From: Labyrinthula sp. Ha
Taxonomy: Eukaryota > Sar > Bigyra > Labyrinthulida > Labyrinthulaceae
NCBI GenBank assembly: GCA_015227615.1
Contig: JAALGZ010000001.1
Location: 1,922,001-1,986,000, forward strand
Direction: 5' to 3'
Length of the DNA stretch: 64,000 nt
How positions within the stretch are numbered: position 1 is the first letter of the stretch; every line of letters begins with the position of its first letter. Position numbers and translations under genes: made by a program. Of the stretch, positions 1 to 64,000 are shown one piece after another. The notes below the pieces were generated by a model that did no database searches, was not told the DNA's origin, and was given only the letters and a program-made list of their open reading frames with translations.

Positions 1-452
1 GAATATGCCTGCAAACAATAACTTCACGCTTTGGTTTGCTTCCCAACTGTGCCCACAGCTTCTGCCTTTCTTGCATAAGAGATTGGAGAAAAGCTAAGAA
101 CGCTGACCCATCTCTCGAAAACGTCAAAGGATGTCCCATATGTAGAAAAATATCCAACTTTATTATTCCTTCAAATTCATATTTAAATGGCCAACTTAAA
201 ACTGATCTAATGATAAGATACAAAGAAAGTCTGTCACATATACGTTGCAAATATTTTACTAAGGAGAACAACTTTTCATGTCCGTTTAACGATAGCTGTT
301 TGTATTTACATATGAGAATTAACGAGCATGGTAAAGAAGAAATTGAAACTAGAGGAAGTGTAAAGCTTAGAAACAGAACATTTCGAGATTGGAATGGTGG
401 GTTAATTGTTGATAGAAAAGCTACACTTGGAGACTTTTTAGGTTATCGTTGA
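1..452 (+). CDS. Makorin-like RING E3 ubiquitin ligase, C-terminal part
   Basis: The gene enters from the left edge; the frame is open from base 3 and ends at a TGA at 450-452. The first RING cysteine pair is cut by the edge (an I-C remains). It is followed by the N-C-x-H-x3-C-x2-C core, then CPICR, then IPS, the typical makorin spacing. About 25 residues later comes a C-x10-C-x5-C-x3-H zinc finger, matching the last CCCH finger of makorins. In known makorins the RING recruits an E2 to ubiquitinate targets and the CCCH fingers bind RNA; that role is taken from the family. The N-terminal CCCH fingers must lie outside the window. No intron is seen in this part. The stop lies 41 bp from the stop of the next gene, which runs the other way. 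Confidence 0.85.
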   Translation, partial: ICLQTITSRFGLLPNCAHSFCLSCIRDWRKAKNADPSLENVKGCPICRKISNFIIPSNSYLNGQLKTDLMIRYKESLSHIRCKYFTKENNFSCPFNDSCLYLHMRINEHGKEEIETRGSVKLRNRTFRDWNGGLIVDRKATLGDFLGYR

Positions 453-493
453 AATTAAAAGGTTTAGAAACAGATATAAATTAAACAAGCGCT

Positions 494-958
494 TTAAGCA
501 TCGCTATAGTCATCCAAATCAATAGGAATTCCCTCAATATTGCTTTCAGCTCTTAAAGGAGCATATTCACTCGTGCTAGATACATCCGAGCAGTTCTCAT
601 CTCCCGAACTAAAAGCATCAGTTTCATCAAGCTGCACGTTAACACCAATGGATGTTCCATCGTTCCTTGAAATGCTTCTTAGGATACCGCGCTTAGTCTT
701 GAACCTTGTTATTTCTGTCTTGGAGTTTACATCTGAGTTTTCTTGACCACTTTTTCCTTTCAGTTTCTTTTCCTTTGCTTTTGCTTGAAGTGACTCGTTA
801 TACTTTGCAAGTGTTTCTAACCCAAGGATGCTGGATTGGGTCGGAAGAGTTGTATCTATTTTACCGCCCCCAGTTTTCTTTTCAACTTTTGGGTCTTGCT
901 TTGCCTGTTTTAACTCCTTCTCCTCTAATTTTGCCTCCTTTTCTATTTTATCACTCAT
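494..958 (-). CDS. Unknown charged, low-complexity protein
   Basis: This frame of about 154 codons is read from the ATG at 956-958. The frame stays open upstream for about 50 more codons but has no ATG there, so 958 is the likely start unless an upstream exon exists. The N-terminal third is rich in Lys and Glu (MSDKIEKEAKLEEKELK) and probably helical. The middle has a basic stretch (RFKTKRGILRSISR) and the C-terminus is acidic and serine-rich. I recognise no domain and assign no function. It is convergent with the makorin-like gene, with stops 41 bp apart, as in other tight islands here. Absence of internal stops and the 41-bp spacing support a real gene. Composition alone could mislead. Confidence 0.5.
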   Translation of the reverse strand: MSDKIEKEAKLEEKELKQAKQDPKVEKKTGGGKIDTTLPTQSSILGLETLAKYNESLQAKAKEKKLKGKSGQENSDVNSKTEITRFKTKRGILRSISRNDGTSIGVNVQLDETDAFSSGDENCSDVSSTSEYAPLRAESNIEGIPIDLDDYSDA

Positions 959-3900
959 GTTTTTGTACTTAATACTATGCTGATGATTTTGGCTTGAACG
1001 AAACGGACATTCATTGCCGTCAAAATTCCCAAAATTAAATTTTGGGCAAAAGGTAAGAAAAACATAAAAAGGATTCCACACCTTACAAGAAGATGGATTC
1101 CTAAACTTTTGCAAGAAGCCTTACTTGGATAAACAACATAGGTTGACTCAATTTAAATCTGGTACTAAACTCTAATTCCAAGTTCATATTTCTCCAATTC
1201 AGGAGGATCTCCATGTACCAAAATTGTGAGCACAGGTAGGAATGTTGTGAAGGTTAGTACAGATCAGTGGAGAAGATCAATTTGACACAACTTACAATGT
1301 TGGTTACTTGCTACGAAATATAAATATTATTTATTAATAAAAAGATAAATTCTGTAACATGTATAACATAGACAGTCCAATTCTCGAAACGGTAAAAAAA
1401 AATCAGCCTATAATCTTGTTTATTAATTTGACTATTGAAATTTTTGCTCACCATTTGATTTTAAACCTTACTATGGTAAACCTAAGAATTAGCCAATTAT
1501 AATGAGAAATTCTCTCTACACAACCAGATCCACTGTGTGATGTATCATGATATATCACTCCAATTTTTAGTAGCCTGAGCAATACTCATGATAGAGTTCA
1601 TTGCATTGAGGATAAAATTGGTTCAAGCTACTATTGCGTCATCCATTTCATGCTTTCAGGTCCTAGCTATCAATAGGATTATTTTTTCTGTTTAGAACTT
1701 CGAAATATTTAAATTCTTGAGAATTTAACTCGACCTAATCTATTTCTAGTTCCATGGTCTGATATGTGTGCAATATAAGCGTGAATCTAAGAATTGAACT
1801 TCTGAATCTCCCAGATTTTTCTATAATAATTAGGTTATTTGTGTCCATTGCGCTGTTATAAACATGAAATGCAACATATCTAAGCTGCATTGACAACTCG
1901 TCACACTATAGCTTCATAAACCGTACTAATAAGTTTCTTATTTTTTAGTGATGAAATAATCGCTGTTATATGAAGGCCAATGGACCAAACCTATGTTATT
2001 ATTAATGTCTGTACTATTCCGAGAAATATGCATAACTTAGTACATTCCAATGCTTTCCAATCCGTTGACTTCTCTTGCATGTTAAGCTATAACACAACTT
2101 AAACTTTGTATATATTTGGTAATTTTTACTAGTCATTGAATACACGTTTCTGATTTATTCTTCCTATGGTTTTACTATAGCTTTGAGGTAAGCTTTTATT
2201 AGAAACTGTCCCAGCCATTAGATGAGAAAAAATTATTTTGATATCCCTCGAATTAGATGTATTTGTTTTGTTTCAAGTAACCCAGGGACCTACCTTCGGT
2301 CCACTTCCTTATTACAACAAACTTTGATTCATACTAGTAGGAACAAGGTTCTACTGTTTACAATATCTCTATATATCCGGTCCTGCTAGTGCTGGGATAA
2401 AAATAACTATAAATGTTCTTCGACAAGGAGGATGTCATAATTTCCTTCGGTTCCGAAATATGAGAAATTCTAGTGAACCGTGTAAAACATTATAACCTTC
2501 ACAGTAGGTAGTGAAGTATACTACTTTGGTAAAACTACCCGTGCAAATGAATTAAATTATAAACACAGATATGCGAGAGTTCTGAACACTTTTAAAGCAG
2601 ATTATACATCTCATCTCTTAAATCGATAAGGACAATGCTGCTCTAAATCTTCAAAAATTAGCAGTTTCCTTTATTTCTGCAACATGAAAATTATGAAGAG
2701 ACTCGAGATATAATTCGTTGTAAGCAAGATATAGATTTATTATATCTTTGATTAAACCGGAATCATTTTAATCATAAATTTAGACCTACAACTGGTTTAA
2801 ATATCAAAAATAGTTCAAAAACCTATGAGGATCCTATTGGTATTTTTGTGGCTGCCACACTTTAAGGATATATAGTTCTCAATCAATTTGGAATCAATAG
2901 TTTTTCCTGCAACCTTGTAGAGCTGAGTTATGTTTTGATATTAAGCCATGTTGATCCATCATCTTTTGAAATACATAGAATCAAGTACTTCAATCTTGCT
3001 TACTTACAGCCTATGAAAAGAAAAACTAATGCCATATGTTATAACATTGCCAAAGTTTTCTATAAAGATGTGGTATTATATTGTATTTCAAGAGCAGTGT
3101 GTCTTAGAACTGCTGTTTGAAATGAAAGTCTCTGGATAATGAGATAAAATAATAAACCTTTTCTCCCAAAAAAATATAATTAGTTTTAAACCTGCTAAAC
3201 AGAAACTAGGCGTAACCTCCCCGTCTCATTGGTGAAAAAGGATATGGAGCCCTTTTTATCAATGATTCAGAGGAACACGCATCACTAACAATAGCATAGG
3301 CTTCAAAGCACCCTCTATTTTACGAATTTCTTGAGATCATAAGGGCTAAATCCTGTTTGGATATCGATAGTTTAAATCAAATTACCCGTTATCAAGTGAA
3401 AATTTTGTCAAGAACCTATGTTCGAGCCCTGTCTGGCACGAGTTAAGGCTTTAATGCAATTGAAGTTGATTCTTCATAGTATGAGATATTTAGACTTGTA
3501 AGCTCTATCTTTCCCAGTACCCTGTTGATATTTCCATAAGAACGTCTAACCTTCCTACATATCTGTAAAAAAAGATAACAAATGCTTCGATAGGGGAGAT
3601 TTTCTAGCTTGAACTGCGCTACTGATGATATTATTGACCTCGCTAGCGATGAACAAGGATCCAAAATATTCTAACTTCTAATTTGCATAAAGAATTTGAA
3701 AATTTTTCGCAAAATGCTTAAAAATATAGATTTAAGAACATTGCGAATTAGTTAATTTCCGATTATTAGAACATTTTCAGCATTTGCACTAGTGACTTTG
3801 AAACCCTCGCGAGGCTTGAAAACAATTGTTTTCAGGCCTTGTTAAACTGGTTCAACAAGAGAAATGAAAGAGTTTTTCGTGAATACCAGGCAATCTGCAC

Positions 3901-4300
3901 GGGTATGTTATAAAGTATCAAACGTTCAATTATAGAAAATTTACTTGCTCGGCAAAATGCGAAAGGAATAAAGGTAATTTAGAGAATTTCTATATCACTG
4001 CTACTCTAAGGCTCTTTAGAACAACTGCCTCTAAGCAAATATATACATATACAAAAAGATCTTTATCTTTCGAATGCAAAGAAATCGTGAAATGATTATC
4101 CAAATTAAAGAAGAACACCAAAAAAATTGATATTCTACCTAAAAGCTTTAAGTCACAGTATCTCGGAAGAAATACTAATCTAACAAAATATTCGGCTGGA
4201 AACGATGAACTCGAGTTTGACCAGAAACCACAGCAAAGCTGTCTTCCTACTCAAGAATCAATTACCCAAATCCAAGACAAAATCTAAGCAAAAATAGTTA
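959..4300. other. Gene-free AT-rich stretch
   Basis: Only short frames occur here, such as 2935-3120 and 3443-3664. None resembles a known protein, and I see no RNA gene. The last part may already be decayed LINE sequence, but I cannot show it. Confidence 0.5.
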
Positions 4301-6640
4301 AATCTCACCGTACCAATGTTGAGACGTAAAGAGTGGTCGATGCTTTCCAGTTTCACGTGCTAAACATTAGACTATTTTTTACGACAAGCCAAATTAAGAA
4401 TGAGTAAGATAGTAAATTATGCAGCAATCCAAATTCATCCTCATACCTCAAAATGACAGAAAACATCGAGGGGTTGATATGAAAATAAAAGGATAATAAA
4501 TTTATAATTTTAAGAAAACGATCTTATTCTTCACATGAAAAGATTATTGGGGCCCATATGCTTTGGAAGCAGAGATTCAAATTTAATCTTGTGAATCTTG
4601 ATGGTCTTCAAATGTTTAAGCTCAATTTTACTCTTTGATTTACCAAGAGTACAGGAAATGAGGTCATTTTTATTCAATAACTTAAGAAGAGGACCCTAAG
4701 GGACTGCCAAATCTTATAAGATTTAGTCTTAACAGAGGGGTATGGCTTCTCCGAAGTATCAACTTCGTTCACATGCGCGGTCAGATCCATAGCGGAAAAA
4801 ACTGGATAATGAACTTTCCAAAACTAGAGGTTGTAGCGACAGAAACCTAAAACCGTTATCAAGCTAGAGCAGAAATGAACAATTTCTCCTTAAACCTGTT
4901 ACGCACCTCAGCTTGAATTAAAAAGTAAAGTATCTTCAAAAAATTTCCAATACTTGAAAACTCTATTAAGAAGAAAAGCTTTTGAATTTTTCGGTGATTT
5001 CAATATACAAGTATCAAGAAAAGATGAAATATTGAAAATCCACTTAAATGTTATAACCGGGCTAATATTACGGGAAGCCTACTAGCTAAGCTACTTAGAA
5101 ATTTCCAACCATCTATCGTCAATCACAGAGCTGTGACAGAAAAAAAGGCTTTTTAATGTCTTAATATCTATTTCGCAATTAACCGCCCCCCTAGTTTAAT
5201 CAATCTGAAATTGACCTTGTTATTACGAGCTGTGTACTTGATTCGCGCAAAATAAAGAATAGGTTAAAAACTTCGAAAAGTTCTTCGTGAAGAGAAAATA
5301 TAACCATGCCGCTACTGAATTTGAACTCTGTGGAACATTCCTCAGTAAGATGTCCTCATATACTCAGCAACCTACTAAGAAATTAATTGCATTTACGAAT
5401 AAACCTGAACTTGTGAAGCAATTTGATGCTAAGTTTTCAAATACCTAGAATCTAAACCGAGATGCGAACAATAGTAGCTTGAACTGATCAAGGAAGTTTC
5501 CAAGATACAGAAGAAACTCATCCCTGAACAAAATCATATAATTGACAGGTAGGTATAACTCTGCAAGAATACTATAACTGCTGACTAGAAAGTGTAACTG
5601 TGGAATACAGCAACAACAAATCAGATGCAAGTCATAACTAAGGAAGTCAGAAACAGTACAAAACAAGACTACAATACCTACCTCGATGATGTAACATCAC
5701 AAACACAGCAAGAGTTCCAAAAAATAATAATAATAGGGTATAGAAACTTACGCAGCTGCCAAATTCAGTCTACAAAAGAACCGCTCAAATAAGACAAAAT
5801 AAAGACGGGATGATCCTTAACGGACATAAAAAACCTAAGATCCCGAGAGAATATGTTGAAAACAGAAAAAGCCTACTATACTATCAACTGAAGTAACTGA
5901 AAGTGAAATGGAATAGTACCGTCAACCACTTATTGAGCCGGATCTTACAAATGACTTTAATATACATCCACGTTCACCTCAAGAAGTTAAAATCACTATT
6001 AAATCCCTAAAAAATAATAAAGTACCCGGAGAAGATGAAATACATAATCAGATACTCAAATCATCTTAAGTATTTCAGAAAGTTGCAGCACGAACTATCA
6101 AAAAACATCTGTAGAATACGCGAAATACCATAGAGAACCAAAGGAAAACTTTGTTATGGTAGGATAATTCATATCTATAAACAGAAAGAATCAGTCAATG
6201 GCCCTAGAACGTACCGCCCTATTGTTTTGCTTAATTTATCTTTAAACTCCTCAGAAAAATCATTAACAATGGATTAAAATCAATATTCCAAGTACGCTCG
6301 ACATATCAGGCTGGTTTCAGAGAAAGTAGATCAACTGTCAATAAGATAGAAGTATCGCACAAACTTATCAACGAAACTTTGAAAGATGATATCAAACCCA
6401 AATTTCTATTTATCGACTTTAGAAAATGATTTTACAGCGTTGAATATGACTTTATTTGACCCTCACTTTATTAGCACCAAGTTCCTAAAAAGATGAGAGT
6501 GATAATAAAAAACCTATACAACTTCCCAACTGTAGAAACAGCTGGGAATAATGACGTTTCAAAATCTGTTAAGATTTTGCGTCGGACTCTCCAAGGCGAC
6601 TATTTATCTCCAGGCATATTTATTATTTGCCTCAACTCCG

Positions 6641-6648
6641 CTATAAAA
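6641..6648 (+). repeat. Left 8-bp target site duplication of the inserted DNA transposon
   Basis: The bases ctataaaa occur here and again at 7582-7589. Removing the 933-bp insert and one copy joins the LINE reading frame smoothly across the site, from NSAIK to CFSHNS. This supports the boundary choice. Confidence 0.8.
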
Positions 6649-6665
6649 GGGAACCGGACTTTTTT

Positions 6666-6685
6666 ACGCTGACGTAATTTACGCC
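6666..6685 (+). repeat. Left inverted-repeat core of the 933-bp transposon
   Basis: The core acgctgacgtaatttacgcc pairs with the right copy at 7547-7566 with one mismatch. The inner part gcgtaaattacgc is itself nearly palindromic. Confidence 0.8.
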
Positions 6686-6949
6686 ACTTTTCCGTTAGGG
6701 ATTTTAGGAGGATTTCGACGATGCGAACCAGTAACGATTTTTAGTGGAACTCCATGAAACTTAACGGTACCTTAATAGCACAACCCCAAAGCCCAACACT
6801 ATGAACTCCAGCCCATAGACGAAATATAGAGGGGGCGGGGGAAAAAGTGAAGTGGACTAGAAGGTAGTGAGTAAGTAGTTAAGCTTAAAGAATAGGATAA
6901 TGTGCAGCTGTCTTACCCTAGCGTAGCAGGGAGCCTTCCATGCTCGCCG

Positions 6950-7060
6950 CGCCTTTAAAAATCGCCCCCATGACTCGGTCCTCGATGAAGATGAGGATGA
7001 ATTTAAAACATTTTCCATAGCTTGAACACAGAAATATTAAAACATGTGTAGACGTTAATA
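6950..7060. repeat. Dispersed repeat segment, copy 1
   Basis: About 110 bp, starting near gcctttaaaaatcg and running through tcctcgatgaagatgagga. A clearly related segment lies at about 48,510-48,640. The shared core tcctcgatgaagatgagga can fold into a short hairpin (tcctc with gagga). Confidence 0.7.
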
Positions 7061-7546
7061 AATACATATTCTAACTAACTTAGTTAGAAATTTAAGAAAA
7101 TTAGTTTTTAATACTGAAATTGAGAAGATTTAGTTTCTTGTTAACATTAAATTTTAAAACTTAAGTGGTTTAAGGATAATACAAAATGCTTTTGAATGTA
7201 GAAATTATACATTTTGAATCATTTTTTTTGAATAAATCAAATCCACAGATATCTCTTCTAGATCAGGACACATTTTTGAATAACCCAACTACCCAAACAC
7301 CACTTCTAAATCAGTAAAAAATTTTGTAATGTGCTTTGTCGTGAACTCTTGCTTGAACCATCATCTTTCAGCAGTGTTAAATCTAAATATATTTGTAGAC
7401 GTCAAAATATATTACTGAACGTGAAGAATGAATTTAATGTGTAACTTTTACATTGAAAAATATGAATTGAAATTTTATTTATTTGTAGCATTGGTTTTTT
7501 ATTATTAATTTTGGGAAATTAAGTTATTGGTACAATTGGAAGAGAG

Positions 7547-7566
7547 GCGTAAATTACGCCAGCGTA
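7547..7566 (-). repeat. Right inverted-repeat core of the 933-bp transposon
   Basis: This is the reverse-complement partner of 6666-6685, lying 15 bp inside the right target duplication. Confidence 0.8.
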
Positions 7567-7581
7567 GATAAATACTATCTC

Positions 7582-7589
7582 CTATAAAA
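7582..7589 (+). repeat. Right 8-bp target site duplication
   Basis: This is the second copy of ctataaaa. The LINE frame resumes immediately after it and reaches the F-V-D-D box about 75 bp downstream. Confidence 0.8.
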
Positions 7590-8329
7590 TGCTTTTCCCA
7601 CAACTCAATCGGCAACCCAGAATTCGACAACAGGAAATATAATTATCTTGTCTTTGTTGATGATATTGTTGTTATTTGTAAGGGGACGAACAGATAGTCA
7701 ACTTCGTTTCTCAAATTCAACAAGTAGAAAATATCTCTGCACTTCAAATAAATATTGACAAGACAAAGATGCTTCTTACTGATCCCGGCTTTGCAGTTGC
7801 TAATAAAATAACAAAAAAATACATGAACGATATTCTGGAATATGTCTTCCACGAAAACTGCAATAGATATTTTGGCAGTGAGCCGTCGCTCAGATACCAT
7901 CAACATTCTAGGTTCTGCCATGGTAATCCGAATAGGAATCGGGGTGTAACTGTGGCTGCGAAACATGCAAAAAAATGATTCAAACAAAGCTACAGCCTCA
8001 GGGGAACTCAGTGCGGGTAAACGGGAAAGAAATCCAACCTGTAAAGGTAATCTCTATCTTGGACCTAGAGTCAACAGCACTGGCATAGGTCCTCTTCCCT
8101 TTAAATTCAAAGTAGATGCTTATCAAGAAAGACTAAAGAAATATAAAGTTCTTCTTTCATCTGCTTCAATATATAATAAAGCAAAGTTAAACCTCATAAT
8201 AACTATTGTTCTTGCACCATCATTTTTTAACGTTGAAAATCGGAATCTAAATAACAACCTTATTGCCAAACTGAACTCACTCTCCAGAAGTATAAAAAGG
8301 TAGTACACAAAACTCAATTAAATTGGCTT

Positions 8330-11300
8330 AGATTTGAATCAGAAGACTTCAGCGCCTTGAAACTGAACAAGCAATAGAAGAGGAAATAAAATGAAGCAAC
8401 GGATAAAATCCTGGATGAAGAAGTGAAGCAACTAAGAGAACACATCCAATACGACTCAACCCCGCCGGAAAATACAAACCTGTCACATATGAAGAAACGT
8501 TAGATATCCTAGAGTTTAGAGATACACCAACACTACCAGAGCATGAACCACCTTAAACGCTCCATGAACAGTGAGAACAAGGTTATTTCAAACAACTTCA
8601 GATCTTGAACGAGCTGGTGTCAACCTACCATCCTCTCCCAACTCACCGTGGAACCCCGAAATGACCCCTCTTCCTATCCCGGAAATTTCTCAAACACCAG
8701 CAAGAAAGGTCCATCCTGCAGCAATGCAACACATTAGCAGTAGCAGAAATAGAAATATGAGCCCTCTCCAATACAAATATCTCAACTCCTGAACATAAGC
8801 GATGAAATACATAATTCGGAACAATGACTGGAAAACCCTGGGAAAAGTGAAACTATGAGAGCCCTTTGACCAACGTACCTTATAAACCCGACTCAAACCT
8901 ATGCAATAATCAAAAAGATTGAGGGAAAGGCCCTCCTGGTGTCTTTCAAGCACCTCCAAACAGATGCTATAACTTGTGCTCCAAAAAACTGAACCTTATC
9001 CTCCATAACTACATCCAAACAAGAGAATGAAGAGCGAAAGACAACCGAAACGAGAAACGTACCTGAAACCCACTGGAGAAAGCAGCAACAGTCAGGAACA
9101 GAAAGATAAATAGCAACAGAAGACAAACATTACTCAAAGTCAACAATTCTTCTCCCAACTCAACGTCATCATAAACCCCTATATCCCCCCACGATTGGCA
9201 CAAAGAACCCTTATCTCCAGAAACCTAACTTCTAGAGTCAGGAGTGACTGTAATACTTCACAGGTGTCTGAGCTATAGCCTCATATAAATATCAATAGTT
9301 TTCCTTTAATCTCTATATTTTATTCATGCGATCAGAGAGCTTGTCGATTTGGACTCATTGTTGCGCGCTGTTGTATTTTTTGTTTTAATTTCAATCAGAT
9401 TGGGAATATATCTAATTTTTTAGATTTTTCAATCCAATATGAAAATTACAATAAGCTAACCTAACAGATCAATCAGATCACAAGATTCTGTCAATAAACC
9501 AATTACATTTAGGATAAGGCCAGGCATGATTCAAACCTGCGACACGATAGGCCACAAGATGAAGACAACTCATGAGGGAAGAAGATTATTTCATGGCAGG
9601 AAACAGCCTAATGTAGTACAACAGCCAAAGTAACATGATAGAATCTGAGCGAATATGTAGGCTAAGACGCTTCCGCCATTAAATCCTAAGTTCATCATTA
9701 TCAAAGGATAGAATTAGTATTTCAGTAGCTAAGAAGTTTCGAGAGCTTAAGTCTGTACTGATTCCCAAGGAAGCAGGGATGAGTATACATGCAGGTAATT
9801 AAGTTCATGTGCAACGTTGTAAGGCAGCTTTATTGTCCCTTAGTACTTAGAAGTTCTTAGTCATATTGAGTATTACCTAGTGATACTAACCTCCTCTTTA
9901 GAAACCAGATCCACCTGTTATTGTGTAATCAAAAATAGAAAAATCCTCTCTAAACACTTCTTCTAACTTGGTAACAAGAACTCGGGAAAACAGACGTGAT
10001 ATCATTACAGAGAAAAACGATAGTGCTTCATGAATCTTTTGTCAATATGAGCTGCTAAACTAGAACTAATTATCATTGGTTAATTATTAATTGCTCAAGA
10101 AGCTTACTTTGAAATGTGGGGCTAATGTAATTATTAGTATGGTTTAAGAGAGCAATCCAGACACTAAGTCACTCGTTAATCAGAATTACGTTTAAGTAAA
10201 GGAGGTGTGGTACTTAGCTATTCAGATGAGTGTGCATCTGCACTAACTTGTAACGCTCAGGTTCTAAACACAATAAATTTAAACTAGCACTGGATGCAAA
10301 TGATGGTAAAAACTCATTACGCATATACCATGAACCCCACACCTTATTGACCCTACTGTTTCTCATTAATAAAAGTAACCATATTTCCTAAGGACGCTGT
10401 AGAAAGTCTTTAAAAGGTTTAATATTGTTTTAGACAATTTCTGGCTGTGACTACCGAAGCTTGAAAATGAATGACGGTTGGAAGTACCTAATCAAACACT
10501 CGAAACCTCCAGAATGGTAGTAGAAAGACTCAATAGAGCCAATGCTCTTAAATCTTTTTGCCTATGTGGAACCATATCATCAGAGGGCGCTAATTTTAGA
10601 AGAAGAAATAACGATACACAGAGAAAGTTGACCATGAGCTTACCGCGCCGTTTGATGACATAAAACAAGAACTATCTTTACTTATACCGAAACTGGTGCA
10701 CTTTATGTCTTTCACAATTCGAAAGAAAAAAAAACACCATATACGGCAACATCGGCTAATGGTGAAGTCAACGCGCATGGAACCTAGGATTTAATTTCAA
10801 TATCTCAAATTGTTGTACAAAGCATCTACCCGGTCATACCTGCACCTCCAGTCTGCAAACCGCTATTCAGCCACCACAAGCAGAGCGCCCCAAGACGAAA
10901 GTTAAGAAGTTGAGGTTTGACTATCATTAAATCATGGCATTTTTAATTACTCCAACTGAACCGCAATACTGACCAATATACTTTCATGCTCAATTAAAAT
11001 GCGAGGTTCTCCATTCTTCCTTGAAGTTTCTTCCTACAGAGGGTATATAACTCAACATATATCCCAAGTTACCTACAACTTCACTTCAACATTGACATAG
11101 CTAAGGGACAGGGCATTTGAAAGAACTAAATTAGAATTCACGCTACACTGAATCTGTTCAACTCTTTTATCTTTGGTCGTATCGGCTTGTCATTCTCCAG
11201 CTACGGCATTTTTTTCAATTGGATTTGGTGTACTTGTGAAACTTCAGCATTTTTCATGAGATGATGAGCCTCATAAACTTGGCATTAATAACCTATTAGG

Positions 11301-12384
11301 ATTAGAATTATGCTTAAATTTCAGCTCTTAGTGAATTATGACTAGTGTATAGACTGTGGGCTCTATAGGTGGGAAGAATCCCTTAAGGGAAAGAACCGTT
11401 ATTACTCCAGTACCAAACCCCGGAATATTTAATATTCGTAGGCCCAAACACTCAAATTAGTACTTAAATTTATTTAATCGCCAAACGAGAAGAAAAAAGA
11501 GGTAACTAAGTTTGACTTCAGGCCCTTCCCATCTTGGTGAAATAACTCAAACGCTGTTTAGATAATGAAATATCCTACATGTACCTATTTTGTATATGAC
11601 TTGAAGAGAAAAAAAAATGTAAACTTTAACTTAATCATTTCATTCCTTTAGTAAAGCATCTCCCATGTTATGTTTTGTATTAACTCATATTATAAAAAAA
11701 GTAGAAAGACGCAAGGGGGATTATATTCAGCTTTTTTAACCATCTTGGTGGACTCCTTTTAGACTCAAAGTATGATTGCCTTCAAAATAATAGCATCAAA
11801 TATTATAAAAACCCCGTTTACCCAAAATATAAAACATCTATTCACCACTGTTTATGGCCGTTAAAGCTGTTAAATCCATACATACGAATTTACTCCTGGC
11901 AAGAAGAAAAGCCAAAATATACATCGTGTATATGCGGTGAGAAAAAAGAGTGTCTGTTTCAGACAACTTGCAGTTTGTCCGTTTAACCGAATAGAAGACA
12001 TATTCGACTAGAGTCTATTTAATTCAGAAGTTTTGATACATCTGCTTAAATTTAGAACAAAACACTCGATCAAAACAAGTCCTGCTGCCCTATATTGAAA
12101 AAATATTGTTGCTGGTTGAGAACTGATATAATTTTGTTAACGTGGTGTTGGAGTTGTTTGTACAGGAGATACCTATTCTGCAAAACAAGTCTTTCTTAAT
12201 ACAGATCTGAAGTGAACTAGAACTAAAGAACGTAACTTGCTGTCTTGAAAGAAGTATCATAATAAGTTGTATAAGGTACATACGTTTAACTTCAGGGGGT
12301 TGTGCTTAGCGATCCTACGAATTGGGATCTACCTTTTTCTAGATCTTTTTTTACTTATGCTTTAGGTATAAAAAGTGTACTAAA
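8330..12384. other. Gene-poor stretch with possible LINE tail
   Basis: The first ~500 bp may be the decayed 3' part of the LINE. Beyond that only short frames occur. A segment near 10.45-10.78 kb has a faint likeness to a retroelement RNase H region, but too weak to call. I see no RNA gene or recognisable regulatory site. Confidence 0.45.
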
Positions 12385-12888
12385 ATGTTTGGCAGAAAAA
12401 AGAAAACTAAGACAAATAATGCTGATGAAGGTCCTGGAAAACCTGCTAAGACAGGACTCCGTCGTTTGTTGTTTGGCGCAAAGGATAAGAAGGAACAGAC
12501 AAACAAGCCCGAATCCAAAGAGAGCCGTCTTCAAAAAGCCCGAAACAGCGTTCGGGGGAAAGGTTTACTAGGTAAAATAACAGGGAAAAAGACAACTGCA
12601 AAGAGCTCTGACTCTGGTGTTACTGAACATCTATTGAAGAACCTTAAGACTTTGAAATTCAAAAAGAAGGGGAAAAAACCTACTCTGAAGCATAAATCCG
12701 TAAAAAAGGAGGAGCCGAAGGAAACTCAAAAACCTGTAAAGCGAGTGAAGAATGTGGCTTATCCTGGACCCGTAAATTATCAATATCTTACACCTGAAGA
12801 AACTTGGGTACCTGGGTTGACTGCAGATGTCGCTAAGTTTCAACTGGACAATAAAACAAGGATAGTAAAGTTCAAAGGGGAGGTATAA
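12385..12888 (+). CDS. Unknown lysine-rich basic protein
   Basis: This is a 167-residue single-exon frame starting at MFGRKKKTKTNN. It is strongly basic: clusters such as KFKKKGKKPTLKHKS look like nuclear or nucleolar targeting or RNA-binding surfaces, which is inference from composition. The last ~45 residues are less charged and look folded (NYQYLTPEETWVPGLTADV, then a short strand-like end). I do not recognise the family. The ATG at 12385 is the first in frame; a TTG-started frame upstream in another phase is a shadow. The gene converges on the exportin-2 gene, with stops 116 bp apart. No intron is needed. Confidence 0.65.
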   Translation: MFGRKKKTKTNNADEGPGKPAKTGLRRLLFGAKDKKEQTNKPESKESRLQKARNSVRGKGLLGKITGKKTTAKSSDSGVTEHLLKNLKTLKFKKKGKKPTLKHKSVKKEEPKETQKPVKRVKNVAYPGPVNYQYLTPEETWVPGLTADVAKFQLDNKTRIVKFKGEV

Positions 12889-13004
12889 GTCTAATGTTAG
12901 GTTAGAGTTTTTATTTACGTCTTTTAAAGTACTATGTCCTTAACATTGGTGAAGCAGCTGTAGATTTATTTTGCGAAACGAATAACCCTTAATTTCAAGA
13001 ACTC

Positions 13005-16000
13005 CTATAAGCTTAGCCCAGCAACTTGAAAATAAGAACCTAAAACGCTCTTGTATACTTCCCCATCAGGATGGCGTTTTAAAGACGAATCCAAAAAGTT
13101 TTTTATGTTACAGCCGGTTTTGCTTTGCAGTTCGACAAGTTTTGTTACCAGAACTTTACCTAGTTCAGTATCCTGTTCCCCCACTTCAGGAAAAGGATCA
13201 AAATTTTTTCCAGTGGAATGAACAAGCGTTGAATGACTGGAGCTATACCCCGTTTCTTCAAGGCTTTGTAACAACTCCTTCTGAAAATCATCCGCCACCT
13301 CTCCTTTCTTTTTATTCGCTTTTTGCTTTGACAGAACACTTAATACTGCATGCAAAATTTTTGCCCCAAGGACGCTCGCTGGATCTTGGATATATCCCGC
13401 GTCTTCAGTTAGGATGAGAATAGCCCCAAGTAGAGCTGCTTTTTTGTCTTTACGATCTTTCGCGGATTCTCCAAAGGTACCTAAACCAGCCAAGTATATA
13501 TATTCAACAACCTGATCAAACAAGGTTCCTTGTGGAGGGATTTCAGCAATTACTCTTTGGACATTTGCACGAGAAATTTTTGATGCCAATACTGCTAGGA
13601 ATACACAAAACTGCTGCTTGGATTTATTTCCGGGTTTACTGCTTTGAAACTTGGTGAAAATAAGCTGAAAAATGTCTTTCAAATAGCCCGAGTACGCCTG
13701 ATGATCAACAAATTGTATAATTCCAATCAACAGCTTGAAGCCATGTTGTTCTGTAGAACTAGCAGAAAGAAGTTTTTGGAATATTCCCAATAAACCTTCA
13801 AGATTCTTTGGGTTCTCTAATATTTTACCTCTCAACTCTTGTCGTGAAAGAAACGCCTTTAGCAGTCTAACAAGAACGATACTGTTTCCCTTATTCTGCC
13901 AAAGGACAGGGCTGAGAAGCGCAGGAAAAATGGACATGTATCCAGAAACCATGTTAGGAGTCGTTGAAGCGTTCAGTTCCAAGAGCTGAGCCATAATTTG
14001 AAAAACATAAGAGGATAACTCCGATACATCCTGCTGCAGAATCTGCTGAAACAAAGGAAACAACTTTTCTTCAAAAGATGAATCTTGTAAACTTCCACTC
14101 TGAAACTTAGCTTTGATAATAGCAGCAATACTGTCAAAGAGGTAGTGGTTAAAAACTGGGTTTTGCGGATTCGAGCACGTCTTAACTAGGATGTCTACCA
14201 ATTTGGACATGAAGATGTCGCTCTGGGCGCCCACACTGCTTCCAAGGACTATAATTAACTTCAGCACAGTTCTCATTGCGTACTCATTGTACTCATTATT
14301 CTTCGAAATATTTCTTTCGATAATATTGAACAAGGTGGTAAGTAACTCCCCAGACTTGGGTTGTATGTCATTAACTGTGTACCTGTCCACTTTATTATCC
14401 CTAATTGAGAGGTACTTTTCTAGGCAAATACAGGCGTAGGTATACACTACAAAAAAGTCTGACTCCATGTATTTTAGTAGAACTTCGATCACTTGAGGAA
14501 ATGCATTCTTCTCTACTTGCCGTCTAAAAACAACAAGGAATTTTATTGCGTTGCTTGAAAGGAGTGCAAAATGGCTATCTGAGTTTTTCTCAGCTGCTAA
14601 GGCAAGAACTGGAGAAATTACTGCTTGAAAGAAATCATTAAATCCAACCTCTTCACGTAATTCATCCACTCCAAATGCATAAGTGTATTTCTTAGCTGCT
14701 ATTGATATAAAGAGGGTAATTCCAACATCAAGTTTTTTAAGTTCCTCTTGCCGTTTTTCCTCGTCAGCTATTGATGCAACAGATTTAAGTAATGCAGTCA
14801 TACTTCCACTGTTTGGACCAAGTTTGAAAATACCTGAAAGAGTTGACATTGAAATTGACCTGATCTCAGGCTCAAAGTGCTTAGAAGCAGCCCGAATCAA
14901 GGCCATACCAGTATTTTTTCGACTAGTTTTATCTCCACCTTCGAGATCTCCTCGGACATAATCTAAAGGATTGTCTTCAAACTTCTCCACGTCAAACCCA
15001 CGGGCAACCAAACTGGGAAGAATAACTTTCTCACAAATAGAATTCAAGACACCTTCTCCCTACAAATTAAGATTATATGAGTGAATACAGAAAACAGAGA
15101 TTTGTTCATTGGTTGCTGAATCAATGTAGACAGAAAACCCATCGCATTAGAAACTAACTCATCAAACTCCTCTTCCTGACCACAATTAACTAGAAGAGTC
15201 CATGTCTCTTGGGTGAAACCTTGCATGAATGGGCCAAATTCCTCATCATATTTCTTCGCATAAAGTTGCAAGCTAGATATCACGGCACTCTGAACGTTAA
15301 TGTGCATGACTCTCGCATCATCAGATACAAAATTTGGAGTAGCATAGTTTACCTGCGATAGGAGATATTCAAAAACATGCATGAAAGATTGTAAGTTGTC
15401 CTCAAAGAATTCTGGAATCGTTTGCCAACTCAATGAATAAAAAATTCGTGAAAGTAGCCTCATTGTCGTCAGCATTTCAAGGGAGTTCTTTCCTTCATTT
15501 GCTTTCAAGTTTTCACCTACTTTCATCAGAAAATTTAAAAGATCTTGTTGAAAATTTTCCAGCACATATTTCAGTTTCAGAAATAATGGATCACTCGATT
15601 CTTTGTCTCGAAACCTAAATTTTAAAACAATAAATGGAGTAACATTTTGAACAAGGTGTTTAGGGTTTCCATCATTCCATTAATAACATTAGAATCAGAT
15701 GTCGAACTAAGCTTGTTTTTTATGTCAGGAAGCAAATTTGTCCAATTCTCGTGAAAATCAGACTCGCCAATTACTTTAACGCTCTCACCAAGTTGACTAC
15801 TTACATTTTTTGGAACTTTACACATAAGCTCCACTATGTTACTTCGAATAAGTTGCTTATCATTTTCAGGAATTGTTATTCCACTTCCTCCAGTCCAATG
15901 CTTCTTTACATAATTCTTGAAGTAAACCGCTGCTGATTGTTGCGCCAGTACTTGGTTTTGCTGCGGATTTGGACTTGATGCTTCATCAATTACCTGTAGA

Positions 16001-16125
16001 AGCTGCAAACAAAATCCATTTTCTTTCTCTAAGCTTTCTAGCTGTTCTGATGCTTTACGTCGACGTTGGCGATCAGGATCCAAGGTAAGGACGAGTAGCG
16101 ATACTAAGTTTTCTGGTGTGTTCAT
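13005..16125 (-). CDS. CSE1: Exportin-2 (CSE1/CAS), importin-alpha re-exporter
   Basis: The spliced gene is 16125-15644, 15614-15089 and 15059-13005, giving 1020 residues; animal and yeast CSE1 are about 960-970. In the family, this karyopherin carries importin-alpha back to the cytoplasm together with RanGTP. The N-terminus has the importin-beta N-terminal helical repeats (LDPDRQRRRKASEQLESLE, VYFKNYVKKHW). Signature CSE1 segments follow in order: FYSLSWQTIPEFFEDN, YAKKYDEEF, LLVNCGQEEEFDELVSNA, SICEKVILPSL, FEDNPLDYVRGDLEG, NPVFNHYLFDSIAA, LLSPVLWQNKGNSIVLVRLL and GLLGIFQKLL. The C-terminus ends LGSYFQVAGLSL, like the family's QGYLQAAS end. Both introns are 29 nt and were placed because splicing restores conserved CSE1 sequence. 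The ATG at 16125 gives the expected N-terminus. The right flank is a 5-kb gene-free block. Confidence 0.95.
15060..15088 (-). other. Intron 2 of CSE1, 29 nt
   Basis: It starts GTATTC and ends TTTGTAG, in phase 0. Without removal the frame meets a stop; with removal ...KSLFS joins GEGVLNSICEK, matching CSE1. It contains TCTTAAT about 10 nt from the 3' end. Confidence 0.9.
15615..15643 (-). other. Intron 1 of CSE1, 29 nt
   Basis: It starts GTTACT and ends AATTTAG, in phase 2. Removal joins NTLFK to FRDKESSDPLF, the equivalent of the LFKRYRHEF region of animal CSE1. Confidence 0.88.
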
Positions 16126-19100
16126 CTTTACGTGAAGTCGCGAAATTTTGTAAATTTGGGGAGAATATCAATCAGTTCTCGGTTCCGGACAAAAATAGTC
16201 TCTTGATTAATTATTATGAGATAGTGCTACAGAGTAAGTCAAATCTTGTACACAGCACCCAATATATTAAAAAGTTTTTCTGAAGTAAAGAGCAAATTTA
16301 TTTTAAGAAGGTGTTTACTTTGACTTATGAGCTTCTAGAAGCAAAGTAAATGCGGTGAAAGGAAACTCTATGTTCTTGCTGCCAATTTTGCGAAATGATT
16401 TAACTTGTCGAAGAAAAAATTTTATCGGAGCAGAATTTAATTGAGAGTACAATAAAATAAATGATTTTTTCTAATTTTTGAATTCTAGGTGGATAGCTCT
16501 GTTTGATTTTGGTTGTACATCATCGTAACTAATATCATATAACATCTCCAGCCTATAAGCTAGCTGCAGAAACTAGGTCGTAACTTTAATATATGTTTAA
16601 AAAATATTCAGTAATTATTCCGTCTTCCTAGTGATGTCTGCTATATTTGATATTAAAATCACAAACGTACAGGTTTAAATGATTAATTTATTATTGATGT
16701 AACTGCTTAACTTAAGTTATTGCTTCTTCCACATAGTATTATTAACAAGAAATTATATTTCAAATCAAATGTAACAAAACAGTTACATGGTGAAACCATT
16801 TTAAATGTAGTACGTTACTCGATTCTCTAAATTATGCATTACACCAAGGAAGATATACATCTTTAAGGTAAGCGCTCGTTACACGAAAGAAGTCATGTTC
16901 AGTTGAAACAGATCCTTGATAAACTAGATATTAAACAAGAAAAAATTTAGAGTTTTCAAGCTTCACCAGATATTAGAATAAAGCTTTGGGTGTTTTTGAT
17001 AAGGGTCCATAGACCTTAACTGAGGTATTTGCTTTCCAAATGTTTTTTTAACTTACACCGCGGTGATTATTATTATATATGAAATTTTCAACGTTTATGT
17101 TTCATAGTTCTTCCTTTCTGATTTTTTTTTGCTTATTAGTACAGATCTTTGTGAGTAAAGAACCTCAAAAGCTTACAATACAAACAACATGGCAAGATAT
17201 CGATTTATAGTGACAAAGAAAAGCATCAAACATTTCATCGTAGTAAAAGTATGGTCAAGTTTGATACATATATTGCTACTTTCCCCTAGGGGGCTCCTGT
17301 TTCTTTTTTATTATCCTATATATCCTTTGATTTTGCTCAATAAATTGGGTCATATAAATTTAGGCTAGCTCTCCAAAAGTTTCTAACTTTATGTATCTAA
17401 TGCGTTACAAAGTTAATAGCCTTAATCATTTGGTAGATTTCAAGTATGGTTACCAATTATGTTTAAACTATGAGTAACATTTTCTGGAGGTGTTCATGCA
17501 CAGTTAGAAGGGATTGTTTGAAACTGGTCCTGCGCAATCTGATTCAAGATATGTATATAGGCTTTAGACGTTCTAATTAAAACCATTATTCTTCAACTAC
17601 GCCCCTGTTCTAAATGTCGTGTAAACAACTATACTAAACGAAAATATCGACTAGATATAGCTAACTTTCTATAGTAATCGATGCTAAATGGCTACAGTGA
17701 AAGAACTAATGACATATAGTTTATTTCAGAAATAACGGTTGCCATTTAATTTCAATAAACTCTTTAATGTTAGGAGGTTGTATCTACGCCTTCCAGTATT
17801 TTATACACATAGCACATTGTGCTAGAATTTTCATGATGTACTAGTTTCTACCTAGATGTCTCTGAATAAACAGTAATTTTTGGTTCTTTATCTCTCAATC
17901 ACTTGCTAGTTATCTAATTCTAGGATGTAATTAAACCTTTGTAGAATCTTTATCAGTAACAAAAAAAAAATCTGCACTGTTTTGACATTAATACGGAAAA
18001 CCCAAGCAGTAAACATTTATGAAAAAGGAACTCCGTGGAATATATTTTGTTATGCTCTACTCAATTAACACAAATTTGAAGAAAATTATTCACTGGAAAA
18101 GCACAAGTTAATGTGCCCCAATAATGCAAGAAATATAGTCACTTTTTTTCTTAGGGAAACCAAGCATTTTGCAATTTCTCAAGGGTTACATAGGTTTGCA
18201 CCAGTTGTACTTAGGCGTCATAATTTAGACTTTTAAAATTCTAATACTGTGTCTTAAGCTATACGATGTAGCTTACCTTCAAAACAAAAATCTAATACGA
18301 AAAAATTCAAGGTTATTGCTGAACGAGTAAACAACCATTGTATGACACATATATGATAAATTCTCTGGAAACCGCTTATAACATGGCAAGATGTTTGTCA
18401 CTTTTGTATCTTTTCAGGTAACTTATCTATATTTAGTTCATAAGTAAAAATCTTTGGATTATTGCTCAGTATTTTTGTTAGCTGTTATCTAGCTGATGAA
18501 TGCTGCGATGAAAAGTTTAAGTAAAATTGAATATGGGGACAATACAAATATACCTTGACTAACCTGTCTTACTGTAACATTTTATACAACTAACGAATTG
18601 TCCAAAACATACTATTTTATGATGGTGAAATATAATACTTAATCTCTCTTAGCTTACTTAATTATGCCCAACTTTGTCTATTTTAAGTTCCCTTAGTGTA
18701 TTAGTTCTACGTAAGTACTTTATTTTATTTAATTTCAAATTTCGAAAAATTAATCTCATCCAAAATTATCTTTGGTTTAATTCTAGTAAGTTCCTTTCTC
18801 CTAAATTGGATCACTCTTAGACACTAGTAAGTTTGAACTGCTTAGTCTGAGTTGTCTGAATTTATCTCTATTGCTAGATAACGTGAATATGTTTAGATTG
18901 TTTGTCCTAAATAATTGTAGGCACTGTAGTTACTAGACCAAGTATTCATACTACATATATTTTGTATTACGTATTGACATGTGCTCGGATATTAACTCAT
19001 AGATACTATAAGAAAAGATTTTCAAATGACATTTATTCATGGATTTTCCTATCATTCAAATACTACAACACTATGTAGCCACACATTCTCTTGAAAAGTT

Positions 19101-21081
19101 AGTAGCGAGGGAGGTAAGTAAGAGATATCTTGACAAGTTAAAATATAAGAGTGAACAATAAAGACACCAGACACAATTAACTTTATTATGCTATAAGAAA
19201 AGAAATGGTGCCCTTAATTGTTCCATGATAAGATAAGGATAACAAGATGTATACTTTTATTACAAATAAAAAAAGTTTATATTTCATGGAACGAAATGGT
19301 AGAGCTTAGTCTGACGGGTAGTTAACTTCGAGTCAGTAGGGGACTACAATCTAAGATATGAGAAATGGAAGTTTAATATTTGTTGTTTCTTTACCGATTA
19401 TGATGACCAGCAAGCATAGATCAATACCCTAAAGAGCTTGTGTCTTTTAGATAAATTAGAGGAGATCCAAAATATTTTAAGTACTTTAAGTACTTGTCTA
19501 AAATCATGCACCCTATTATAATACGGAACGCTTCCTAATGAAATTTGAAGAGATAAAATAGTAATACCTAGTCTGAACTAAAAAGATGATTTGACACAGA
19601 AAATGGCAATACAAGCCGATGAAAGTAGAGGTTATACTGTAGTGAAAATGCTAACTATATTCCCTAAGATGGCATGTGGACTAACACTTAGAAGGAGTGC
19701 TGTAAGCAGAGAATTATGTACGAAAATCCTGCAGCAAACTTCAATGAATAAAAAAGCTGACTACATCCAGTTTCTAAGGCTTCCTGTTTTACTAAATTGT
19801 GGTGTGCAAGAGACAGAGGCAACCTTTACACACTAATTTAGTGCCCGTTACTTCTGCGTTTATGATTCAAATTTTGCATTCATTCTAATACTACAGTTTT
19901 AAAGTTGCCGCTCACGGGAACATGTCAATAATATTCAAAAATCACAATAGAAGAGATTAAGATGGCTATGTTCTAAACCATTAACTGGCCTTTTGAGATT
20001 AGTTGAAGGGCAAAATATTTTACCCGCATCATGTTGGAGTGTTATCTCATGCCAACTTGGTGCAAGGGCCAAGTACTGCAAGCACAGTATTATGTACTCT
20101 TGGCGGTTGGTCACGACTTATTGATGCCTAGTTGATTCATATTTGGTTATTTCTTTCTTTGTTATTGATTCTGCAGAGTCCTTAACTCCTTTAGTTGAAT
20201 ATTGAAATTAATATTTAATATTTAATAAGTTGAACCACGCGACTAAATGGATTAATGATGCTCTTTAATGATAAAAATTTCTTCAAGGGATGTTATGAAA
20301 AATATCCTAATTTTTTTGAATATTTTTAGAATGAAAGTAGAAACCAATTGAGTATTGGTACTTTTCATCGTAGCCGATTTCTAGAGTTCTTTTCAGGTTA
20401 TCATAACAGCAAGGAAACTTAAGGTTACATTTTTCTCGATAGCTAGATATAGCGTGGGTCGTGGACTTGCGAATTTTTGGTTAGTAATTTCGTGTATAAC
20501 CTAGAATATGCAATCCCCTTAACCTTGCCATTGTAATTCCCTGGATCCAAAAGCGGGTCTTAACAAGAAGTAGATAGGATTGTTTTCTAGCTAAATTTTA
20601 AAGAAAAAACCGTAATAAAAAAGAAGAATCTTAACTTAAGTTTCACATATACAAAAGTAGTTAATTGCATGATTTAAAACAGGACAAAGACTTCAAAAAA
20701 TTCAAAAAAAGTAATTAAAAGCTTCACGTAACAGTCTTAACCTTAAATTGAGGCGCACAAACTCCAAATGAAACTAAACAAAGGTTAGACTTCTTGAAAG
20801 TTCTACAGAGAGAAGCAGTTGGACAAGTGCTCTAACATATGCTCAACCGTAACTCCCATATTTATGATAGCTCAGCAAAATTATGTTCAAGTTTCTCAAT
20901 ACCATCTCTTAACGGTTAACAATGGTTTCCTTGTAGATTTTACTTTGGGTTTAACTATTCAGTCCAAATTATGCATTGTAACGGAACCGTTTATACGATA
21001 GTATCAGTCAAAATAAAGTGTAATAAAAACAAGTGAAAAACAACCCGAAATTGAATTTGATCTAGTTCAGGAGTGAAAATT
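16126..21081. other. 5-kb gene-free block
   Basis: AT-rich with only short frames. The longest (19591-19836, 81 codons) has no recognisable domain. The stretch between the divergently read exportin-2 and RhoGEF genes must hold both promoters, but I cannot identify motifs. No RNA gene, CRISPR or clear mobile element was seen. Confidence 0.5.
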
Positions 21082-24000
21082 ATGAGCAGAGCAGCATCAG
21101 CCAACACATTGAGGAGTAGACAATCTGTAGGGGAGTTTAATCCCCTCCAGAACCTTCAGGATATGTACGAAATTATGGAAGACTTTGGAGAGACAGCTGA
21201 ATCAGATTTTGCAATGTCTCTAGTTGAAACGACCCGTTACTTAGGTACATAACTTCAATATTCAAACCTGAATTGTTTTCTTAGAGCTTATAGTTTTTAG
21301 AACTTGCTGAGGATGTCACTCTCAGACTGGGAAATCCCAACGCCAAGCCAGGAAATTGTAGGATGTACCTGCTGAACGATCTGTTGATTATTGGCAAGTA
21401 TAAGAACAAGAAACTTCATAAAGCCTCTATCAACCGTACAAGAGGAAGAAGTACAATGAATGGTATGAGCACTAGAAAGTTCTCTGCAGCCACTTCCGTT
21501 ATGACTGACGATGATGATAATCAGGTTTTGTTTGGAAATGCAAATAACATTGGTTTCCATTACGATGAGAGCGTAATGTCGCAAGCAACGAAAATGGGGC
21601 CGAAAAAGAAAAGGTCCAAGCTTAAGATGAAAGTGTGGTGTGAATTGCACGGAATTCAGGTTCGCCCTGTGAAGAAAGAAAACAACTTCGGTATCCAGAT
21701 CCATTTCACCGAAAAAGAAACCGTCGAAGATGAAGAGACTGGGGAAGTGGAGTATGTTACAAATGTGCACCAAACTGAACTTTTCTTTGTTGACGAAGAA
21801 CGAAGGGAATATTATCTGAATGAAATTAACGGAGCTATTGATGAACTCCTTATGTTCGAGATTCAGAACCTGCAAGACGATACAAGAAGTAGCTTTACTT
21901 CACAGGCCAACACATTAGCGAAAGGGTTTGCTGGGGTAAGTGAAGCAGGAACAGGTCGAGTCTCTGTTTACAGTACTACTTCTTCAAAAGGAAGTAGGAA
22001 ACGTTCACTGGGCAAGGGAAAAGCTTTGATGAAGCAGCGCCAAAGAGAAAGAATTAGAAATCGCGGAAGCAATCGCACAATGACTAGAAGTGATGGTGGT
22101 GCCGCAGGAGCTGCGTTGACGTTAAAAGATATCGAAAACAGATATAAAACAACCAGTGTCGAACCTAAGGCGCAGAAGGAATTGGCTGTCTTTTCTGTGT
22201 CTTTCACTGAGGGCCCTATGGGATTCGCATTAAGTTCTAGCAACAAGAGTAATGTCGGTGTATTTATTGGAAAAGTTGAAGATCACAGTATGGCAGATCT
22301 TGGTGGGGTCACTATTGGTGACAAGGTGCTCGAAGTTCAAGGAACTCGTATTGAAGACTCGTGTTCTTGGAAAGAGGCCAGAGACATTGTCATTGGAAAG
22401 CGCAAAGAGACTGGTGCGGCTGGAATCCCCCTTGTTGTTAAGTTTGCTCGTAACGTCACCGTCGATAAGCAAAAACAGGAACAGGAGCGTAAGAAGAAGC
22501 AAAAAGAAGAAGAAAGAAGAAAGGAAAGAGTGGAGGAGAGGATTAGGAAACGTGGTGGTAGACGGAAATGGTTTGAGAGCCGAAAAAATAGGAAGTTCGG
22601 GAATCAGATTAAAACACTGCGCGACATCGAAAAAAAATATGCAGGAGAAAATGAGGTGAAAAGAAGGCAAAGTGCTAATGAGCAAGATGTGGTAGATGAT
22701 TTGTTCAGCGACATGCTTGAAGCTAGTAAAGACGCAGGAAGTCAGTCTGAGCTTAAATGCATTTATATTATGAGGGAAATTCACGACACCGAAAAAGATT
22801 ACATTAATTCTCTGTTCCAGTTGAGAGACATATATATTAAAAGGCTGACAAAAAGAAAACAGCCAGTTTATTGTAAAGTATTATTGAAAAATAGTAGGGG
22901 TGGAAGTGCGTTTTGTGAGCATGGGGTATCAGCCGCCACCTGTGAAGAACTCTCTTCGAAGAGAGATGTTATTTTGCCAACAGATCAGAAGAAGCAAGTG
23001 TTTTTGAACGTCGAAACCCTTTTAGAGATTAACATTCAGATGCTTGAAAAGCTCCAGAAGGGCTTAATTAAACTTTCAAAGAACACTGAGCTCTCTCCAT
23101 CACAGCGAGTGAATAAGCTTATAGCAGTGTTTGCTGATACATTTAATGAATTGATGCCTTTTTTTAGAATGTATGGGCATTATGCAACAAGGTTTAGTCA
23201 AGCTCAGGACAAAATTGCCGAGATCAGAAGAAGCAACCCTACCTTTGTCAAAGAAGTCGATCAAATCGCTTCCAACAAACATGTAGAGAGTTTGGGTTCA
23301 TTAACTTACAAGCCATTAGCTAGGTTGTGCAAGTATCCACTACTTTTTGATGAGCTGGACAAAGCAGCTAAGAAGTTTTGGAAAACAGATCTTGATAAGA
23401 TCGTTAATGCGAAAGTGAAAGAAACTAATGTTGACGAGATGGAAGAATTAGACCTACTTATTGGCAAATTAGATCAGGCTAGGAAAATTATTAGAAACAT
23501 TACTGCTAGTGTAGACCTAACCGCTGGAGAAATGACTCGCTCCCTCCAGATGAAGCAGATTTACGACTTAGTTGGTGGGGAAAAATATCTTCACGAATTC
23601 TTTGTTCCAAGTCGCAGCTACATCAGTAGCCATAAGGTTCTTCATTTTGAGCTGCAAACGAACAAACCAGAGCCAATAGATGACTGCATTCTTTTCATGT
23701 TTAATGATATGATCTTAGTCGTTTATAAAAATTATTATGATAAGATGTCTGGAGGCAGCAAGCTAAGCCCGTCGAGCGACATGTCAGGGCGTAGTAACAG
23801 TATCTTAGGAGACGGTATAAGTGTATTTTCTGAGGTGGATAAAGTAAAAAGCACTTTAGTAAGAAAAAACTCAAAAATAAAAACTAAGAAAGGCTTCTTG
23901 GGTGGATTATTAGGGAAGAGAAAGGATGAAATCCCTCTGGCTTCTGTTCTTGTGAACTCAAAAATTTTGCGTAGAGTGCGAGTTTCCAAAATTAGTAGAC

Positions 24001-24404
24001 CAAAAGATAATATGTATGGAGCGAAGTTTTTTATTTCAATCGACCCAAGTATGATCCAGAATAAACAACAAAAAAAAAAGAGATTTAACAAGAAAAAACA
24101 GAAAGAGGAGGTCACCGAAAAAAAAGGGACAAACAAGCCTGTCATTAGGTGCTATTTAATGTATTTTGAAACTAAGAAAGAAAGGGATGAAATTATGAAA
24201 ATTGTTGAAACTCAAAAAGCTAGTTTGACAGAAAGAGAGCAGAACCAGATTGAGAGTAAGAGAGAGTTAGCTAAGATTGAAGGGTTTCGTGACAGAATTC
24301 GGAGAAGGCAGAAAGATAGCGAGAACCCTGCTCTTCACAAGAACCGCATGGAAACGCTGAAGAAAAAGAAGGAGGAGATGCGACGTGAGAAAATGGGTCT
24401 TTAG
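21082..24404 (+). CDS. Rho guanine-nucleotide exchange factor with PH, PDZ, DH and PH domains
   Basis: Two exons, 21082-21244 and 21301-24404, give 1088 residues. A DH domain loads Rho-family GTPases with GTP, and the following PH domain usually assists. Order seen: a PH-like region (about residues 65-238, with RMYLLNDLLIIGKYK and a closing helix FFVDEERREYYLNEINGAI, carrying a long loop); a basic linker; a PDZ domain (about 351-440, carboxylate-binding loop GPMGFAL, then GGVTIGDKVLEVQG); a Lys/Arg/Glu coiled-coil stretch (about 441-510); a DH domain (about 540-790, IMREIHDTEKDYINSL and SLTYKPLARLCKYPLLFDEL); and a PH domain (about 805-1060, DDCILFMFNDMILVVYK) containing a low-complexity insert. 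The tail is a basic coiled coil ending RREKMGL. The first exon adds MSRAASANTLRSRQSVG and supplies the start. It stands alone between two gene-free blocks. Confidence 0.88.
21245..21300 (+). other. Intron of the RhoGEF gene, 56 nt
   Basis: It starts GTACAT and ends TTTTTAG, in phase 1, joining TTRYL to ELAEDVTLRLG. An internal AG at 40 nt would give the wrong frame. It is about twice the length of the other introns in the window. Confidence 0.8.
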
Positions 24405-25900
24405 CCCTTAATGGTGTATCTTAATTAGTTTTCTAATAGGAAGAGCTTGTGAATAGTAACAAGTATATATATATTTTAAGGGCTTGGTCACCAACTTTTG
24501 AACTTTCCATACAATGAGGTTGCGTTCACCTGATGGCTGAGTTTGCAGGGGTTCATGTACCACATCTGTCTTGTGTTGCTTGGTCTGTTGAATATTTCAA
24601 GTATGTATAGATTCGGTCAATCCCACACCGAAGAGCGAGATTTAATTTTTTTGCCATATATTATTCAACTCTGTGCTTAGATTCGAATTCATGATTCTTC
24701 TGGACAACAAAGGCCTAGATCTGACCTATCGACCTTTTCATAACATTTTGCAAGAGTGGTTCTTTGGGATCAAATGAGATAACAAGCTATGGCAACTGCT
24801 CCATATCTTCCCAGTTGTTTATAAGTGACATTAAAGGGGTTTGTCGACCATAATCCGGCCGCTAAGTCTACAAATGCCTCCTGATTTAATTTTAATAGTG
24901 AAGTTAGTTCAAACTACTCGCTTTATTTTTCTATTGCGCCATTACGATCGAATATCCTTTTCCAGTTCCTGAAACTTGCCCTGATGTCGGTCAACTTCTA
25001 TTGCTCAACCATGACTTTATTTTTGACGATTCCCGCTGCTCTAAGGATTAAACTCTCTTACTAAGGGGTTATTACTTGATCTTACAAACTTAGGTCTAAA
25101 AGGGTATTCATTTTCTACCTGCAAGGACAATAAAGTGGACTGACCTTATTGAATACCAAACTCTCTAGTTTTTGCATGCATGTTATTCGTAACTTGCTAA
25201 AACAAGGTAATCATGAGCTAGGTAGCCATTGATTTACTATTTTCCCAATACTATTAATACCAATATATACTCAACGAGCGTGAGTAGATTCTTGCAGGGG
25301 GACTCCACTGAAGGCATGTAGTCTTCGTATAGGCACATCTCAGGGTTTCCTTTCTGCAGCTCAAAGTGCATAAACCGAAGAGTTTGTTTGTTTTCAAAAA
25401 GAAACAAAGAGATAATGTGGTTCGAGACTAATAATTTTTTTTTGGAAAAAAGGTAACATTTAACTATTTGTATCCAAAACATATCAGTTAATTGTAGTAG
25501 CTATAGAGTGATATTTGCAGTTAGTGGCTAGAGTTGACTCCATATTAGTCCAAACACCAACAGGATGGCTAAAATCTCATAGGAATATAAATATTTTGTC
25601 TAGCTTTGTACCAAGAAGTTTTGTGCTGCTACCAAGGAGCCTGAACTAAAATAGAAGCAATATGTAGACCTCCATGCTGTTTTCGTGTACTATTCACTCT
25701 CTGTTGGCTCGACTAATATCTTGCAACTTAGACTCGTGGATGAGCACTTGGCCTCCACTGAAGTGACACATTCTTATTACCTTATGTTTTCGTGCCAATT
25801 AAAGCAAACCAGGTTTAAGGAGGGATTCACGGCAAGTATTGATAATATTATTCATAAGAATTTTGTTTCCATTCAAGAGTTGGTGCCTACATAAAAGCAT
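24405..25900. other. Gene-free stretch after the RhoGEF gene
   Basis: Only short unmatched frames occur. No promoter, terminator or RNA gene is recognisable. Confidence 0.5.
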
Positions 25901-26800
25901 TCAGTTACCGAAGAAGATAAACTGAAGAACACAAAGTTGGCTTATATATGAAGACCCTATAATTCTCCCTGATCTCCCATAAATGATTATTTTGTGATTA
26001 TTGGTTTTCCAGTATGCATCTTATTGTTCTTGATTTCGACCAATAAAAGGGTTCAGTAGTTTAAATGGAGCTTCATCTTTGGTTTGAGTCATAGAATATT
26101 CTTTTTACCCCGTTTCTCAGACCATTGTCAATTTCTTGGTATTCCATCCCCCTCATATACTCATGGAGAAGTCTACTTTAGTATTGATACTACACCTTAT
26201 ACTCTCCCTTTTAATTTTTTAAAGATAAGCTGCAAATAATTAAGGTTTTTCCATTAACATTCTAGTCAAAGGAATTTCTCCAGTGGTTTGATGTAGTATT
26301 TGGCACTCCTCTAACATTAACAAGCATAACTCTGCCATCTCATGGCCTAGTAACCTGAGATGTGGGTTACGGGAAATACTCATTAAACTACTAGCTCTAT
26401 GAATAGGCCTTTACCTTCCTTGATTTCACAAATTTCGCACTCAAGAAAAGAATTCGGTGGGTCTCTAAGCACAATCGCGTCCTGCACAATGAGGTTATTA
26501 TGAAACCCCATCTATTCCCACTGACGTGTTTCAAATTAGGCGATTACGTTCTTCAAACTTCCATTTTTAATGAAGCGTCTAATAAAATGGCCTTCCATGC
26601 CAGAGAACATAGACCACATTGTGAGACCAGTGTCTGAAACTACATTTTAGCACCCAAGAAAGTCGATTAGATTTAGTATACCAGAAGAACAGATTCCAAG
26701 CAAATTAACCTGGTAGGTTAGAAGCTACTTTCGGGATGAAATGATAAGCGTTTTGATTAAGTTACTCATTCTCTATATAATTTGCGTCAAATCCGTAAGA
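25900..26800 (+). mobile_element. Possible fossil of a Ty3/Gypsy-type integrase region
   Basis: Plus-strand translation gives isolated segments that resemble retroelement integrase: one like the stretch around the second catalytic aspartate (QWFDVVFGTPLTLTS), and further on one like the post-core segment (LGDYVLQ, then NKM). The order and spacing fit integrase, but the sequence is badly broken and no LTRs were found around it. It looks much older than the element at 37-45 kb. Confidence 0.33.
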
Positions 26801-27895
26801 GAGGAAATTATGATATGCTTCGAAATAAAAATTTTCTTAGGAAAACGTTTCATCGATAGCAACTAGGCTAACCTTCTATTGTTGCTGTGTTCCAAGGGCC
26901 AGTTGGTGGATTGAATAACTCTTAACTTTTCTTTTTGTTAACTCCTTTTATTATTGAGGTAAGACCTAGTAAATTACCATTCACTTGTTTGATGGTACCT
27001 AATTTTAATAAGTGTTTTGCACTTATATCACCTAAAGGTGACTTGGGATCTACCTCCTTGTATCAAAATTAAAGGCTTGTAAGAATTAACCAAAAAAAAA
27101 GTTTAAGTACTTTTGGCAAACAATTTTTCAAACTCTGGAGATTTTTCTGTCATTTAGAAATTGAACAATGGAAACATTAGCATAATGTAACTACCGAAAG
27201 ATGATCAGAAATCCGGCAAAATGTATATAACAACAATTTCATGTTCCCAGAACAAAAAAACATTTAGAAGTAAGTGCGGCCAAGACGTAAACAAGTCACA
27301 AGGAATTCTAAAATATAATCATTTTTATGGTTTAAGGATAAGCGTCAAAAAGTCGCAAAAATGTTTAGAAAGAATAAGTGCCTATAAACATGTGAAAAGA
27401 GACTAAGCATTAAACCCAAGGCCCGAGTTTAGTTCCCAAGTTAACACAAAATGACAGAAATTGTCATCAGTGCGAGCTAAGAAGGGCCGTATTTTGAGGT
27501 AGTGGAAAACATTGCCCAAAACTTATCCATTTTCTTTAATAATGTTACTCTTCATTGAATCTAAACTTAATTTTGTGTTGAAATTAGGCATGTCTAAGAA
27601 AACAGTAAAACTCCCTTTAGATGCCTCCTTGCTAAATATTTTTCTTATGAGATAAAAATACAAGGCCTTTGGAATTACTTCACCCGTTTTCTATGCCTAA
27701 ATGAAAGTGTACCTCGTCTTTTTTAGTGCCTATCTAGAAGCAATTGTACTCTTGCCACTCAATGGATTTTTGGCTCCTGTTGCATTTTGCTACATTTTCT
27801 CTAGAAAAACACAGCTGCCCAAATTAGCCATCTTTACTAAGCTTTTGAACGAAGTTTTTTCTTTTTTGTTATTTGGGTACACCAACTTAATAACA
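26800..27895. other. Gene-free stretch upstream of the CS-domain gene
   Basis: Short frames only. The frame from 27701 is in phase with the start of the next gene and could extend it with a hydrophobic N-terminus, but nothing supports that. Confidence 0.45.
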
Positions 27896-28364
27896 ATGAA
27901 CGCTCTCCAACATAATATTCAAGCGTAATTGCTCTCTCTTCTTAATTTATAGAAAAGGATCCAATGCTTATTATTATGCTCACACAACTTCCTCGCCCAC
28001 AAAAAAGGTATTTCACAATCCCCCGCAGAAGATTTCTGTTCAAACGGAGGTAATCGAACGTAAGACATTCAGCAAGCCTATTAGCAACTATATCTGGTAT
28101 AATGGCTCAGCAAAGAGAAAACTTTGCCTTAGCTTCACACTCCCTGAGCTTATTGCAGAGGAAGAGCTGAAATTGGATTTCGAGGAGAACTCAGACTTTC
28201 TAAATGTATTTGCTAAGGATCATGAACTTAGATTAGGTCGATTGTATGCAAATATTGATAGCGTTAGAGCCAAAGTTAAACCAAACGATGAAGGGTGTAA
28301 GATAGTTCTATTTATTACAAAAACAGAAGATAGCACCTGGCACGACCTATTAAGAACCGCCTAA
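27896..28364 (+). CDS. CS-domain protein, CacyBP/SIP-like
   Basis: Two exons, 27896-27924 and 27953-28364, give 146 residues. The first exon is only 29 nt (MNALQHNIQ plus two bases). Residues about 53-142 align with the CS domain of calcyclin-binding protein: ISNYIWYNGSAKRKLCLSFT, then LRLGRLYANIDSVRAKVK, then KIVLFITKTEDSTWHDLL, the counterpart of LILCRKKVENTRWDYL. CS domains are p23-like folds that bind Hsp90 or, in CacyBP, link Siah/Skp1 ubiquitin ligases. The role here is inferred. The protein stops just after the CS fold, so the SGS region of CacyBP is absent, and the N-terminal ~50 residues are unlike the family. The gene is convergent with the ER lectin gene, stops 42 bp apart. A start further upstream in the same frame cannot be excluded. 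Confidence 0.68.
27925..27952 (+). other. Intron of the CS-domain gene, 28 nt
   Basis: It starts GTAATT and ends TTTATAG, with a pyrimidine run and TCTTAAT before the acceptor. Phase 2. It is needed to connect an ATG to the CS frame. Confidence 0.68.
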
Positions 28365-28406
28365 TCTCATTCTAAGCATGAAAATGTTGACATCTGGATT
28401 TCCTAT

Positions 28407-29686
28407 TTACATCGAAACGACAAGCTCTGTCAGAAAACAAAGAGTCTTTTGTAAAGGTAAATCATCTTGAGCCCTCGATCCACCTGAAAACCCATCTAAG
28501 GTGCACAATCCATAAACACCCACAGTCAAGACATAATGACAGGTACTAGTTTCTTCTATATCTAAAATTGCGGTTTTGAACTTTGACTTCTCTGAACAGA
28601 GGTATACTATTTCTACTTGTCTCCCTTCTCCTGTCAAATCACACATTGATCCATCCACGAAGAGTTCCATCAAAGCCTTTTTGCCTTTATGAGAGGTTTC
28701 CACAATCGGGCGCTGTTTAAATTTACCCAGATAGTAGTCATGTTTTTTTGTTTTAGACTTTAGATGCGATTGTCTTACGTGTTTATTAAAACATAATTCG
28801 TAATCCCAATACCCTTGGTTCAGATATAGGCAGTTGCTTCTTTCGTTTCGTATAATGTTGCGCAAAGTTGAGGCTTCAAGACTCATATTTTCGTCCCCAT
28901 TGCCACCTGGTACAAGAGACATATCAAAATCATCATCACAAAGTAAAGTAGTTTGGAAAATTATCTCGTACTGAAGTGGACTTGGTTCTTCTACACTCGT
29001 AACTGCACCCAACCTCTGCTGACGCTTCTTCGAACACTCGAATCTAACAACTACCTCCCTTCCACCATCACCAGAAACATAAAGTTGAGAAAAGCCTACT
29101 TCATCTTCATTTATATCATTCTCTTCATACTTTCCAAGTGTGATTACTTTTACAGGGCTCATTGTAGATTTAGTTATTCCAGTAGATTCATATCGAACTT
29201 GCTGAACGGAAACAAAAGGACAAACTCTATAGGTCCAGTACTTTATTTTCTTCTCATAACATTTACCTTGGAAATGATGCCTTAGTAACTTAGTGCGCTT
29301 CTGGAGTGGTGTTAGATCTTCCTTCTCTTCTTTTACTTGTGTTAGTGAGTTATCACCCGTTCCTATTGTTTCAAGCGCTTTTGGAGTATCAGGTAAGACC
29401 ACTATCAAGTCAGTGGGTTTTTCGTCGAATGAGGAGATTGTTTTGTAGCAAAAATATTCAGTTTCGGTTGTACTTATAAAGAACTTCGTTGCCAGGTCTA
29501 AGCTACTTTGAAAATCTATAAAGTCTTGTCGTGTGTCGTAAATTTCGACTAAATGCTTATAATATTGAACAAACAAGTACCTGCATTCATTTCGGATCTA
29601 TCAGGTACAGGAAAATAATTTTCAAGCTCAAAACATAAAGATGTTTGCACAACTAGCAGCAAGTTTAGCTTTAAGGCTGCTTGCAT
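28407..29686 (-). CDS. Erlectin/OS-9-like ER lectin with two MRH domains
   Basis: Exons 29686-29581 and 29548-28407 give 415 residues. The first exon encodes a signal peptide (MQAALKLNLLLVVQTSLCF). Two mannose-6-phosphate receptor homology domains follow, at about residues 130-240 and 275-386. Each begins with the C-Y/L...W-x-Y-x-x-C pattern (KYWTYRVCPF; GYWDYELCFNKHVRQSH) and closes with G-x-x-C, R, C and E...Y positions (DGSMCDLTGEGRQ, EETSTCHYVL). These residues bind trimmed high-mannose glycans in OS-9 and erlectin. In the family the protein sits in the ER lumen and hands misfolded glycoproteins to the HRD1 ubiquitin ligase for ERAD. Two MRH domains point to erlectin rather than OS-9. No obvious KDEL-type signal is present. 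It lies 486 bp downstream of the exchanger gene on the same strand. Confidence 0.87.
29549..29580 (-). other. Intron of the ER lectin gene, 32 nt
   Basis: It starts GTACTT and ends GCATTTAG, in phase 1, joining the signal-peptide exon (RSEMNA) to VEIYDTRQDF. A nearer AG at 25 nt gives the wrong frame. Confidence 0.82.
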
Positions 29687-30172
29687 CTTTGTTATCGCTC
29701 CAAGTTTCTGTTCCGTTATGAAGAGATTTTTGGCACAATTTCAAACCACACCTTTGAACCCATACAGCTGGGATTATAAACAGAGTAACACAACAAAAGA
29801 AACTCTAGGTTTAAAAAGTTAAATTAGTAGATATTGTGCCGACAAAATAGAAAACCATAGTATATTTTCTAATATTTATTTCATTGAAGCGTAGGTGGGG
29901 AATATTTCATATTTGAAGATTCTTATTTCAACAGAACATAACCCAACAAATGTTCAACAACTAGCAAACCTATTCTTCCAAAAAAGAACTACTCATAAAG
30001 AGAGGCAGGAAATCGTCGCAAGAACTTTTACTATTATTTTTAAGAATACTCTTACTAGGTTTATCAAATAAAAATAAATCCAATAAGAATTTATGCACAC
30101 CAAGCCAGAATTTTCCCGTAAGAACAACAACTGACCCTGACTGCAACCAGTAAACGAAAGGTAGGTGGAATC

Positions 30173-31810
30173 TTATTCTTGTGATAAATTACTGTATCTA
30201 TTTCCCAAAAGATGCCTCGACGTTGTTGGATCAGACATGAGCGGTACGTCTTCGGCACCCCCGAAATTAGGCTTCAGTATTGTGTTATCAACTTCATGCC
30301 AGAGTCTATGTATCCCTTGTCGCCTATCAACTTGATCACTTGTCATTATTTTCAAAATATCATTCTTCCAGTCAAACTCTCCTGCGTCTCTTTCATCACC
30401 CTCCATAAAACTGCTGGTCATATCATTACCCCCAAACTCTACAGGATCACTAAGGTTCTTCATCCCATAATATTCCAGTACGTAATTCGTCATTCCACCA
30501 AGGGCAAATGTACTTACAACTATGATAGTTAGACAGGTGGTCTGTATTACTTGGATGCCAGGAGTATAACCAACAACTATCTGAGTGCTCAACGCGTAAG
30601 ACACAGCTCCTCGCAGTCCAGAGAAGAAAATCACCTTTTGCATGTTAGAAGAAATTTTGCGCTCATCGCGAAATATATTAGCAAGCTTGCTCAGTGGAAA
30701 AATATTGAGTGCTCTGCCAATGACACAAAATAAATTTCCGAAGCAGAAGAATGTTAGAGAGTAGGAGTATTTGGTTAGAAAAATCGACATGCCCACATAG
30801 ATGAAAATAATCATTTCAGAAAGTTTAGCTAGGGATTCAAAAACATAAACTGAGCTAATTTGTGTCTGTTCAGATAGGTTGTAAAAATTGTAATGGGACA
30901 AAGTCACAGCGAAGAAAAACAAAGCAACAACACCACTCATTTGACAAAGTTCTGCAAAAGCAAAACAGAAAAATACAAATAAAAATAACAGTTGAATTTC
31001 TATTGTATGGTATTCTTTAATTTGTGAATTTTTAAATAGGAAAGAACATGCCAATCCCATACATAATCCAATAATGACAGAGATAAAACTTATGAAGAAA
31101 AACCTTGCGAAAATAACACCTATACTAGTTTCTTGATCAACATCAAGTTCACCGCCATGCTTTTTTACATTGGCTTCGTTGAACACATGAAACAAAACGA
31201 TGCTTACTGAATCATTAAGAACGCTTTCTCCGAATAAGAGAGAGTAAAGTAGAGGATTCGCCCTGTTTTCTGGCTTTCCAACTATTGCCAGAATAGCCAC
31301 AGGATCAACTGATGAAATAAGAGAACCAAAGAGTAAGGCTTGAATTGGATCTTTTGTATCGATATCTAAGAGATTTAACTTTGCAGCAAAAAAAGTCAAG
31401 TACCCAACAGTAAATGATGAAATGAAAGTTCCAAGAACCGCAAAGCACAGAATTGAGCCAATGTTCTGAAAGAAATCTTTCTTTTTCATCGTATATCCAG
31501 CTTCAAATATGATTGGAGGTAAAAGGAAATAGAAGAACAGACTAGGATTGAAATTCTTGAAATTAAAAGGAGAGGTAGATTCAGAAAATAAACGTATGAG
31601 GCCTCCGGAAAGGATTCCTATGAGGAGATGGGCACCAGATTCTGGTAATTTTGTGAAATTTCGTTGTCGTAGTATGTAAGAGCTTAGACTTGCTAGAAAG
31701 AGAAGAAAGATCAGGAATAGAGCATTCTTGGCTCCTTCCAAACCAACATCTACTTCCATTAATGTATCCATAGTAATGCAGTCTTGATGCAAACAAACTT
31801 GCTCATACAT
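30173..31810 (-). CDS. Na+/H+ exchanger, NHE6/7/9 or plant NHX5/6 type
   Basis: Single exon, 545 residues, with about 11-12 membrane segments. It has FFYFLLPPIIFEAGY (residues 92-106), the amiloride-site region; SSVDPVA (166-172); GESVLNDSVSI (194-204) with the ND pair that binds Na+ or K+ and H+; and GLRGAVSYALS (398-408). Family members swap lumenal or external H+ for Na+ or K+. The motifs resemble the endosomal/Golgi exchangers more than plasma-membrane NHE1, so it probably sets the pH of internal compartments; this is inference. The C-terminal tail of about 90 residues is short and hydrophilic, unlike the long regulatory tails of NHE1. Three in-frame ATGs lie within 18 codons; the first is at 31810. 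A decayed Tc1-like element begins about 160 bp upstream, so promoter space is limited. Confidence 0.93.
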   Translation of the reverse strand: MYEQVCLHQDCITMDTLMEVDVGLEGAKNALFLIFLLFLASLSSYILRQRNFTKLPESGAHLLIGILSGGLIRLFSESTSPFNFKNFNPSLFFYFLLPPIIFEAGYTMKKKDFFQNIGSILCFAVLGTFISSFTVGYLTFFAAKLNLLDIDTKDPIQALLFGSLISSVDPVAILAIVGKPENRANPLLYSLLFGESVLNDSVSIVLFHVFNEANVKKHGGELDVDQETSIGVIFARFFFISFISVIIGLCMGLACSFLFKNSQIKEYHTIEIQLLFLFVFFCFAFAELCQMSGVVALFFFAVTLSHYNFYNLSEQTQISSVYVFESLAKLSEMIIFIYVGMSIFLTKYSYSLTFFCFGNLFCVIGRALNIFPLSKLANIFRDERKISSNMQKVIFFSGLRGAVSYALSTQIVVGYTPGIQVIQTTCLTIIVVSTFALGGMTNYVLEYYGMKNLSDPVEFGGNDMTSSFMEGDERDAGEFDWKNDILKIMTSDQVDRRQGIHRLWHEVDNTILKPNFGGAEDVPLMSDPTTSRHLLGNRYSNLSQE

Positions 31811-31984
31811 ATTTTTACCACGACGAATATTTGCCTTTGTAGATATATTTAAGGAGGTCTTTGTTATATAAGAGATATGATATATTGAATATTTAATACA
31901 AAAAAAAATATCGGTTATTATGAAAAATATCCTATATACCCTGGTCTAGCATTTTTTCAAGACGAAATTATTCCTTGGATACCT

Positions 31985-32155
31985 TTAACCTTTCTACAGT
32001 TTTTTTCACTAATTTTTACCACATGGGGCATAACTTTTTACCACATTTAACTAAATGTTTAATATTTAGGCATTCATTTTTAACACTTTTTTTATTTCCC
32101 AAAAATTTCAGTTTGAAGGGGCAAGAATTTCTATCAAATGGGGAAAAAAACAACA
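31985..32155 (+). repeat. Left long terminal inverted repeat of the Tc1-like element
   Basis: Its reverse complement matches 33367-33530 through shared blocks such as ttcttgcc, cttcaaactgaaa, atgcccca and aaattagtgaaaaaa. Match is roughly 75% by eye. Confidence 0.75.
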
Positions 32156-33366
32156 CAACGCCAGCTCGCGTAATAGAAAAACGAAAGTATAGTCTACGAG
32201 CCTCCAAAGAGCAGAAAAATGAGCTAATAAAATCAAAATATGGCGATGCAGACTGTAAAAAACTGCACACATTCTGGGTGTTTGGAACTGGAGGTAAGAA
32301 GTTGGTGCAAGAGCAATCATGTAGATTAGGAAGGGTTGCCTTGAAGAAAGATGGGGACATCCAAACTCACCAGTTCCACGTGAAACTCACCTAGGATTCC
32401 TTCAGAAGCAGCTGTAGTTGAACATGAAGCTTACAATTGCAACATTGAGATCGAAGCTGGTTGCGGAATTTGATCTTTATGTAAGTGTAGCTAGAATCAG
32501 TAAAGCATTGCAGGTGTTACACGGTCAAAAAGGTGTTTCATGAATTGATAGGAGTAAACTCAATTGCAAAAAAAATGAAATGAAAGGCCTACGTCCATGA
32601 AACTGCAAGATTAAGTGATTTGGGGAAAGGCATCATCTTTGTTGACGAAGCAAACTACAATCTGGTTTGTTCCAGATCCCGGGGATGGTCACCACAAGGC
32701 TTCAGAGCTACTGGCAAAAAAATTAAGCTTAAGAAGAATACACCATTAAGTTTTGAGTGCCATCAATGAAGATTTTCGGGCAATTAAGTTTACAACTCGC
32801 CTTGGATCTTTGAATAAAGAAGATCATGATGTGTGGATTGCATTCGTCATTCGTGCAGCAGAGGAAAAAAGACTTGAAAAAAAGTAATCAGGCAATCGTT
32901 CTGGTCAATGCACCTTCCCACAGCAAAGTAGAGTCTAGATTTCACGATGAAGTTAATTATGGGGTAATTTTTTTGCAGTTAAGACCCTAGAGTCTGGTAC
33001 TGAAACCCATAGAGCTAACCTTGAACATGATGAAAGCTTACAATAAGATAAAAGTGTTTGCAACCACACGCTCTATATTCGAAAGTATTTCTAACATGAC
33101 CATGACGGATTTTTACAGACAAAAGATGCAACAATGGGTTCTTGAGAATTTTGAGAAAGTTGATCAAGTATATTGCGGAAAAGCTTTAAGAAAAGTCACT
33201 CTTCACTTCGAGGCTGTCATCAACTTTAAAGATCCTTGCTTTGGTGGAACAACTAGTTAAGGATTCTCTCATGAAGTGCTAAAATAAAATAGGTTGTTAA
33301 ATTTACGTGTTAAAACTTGTTGGTCCAGTGTTCATTTTTCAAATTTCTACTTTTAGCTAAAATTAT

Positions 33367-33530
33367 GCTTCTTTTGTCCTAATTGGTAGGATTCTTGCCT
33401 CTTCAAACTGAAAGTTTGGAGAGTAAAAACAATGGTAAAAAAATTGATCAAAGCTTAAACATTTCGTTAAATCTCGTTGAAATTTATGCCCCAGGTGATA
33501 GAAATTAGTGAAAAAAGCTGTAAATCTCAA
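33367..33530 (-). repeat. Right long terminal inverted repeat of the Tc1-like element
   Basis: This is the inverted partner of 31985-32155. TIRs of this length are longer than the usual ~30 bp of mariner, though Tc1-group elements with long TIRs are known. Confidence 0.75.
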
Positions 33531-33545
33531 GGGAGTGGTACAGGT

Positions 33546-36500
33546 TATCATACTTTTCTATTTAACTGAATAATTGAACCTTCCCAAAATATTCCGATAC
33601 CTGGGGACAATTCTAATTTTTTAACTTCTTTGTCACTGAATTATTTTCCTCGGCTTTATCTTCATTCTAAGAAGTCAGGCAATCTCTGATTCTCTTGAGT
33701 GTAAATTGCTCGTCAAAAAAGAGATAGCTTAATACAAAGAAAAATACGTGATTTCTGTTTCATTGATCTTAACTTTCCCGTTTATATTGTGCACTCCAAA
33801 CTATATTTGGGTATAATCCTATAAAAAACTATAGTTTTGATTTTTTCATGTCTTAATATCAGAAGAGAACAAGGGAAATGAGAGCTGAAATAATACTTAA
33901 GATTTCCACTATGTGAAATTGATAACCTTTATATGGCGAATACTCCTTTCCGTAGTGTACTAAGGTAATAAGAAAATCACTATTAATGGTTCTAACTGTT
34001 TCATCTACATTGAATCTTGTGAAGCAGCTCAACAGTTTCCAAAAGCTACTAGAGCATGATCCACACTTTGTCTACCATTGTCAACCATATAGCTCATAGT
34101 CTTCAACCACTATATTTTCTTATTATAAGAAAAGTTTAGAACTTGAAAAATGATTTGTCGCTTTAAAGTAGCTAAACCAACACAAAGTAGGAGAATTTCC
34201 AATTTCCGCGAAGATAAGGAAGTGTTATTCTAATACATTAAGTTAAAAGGGGCATTTCTACAACTCTTTCTGTTTATTATTTACTTCTATGAACGTACCC
34301 TTTAATTTATGAATGTTGCAACATTGGTTAGATTGTAGCATAGACATTCCGCTACACATGTATTCTTTGAGCTTTGGTACTAAGTGTAAGGCGTTCTTGT
34401 TACTGTTCCTGCTAAGACTGGATGTAATTTTACGGAATTTCGTAATAAGACACTGCCCAAACAGTTTAAAAGGTGAGTTATTAGCTTAAGATTCATTAAA
34501 GAATCAAAAGACTTCAAATTAGAATAACAAACCACTTCTTTGCAAAGCAGTTTTATTAGACAGAAGAGAATAAGTCGAGTAAGCATATTACCTTTTTAAA
34601 GAAAAGGGTACTGACTTTATTGCCTTATATTTTGGAACACCTTTTCATTTTGGCAAACAAATGAGCAACATATTTTGTTTTATGTTTTCTGATTCGTGAA
34701 ATAAGCCATGATAATTCAAGTATAAACTCATCCAACAAAATTTTACATATTATTTCTAAGAAGAGTCAGATGTATTGGTTTAGCTAAAAAAGGATACTTG
34801 CTAGTCAAGTTAAGTATTTCTTTCACATACACAACCTTTACTTCTCATGTTGCTCTTAACCATATAACCAATTAATTAACCAACTCACCTCTCCACAATG
34901 AAACTAAAGAGGAATTTGTGTATTTTAATATAGACTTTGCTCAAGATATAGAGAGCCCTGAAGGATTGACATTTTAGTAGCTGTGTTTTTATTTTCCTAT
35001 GTTATTTTCTGTGATAATGTCTCATAGGATATAAAGTACCAAACTAGCTTCAGTTAAGTAGAAATGTTAATGAGACATCTTGAATGGGATTTAATTAAAA
35101 AATCGCGATAGTTATGGTTTAATTAAACTAAGTATGAGATATGCACGGTAATATACTAATGGAGGCTCAAACCTACCACTTAAAGTGTAATTAAGAAGCA
35201 TTTCACATATTTCGATGACCACATAAGTGCAATTATCCATGAGTCTACATTATATCTGTCTTGGCTTGCATTTACATTTAGGGTTATTTTGAGTAAATCG
35301 ACTAATTTATTATAAATTTATTGATGTTAAACTAGAAGTTTTGGCTAAAGAAGTGCTTATGTATAATTGTTTCTGCATAAATTATATATTATGGGAAGCT
35401 ACAGTGGTTACCCATCCTTTCTGCCAGCTCTGTATAAGCATTTTATCTTCTGTATCTATTGAGCTCCTTTAAAATCAAGTTGAAATGTTAAGAATTGTGA
35501 TTCTAAAAAGACCCAGAGTTTAACCCTTAATACGAAACACTAGGGTATTATACTTAGAAGGAATCTGATTTTTTATATGGTTTTATAGGTTGAAACCAAT
35601 TGCTAAATGTAAAAAAATGAATGTTCTTTAAGATTGTTGGATTTTTGGTGTTTTTATCAATACACTGTGCTCATTATATCTCAAGCTAGAAATAGTTAAA
35701 TTCAATATTTTATTTCCATGGATATAGTTCATTCTCGGTTGTTACATGTGTTGTAAACTTAAACTAATTCCCCAGTACATCATCTAATTACATGTATTTC
35801 TACCAGAGGATGCAACGAATAAGAGTATATTTTGGGAACTTACAGACATCACACTTGGTATCGGAAACTGGGCACTAACATTCACATGAAAATTGGTATT
35901 TGTGTTTCACTTAAATTTGGAGAAAATAACCATTATTGCTTTAACATTGGTTCAAGGCATATTATAAATAAAATCAAGCAATTGCCCTTATTGGTTTGAT
36001 GTTCCATCTAAATTTCAGAGTCTAGTTATAATTAAACTAGAAAATTCATTGATTTCTTAAAATAATAAAAAAAACAGCTGGTATTTAGTTTTATTTAACA
36101 TTAAACAGGTGGTAGATTTTATGATATTTTCACGAAGCAACGAGGAAGTGATATATTCGACATGGTTGGCTAATCGTAGTCTACTAGTATCATATATCAT
36201 AAATATTAGGTTTCATAGGTACGTTGTATGCCTTGTACTGAAAGAACAATTTAAGCAAGGTAAAAATGTATGAAAAACTATAGAGCTTATGTTTCGCTAA
36301 GAGATATCACATTTAGTTTCTGTTCTATATCTATGAGCACGTTTACTTTAGCGAACTTCCTACCTTGAACATTTTTACACGAAAATTTGGGTCGAGTATT
36401 AACACATAAAATAAATGGGCCAATTCTACACAAGATATCATTAAGGAGAGTATATTAAGCCATTGCGCAACTAACATTCTCTGGCGGATAAACTAAAAAA

Positions 36501-36974
36501 AATATGTATGCAAAATTTTTAGATAAATTGAATGTAGTAAACGTCACATTGACTTCATGAGACCTTAAATTTTAACCTGTAATTTTGCTTGAGCTCATAG
36601 ATATGCAGTATACGACTATTCCTGTAACAAGTCAAACCATGAAAAAACCTTAAAAAAAACAACTACATAATTGGAGATACTACACTATTGAGTTGTATAA
36701 AGTGAAAGGGTCAGAATATATTTTTTCCTTTATAAAATGTTGAACTAAAGAATTCACATCGCTATAAGGTCAAGTATTATTATGTTTCTATGCCAGGCTC
36801 AGTTATTTGGCGGTTTGAACGATTATCAAGCGTTTCTTACATAGAATTTGATAACTCTGGCATCGAAAATACAATTCTACTAGGCTGAATTCGTGTATAT
36901 TATGTAAAGCAAAGGGTACATTTAGTTCTTTCATAAGTTAAATAACAATATATATATACTAACTCTCAATTCTA
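33546..36974. other. Gene-free AT-rich block
   Basis: No frame over 70 codons and no recognisable RNA gene or repeat. It borders the LTR element on its right. Confidence 0.5.
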
Positions 36975-36979
36975 AAACC
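36975..36979 (+). repeat. Candidate left target duplication of the LTR element
   Basis: The bases aaacc directly precede the 5' LTR, and the same five follow the 3' LTR at 44790-44794 if the LTRs end ...AAT. Five bp is normal for Ty3/Gypsy elements. Confidence 0.6.
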
Positions 36980-37447
36980 TGTTGAAATAAGTTAGTGTTT
37001 GGTTTATAAATATAGAAGAAGGAGCTGATGTTCTGACCTCTAGTAATTGAAATATAGGGATAGAAGTGAGTTGAGTGGGTGAGGTATAACCGAACCTTTG
37101 CTGAGAGCCAAGCGGAGCTCTTGTGGGTAATGAAGGGCTTGTGTAAAATTGATATTTGATTAAAAGCAGTTGTATTTATAAGAAGTGGATATCATTGATG
37201 ATTGGATAAATCGGTGGCAATGTCATATTGGAACGTAACGAAAGAAGAAAAAGTGATGACGTGGTTTGGTGAAATACAGTTCTGACAATGATCGAACACG
37301 AACTGTAGTTTGTTGAATACAGTTTTCCATAAGTTTTTTAAAGCCTTAAGTAATTGATAGAAGAACTTTACAAGGTTTTTAGAATACCAGGAAGAAAAGG
37401 AAGTTAATAAAAATAAGAAGTGTAATTGAGAACTAGACGTACTAAAT
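36980..37447 (+). repeat. 5' LTR
   Basis: 468 bp beginning TGTTGAAATAAG. It matches 44323-44789 with about 27 differences by eye. These are very uneven: about 22 fall in the first 190 bp and about 5 in the remaining 280 bp. Confidence 0.93.
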
Positions 37448-37449
37448 AT

Positions 37450-37467
37450 TGGATCCAATATTCGTAT
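37450..37467 (+). other. Candidate primer-binding site
   Basis: TGGATCCAATATTCG begins two bases after the 5' LTR. A leading TGG fits the CCA end of a tRNA. I could not match it to a specific tRNA. It overlaps an 18-bp perfect palindrome. Confidence 0.4.
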
Positions 37468-37869
37468 AAATAGTACGAATTATAATAGTTATGGGAAAAG
37501 TGAATAAAAACAGAAGTGAGCCACCGGTCCTAAGATCGGAAAGTGGTAAAAAATCAGGAGGAAGGGTGGTTGCAGAAATTAGTTCTAGGAACATAATCGC
37601 CCGAGATGCAGAGACTCCTCAGTAGTTGAATCAGGTTGCGGTTGAGGAAAGTTGTAGCCAAGGACATCTGCGGGATAATAGTGAAGTATATAGAAGTGTC
37701 TCTGATCCGGGAGAAAACACGACAGCCCCGGATCATGTGGTGGTGACCCGCGAAAGTTGGGAGTAGCTTCAGCAAAATTATGAATCGTTACAGCTCCAAA
37801 TGAGTACACTACTCCAACAGGTAAAGGCTAACGTGCCCATAGGAAACAGCGGAAAAGTTAGGAAGGATC

Positions 37870-38900
37870 TGTTTGGAGTTAAAGCCAGAGGGAAAGCCGA
37901 GTCCAGATTGCAGGATGGAGGAGAATCAGATTCAGAGAACAGTGACTAGTCAGCATCTTCATTTAGCTCTGTTGACTCGGACAACAGCGCGAGAAATACA
38001 AGTGTCTGGAGGGAAAGTGAAAGGAAGCGCGCAAGGGAGGAAAATTACAAAGGAAAACCCTTGTTACGATCCCTAGAACCTAGCAAGGTAGCTGCCTTCC
38101 TAGAGGAATTCCAGGTGTAGGAGGCAAATGTAGTCAAAAGAAGGCTGGATTTACCTTAAGCAGACATTTCTCTGTGCATGAGTAACCAGGTGCAGATGTT
38201 GTTACAAGATGAGGGTGCCAGCGTGATGCGAAGGAGATCCGCAATGAAATACCTCAACAATATTAACAAGCTACAAAATATGGGAAAGGAAAAGATACTG
38301 ATGAGGAAAGTAGAAAGCCTGGCGTGGACTAATGAGGGTACGCCTATGAAGTCCATGACCCGTTTTTTAAAACAAGTTACGGACATGGTAAGGGGAATCA
38401 GGTGGGAGACTAAGTCAATGGAGAAGGAGTTTTGTTTGAAAGTAATTAGGAAATTGCCTTTAGAGTTTGGATCAGGAAATGCAAAAGAAACCCAGTCGAT
38501 AAAAAAGTGGAAGACAGTGGGGAAATTAAGGAGAAGTTTGAATAAGGCGGCCATGGTGATATCGGAATGGGATCTTCAGAGTCCTGCTTTGAAATTTTTG
38601 GCCAATGAACCACTAAAAAATAAGAGTAAAGTATGTGTAAAGTCTGATCCAGCCTCGAAACAGCGCCCTAAGAACCCTCGAGAGGAGTCAAACTCCTCGG
38701 AGGGGACAAGAAGGACGACATTGGAAGACGGATCTGTAAAACATTTCCTGCCGAAGACCTGGTCTAAGGATAAGAGGAAGCAGTACGGCATGGACCACAA
38801 CTTTTGCCTCTTTTGCTATACTAGCAATCACCGATTTGATGACTGCAAGTTAGTTAAACAGCGGGATGCAAAGAAGGAGAAGACGGTGAATGAGATTGAA
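37870..38900 (+). mobile_element. Gag-like region with CCHC zinc knuckle
   Basis: Basic, helix-rich sequence ending in a C-x2-C-x4-H-x4-C knuckle (CLFCYTSNHRFDDC, about 38,805-38,846). Knuckles of this type bind the element's RNA during packaging. No protease motif follows it, although that is where Ty3/Gypsy elements usually have one; an acidic linker lies there instead. Confidence 0.7.
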
Positions 38901-39329
38901 AACGAAGTGATTAGTGGTAAAAAGCTGGAGGGAGGAGAAAGTAGTTTGGAGGATGAAGAGTCAGTATTTGTAGGAGTAGTTGAAGTGTTGGATGTTGAAG
39001 AGGATTATGAGGAAGAATCGGAGGATTTCAGGCTGGGGTTTCTAGATCCAGTGGATTTGGGAGAAATTCTGGTAGAAGATGAATTTGAGGTAGGAGGAGA
39101 TGTAGGAAAGCCGCATCTTACAGATAAGAAAGTGCAGCAATACCTAAAAAGTAAAGTAAAAGAGAAAGTTTCATCTGGGGCGAGAGAAGGAACAATAACT
39201 CCAAATCAGGCTCAAGAGATGGAGAGCATTTTATTGAACCATCTTGAAGCCTTTGGGTCGAAAATCGCAAAATGTGACTTCAATAACCTTTCACCTATGA
39301 AGATCAAGCTGCGTGAAGGGGTCGCGGAA

Positions 39330-39920
39330 TATGTAAGCAAGCCTTACCCAATGTCCAAGGTCAGCATGGAAGCCCTAAAGAAAAAATTAAGAGAACTAGA
39401 GGATATGGGGATGATTAGGAGAGAACCCAACCCTTTCTTCTCTTCCCTTGTGATTATGGTTCCAAAACCAGGAAAGAGGGATGAATATAGAATGGTAGTT
39501 GATCTCGGTAGATGTAACAGGTCTGTTAAGCCTACTGGAGCAGGGCTGCCAGATTTGGAGACTCGGGTAGCCTGGTTTAAAGGCACTGAGAGATATTTCG
39601 GGAGTTTCGATGGATTAAGTGGATTTGATTATTTGAGAGTGGATGATGGAGCTCAGAAATACTTGGGGATGGTGACGCCGTGGGGTTGCTATACTATGTT
39701 GATGGCCCCCAGGGATACATTAATACCCCCCAAGTATACCAAGAAAGATTGATCAACGAGATCCTGGGCGATGTAAATGAGAACAGTTTGTTCGGCAACG
39801 GAGTTCTGTAGTGGATCGACGATTCACTGATTTATGCTTCATCCTGGGAAGAATATAAGGATATCCTTTTTCAATTCTTGACCCAGTGCATAAACGTGAA
39901 TTTTCGGCTAAATTTAGATA
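39330..39920 (+). mobile_element. Reverse transcriptase region
   Basis: Ty3/Gypsy RT blocks are visible: FFSSLVIMVPKPGKRDEYRM, then YFGSFDGLSGFDY (first catalytic Asp block), then TPWGCYTMLMAP. The W-I-D-D-S box, the counterpart of Y-x-D-D, lies near 39.81 kb. The domain copies element RNA into DNA. Confidence 0.85.
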
Positions 39921-40309
39921 AGTGTGATTTGATCAAAGGGAAAGTGAGGTAGTGTGGGAGAATATTGGAGAATGGGATATGGAGATATGACGAGAAATAT
40001 TTTCTGAAGTTGGAGGATATGGGGGAGGTAAGGAAGATGGGTCAGCTGAAGGATTTGGTCTATGTAAGCACATGGTTAGCTTCAAGTGTACCAGACTTAT
40101 CTAGAAAATGTCACTACCTGAGTAAAAGGATGAAGGAACTTGAACGAGATCTAAAAATAAAATATAAAAAGAAACTAAATAAGCATCAGCGGAGAGCTGC
40201 ATCAGTGGAAGAGTGGTGGAGTGAAGAAGATCAGGATGAGGTTCGCATATTCTTGAAGTCCATATCTTCCAGTGCTGCGAACAGTTTGAAGTTGTATTAG
40301 TTGGATAAG

Positions 40310-40640
40310 AGGATGGCTATATTCACGGATGCGAGTTTCCAGTTTTGGTCAGGAGTGCTGGGGCTGTGGGACAGTGACGGGTGGTTACCTATATACTTCG
40401 GAAGTGGAGAGTTTCTAGGTAGCAGCATCTATTGGAGCATGACCGACAAGGAGATCTATCCAATCATTAAGCTAATGAAAAGGCATAGATTTATATTGTA
40501 TGGCCACCAGACACCCATAGAACTCTATACATATCACAAGAACTGATTTACCTAATGACAACAAAAAAGGACATGAAAGCTGCTACATTTGGACGGGTCC
40601 AGAGATGGATACTCACCATCCAGGAGTTTGTCACTGTTCT
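40310..40640 (+). mobile_element. RNase H region
   Basis: The segment has F-T-D-A-S (first acidic block), then D-K-E-I-Y-P-I-I and L-Y-G-H. This is the layout of Ty3/Gypsy RNase H, which removes the RNA strand. It is followed by the usual W-I-L-T-I-Q-E and N-A-L-A-D-L-L-T-R tether. Confidence 0.78.
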
Positions 40641-41129
40641 TCATCATCTTCCACGGGAGACCAATGCTTTGGCAGATCTGTTGACGAGGTGGGGATATGT
40701 GGAGTCGGAGGATACACTAAGTTTGAAAGCTAAGCTAGTAGATAGCAATGGGGATGTAGGTTGGAGAATTCGATGGAAGGGGATAACCTTTTTTGCGAAC
40801 AGTGAGGATGTAGATGTTGAAAAGATGGAGATTGCTAATATGATTGATGGACCTGAAGGCGAAGAAGTATTGGAGGTAGAAGTGAATAAGGGTACAGGGT
40901 GGAGGTTTGATCCAGAGGTGGTAAAGTTTGTAGAGAATAGGGTTGCCGTACATTTTCCTAAAAGGAAGAAGGAACTAAGAATGCTTACCATGCTCGAGAT
41001 AGTGAAGATCCAAGAAGAATGCGGTATCAATCTGGATAAGATGGAAGCGCCTCGCAATACATCCGGAGCCTGGATCAATAAAAATGGAAAAGTAATTATA
41101 CCTGGAGAACTGATTGAGTGATTTGTTGT

Positions 41130-42150
41130 TACCGCTCATAATGCCTCAGGACACGGGAGTGTGGATGAAGTCATGTGCATTCTGGAACCTTTCTTTTTCG
41201 TCGATATACCTAGAAATAAACAAAAAATCTTAGTACAAAATCTGAAGAAATGGTGTTTACATTGTGACAAGGATAGAAAAATGATCCGTAGACCTTTGGG
41301 GGAAATATACCACCCTTCTGAAGGAGAGGTGGTGTTACACCTGGATTTTTTGAAGGTAAAGGAATCATATATCTTGGTCATTCCGGAAGATGTGTCAAGG
41401 AAAGTGTTGTTAGTTGAAGATCCAAGTCCTTGTGCAGCGGTGGTTGTAAGGGCTTTGGTAATGTGGAAAGAGTTGATAGGACTGCCGCCCACGTTTACTC
41501 TACTGTCGGACAATGGTTCTCATTTTAACAACGAAGTATTAAGGCAGTTTGAATCAAGATTCCCAGCTGAACATAAATTTTCAATAGTATATAGTCCTTG
41601 GAGTAACGGATCTATTGAAGTAATGAATAGACTTGTTCTTCGGGTACTACTGCAGTTGTGCAGTTGTTATATGATCGATAAAGATAAATGGAGTGAGTTA
41701 TTGCCCCAAGTAATGGATGTCATGAATAATAGCCGTTCACGTCATGGGTATTCTCCAAATGAGTTAACCACATATCTCTATACTGCAAAAGGATTGAATA
41801 AAATAGCAGAGATTGATAAGACAAGTATTTTGCCTATAGTGACTCACGGAAAACTTAGAGAATGTAAAGATCCTGAGAAGTTTAAGTCAGCTGCGGAAAA
41901 GTTGATGCAAATTATTTTGAATAGGAGAAATACAGTAGAACCCATCATTAAAGAAAGCAGAGATAGATCAAGGAAATATATTAATGCTAAGTTCAGGTCA
42001 ACAAGTGTAAACTTTGCGGCTGGAGATTTTGTATTGATTTATAGAGTAGGTACACCGTGGTTAAATGATAAAATAAGTTTGAGATGGATTGGACCATATA
42101 TAGTAGCAGCGGTTGAAGGTGAATATTGTTATAGGGTAAAGTCCATTGAA
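41130..42150 (+). mobile_element. Integrase region
   Basis: It begins with an H...H...C-x2-C zinc-binding pattern (TAHNASGHG, then KWCLHC). The catalytic core has D in HLDFLKV (about 41.34 kb), D in LLSDNGSHFNN (about 41.51 kb) and E in NGSIEVMNR (about 41.62 kb). A G-D-F-V-L-I-Y segment with W-I-G-P-Y follows, the usual C-terminal integrase fold. Confidence 0.9.
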
Positions 42151-42249
42151 GGAAAATAGTAAGTAGTTCATTCGCAACGAATGATTCTGTATCAGTAAAA
42201 ATCTGAGGATTTTAAGGTAAACTCAGAAATAAAACATAGTTTTTATTAT

Positions 42250-42420
42250 AACCAGGGATCTTATTACGTAAAAAAGCTGCTAGATTTGAGAAATACAATA
42301 GATGGATTTGAGGTGTTGATCTGGTGGAAGGGATTTCCAAAGAGTGATGCAAATTGGCAAAGCATGCGCAGACTCTATGAAGATGTTCCTCAGATAGTAA
42401 AAGAGTTTGTAAGAAAAAAT
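42250..42420 (+). mobile_element. Chromodomain-like region
   Basis: After the integrase lies YVKKLLDLR, FEVLIWWKGFPKSDANW and a closing helix VPQIVKEFVRK. This is the Y...W-K-G...W pattern of chromodomains that mark chromoviruses. In that group the chromodomain is thought to steer integration to particular chromatin. Confidence 0.82.
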
Positions 42421-43129
42421 AAGGATGATACTATAGATTTTGAAAATGCTCATAAACTGATTAGAGAGTGGGAGAGAAGTAAGAATAGTAAAGAGATAAA
42501 TTTGATTGCAGAGAGTACCAGTAAAGTGTCGAAGAATGTTTGGTTGAAGGAGAGAATGAAGATAATTAAGTATCCTAGCAGAATGAGATCAATGTAAGAA
42601 GGAGTGCCAGATGGTTCAAGTAGATCCAGAGGTTGGTCATTGGAGGAGAAGGTAGTATTTGAAAAGTTGAGCTTGAAATTTGTAATAGGAAATTGGAAAG
42701 AGATATGTTCGCTGGGTTGTCTCCCTGGCAAAACTAAGTCTCAAATGGTGACTCTTCTTTAAGCATCTTTAGGCAGCCAATCAATAGGGGTATATAGAAT
42801 GTTGAAAGTAAAATTTGAGAAAATAAAAGAATATAATGATGGTCGACAGAATGTGTATAGGCGTAATGGAATAATTGTACGAACTGGAAAAGAAAGATCA
42901 CCGTCTGAATTAAATAAAGAAAGGGAATTTCTTAGAAAGAAGTTTGAAGTACAGAGAGATGGGGAGCAAGTTGAGATTCCAGTTTTGAATGTGAAAGATG
43001 TAAATAGTCCACGTCTTACTCTTCAAGATATCAAGAAAATGATAAAGTTCATAAATGATTCAAGGATAGAGAAGGAATTCAAGGAATCTGTGAATTATAA
43101 TGAAGATAACGCAGCAGAGGTGACCTGGC

Positions 43130-43460
43130 CAAAAGATAGCTTTAGATCAAAAATCGGGAATAAGTGGTATAAAGTGTTGCTTGACAGTGGTGCGGGGATT
43201 AGCTGTATAGGAAGCAACATGGTATCTTCATCTGAAATAAAAGCTGAGGGTGAGGAGTTGGCTGGGTTAAGTAATGTATTTGGTGTAAGTGGGAGGAAGT
43301 TGAAAATAGTAGGATAGGTTTGGAAGGAAATCAACTTAGTGCATCCTAGAGTAAAAATGAATTTGGGAAAGGTGTGTTTGTATGTTTTGGAGAGATCTAT
43401 GAATAAAATAATAGTAGGAGAGAAAGTATTGAAAAAATATAAACTGAGACCTGCGGATGT
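43130..43460 (+). mobile_element. Retropepsin-like protease region placed after the integrase
   Basis: KVLLDSGAGISCIG is the D-S-G-A active-site loop of retropepsins. A flap-like stretch follows, then a hydrophobic K-I-I-V-G-x-x-V-L-x-x-Y segment, the equivalent of the I-L-G-x-D-x-L region. In Ty3/Gypsy elements this domain normally sits between the knuckle and the RT. Here it is some 4 kb further on. Confidence 0.75.
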
Positions 43461-43779
43461 GTTGATGGGGCGATGTAAGAATGTTGATCTTGAAATAAAT
43501 GCTTTTGAAGAAAATTTAAAAGGAAAATGTTTGAAGGAATGGGAGGATTTGTATAAATGTGAGCTGAATAAGAAAGTAGAGAGAAAAAATTATAGAAAGT
43601 TGTTTTCTGAATATTTGAAGAGTCATAATAATTGTTTTGATGGAGTTCGAGTAGGTGAAATTAGAGATAATTTGTATAAATTAGAGGATTTAGAAGAAGT
43701 GGGAGAGCAGTATTTTGTTGTTTATAAACAGCCTAGAAGGAGTAGATATATGATTTCGGATGTGTTAAAGTTGAATTTG

Positions 43780-44300
43780 AAAGTAGTAGGTGAATATGAT
43801 GTTGTTTTACTTGATCCTGCTTGGGATGATGGAGTGTCGTCTAATCCTACAAGGGGATTGTCAATAACTTATCCAACCATACAAGTGAATCAAGTAAAGC
43901 AGATCCCCGTTAATAAGCTCTGTCCTGTTGGAGTTGTAGCTTTGTGGGTGACAAATTCGAAGTTGCAGGAGGGAATCGATATTTTGAAAATTTGGGGATG
44001 TCGTTTAGTTGAAGTAGTAGTATGGGTAAAAAAGACCAGTAGCGGAAAACTTTGGCATTTTCATGGACAAATCTCGCGGCATAATAAGGAAATATTGCTG
44101 TTTTCGGTTAGAGGAAAATCCCTTTTATCTAAATCAAGAAGTGGAGATGTGATAATGAGTAAAGTTCGTCAACAAAGTAGGAGGCCAGATGAGGTTTATC
44201 AACTGCTGGAAAGACTAAATCCTGGTGCTAGATATTTAGAGTTATTCGGGAGAAGGTGGCATTGTCGTGAAGGTTGGTGTACTATAGGTTTAGATGGAGC
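43780..44300 (+). mobile_element. MT-A70-type adenine-N6 methyltransferase domain
   Basis: The order of motifs matches METTL3/METTL4-class enzymes: YDVVLLDPAW (DPPW-type motif), VVALWVTNSKLQEGIDILK, then WGCRLVEVVVWVKK, then HNKEILLFSVRGK, then RRPDEVYQLLERLNPGARYL, then ELFGRRWH and a final W-x-T-I-G-L-D. Human METTL3 shows the same chain of phrases (LWVTGRAMELGR, KPDEIYGMIERLSPGTRKIELFGR). The family moves a methyl group from S-adenosylmethionine to N6 of adenine in RNA or, for some members, DNA. It lies just before the 3' LTR inside the element, so it belongs to the element and not to a neighbouring host gene. It is the best preserved part. Confidence 0.88.
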
Positions 44301-44312
44301 GTCGAGCTTATA

Positions 44313-44322
44313 AAGAAAGCAG
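44313..44322 (+). other. Polypurine-tract candidate
   Basis: A purine-rich run (aaagaaagcag) directly before the 3' LTR, where plus-strand synthesis is primed in LTR elements. Confidence 0.5.
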
Positions 44323-44789
44323 TGTTGAAATAAGTTAGTTTTGGTTTGTAAATGTATGAGAAAGAGCTGATGTTCTGACCTCTAGTGATTGAAATAAAAA
44401 GATAGATGTAAGTTGAGTGGGTGAGGTATATCCGAACTTTTGTTGAGAGCCAAGCGGAGCTCTTGTGGGTGATAAGAGGTTTGTGTAAAATAGATATTTG
44501 ATTAAAAGCAGTTGTATTTATAAGAAGTGGATATCATTGATGATTGGATAAATCGGTGGTAATGTCATATTGGAACGTAACGAAAGAAGAAAAAGTGATG
44601 ACGTGGTTTGGTGAAATACAGTTCTGACAATGATCGAACACGAACTGTAGTTTGTTGAATACAGTTTTCCATAAGGTTTTTAAAGCCTTAAGTAATTGAT
44701 AGAAGAACTTTACAAGGTTTTTAGAAGACCAGGAAGAAAAGGAAGTTAATAAAAATAAGAAGTGTAATTGAGAACTAGACGTGCTCAAT
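44323..44789 (+). repeat. 3' LTR
   Basis: 467 bp, the direct repeat of 36980-37447. The distal ~280 bp are nearly identical to the 5' copy. Confidence 0.93.
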
Positions 44790-44794
44790 AAACC

Positions 44795-47700
44795 CCATGA
44801 TACATATTAATCCGAAGCAAACCAGTAAAATGTACACATGTCCTAACGGATGTCATTTGAAACATTATGTTTTTAAGCTTTTTTTCTTCTTGGAATATTG
44901 TTCTTCTTATTCGTTTAGATTTCTAAACTTATTCGAAGACATTGAGTCAAGGTTAAGAAAAACCGGGTTCCTGTTACTGACTTAAGCTTATAGTGATGTC
45001 TCTTTTTATAAGAAAAGATAAAGGTAACAATAACTACTTCTATGACGTTGGTCCCTAATAAGTAGTGCTTATTGTAAACTTGTGTCCAGGTATGTTTTTT
45101 TTAGGTTTCGTTCTTATATCTTTGTATCCCAAGATAATGCGTTAATCTTCTTAGATTAAGTTTTACTAGGTGACAGAATACGGTTTTGTTTTTTCGAGTA
45201 CTAGCAATAAAATAAATTAACATTCAGCTCCATGTAACAGGGCTTTTATTATCCGTAGTTTTGCTATCCATCTAAACTAACTGACAGGGTTATGTAAAAA
45301 ATCAAGTGGCTAAAATCTACATAAAGTGTTTCTAGCTGATACTCGAATACTACAAACAAACAGCAAGATGTATCAACCTATAGACAAACCCTCACTCCTA
45401 ATACCAGGTTACCTGCTTGATGTATATTACATAAATATTGGGTACTTGAAAAGTTTCAACTGATATCCTGTCTAAGTATAACGTCTTGACAGGTATCTTG
45501 GATTTTTTCGGCCTAAAAAGCATCAAGACTTTCATTATTATTTATCTATTTACTTTGCTAAGACACCTGTCGAAACTAAGCCATAACAATTACCTAACAG
45601 AAAATATTGTACTTACATAGATGAACTAGAGTTATTGTATTGGCGGTGTAGACTATATTCAAATTTCAAATAAAGTCGTTATATGTAACAAGCCTTAAAA
45701 CTGTTTGTCGCAGTGATGGCCTTATGTGGAGGCAAGTAGTTGGGCGAGGGAAAATAAATTAATGTGTATATATACTTACGAGTTATGAATTTGATCGAAG
45801 GATTGCAATCATAAACTAGAACACAAAACAAGATTTAAGTTTCAATGTAGCTTAACAATGATGCTTCTACGCCATGGACTCTTGAATATCATCAAAAAAG
45901 ATTCGTAAAATCAACAATATATACATGGGCGGAGTAGAGGCAACTATTGCCAGAAGAGTAATTCCACTCAAGGCACATGAGAAATCTTCTAACTTCTACT
46001 CATGCATTTTGAATTTGGATTTATTTTGGTCATTGTGACATCAATATTTTTATTTTGGAAGCCTACAGATATATTGCTTTTATTTGGCTCCATCTTGCCA
46101 CTTGGAATATGATTATTATACTTATTTTCCCAAATGGAATGATCATGACTAGGATGCAGTGCAGCACGAGTCAAGAGCACAATTCAATGATATTTTATAA
46201 TGTTGTACTAGGATTACACAGCCAGATATTCATGTCGTTGAAACAATACAACTACTCACCATAGTGGCTGTTCATTTCATAGAGATTCTCTCTCGTATGA
46301 CCATGCTGTATGCGAGTATTTTATACCCATCAAGTAGGATTTCGTTCAACCCTAGTACTTTAATTTAACCATCAGTTTTAAGGGGCGTTTTAGTACAAAC
46401 CGTTCTATTATTCATGATATAGAGGATAGGGAGATGTAGTGCTTTGGGTGGCAATTCTGGAGGTTATACGAGGAGAGTATGCATATGAGCTCTACTAGCA
46501 ACATAAAATATGTTTAACCATGACGAGTACTTGGAGTCATACTTTGTATAAATTTGATGTCATTTTGCTCCAAAGGTTGAGGGTTTGACGTTAGTGAACA
46601 ACTTATATAGTGCTGATAATCGAGTAAAACAAGATTAGAAAACCCACTCTGTCTATGTTGTGTATAAGGGCCCACTCAAGCACCCTATAGTTGTGCGTCG
46701 CTTAGTGAACATAAGATAGATGACATGTTAAGTAGTTATGCCCCCATTTTTATTTTGGCCAGTTGTTGTAAACATTAATGATGTGATTTGATGACAAGAA
46801 CACAATTAGTTAGAGTCAAAAAAAAACTTAGGGTTTTCCATAGAAACATACAAATCTAGTTTTTTCGTAAGATAGGCAGTGAGTATAATAAAAAGTATTT
46901 GCGAGGAAATTAAAAGATTATTAAGTAAAACATGTATAAGCATCACCTAGGCCCAAAAGGCCTTACGACAATACATCTAGCAAATTAAAACATACATTTA
47001 AAAAAACAATGATGCTAAGCAGAGAGCAAACTATATTAGAAAAATCCATAGAACCTACAATTCCGCAGTTTACTGACTAAAAGACAAGTAATCCAGCAAC
47101 TGAAGAGGTTTGTTTCTATAAGTACTAAGAAGAACCGCTGCTAATGTTAGTAACAAAGTCTTTATAAGATTAAATATAACTTTAAATATTGTTAGTTTAA
47201 TGCTCTAACTAAAGCTTTCAGTTCGCGAGGTTCACTGGTATTGATAGCTTAGTGGGTTTGTGTTACCTCTAGGCGTTGATATTCTAAGATTGGAGAGTAA
47301 ATGGAATCAGCACGCAAGGATACCATGGATTTTATCAGCTTGAGGTATTGATAGTTTTGACCTATATGTCTGCGGTGCTCACATTTTCTACAGCCTTGGG
47401 TTTGTAAGTTCCTTGATTGGGTACTTGGCAATGACCTTGCTTTTTAGATTGGATATTATTTTCCTACCTGACCTCTTAACAACCTTTTATGTCTTTTCGC
47501 CATCTTTTGACAACATAAAACAGCCACATATCTTTATCGATCAGTATGAAAATGCTCACAAAGTTTCTGACAAATTTCTTCTACTCTTTACACATGGTAC
47601 TATCTGTGATATTTGTACTTACATGGATATTAATTACGATCAAATTGTAGAGCATATGGGTAGTAAAATGTCTGGTGTTTCTTCTGGGTAATGTAGCTAA

Positions 47701-48500
47701 GTAATAACATGTGTTTATCAGTTACCATCTAGCTGGTGAAGACTACGTTACTTTCTTAGATGAAATCATCTATGGGACACATAAAAAACAGGCTAATTAA
47801 CCTAAGATATACTACACTAAGCTTTCAAAGATATTCAAGCTAATTTCTGTACCCTTGAGAGGATAAATTTATTTCACAAGTTCTCTTAATTTGCTTAAAT
47901 GTGCCTTAACTTGGTCAATAAAATTGCTTATTTTTCTAGCACTTCTTGACTGTACCTATTCTAAATGAATTATTATTTTAAAGTTGCAACTCCATTTAGA
48001 ACACTTATAGAGGGGCTTCAAACTTTTTTGGTCTCAATCAGATTTTTATTAACCTTCAGAGAATATATAGCTGTAAGTTTTTAGTTCGAAGACCATTTTT
48101 TGTGTTTTAGAGCAGTGTAGTTATTACTTAACTTAACTGCCCAAAATAATCTCAAGAACTACAATTTCCTAACTAGTTGCACTATACGTATTAAATGGGT
48201 TTAGTTTTTTCATACATGTGTAAGGAATACACGGTGTCTGATTGACTGAGTGAAATAAAAATGGCCACATGGTCCAAGTTAAAATTTTGAATCATACTTC
48301 GCCTGAGTCAGCGATGCGCAGAGTGGCTATCTACCATGGACAAAATCTCGAGAGGGGCAGGGAACAAGCTGAAGCGCGCTATAAGTTACAAACTAAACAG
48401 AAAAAGTTAAAAATTTAACGTAAGAATGTTTTTTTATGCTTATTCTATGAAGTTAAATCAACTTCTGTTTCTGAGTAAACCTAATGCTTAAAATCAGGCT
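44795..48500. other. Gene-free AT-rich block
   Basis: Short frames only. The longest, 47413-47691 (92 codons), shows no recognisable domain. Confidence 0.45.
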
Positions 48501-48509
48501 TGGCATACA

Positions 48510-48640
48510 CCTTTAGAATGGCCCCAATGACTCGACCTTCCCTCCCCACTTGGTCCTCGATGAAGATGAGGATGGATTTAAAAGTTTTCCTTATGTTGAA
48601 CATAGATAAATTGAAGTGTGTATACAGGTTATGAATAAAG
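48510..48640. repeat. Dispersed repeat segment, copy 2
   Basis: It matches about 6950-7060, through acctttag, ccccaatgactcg, tcctcgatgaagatgagga and tttaaaa, with a short extra stretch (ccttccctccccactt) absent from copy 1. No inverted repeats or target duplication were found around this copy. Confidence 0.7.
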
Positions 48641-50147
48641 GGCTAAGAGGAGGACAATGATACTTTCAAGTATCTGGTGTTACATAGAAAAACTAGGAAA
48701 TTTCATATTTTTTAAATGCATAGAAACTTTAAGGTTAATAGGTTTTAGATTACACATAAACTATTCTAAAACTTTAAAAAGATCCTACATCCAGAGATCT
48801 TATTCTAGAAAAAGAATCTACCCCATCTACAGATTCATGTCTAAATGTGTAATTTGTGGATTCTTTAAAACACATTTTCCAGCCTTTCAGAAGGTGTAAA
48901 TGCATGAACCATGAAGAGAGAAGGAATCCTGCAATTAAAGATCAAAACTTCCATCGCTACTGCCTGATCAATTTTCATAATTTTGAAGCTTAAATCCTTC
49001 TTCTTGAATTATTGTTTCAAATACATATTTCTTAAACGTAACGCTAGAAAATAAGAAAATTGGAAGATGTCGCACCTCTCACAGCGGTGAGGATGAAAGA
49101 TTCCTGCGTCTTCATAAGAACTCGGGTCTGAGGGCGTCAACCTTACTATCGATTTCAACAACATTCTTTTTCTGCTGGATATTGATATTTTGTGTTTTCA
49201 TTTTGTACAGTTTGTAATTGGACCAACAGAATGCTGTGTGCTTTTGGCACATGTCTCAAAAAATAAAAACCCCATATTAAATATTATATAGAGATAAGGT
49301 GGCCCAGTAGCCTCTCATGTAGTACCTAAAAACTCAAGAGTTCCGAATTCAATGAAAGTAGCTAACCTTAGGGATTCTTAAAGTCAGAAAGGAATTACGC
49401 TAAGAAGTAAATAAGAATAATATAATGTATGGAAAATGGAAGTATTGGGAGAAGTGGATCCTTATAGAAGGTAATATATTTAGATCACCTACATAATTTA
49501 CTTAAAAATGTTAGTCAGGAAGTAAAAGAACTTAAGAGAACTAACAGTACTCTGCTTAAAAACAAGCTAACTACATTAGGTAAATTCTTTTGGTGAATCT
49601 AATAAAAGGGCCATCTTCTAGCCTTCACTTGCCAGACTAGGGTCTACAAAGCTGATACAAGATTCTTGTCAGTTTCTGGAGTTTTTGTTTTCAATGAAGT
49701 GGGATAAAATATTTGGTAGCTTTCCATAGCACATAACACATGCAAAGGCCCTTTGTATATTTTGTATGGTACTAGAGTGAAGTGAGAGAAATTTTCATGA
49801 GAAACTGAATTTTGTTTCTGTACGAGTTACTTTGCCTTGAAATGAGGTAACAGCAAAACATTCGCTGTGTATCTCTGATTCCACATCTGTGCACCTTGCT
49901 CTTGACCTTGTTACATTACTAATTTACGTACATAAATTAAATCCATGTTCCAGATAGCTTCTAGAAATGGAAAAAAAAAATAGCATCTTAATTCAGTATA
50001 TGACAATGAAGACTGCCACTCTACAGGACTATACCAGTTGATTTCAAAATTTTATACTAAAATCTACAAGCATACTCAGAAATATTCATAGTCAAAGGGA
50101 ACATGGTCAAATGGTCAAATATATGTACAAACCTTTCTAGGTTCGAG
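48641..50147. other. Gene-free stretch downstream of the MAP kinase gene
   Basis: Nothing recognisable was found. Short frames only. Confidence 0.45.
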
Positions 50148-51545
50148 TTAGCCAGTATTCATTTCTTTATTAGGGTTAACATTTTCTGCTTGCTGTTGAC
50201 AGTAGGACCCCCTGTTCGGTTTTGGATTATTAGATCTTATATATTTTGCCGTTTCTGCTTTCTGTCTTTGAAACTGTTGATTCACAAAGCATCTCTTTTG
50301 TTTTGAGATATTATTGTTGGCCAAGTTCTTGCTGTTTTCCTCCGAAAAGAGAAACTCCAACCAGAACCAGTTTCGCAAATCCTTTATACTTTGAATATTA
50401 TTTTCAAATGATGTATCAAACCTTCCCGCATGCTTTTCTGTTGAGCCTCTGTTGTGATTTAATAACTCCTTTAGATATGGATGTTTAAATATCTCGGGCA
50501 AAGTTATTCTTTTCTCCGGGGAGAACACCAAAGACTTTTGCAGTAAATCCAGCAAAGATGGGGGTGCACCAGAGAATATGTCCTTTAGAGAGGCCGTTGT
50601 AGAGCTTGACGTCAGGTGCCTTATCCAATTTTTTATCTTCCAATTTTGTATGAATCTAAGCTCTTCTTCTGAGGGCTTACCAATCATGTCAATTATCATC
50701 TTGAGTTGTTGTTTTCTAGATCGTCCAGGAAACAGGGGTTTTTGAGTAAATATTTCTCCCAAGATACACCCAAGGGACCATACATCTATTCCATAGCTAT
50801 ATTGGGTATTTTCAACAAGCAACTCTGGAGCTCTATACCAGCGAGTGACAACGTAATTAGACATTTGAGCCTTAATCGATGGTTTCAATGGATCAGGTTC
50901 CAAAATACTTAAATCAAATGCTCGTGCTAGCCCAAGATCACAGATAGCTACATTACAAGTAGGCCCTACAAGAATATTCGCGGGTTTTAAGTCGCGATGA
51001 ATTATTCCAGCTGAGTGCATGAAGCTAGTACCACAAACTAATTGATACAAAATAAACTGAATATGATCTTGTGTAAGTTCTACACCGCGAGAAATCAGGG
51101 TATCTAAGTCAATTGGCCACCTTTCCATTACAATGTACAAATCCTGAAACTTATTCAAGTATGGCGGGAAAAGCTCTATATTGTGAATAAATACTATATT
51201 CTGGTGTCCTTTGAGATGTTCGAGATACAAAACCTCTCCTAGTGCTTTTTTTCCATCTTCAAGTTGCTTTAAAACATCTGATATTTTTTTAATTATGACA
51301 TGAGTCTTCATATTTTTGTCATAAGCGCTGCATACTGTTCCATAACTTCCTTTGCTTACATAAGCTACCTCTGAGTACTTCTCCTGCAGATCGAAATTTA
51401 TTCCTTTCAGAACATAAGTCTTGTACTTCTGCAAAACACTTGTAATCGGAAAGTTAAACCTTTCTCCATGAGTCCTAGATAACAATACAGGAGAAGAAGG
51501 TTTATCAAAACGGTGGAAGCACTTCGTACCACCTGCTTTTTTCAT
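50148..51545 (-). CDS. Atypical MAP kinase
   Basis: 465 residues from the ATG at 51545. The frame is open further up to the previous stop but has no ATG there, and the neighbouring gene ends 141 bp upstream, so 51545 is the likely start. MAP kinases phosphorylate Ser/Thr-Pro sites. Seen: glycine loop SKGSYGTV (first Gly replaced by Ser); Lys86 in VIIKK; Glu104; IIHRDLKPAN with catalytic Asp185; CDLGLAR (Leu for Phe in DFG); activation loop SNYVVTRWYRAPE with S-N-Y (229-231) where MAPKs have T-x-Y; and the MAPK-type end (PSLLDLLQKSLVFSPEKRITL). The insert, RWYRAPE and HRDLKPAN are MAPK rather than CDK. A Gln/Asn-rich C-terminal tail of ~90 residues has no known domain. Single exon. Confidence 0.88.
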   Translation of the reverse strand: MKKAGGTKCFHRFDKPSSPVLLSRTHGERFNFPITSVLQKYKTYVLKGINFDLQEKYSEVAYVSKGSYGTVCSAYDKNMKTHVIIKKISDVLKQLEDGKKALGEVLYLEHLKGHQNIVFIHNIELFPPYLNKFQDLYIVMERWPIDLDTLISRGVELTQDHIQFILYQLVCGTSFMHSAGIIHRDLKPANILVGPTCNVAICDLGLARAFDLSILEPDPLKPSIKAQMSNYVVTRWYRAPELLVENTQYSYGIDVWSLGCILGEIFTQKPLFPGRSRKQQLKMIIDMIGKPSEEELRFIQNWKIKNWIRHLTSSSTTASLKDIFSGAPPSLLDLLQKSLVFSPEKRITLPEIFKHPYLKELLNHNRGSTEKHAGRFDTSFENNIQSIKDLRNWFWLEFLFSEENSKNLANNNISKQKRCFVNQQFQRQKAETAKYIRSNNPKPNRGSYCQQQAENVNPNKEMNTG

Positions 51546-51686
51546 CGAATGTTTTACTGTTTTCAAACTAAACTCTTCTTGCTTAACGGTTAACTCAGGA
51601 GCCCTTGTTTCTATTCCAGAATATTCTTTAAAAAGAAGCACAAATAAGATCTTTAGTACTTCCAGACATTTGACCGTTACAAAATC

Positions 51687-52220
51687 TTAAGGATTTTGAC
51701 CGTTAACACCATCTGAAGCAATTACTCCATTTTGATTAGAAGGTTGCTGGTTACGATTATACCTGTCTTCTTGCAGAAAGCAACCAGATTCACTCCAGCA
51801 AGCTTTTACTTTTGTAATCAAATCTGGATCTAATTTGTTGAGGTAGAATATGTTTCCTAGTTCGCATACTGCTACAAGGGCCACTAGGATTCCAGTTTCT
51901 ATAAAGCAGTCACTGAAGAGTCCCACCAAAAGAGACAGGGCTAGAAAGATAATGCTAAGAAGGCTTATAAATAACCAGTAGACAGGGCTCAAACCACGAC
52001 CTGTACAAGGAAAGAGAATAGGTATGATGTGAAGAAAACCAGCGAAGTTGATATAACCGCAAACGTCTCCTAACAGAAAACCAAAAAGGGACAGAACCAT
52101 GACCAACAAACCAAAAACCATACACCTTTTGTAGTAAAATGAAACAAGACGGTTTTCAAAGACATCGTCGACTCTTGCCCAAGGATTAAGCTTTCTTGTG
52201 TCTTTCACTTGCTGCGCCAT
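51687..52220 (-). CDS. Unknown four-TM membrane protein
   Basis: 177 residues, single exon, start ATG at 52220 (MAQQVKDTRKLNPWARVDD). Four hydrophobic segments are visible: about residues 33-52, 58-72, 83-105 and 107-127. There are cysteines in the loop between the second and third (FPCTGRG). After the membrane part comes a hydrophilic tail with two cysteines and an Asn/Gln-rich end (QQPSNQNG). The order resembles tetraspan proteins in a general way, but the CCG motif of tetraspanins is missing and I do not recognise the family. It lies 285 bp from the start of the divergent acyl-CoA synthetase gene and 141 bp from the MAP kinase on the same strand. Confidence 0.75.
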   Translation of the reverse strand: MAQQVKDTRKLNPWARVDDVFENRLVSFYYKRCMVFGLLVMVLSLFGFLLGDVCGYINFAGFLHIIPILFPCTGRGLSPVYWLFISLLSIIFLALSLLVGLFSDCFIETGILVALVAVCELGNIFYLNKLDPDLITKVKACWSESGCFLQEDRYNRNQQPSNQNGVIASDGVNGQNP

Positions 52221-52505
52221 TTAGTATACGGTTATCTCCTTATGTTTTGGGATTTAAATATTCGGGTGAAAGAAGACTTACAAGTTTAATGTCTACATTT
52301 TGATAGAGGTTCAGATAAGAGAAACAAACGCTCTGCTTGATCATACCATATAACGATGGGGGAAAGGCTTACAGTCATCTAATCCTTTTACTGGTAGAAT
52401 TCCATTAACAAGTTTATTCAAACGTCATAGAACAAGATCTGTGAAACCTAATTCAAAAAAGAAAAGATACAATCAATTTCACTATTCTAAGCAATCATAA
52501 CTCGG
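52221..52505. promoter_or_regulatory. Shared divergent promoter region
   Basis: These 285 bp separate the starts of the four-TM gene and the acyl-CoA synthetase gene, so both promoters must lie here. I see no clear TATA box or other named element. Confidence 0.4.
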
Positions 52506-54747
52506 ATGACGACTGTAGCCAAAGAAGCTTTCAAAAATAAGAAAAGTGATTTATGCGGTTATGACAAACCACCTGGAACCAAGTACTGGATATCGGACCC
52601 ACAAGGAGAAGCACTCTTGCAGCAAAGTGCAACTGGCCTAGCTAACTATGAAGAAGGTGTACCTCTGAGGACAACCCCTGAAATTTTGGAACTAGCAGCA
52701 GAGAAATCTGGAGATAAACCAGCGCTTAGGACAGAAGGTGTTTACTCGCTGGGTGCTGATGGGAAGGCAACTCCGGCGAAACCTCTAGACGACTGGAAAA
52801 CGTGGACATATGGACAGTATTTAGATGATGTAAAAAGTGTAGCTAAGGCTTTCATTGATCTTGGGCTTCAGCAGCATCAAAGTGTAAACATCTACGGGTT
52901 CAACGCGCCAGAGTGGAATATTTCCTTCTATGGTGCAATCTTCGCTGGAGGTAAAGCCGCGGGAATCTATCCATCTGATACAGCCGAACAGGTAAGATAT
53001 AAGTCAGATCACTCAGATGCAGTTATTGCTGTTTGCCAAAATGAATCTTCAATGGCGAAATTCGTTAAAGTTGCTGAGAAGTTGCCTCTTTTAAAGGTAA
53101 TTGTAACATACCAATGTGACCCGGGCGATGACATACAACTACAGGATAGAACCATTAAAAGGATCAGATTTGAAGACCTCTTAGCACATGGAAAGGATAT
53201 TGATGATTCTGTGTTAGACCAACGGCGTAAACTCATCAAACCGGGTCATCCGGCATGTCTCATTTATACTTCTGGTAAACTTCATTTTTCATTGACGTAT
53301 AGGAACTACTGGGAAACCGAAAGCTGTAATGCTCTCCCACGATAATTTAAACTACGCCTCGTACGTGGTGATCCGAGCTACAAGAGCTGGAATAGGTGAA
53401 GCTGATGGTGAAGCAAAAATTGTGAGCTACTTGCCTCTGTCACACGTTGCTGGCATGTTAATAGATATCTTAGTACCGGTTGCGAAATCATCTCACTTGG
53501 TTGGTTTTAATGGCTGGTGTTCAACTAATTATGCCAGACCGTATGATTTGAAAAAAGGATCGCTCGTTGATAGGCTGAAGGCAGTTAGACCTACCATATT
53601 TCTAGGGGTGCCAAGGGTTTATGAAAAAATTATGGAAAAGTTAAAGAAAGTTGGCGAAAACGCAGGAAGCGTGCAAAAAGCTGTATCAGATTTCGCTAAA
53701 TCAAGGGCACTAACCTATGTTCTCAGTAGGCAACTAGGTGGGTCTGGGGAAACGCCTTCTTTTATGTGGCTTTCAAATTTCATTCTGGGAATTGTAAAGA
53801 AGAAGCTTGGGTTGGATAAGTGCGAATATTTTGTGTCTGGCGCTGCGCCACTTAGTGTTGATGTCGCAAACTATTTTGCATCTTTGGGAATAAGCATCAA
53901 TGAAGCTTATGCCATGAGCGAGAGCACCTCTTGCATTACGTGGTCAAGTGAAGAGTTTCACTCTGTTGGATCTTGTGGGTTTGAACTGCCAGGCGTTGAG
54001 GTTAAGATTCTCGATCGTGAGAATAAGCCTGTTAGCGAATCTGAGAGTGTGTTTGTAGCCAAAGAAGAATCTCAAGGAGAACTTTGCTTTAGGGGTAGAA
54101 CACTTATGATGGGTTACATGGCAAATCCTAGGCTGGGAAAGGAACATGTCAATGAGATAAACCAGAAGAACGCAGACGCTATTGACAGCAATGGGTTCCT
54201 GCACTCTGGTGATAAAGGAACGAAAGATAAGAAAGGACTGCATAAGATTACCGGGAGATATAAAGAAATCATTGTAACTGCAGGTGGAGAAAACATTTCC
54301 CCTATCCCGATAGAGGATGAGCTTAAGAAACTATGCCCTCTCATTTCCAATGCGCTAATGATTGGGAATAAAAGGAAATTTAACGTGATTCTGCTTACCC
54401 TCAAAGCAAGGGGTGCCACAGGCGAATCCCCTGGAACTGATGAACTTGCTGACGAAGCTGCCAAGTTTAGTACGAGTTCAACTGTATCTGAGGCAATAAA
54501 GGATGAGAAGTTTGCTAAGGAAATAGAGAATGCAATAAAAGAGGTTAATAAGAAGGAAGAAGTAGTAGTTAGTAATGCAGCAAAAATTCAGAAGTTCACT
54601 ATATTACCGCATGATTTCTCTGTAGAAACTGAAGAACTTACTGCAACCTTAAAATTAAAACGAGCTTTCGTGGAGGGTAAGTATGAGAAAATGATAGACA
54701 AAATGTATGTGTCGAAGAGCAGTTACGTACCTTTCGAGACCTCTTAG
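52506..54747 (+). CDS. Long-chain acyl-CoA synthetase, bubblegum (ACSBG) type
   Basis: Exons 52506-53274 and 53303-54747 give 737 residues. The enzyme makes acyl-CoA from a long-chain fatty acid, ATP and CoA through an acyl-adenylate. Seen: WTYGQYLDDV and IYGFNAPEWNISFYGAIFAGG (residues 129-149), typical of bubblegum enzymes; AMP-binding motif IYTSGTTGKPK (253-263) spanning the exon junction; YLPLSHVAGM; VSGAAPLSVDV; INEAYAMSEST; then LHSGDKGTKDKKG and HKITGRYKEIIVTAGGENISP, the adenylate and hinge motifs. There is no signal peptide and no C-terminal peroxisomal SKL, so cytosol or a membrane face is likely (inference). Splicing restores the P-loop-like motif exactly. Confidence 0.95.
53275..53302 (+). 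other. Intron of the acyl-CoA synthetase gene, 28 nt
   Basis: It starts GTAAAC and ends ACGTATAG, in phase 1. It splits the invariant IYTSG/TTGKPK motif, which makes it the most secure intron in the window. Confidence 0.95.
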
Positions 54748-57700
54748 ATATGCAAACAAACGAAGTGACAGCTGGTAAATTATTGTGTTGTCCTTAAAGT
54801 AACATTCTTATATTGCTATAAGTCTTACTTAAACTTTTGCTGCTCTCCTCAGTGTACAATGAGAACTTTCCTCATCATTTTTGATTCCATACATCGATGC
54901 ATTTCAGGTGTTATAGTTGAAAACCTGGGACTGCCAGAGGAGCTAGAATACTGTTGGACTCTCAAAAAATTAAGTAAAGTTTGGGGCAGTATAGAACGAA
55001 AAACACTATACACCTGTTCTGAATGTGAATCTTATTTTCACTTATATAGTTTGGTTGGTATCATATAATACATAAAACAGACCACGTACAGTACATATTT
55101 TCCAAGTCCAACCTATTCACACTTAACAACAACATGTCTTCAGAATGTGTGTGATGAATGATTTACTTTGAATTCTTATCCAGTGCAACCAAAACAAGGT
55201 TTCTGCATTTAATTGTCGAATTCGTGTTTACGAACGAACTATTACTCTGACTGTTTGGTGGAGAAACTTATTCTTTACTAACTACCCCAAACACAACTAT
55301 TGAGCACTTGTGAAGTCAGAAAGTAGATACCTAAATCATGTAGTGATATTCTTAGTATTCGGAGAGCTTAAGATATGCGCAATGCGATCGACTCTCTGTT
55401 CAGAACAAAGTTTTTTTTCTTGTGCCTACTCGGATAGAGAATCATACGGTTGATAATATGCATGGTGACGCACCATGAAACCCATCTTATCACCAAACGA
55501 AGATTAGAAGCTAACTCCAAGTAATTCACCCAAATTTCCAGTACGAGAAAAGCTAATCATTTATTATCGATTGCATGTGGATTTCTAAGTTGTTATTGTC
55601 AAGAAACTGCGGATAATTCTAACAATAAACTAATAATGTAAACAGAAATATTGATGAACCTATTTAACTCAACATTATAGTATATATCAAAGTATGTTTC
55701 GTGTTAATTATACCAATCACATCATTCTTTGCATACCAACTAATACTGCAAGAAAAATATGCTTCAAACTACTCATTCAAAAAAAATAAGTTATATGAAT
55801 AAAACACAGTTAAATAACTTTGCAGTTGGAATCACTGATTGTAACGAATAAATCCCATATATCTTCCATGTTTATCAGTGGTTACAAAAGCATATGATAC
55901 GTTCTAAATGCTTGATCTTAGAGCAGTGATCTTAGTATGACTACAAGTTTTTTGAAGCCGCATTATTTTACCCTAAGTGCAATCACAGCTAACAATGTTA
56001 CCAGAGGTTCATTCCCATTCAACAATCTTTGCATGACCTGGATTGTTATTTGTTACTAAGCTTTTCATAGAGGTATTGGAGTTGTTGTGAAGCGTTCATA
56101 TAAAGAATATAATGACATTGCCAGCCTCCACAAAGCACTAAAACGTAGTACCTAGAGTGATTACACTAGTTCTCAGTATGAATCATGTTGTGGTCCACAG
56201 TAAGGAGCATTTCCTGCTTAAGTTTTACTTACTTTGAAATTAGGAAGCTATCCTGATAGATTGCCAAGAACCCATCATTAAAAACTCGTTTTACAAAAGA
56301 CCAAGTTATTTCTAGACTCACCACGAGCACCCGGCAAATTAGTAAAAGATTCATGGAATGGGTTTCTGAGACACTGTTTAATGAGTAATATACCGGAGAA
56401 ATGGGTAATCCAAAGTTTCATACTCTTACCCATAACAAGCTTAACTAGAACAAACAGACTGTAAGACATTTCCACAGCTAAACATTTTTTTATTATTTTA
56501 CTCATCTTTGCAAAAAAGCAAGAGATAATATTCTGCAATTCTGTCTCCAGTAAGCTTCTATTTATCAATATGTAAAGAGTTGAAAATAATCCTAGAGAGA
56601 AAATATTGACAAGAGGAATTCTTGTTCGTTAATGAAAGTATAAACGACGATTAGTTAGTTCCAATTAAATGGAATCAAGTATGTTTTACAAACTACATTT
56701 GAATTTATCCAGATTGTATGTTTACTTAGAGATTATGAATTCTTCTTCGAGAAAATCGAGGTATCATAACTTGCTGGTAGTAGTTAAGAAGTGCTAATAT
56801 ACTTGTTGAGGATAAAGCAACGACAAATAGCTACCAATATTCTTATGTCTAGAAACTATGGTTCTTCAAAAACTGTTACGGATTTGGAGATTAAAACAAA
56901 GTTCTATAGTACTTTTACTTGGGATAATTAATTTAATCAGGTCATACTATCTACACAGATCTACCTAAGATAGAGACATTAAGTTACAAATAAAGTACCA
57001 AATATGCCCTATTGCCATTTGAGAATTATAAATTAGTCGTCTCTCGATAGCTTCTTTAAGATAGAGCCGTATCATTTGTTTAAGTTAATGAAGCAGCTAT
57101 ATATATGCTATCGATGAGGTCAAGTTTTTGTGAATAAGTTGAAGCGATAGTCTGATTACTCAAATTGTATCTAGTAAAATAACAATTCCCTAAATTAACG
57201 AATACTATGTTAAGTTTTTGTAGGTAGAAAACGAACTCCGCCTAGACTCTGAGCTCATATTACATATGAAACCAAAGGTTAATAAAACTTTGTCAACAAC
57301 AATTCAACCTTAGTCCCATTAAATGAATTTAAGAGAAAGTTATAGTAGCAAATAGAAGAGACAGATAAGTTCAAGTAAACATTAAAAGTTTAAATGGGTT
57401 AATTTCAGTTACTAATGCACTTAATGAACGAGTTCAATAGCTTACACACATTGGTCAATCAGGTGACACCTGTTTCATTTTATTATGCCGTTTCAAGTAA
57501 GACAAAAGCCGGAAAACTTCTTAAATTCCAAAGAAAGGCAATAAACTGAATTAGAACAGTATAAACTAATCTTGTTGAGAAACTCCGTCAATGAAGTTAA
57601 GGTCAAATAAGTTTTGTTTAATACTTCCGCTTCTTAGAGGCAAACACAGTTACTATTTAAAAACAAACGAGGTCCATTCTAACCTTAAGAACTCTTGCCT

Positions 57701-59404
57701 CCTGAAAATCACATTATCGGGGGAGAAATATTTAGCTTATTCTTAGTTTAAGCAACAAGTTAGAGATGGCGATATTTGAAAGCCGGATCTATTAGAAAAT
57801 AGCTTATCTATGAGCACAGGGGTTGTTCCAATTGTTTCTACTGTAGGAGAGGTTTCTCAAACACCCAGTAGATATGTGATATTTAATAAATATATATTTA
57901 ATTGTTATTCAAATGGTTTCGTCGGATATAACTATTTTTGAAAAACGCAGACGTGTGAATTACGTTATCCTATGACAGAGAGAATTTACACCAGGTTAAC
58001 CAAAGTGCTTCGAGCTCACAAGAGATTATTACCACACCGATTCAAAGCAGCATCACTAAATGAACTAAACTAAAATTATTCCCGAAAAAAATAAAATCCT
58101 TAATAATATAGAACCAACTAAATAAAGTTTAGACTTTAATCTAATATATGGTAAGGTACATGAGTTAGCCAACAAAAGAAACATATCAAGCCCAGCAATG
58201 AGCTTAACATCTCATCAAATAGACCAAACTAGTTCATCTATATGCATACAGCTTGATTATAGTTTCCCTTTATGGATTAAAATTCTATTTGTTGAATTCA
58301 TACTCTTCAATAGCAGATAAAGTATAATCCTTAACCAGGACCAAACCCTATAACTATGGTTACTTATCAGGGAAATATTAACAGTAAATGTAGGCTATTG
58401 CCAAGAGAAAATTGTTCAGAGAATAGATTCTAATGGGTTTGAGCAAACAGTAAATGTTCATATTCTGATAAAAGTATTGTCAGTTCTCTACATTCCGTAT
58501 ATTTTGTGCACTTTAAGAAGTTTCATGTCCTTATTAGTTGCTGCTAGAAGTAAGAACCAAACAAGATAAGCGCAAAGTGAAAACATGTTCCTCAAGCAAA
58601 AAAAAAACGGAATCAAGAAAAACTAAATAGAAATTTTAAAAAGAACAGTGGTACCAACTTCTGTAACAACCTCGCAATTGGTTCTCTATTGGCAGTAGAA
58701 CATATTACGAGTAGATGTCTAAGACCACCTTGCCCTTGCTGAATGATGAAGTCTTCAATTTGGACTTATTTGAAAACATATACCTGAAACTGCTTAATTA
58801 ATAAGTTATAACACTTTTCTTTTTGCACAATTATAAAATTTATTATCATAAAATTTTAACAAGGTGAACATTGGGTGTGTGTTTTAAGTAAGAAAAGAAG
58901 TTGAAGAAATGAACAAATAATTCTTATTAATTAGTAAAGGTAGAAACAAGAATTATCAGGCGGAAAAAGAGTTCTGGAACGAGCTATTCCTTCTGTACTT
59001 AACCTTATTCTAAGTTACTATATCAATAGATTTGTATTGTTTCAAGACAGTTTCGAGACAAGCCTTTTTCGAGAAGAGAATAAACCGGCCTTCTCGAGTT
59101 TGAACAAGTATAGAAATACCGGACAAAGAGTAACGTTACCAGAGTTATATGGTGCAGAATTTTCTGTGAAATTAATTACCGTTACTTACCGTTTCAGCCA
59201 ATAAGAAATCCTACGTATAACACAGCTCCCTAACATTATCATTTCAGTACGCCATAGCTCCCCGAAATATCACGATAAGTCCGTTGAATTAGTGCAATGA
59301 AAATTTTGTGAATGAGAGAACATTAAACTTGCAATAACTAAATCGATCTTTAAGACACCCAAAAAAAGCATCATCATCCAAAGATACAGAGAGAACAGCA
59401 CAAA
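54748..59404. other. 4.7-kb gene-free block
   Basis: AT-rich; frames of up to 96 codons with no recognisable domain. I see no RNA gene or clear mobile element. Confidence 0.5.
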
Positions 59405-60952
59405 ATGACAGATCTTTTTCCATTGTTCACATTATTTCTAATGTTGGCCTGTCTTGCTGGCCTATTACTTGTCTTTCCTTCAGGCGCTCAACAAAATAAA
59501 GTCGAGCAGAAAACTGTTGAAGAAACTGGTCAATACTCGCAGCAGGATGAGTTCAACGCTACTTTTATATGTGCAGAAGAGTTTGAATATTGTGCCAACG
59601 AGACATCGTGTGAAGGTGGAACTATTTTCCTAGGACTAAAATACCCTCAAGTGAATGGCACCTTCGTTGATCCTGAACTAGATGAAGAAGAAAGTAATCA
59701 AACGCAAATATTTTTTCTGGAAGAAATGCTCGAATTTTCTTTTAGCTTCAAAGATAACGCCACTAACTTTGAAGAATGCTCTATAGAAAACATATACCCA
59801 GAACCTTATCCTGAAAATCCAGAAGCTGAGTATCAGTGTTTTTGTGACTTCGAAGATATTATAGATGGGCTAAATCTTACTCAAGCTCCAACAATATCAC
59901 CAACTCAGATTCCAACTCGACTTCCAACACAGCTGCCTACTTTGAAACCCACAAACTCACCTACAATTTTCCCAACGTTTTCTCCGATTGCTGCACCGAC
60001 ACTAACACCAACAACATCTCCTACAAACTCACCCACATTTTCCCCCACAACATTCCCCAGTCCGTCACCCACAACAAATCCCTCACTTTCTCCAACAACA
60101 TCACCCACAGAAGGACCTACGGTATCACCATCATTCTCGCCAACTGCTACACCTACAAAATCACCTTCTGTAGCCCCCTCCATTTCACCCACAGCAACTC
60201 CAACTGTCTCACCATCATTTTCTCCTTCAATAACTCCCACAAGTTCACCTACATCTAATCCATCAGTATTGCCGTCGAAAACTCCCACCCAGTCTCCTAC
60301 TTCTTCTCCATCACTATCACCAACAGGTACCCCTACTGCCACACCTACAGGTTCTCCTACTACACAAAGGCCTACAATATCTCCTACGGGAAATCCAACT
60401 TTTGCACCTACGCTAATGCCCACCCTAGATAATGATGAAGACAACAGTACATTTCCACCTACAAAAGCTCCCACAGAAGAAAAGGAACCAACCAATTTGG
60501 GGGGATTGAGTAATGATGAGGTACGTGTACTCTTAATATATGTACTGCCTGTGCTAATTATCATCTTCTGCTGTGCTGTTGTATTTGCCGCTGCTTTGTG
60601 GTACACTGTTAGAAGGGAAAAGATACGCAAGCACAAAATTAAACTCGCAAAAGAGAAAAAACGGCGGTCCGCGGAGTATGCAAATTATACTATGAAACCG
60701 AATGAATATGAGCCTCAAGCTGATTCACAGGAAAACCTCGCATATGGACAAAGGACTCAACGAAAACGGGTAATGGAGTATCAACCAGCTGAACCTCAAG
60801 GGATGAAGGCACCGACTGTAACTTCTGATTATACTTTAAAGAGCTTTGATGCCACAAATATTCGACCCAGAGGCGAAGCCGGTGTTACCCTAGGTACCCA
60901 TATTCCACTTCAAAGGCGAGTTCAAAGAGAAGAAGACGATCTAAGCATTTGA
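59405..60952 (+). CDS. Type I membrane protein with Pro-Thr/Ser-Pro-Thr mucin-like stalk
   Basis: 515 residues, single exon. The N-terminus has a signal peptide (LFPLFTLFLMLACLAGLLLVF). An acidic ectodomain of about 130 residues follows, with several Cys and N-glycosylation sequons (NAT, NET, NGT, NQT). Then comes a stalk of about 200 residues built from P-T and S-P-T units every 4-8 residues, a substrate for O-glycosylation. One membrane helix (about 375-402, LPVLIIIFCCAVVFAAALWY) leads to a basic tail (RREKIRKHKIKLAKEKKRR) with repeated Tyr motifs (NYTMKP, DYTLKS). Stalks like this are common in stramenopile cell-surface proteins. Function unknown: adhesion or surface coat are possibilities only. 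It stands alone between gene-free blocks. Confidence 0.85.
   Translation: MTDLFPLFTLFLMLACLAGLLLVFPSGAQQNKVEQKTVEETGQYSQQDEFNATFICAEEFEYCANETSCEGGTIFLGLKYPQVNGTFVDPELDEEESNQTQIFFLEEMLEFSFSFKDNATNFEECSIENIYPEPYPENPEAEYQCFCDFEDIIDGLNLTQAPTISPTQIPTRLPTQLPTLKPTNSPTIFPTFSPIAAPTLTPTTSPTNSPTFSPTTFPSPSPTTNPSLSPTTSPTEGPTVSPSFSPTATPTKSPSVAPSISPTATPTVSPSFSPSITPTSSPTSNPSVLPSKTPTQSPTSSPSLSPTGTPTATPTGSPTTQRPTISPTGNPTFAPTLMPTLDNDEDNSTFPPTKAPTEEKEPTNLGGLSNDEVRVLLIYVLPVLIIIFCCAVVFAAALWYTVRREKIRKHKIKLAKEKKRRSAEYANYTMKPNEYEPQADSQENLAYGQRTQRKRVMEYQPAEPQGMKAPTVTSDYTLKSFDATNIRPRGEAGVTLGTHIPLQRRVQREEDDLSI
59890..60430 (+). repeat. Degenerate PT/SPT coding repeat
   Basis: Irregular 12-24-bp units coding for P-T and S-P-T. 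They produce a long open frame on the opposite strand (59905-60636) with a V-G repeat, which is only a shadow. Confidence 0.8.
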
Positions 60953-61392
60953 TAAGGTACACTTATGGCTTAATCATATGCTGCAACAATACCTAGTTTA
61001 ATTGTATGTTTCGTAGGACAGTTATTTCTTTCTAAAAAATAAAACATATTAAGAAATGAAAGGCTTCGTTTTGTTGGTCTTGAATAATCTGTCTCAATTG
61101 CCGCGAAGGCATCGATTCGAGGAATTCACTTTCACTTCATCAGCCAGAAAAACATTTACCTTGCACAAAGAGAGTATGGTTACTGAGCATAAGATTCTTT
61201 TTAGATCATTCCATCCCAAGTGTAGCGTTTAAAAGTCTTCCTTTTTCAGAGTGAACTTGGTTGGTTCATAACTTCAAGGAAGCATGTAGTTTTGGATGCA
61301 CAGTAATGCAGTTGTGTGATTTAATCTTAGCCTGGGGTTTCTGTGAAGTTAGAGAACTCTGATCAAACCTTAAGAATAAAAACCCACATTTA

Positions 61393-61640
61393 GGGGTGCT
61401 GAATGAGGAAAATTCGTCATTGAGGAATTAACTGAGGAATTAACTGAGGAATTAACTGAGGAATTGAGAATCCACAATGAGTTCCTCAAAAAATTCATGA
61501 AAAATCCTTCGTCAATCGCTCAATCCTCACTCAGTGAAAAACAAGCAATTCTACACTCATTCGTCACTTAATATGGTATTGAGAATCATACATTCAGAAA
61601 ATTCTTCATTAGTCTGAATAAGTCCTCATTCTACAGCTCC
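61393..61640. mobile_element. MITE-like palindromic repeat candidate
   Basis: About 248 bp whose ends are imperfect inverted repeats of about 35 bp: gctgaatgaggaaaattcgt on the left against gctgtagaatgaggacttat read inward from the right. The interior repeats the words tgaggaatt and attcctca in both orientations, so the whole could fold. No coding capacity and no clear target duplication were found. Confidence 0.5.
61421..61465 (+). repeat. 12-bp tandem repeat
   Basis: The unit tgaggaattaac occurs three times in perfect succession, followed by a partial fourth copy. It lies inside the MITE-like repeat. Confidence 0.9.
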
Positions 61641-63048
61641 AAGTACACCTAAACTAGTCGCCATCTCCCATCACCTGTTCCTTTGCTGCGAACAAATAAG
61701 GGGGAAATATATTGTAGGTGAACAACTACGAATGAATATATTTAACATGTCAACTCAAATCAATTTTTCCAATATCATCTCATATGCAAGACTTTGGAAA
61801 AAAACTGAAGCAGATGTCTGAACGCCCCAAGACTAAGTTGTATGTTCCTTTTCTATTAGGTTTTAAGAAGTATAATTGTTCTCGATATTACTCACTTGAA
61901 ACTTAATTTAAAGATGCATATAGTATGGTTAGGGAGTTGAAATACGTTTATGCTCGTGGTGGTAAATTTCCTTGTAGATGTTCTTCTTGGCAAAGAGTTT
62001 TAAACAAATAGAAACAAAAAGAATACAGGAATTTCAGAAGCTCACTGATCAAGAAAATAACACGAGTCAATAAGAAAGACACTTGCTAATGAACACACAT
62101 AAAGGAAGTCATTGCTAAGTAGCAGGCTATACCCTGTACAATTAGTTAAAGACACAGTCCGCTAAACAGTCTTCTTGCTTATGACAAAAAAAATTAACAA
62201 CCATTAACAGTGAATCTTACATACGAAGAAGTGTTTTACCTTTTAGCCAACATCTAAGCAGCTCTTTAATTACCTTAGAAAAGGGTTCCAACCTTAAACC
62301 ATCCTATCGCACTAGTTTCAAAAAATCTCAAACAGGAATATTTACTTAAAAACAGAGTCTAAATCTCATTAAACTTACATGAAAGTCATCAGATCTATGT
62401 CAACTGTTAAAAATATACCACGCAATTTATGCCACTGTGGAAGACTGACGTGCAAAGTGTATAAACTCTTTTCCTAAGATCAAGTATAATTGCTTCCCTC
62501 AACATTAAGGTCTTTTCTACAGGTTTCATTATGTTTCAACTCATGGTGTATAATCTTAATGCCCCCTTCCTCTTGTGCTTTTAGAAAATGGAGGGAAGTA
62601 AGACCTTAAAGATTTAAAGAGACTGTAACTTTTCTTAATATGATAAATCATCGGCTGATATCCGACGTGAATCTTCACAACCCAAGATATATCCCCCAGG
62701 CTAGAACCAAGACAAGCACCAGCATTGAAACAGCAACACATTAGCTTGTTACAGCGACCAAGCTAATTAAGGATGTTTTAGCGTCCGAAAAGTAACAGAA
62801 GGTGAGGCAAATGTTTAGTCATAGTTTTTCTTGTTATACTTCTAAAACTGGTGTTAACAAACAAGTTAATTGGATTGTTTTTTTTTGATGAGATCGGATG
62901 GAGTCCACCACAAAATCAAAAACCAGAGGTGTACTGAACACTGAAACACTACTTTTTTAAAACTTGATATATCATTCAAAGCCCCAAGTGAAATGACACT
63001 TACTAGACAACAATTTATCTACCAGTCTACCCTTTCAAAACAATAGGA

Positions 63049-64000
63049 TTATACCAAAATGTTCTGTAGCATAAGAACATCCATCTTTGATAGTAGTTGC
63101 AGAAGACTTTGGCACTGGTTTTTTACAAGGTCATCCAAGGCTTCGTAACGACCATGACTCGAAAGCAACAAAATTAACTGTTTCATCTCTTCCATAACAG
63201 CACTCTCCTTCTGTAATTCACTTACTACATTTTTTGTTTCATCTCTTTCACCCTGAATGCGTCTTAGAGTTCTACTATCAATAAAATCTGTGCTGTTCTG
63301 GTACTCATCTCTTAACAATGTATTGTCGTTTTCTCTTTGCATAATTTCACTTAGACCCCAGAACAAGCCATGAATTACAAAAATCAAACTACGCAGGACA
63401 GTGTTATTTCCACTGTCATCTGTGAATAATATTGTACGCCTAGTGACAGCCTCTATGTCTCGTAAAAATTTTAAACCAACAATAGGTGTCAGTTGTAGAA
63501 TTTGTGCTAGTAAGCTCAGTACACTTTGCTTCACAATCAAATCCTCACTCTCTTCGAAGGCTTGCATTAATATATTTGCTATTGAACTGGCATACGGATA
63601 AAGAGATTGCCCTCTAACTTTCAGAATAAACAAAATAGCTTCACCAAGAATTGAGAACTTACCATCCGTTCCATCCTTACAACTATTGACATATTCAGAC
63701 ATTAGTTGAACCATTATTCTTTCACCAGTAGCTTGATCTATTGAAATGGAGCAACAAGTTTTCACAGCAGATAAATATACATAGGAATCCAAATCAAAGA
63801 GAAAGATCAATAGCAAAGGAACAAGCTCATCAATCCATTCGGTGTCAGATCCAGCTATTTCATCTTGGGCTTCTGATAAGACTACGATTTTAGGTTTCGT
63901 TATAACATTTTGCTTTCCAAAAAACTCGGTTAACTCGTCTAAAAACATTACCTTATCCTAAACATTAAGAATAATTGCTTTAAATACTATAGGAGTTTCT
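63049..64000 (-). CDS. TANGO6/Rtp1-like helical-repeat protein, C-terminal part
   Basis: The 3' end of a gene entering from the right edge: exon end 64000-63988, intron, then 63957-63049, about 307 residues seen. The segment DLDSYVYLSAVKTCCSI, then LGEAILFILKVRGQSLYPYASSIANILMQAFEESEDLIVKQSVLSLLAQILQL, follows the pattern of the C-terminal domain of TANGO6/Rtp1 (DPDSYVYLAAI..., GEAL..., PLLNAFL...RASSLSNL). HEAT-like helices are evident. In yeast Rtp1 helps assembly and nuclear import of RNA polymerase II; animal TANGO6 is linked to Golgi organisation. The role here is inferred. A predicted coiled-coil linker (ERDETKNVVSELQKESAVMEEM) precedes the last helices. The 5' part lies outside the window. 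Confidence 0.72.
63958..63987 (-). other. Intron of the TANGO6/Rtp1-like gene, 30 nt
   Basis: It starts GTATTT and ends ATGTTTAG, with ATTCTTAAT about 10 nt before the 3' end. It leaves an in-frame junction ETPI-DKVMFLDEL. Support is moderate because only 13 nt of the upstream exon are in the window. Confidence 0.7.

Follow-up and report, generated by a model that had tools for sequence, protein, structure and literature searches.

MT-A70 adenine methyltransferase domains in Ty3/Gypsy-type LTR retrotransposons of Labyrinthula sp. Ha

The LTR element in the window

The window, a 64,000-nucleotide stretch of contig JAALGZ010000001.1 from Labyrinthula sp. Ha, contains a decayed 7.8-kb Ty3/Gypsy-type LTR element at 36980-44790 on the forward (+) strand, the strand of all window features described below. 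Its 5' LTR (36980-37448) and 3' LTR (44323-44790) are 94.7% identical over 470 aligned columns in a self-BLAST comparison, and the flanking letters show a 4-bp target-site duplication, AACC, at 36976-36979 and 44791-44794. Between the LTRs lies a decayed gag-like region (37491-39125, 3' limit approximate), located by tblastn of an uninterrupted copy and containing a CX2CX4HX4C knuckle read by eye at 38805-38846. It is followed by pol domains in the order RT-RNaseH-integrase according to Pfam, namely a frameshift-interrupted reverse transcriptase (RT; 39440-39955, 5' limit approximate; tblastn and PF00078, E 1e-6, 29.1 bits vs a cut-off of 29.6), an RNase H (40217-40573; PF17917, E 6.5e-11; PF17919, E 7.7e-10) and an integrase core (41335-41598; PF00665, E 6.2e-6, below the curated cut-off). 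An 18-bp perfect palindrome (37445-37462) extends across the 5' LTR end into the site where a primer usually binds. The window has no Rfam match and no tRNA.

An earlier note, made from the sequence alone, had placed an MT-A70 adenine methyltransferase domain at 43780-44300, between the integrase side and the 3' LTR. Both the domain and its place were confirmed: a scan of three frames of 43500-44450 matched PF05063 at 43795-44292 (+) with an E value of 7.3e-34 (3.7e-33 in a second scan) and a score of 117.6 bits, the cut-off being 23.9; the match extends over positions 1-171 of the 172-position profile. The domain forms the C-terminal part of an open frame at 43318-44313. Three segments that the note had not listed separate it from the integrase, including a chromodomain (42265-42414; PF00385, E 6.6e-4, below the curated cut-off in the window copy), a Myb/SANT-like segment (42616-42792, limits approximate) recognized by alignment with other families, and an aspartyl protease segment 3' of the integrase (43144-43299; PF00077, E 0.06 in the window copy) with DSGA at 43183-43194. 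The predicted DPPW-type motif is present in position (43813-43824), but its letters are DPAW in the window copy and in 13 other rows of its group. Compared with an uninterrupted copy by tblastn, the window element is a relic with 15 in-frame stops and two frame changes, none of which falls within the MT-A70 stretch.

Recurrence, architecture and integrity of related elements

The 50.8-Mb genome of the same organism was searched for further MT-A70 and RNase H places. In the first Pfam search, the best 150 of 354 MT-A70 candidates were scored, all of them over the cut-off and 124 without a stop inside the domain. With three further searches that used divergent element domains, the union of the four rose to at least 337 places, spread over many contigs and counting the host AMT1 gene. 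Of 379 RNase H candidates, 150 were scored. With all four MT-A70 lists, 121 of these 150 have an MT-A70 place 2530-3336 bp (median 3057) further downstream in the same orientation; the count within 2-5 kb grew with the lists from 70 (first list) through 96 (two more) to 121. The control counts were 2 upstream and 1 on the opposite strand (of 150). The 29 RNase H places without an MT-A70 include at least three too near a contig end for the domain (C69:1408, C128:1449 and C100:729, all on the minus strand) and one, C82:39912, at which an MT-A70 fragment was found later and is not counted. They also include all 11 top-ranked places, and therefore an MT-less Gypsy group probably coexists with the MT-bearing elements in this genome.

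The earlier note had set its Ty3/Gypsy claim against a one-off host insertion, with the other copies all lacking the domain. Run genome-wide, this comparison left the claim standing, and a one-off insertion of a host gene at the window is ruled out by the narrowly spaced domain found at 121 of 150 RNase H places. The carrier is of the Ty3/Gypsy type as proposed, and the domain is a recurrent component, under selection, of a large related set of this genome's elements. We regard the anatomy and recurrence of the MT-A70-bearing elements as practically certain.

All eight elements scanned with Pfam have the order RT, RNase H, integrase, chromodomain and MT-A70, with the integrase over its cut-off in three and the chromodomain (PF00385), matched after the integrase in all eight, over its cut-off in four. 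In a PDB sequence search, the RT-RH part of L032 matched 8r0s 'Enzymatic polyprotein' (64.8 bits), next Ty3 RT (4ol8, 48.9; 7q5b, 46) and then retroviral RTs. An alignment of 17 polyproteins showed a Myb-like segment after the chromodomain, in which W, E, two G, P and Q are kept in seven polyproteins aligned separately; L045, L048 and L049 deviate from part of this residue pattern. The Myb_DNA-binding profile PF00249 is over its cut-off in one of seven (L040), weak in two and absent in four. The position of the DSGA protease motif varies: L041, L044, L045 and L046 have it 5' of the RT, and in L031, L032, L033, L036-L040 and L047 it follows the Myb-like segment and precedes MT-A70; it was not found in the scanned frame of L043, L048, L049 and L050. 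In the RT-IN tree, drawn with a midpoint root, the nine copies with the downstream protease fall together (100/99). At the downstream place of L040, the same relative position as in the window, the RVP profile PF00077 is over its cut-off, and a PDB sequence search with this stretch gave insignificant matches only.

Twenty copies were fetched, and LTRs and flanks were examined in 21 copies, the window included. A single frame of 2061-2660 aa including the MT-A70 place near its end was found in 14 of the 20, the polyprotein being split into two frames or stopped early in L031, L034, L042, L048, L049 and L050. Except for L048, for which no LTR pair was found, all copies examined (20 of 21) have LTR pairs, 93.3-100% identical. 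Matching 4-bp flanks are present in 13 of the 16 resolvable copies, which exclude L034, L039, L040, L041 and L048; the flanks are mismatched in L035, L038 and L049. In the copies with matching flanks, the domain therefore lies between LTRs that moved with it, and nearly identical LTRs in several copies suggest recent movement.

Several minor features of these copies were also observed. L033 and L035 have identical 5' flank and LTR-end letters but differ in their 3' flanks, which points to recombination among copies or to a join made in assembly. A single in-frame stop lies between the gag-side frame and the pol frame in L031 (2910-2912, TGA), L048 (2455-2457, TAG) and L049 (2413-2415, TAG), as if pol might be produced by stop read-through in some families. 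Where the 5' LTR ends and a tRNA primer site is expected, perfect palindromes of 12-18 bp lie at or across the LTR's 3' boundary in 18 of 20 copies (the window copy and 19 others), with letters that differ between families; the exceptions, L034 and L041, have LTR ends that are not defined. For comparison, palindromes of at least 10 bp were found in 378 of 10,000 random 42-mers of the same DNA. The palindrome may reflect an unusual way of priming or of forming RNA dimers. Self-priming from the LTR found little support, as a 9-11 nt complement of the primer site lies within the LTR in only one of these 20 copies (L042).

Co-inheritance, selection and affinity of the MT-A70 domain

Distances between elements in RT-IN and in MT-A70 are correlated (17 elements, omitting L034, L035 and L042 of the 20 copies; Mantel r 0.851, with 0 of 5000 permutations as high); the corresponding r for the Myb-like segment is 0.731. 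The RT-IN and MT trees share the close groups L031/L032, L033/L036/L037 with L038, L039/L040, L041-L046 and L049/L050. Two copies on long branches in these trees are discordant: L048 joins L049/L050 in the MT tree (93/91) and lies elsewhere in the RT-IN tree, and L047 groups with L041-L046 in the MT tree (77/83) but, by RT-IN, with the window-type group (100/99). From the correlated distances, the shared position and the shared neighbour, which demonstrate it in part, we conclude that the domain was most likely captured once, before the sampled families split, and would have been inherited with pol since then. Several independent captures from AMT1-like genes, or exchange between Gypsy families, would be compatible with any function of the domain. 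The MT trees do not recover a single element clade, and the placement of L047 and L048 and the variable protease position point the same way. We nevertheless consider such a history unlikely, since all 17 aligned polyproteins have the domain at the same place near the C-terminus, with a Myb-like segment recognisable as its neighbour, RT-IN and MT distances agree overall, and an AU test did not reject all element domains as one clade (p 0.295, at a cost of 4.7 log units).

The element MT-A70 is under purifying selection in five of six copy groups (dN/dS about 0.07-0.2). The mean dN/dS is 0.174 in the window family (nine stop-free copies including the window, with L010, L014, L019 and L025 omitted), 0.102 in a five-copy group and 0.117 in a three-copy group, and the values are 0.204 in a two-copy group and 0.066 for L027 and L028, the former with one stop. 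The sixth group, comprising L015, L022 and L038 (L023 omitted; motif changed in L038), has a mean of 0.523 at a dS of 0.03. Among individual pairs, L036 and L037 have a dN/dS of 0.075 in MT-A70 and 0.057 in RT-RH, L033 and L036 a value of 0.288 at a dS of 0.034, and L044 and L046 a value of 0.198 at a dS of 2.4; the remaining five pairs are saturated at synonymous MT-A70 sites. The recurrence and the conservation of the element domain are thus both shown.

The earlier note had looked to METTL3, METTL14 and METTL4 for relatives of the domain, and did not name the DNA-writer family AMT1/MTA1, to which the best bit scores go. The window domain scores 123.4 bits with Tetrahymena MTA1, 89.9 with METTL3, 36 with METTL14, 33 with METTL4 and 20 with MTA9; the L038 domain gives the same ranking with MTA1 first, and MTA1 exceeds METTL3 by 14-34 bits for these two single domains. 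A profile of 14 rows, one of them the host AMT1, places MTA1 first, METTL3 second and METTL14 third, with MTA9 and METTL4 about equal behind. The low bit scores of the window and L038 domains rule out a METTL14- or METTL4-type origin. In a tree including phage enzymes, from which L045, L047, L048 and 19 further near-duplicate or damaged rows were dropped, the elements fall with AMT1 and METTL3/14, away from METTL4 and the phage MT-A70s that group with it (79/90, weak), which argues against a simple prokaryotic or phage origin. In a phage-free tree, from which L002, L027, L029 and L042 were dropped as near-duplicates, METTL4 is weakly joined to one element group (43/50, flagged long branches). 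AU tests gave p 0.331 for a clade of elements and AMT1, a clade not recovered in the tree, and p 0.082 for elements and METTL3, marginally disfavoured. A tree of the kind the note had proposed gives weak support for placing the domain with AMT1 and METTL3, and is compatible with more than one origin and sister group. Taken as a whole, these comparisons indicate that the element MT-A70 most likely belongs with AMT1 (MTA1), a eukaryotic family that writes 6mA into DNA.

One stand-alone gene (L008; G000:C91:220767-221270) scores far higher, with 250 bits for MTA1 and 128 for METTL3. Its catalytic part lies in one open frame, on a contig without a scored RNase H place, and by sequence it is the predicted host AMT1 gene, the presence of which makes this organism a candidate for robust 6mA. 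When human METTL3 was searched against the same genome, the first match was this host gene (43%), followed by the elements; no METTL3 gene was seen among these unspliced matches, which introns split, and therefore no METTL3 orthologue is apparent. Searches of viral contigs with a five-row alignment and the L041 domain, and of genome contigs with the host AMT1, by a method that needs short near-exact peptide matches, confirmed no relatives.

Possible function and relation to known systems

We read the window element as a relic of a large set of chromodomain-bearing Ty3/Gypsy-type retrotransposons whose polyprotein normally ends in an MT-A70, most likely of the AMT1 type and most likely used to mark element DNA. 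Such a polyprotein runs from gag through RT, RNase H, integrase, chromodomain and Myb-like segment to MT-A70, with the protease either before the RT or between the Myb-like segment and MT-A70. As we infer its activity and purpose, the domain would most likely methylate the DNA of its own element, adding N6-methyladenine (probably at ApT) while that DNA is reverse transcribed and integrated or afterwards, with the Myb-like segment and the chromodomain as guides. In AMT1-bearing species 6mA accompanies transcribed, permissive chromatin, and such marking would therefore help a new copy to resemble an active gene and keep its expression. It is likely that some families at least encode an active N6-adenine methylase, and DNA is a somewhat better candidate than RNA as its substrate; the earlier proposal that the domain marks element DNA or RNA is likewise an inference. 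A permissive mark as the benefit to the element is possible, at rather less than even chances. That such an enzyme is a standard part of their protein suggests that these elements place epigenetic marks themselves. For AMT1 species, 6mA at ApT is reported to follow transcription (PMC12695648). The same source describes transposable elements as not enriched in 6mA in such species, which speaks against the explanation as a whole, as do the limitation of DPPW to 19 of 38 rows, the failure to see an MTA9-like partner in the element polyprotein, the tree conflict of L047 and L048 and the dN/dS of 0.523 in one group.

It is also possible, and unlikely in our judgement, that the domain is an RNA m6A writer acting on the element's own RNA, to serve its packaging or translation or to conceal it from RNA surveillance by the host, as a counterpart of the m6A eraser of an orchid Gypsy lineage. 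The MT-A70 family also includes METTL3, the second-best match of the element domains, part of the element cycle passes as RNA, and the orchid element offers an RNA-side precedent (PMC9289625). The 14-34-bit advantage of MTA1 over METTL3, the failure to see a host METTL3 gene among unspliced matches, and the chromodomain and Myb-like neighbours, which suggest chromatin and DNA, all argue for the DNA-marking reading instead.

The catalytic motif was compared across 38 element rows, together with D209, R357 and N360, which PMC9852454 names among the SAM-contact residues of MTA1, and S332, N370 and E371 (all in MTA1 numbering). DPPW is kept in 19 rows (L015-L018, L020-L024, L026, L028, L030, L039-L041, L043 and L048-L050), and 14 rows of the window group have DPAW; of the remaining rows, L044-L046 have DPPY, L047 has DAPW and L038 has DPPG. 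D209 is retained in all 38 rows, R357 in 37 (T in L049) and N360 in 33 (H in the window copy; G in L015, L022, L023 and L038). S332 is replaced in L013, L039, L040, L041, L043 and L048, and at N370/E371 many rows carry other residues or none, in part an effect of trimming them to the profile match. The substituted motifs (DPAW in 14 rows, DPPY and DAPW in others) would fit a domain that is non-catalytic in most families and is retained because it binds nucleic acids or dimerises, or because it acts as a decoy for the partners of host AMT1 and thereby reduces host 6mA near the element, and inactive MT-A70 partners, METTL14 and MTA9, are described in PMC9852454. This is quite improbable given that DPPW is retained in half of the rows and D209 in every one, that five of six groups are under purifying selection, and that a phage enzyme annotated as an adenine methylase likewise has DPAW. 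A one-off host gene insertion or an assembly artefact in the window, for which only the decay of this copy speaks, is virtually inconceivable beside the at least 337 places on many contigs, the narrow spacing at 121 of 150 RNase H places and the LTR-flanked copies that enclose the domain between matching 4-bp flanks.

What is known, then, is the methylase-bearing retrotransposon, and what seems new is the enzyme family: the earlier note knew of no Ty3/Gypsy family with an MT-A70 enzyme, and none was found in any LTR element among the matches listed from the open-licence PMC literature. DIRS-type elements carry a tyrosine recombinase. Those with a Dam-like methylase resemble the present elements in encoding an N6-adenine methylase, and differ in element type and in a bacterial Dam-type enzyme that is not MT-A70 (PMC5890265, PMC6338049). 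KnitGypsy-Dnmt3 of the charophyte Klebsormidium nitens is likewise an LTR Gypsy element with a host-derived DNA methyltransferase in Pol under purifying selection (Ka/Ks < 0.2 there), whereas its enzyme is a cytosine C5 methylase unrelated to MT-A70, for which the assay reported in the same source showed no de novo methylation (PMC5890265). SymbioLINE-Dnmt and SymbioDIRS-Dnmt3 of dinoflagellates are comparable in their hundreds of retrotransposon methyltransferases in one genus, with RT and enzyme trees reported to be congruent, but are LINE and DIRS elements with cytosine enzymes (PMC5890265). The orchid Gypsy lineage also acquired an enzyme of the N6-methyladenine system; this AlkB demethylase, however, is an eraser and not a writer, demethylates RNA in vitro, and is encoded by an additional reading frame in 25-kb elements (PMC9289625). 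In a Sola1 DNA transposon, a gene has been described that combines a ParB-like domain with an N4C/N6A methylase (PMC12477816). The closest solved relative is the Tetrahymena MTA1/AMT1 complex, in which MTA1 is the catalytic subunit with MTA9, p1 and p2 and the homeobox-like DNA-binding proteins p1 and p2 are comparable in role to the Myb-like segment; unlike the element domain, MTA1 is a free host protein with the partner MTA9 and has no link to retroelements (PMC9852454).

A 2025 survey of 231 eukaryotic genomes and transcriptomes describes MT-A70 families as relatively static after early diversification, and the AMT1 pathway as targeting endogenous genes, unlike cytosine methylases (PMC12695648). 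In the present genome, hundreds of retrotransposon places carry an AMT1-like domain, which purifying selection maintains in most of the groups measured. More speculatively, and at less than even chances, this lineage may have turned an ancestral eukaryotic 6mA writer into a self-marking device by joining an AMT1-type MT-A70, its own Myb-like DNA-binding segment and a chromodomain histone reader in one polyprotein, with the protease in one clade moved beside the writer as if to free it; hundreds of copies might then supply much of the genomic 6mA, marking insertions as permissive. The element set offers a direct test of whether a genomic parasite can write 6mA for its own benefit, and whether the mark preserves expression instead of silencing it.

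In addition, the genome searches returned one Piwi place and two C5-methylase places, and found no light-harvesting proteins. There are 57 actin-family matches in the genome, and ten near-identical, nearly equally scoring unspliced actin frames were observed, for example at G000 C24:692831-815991.
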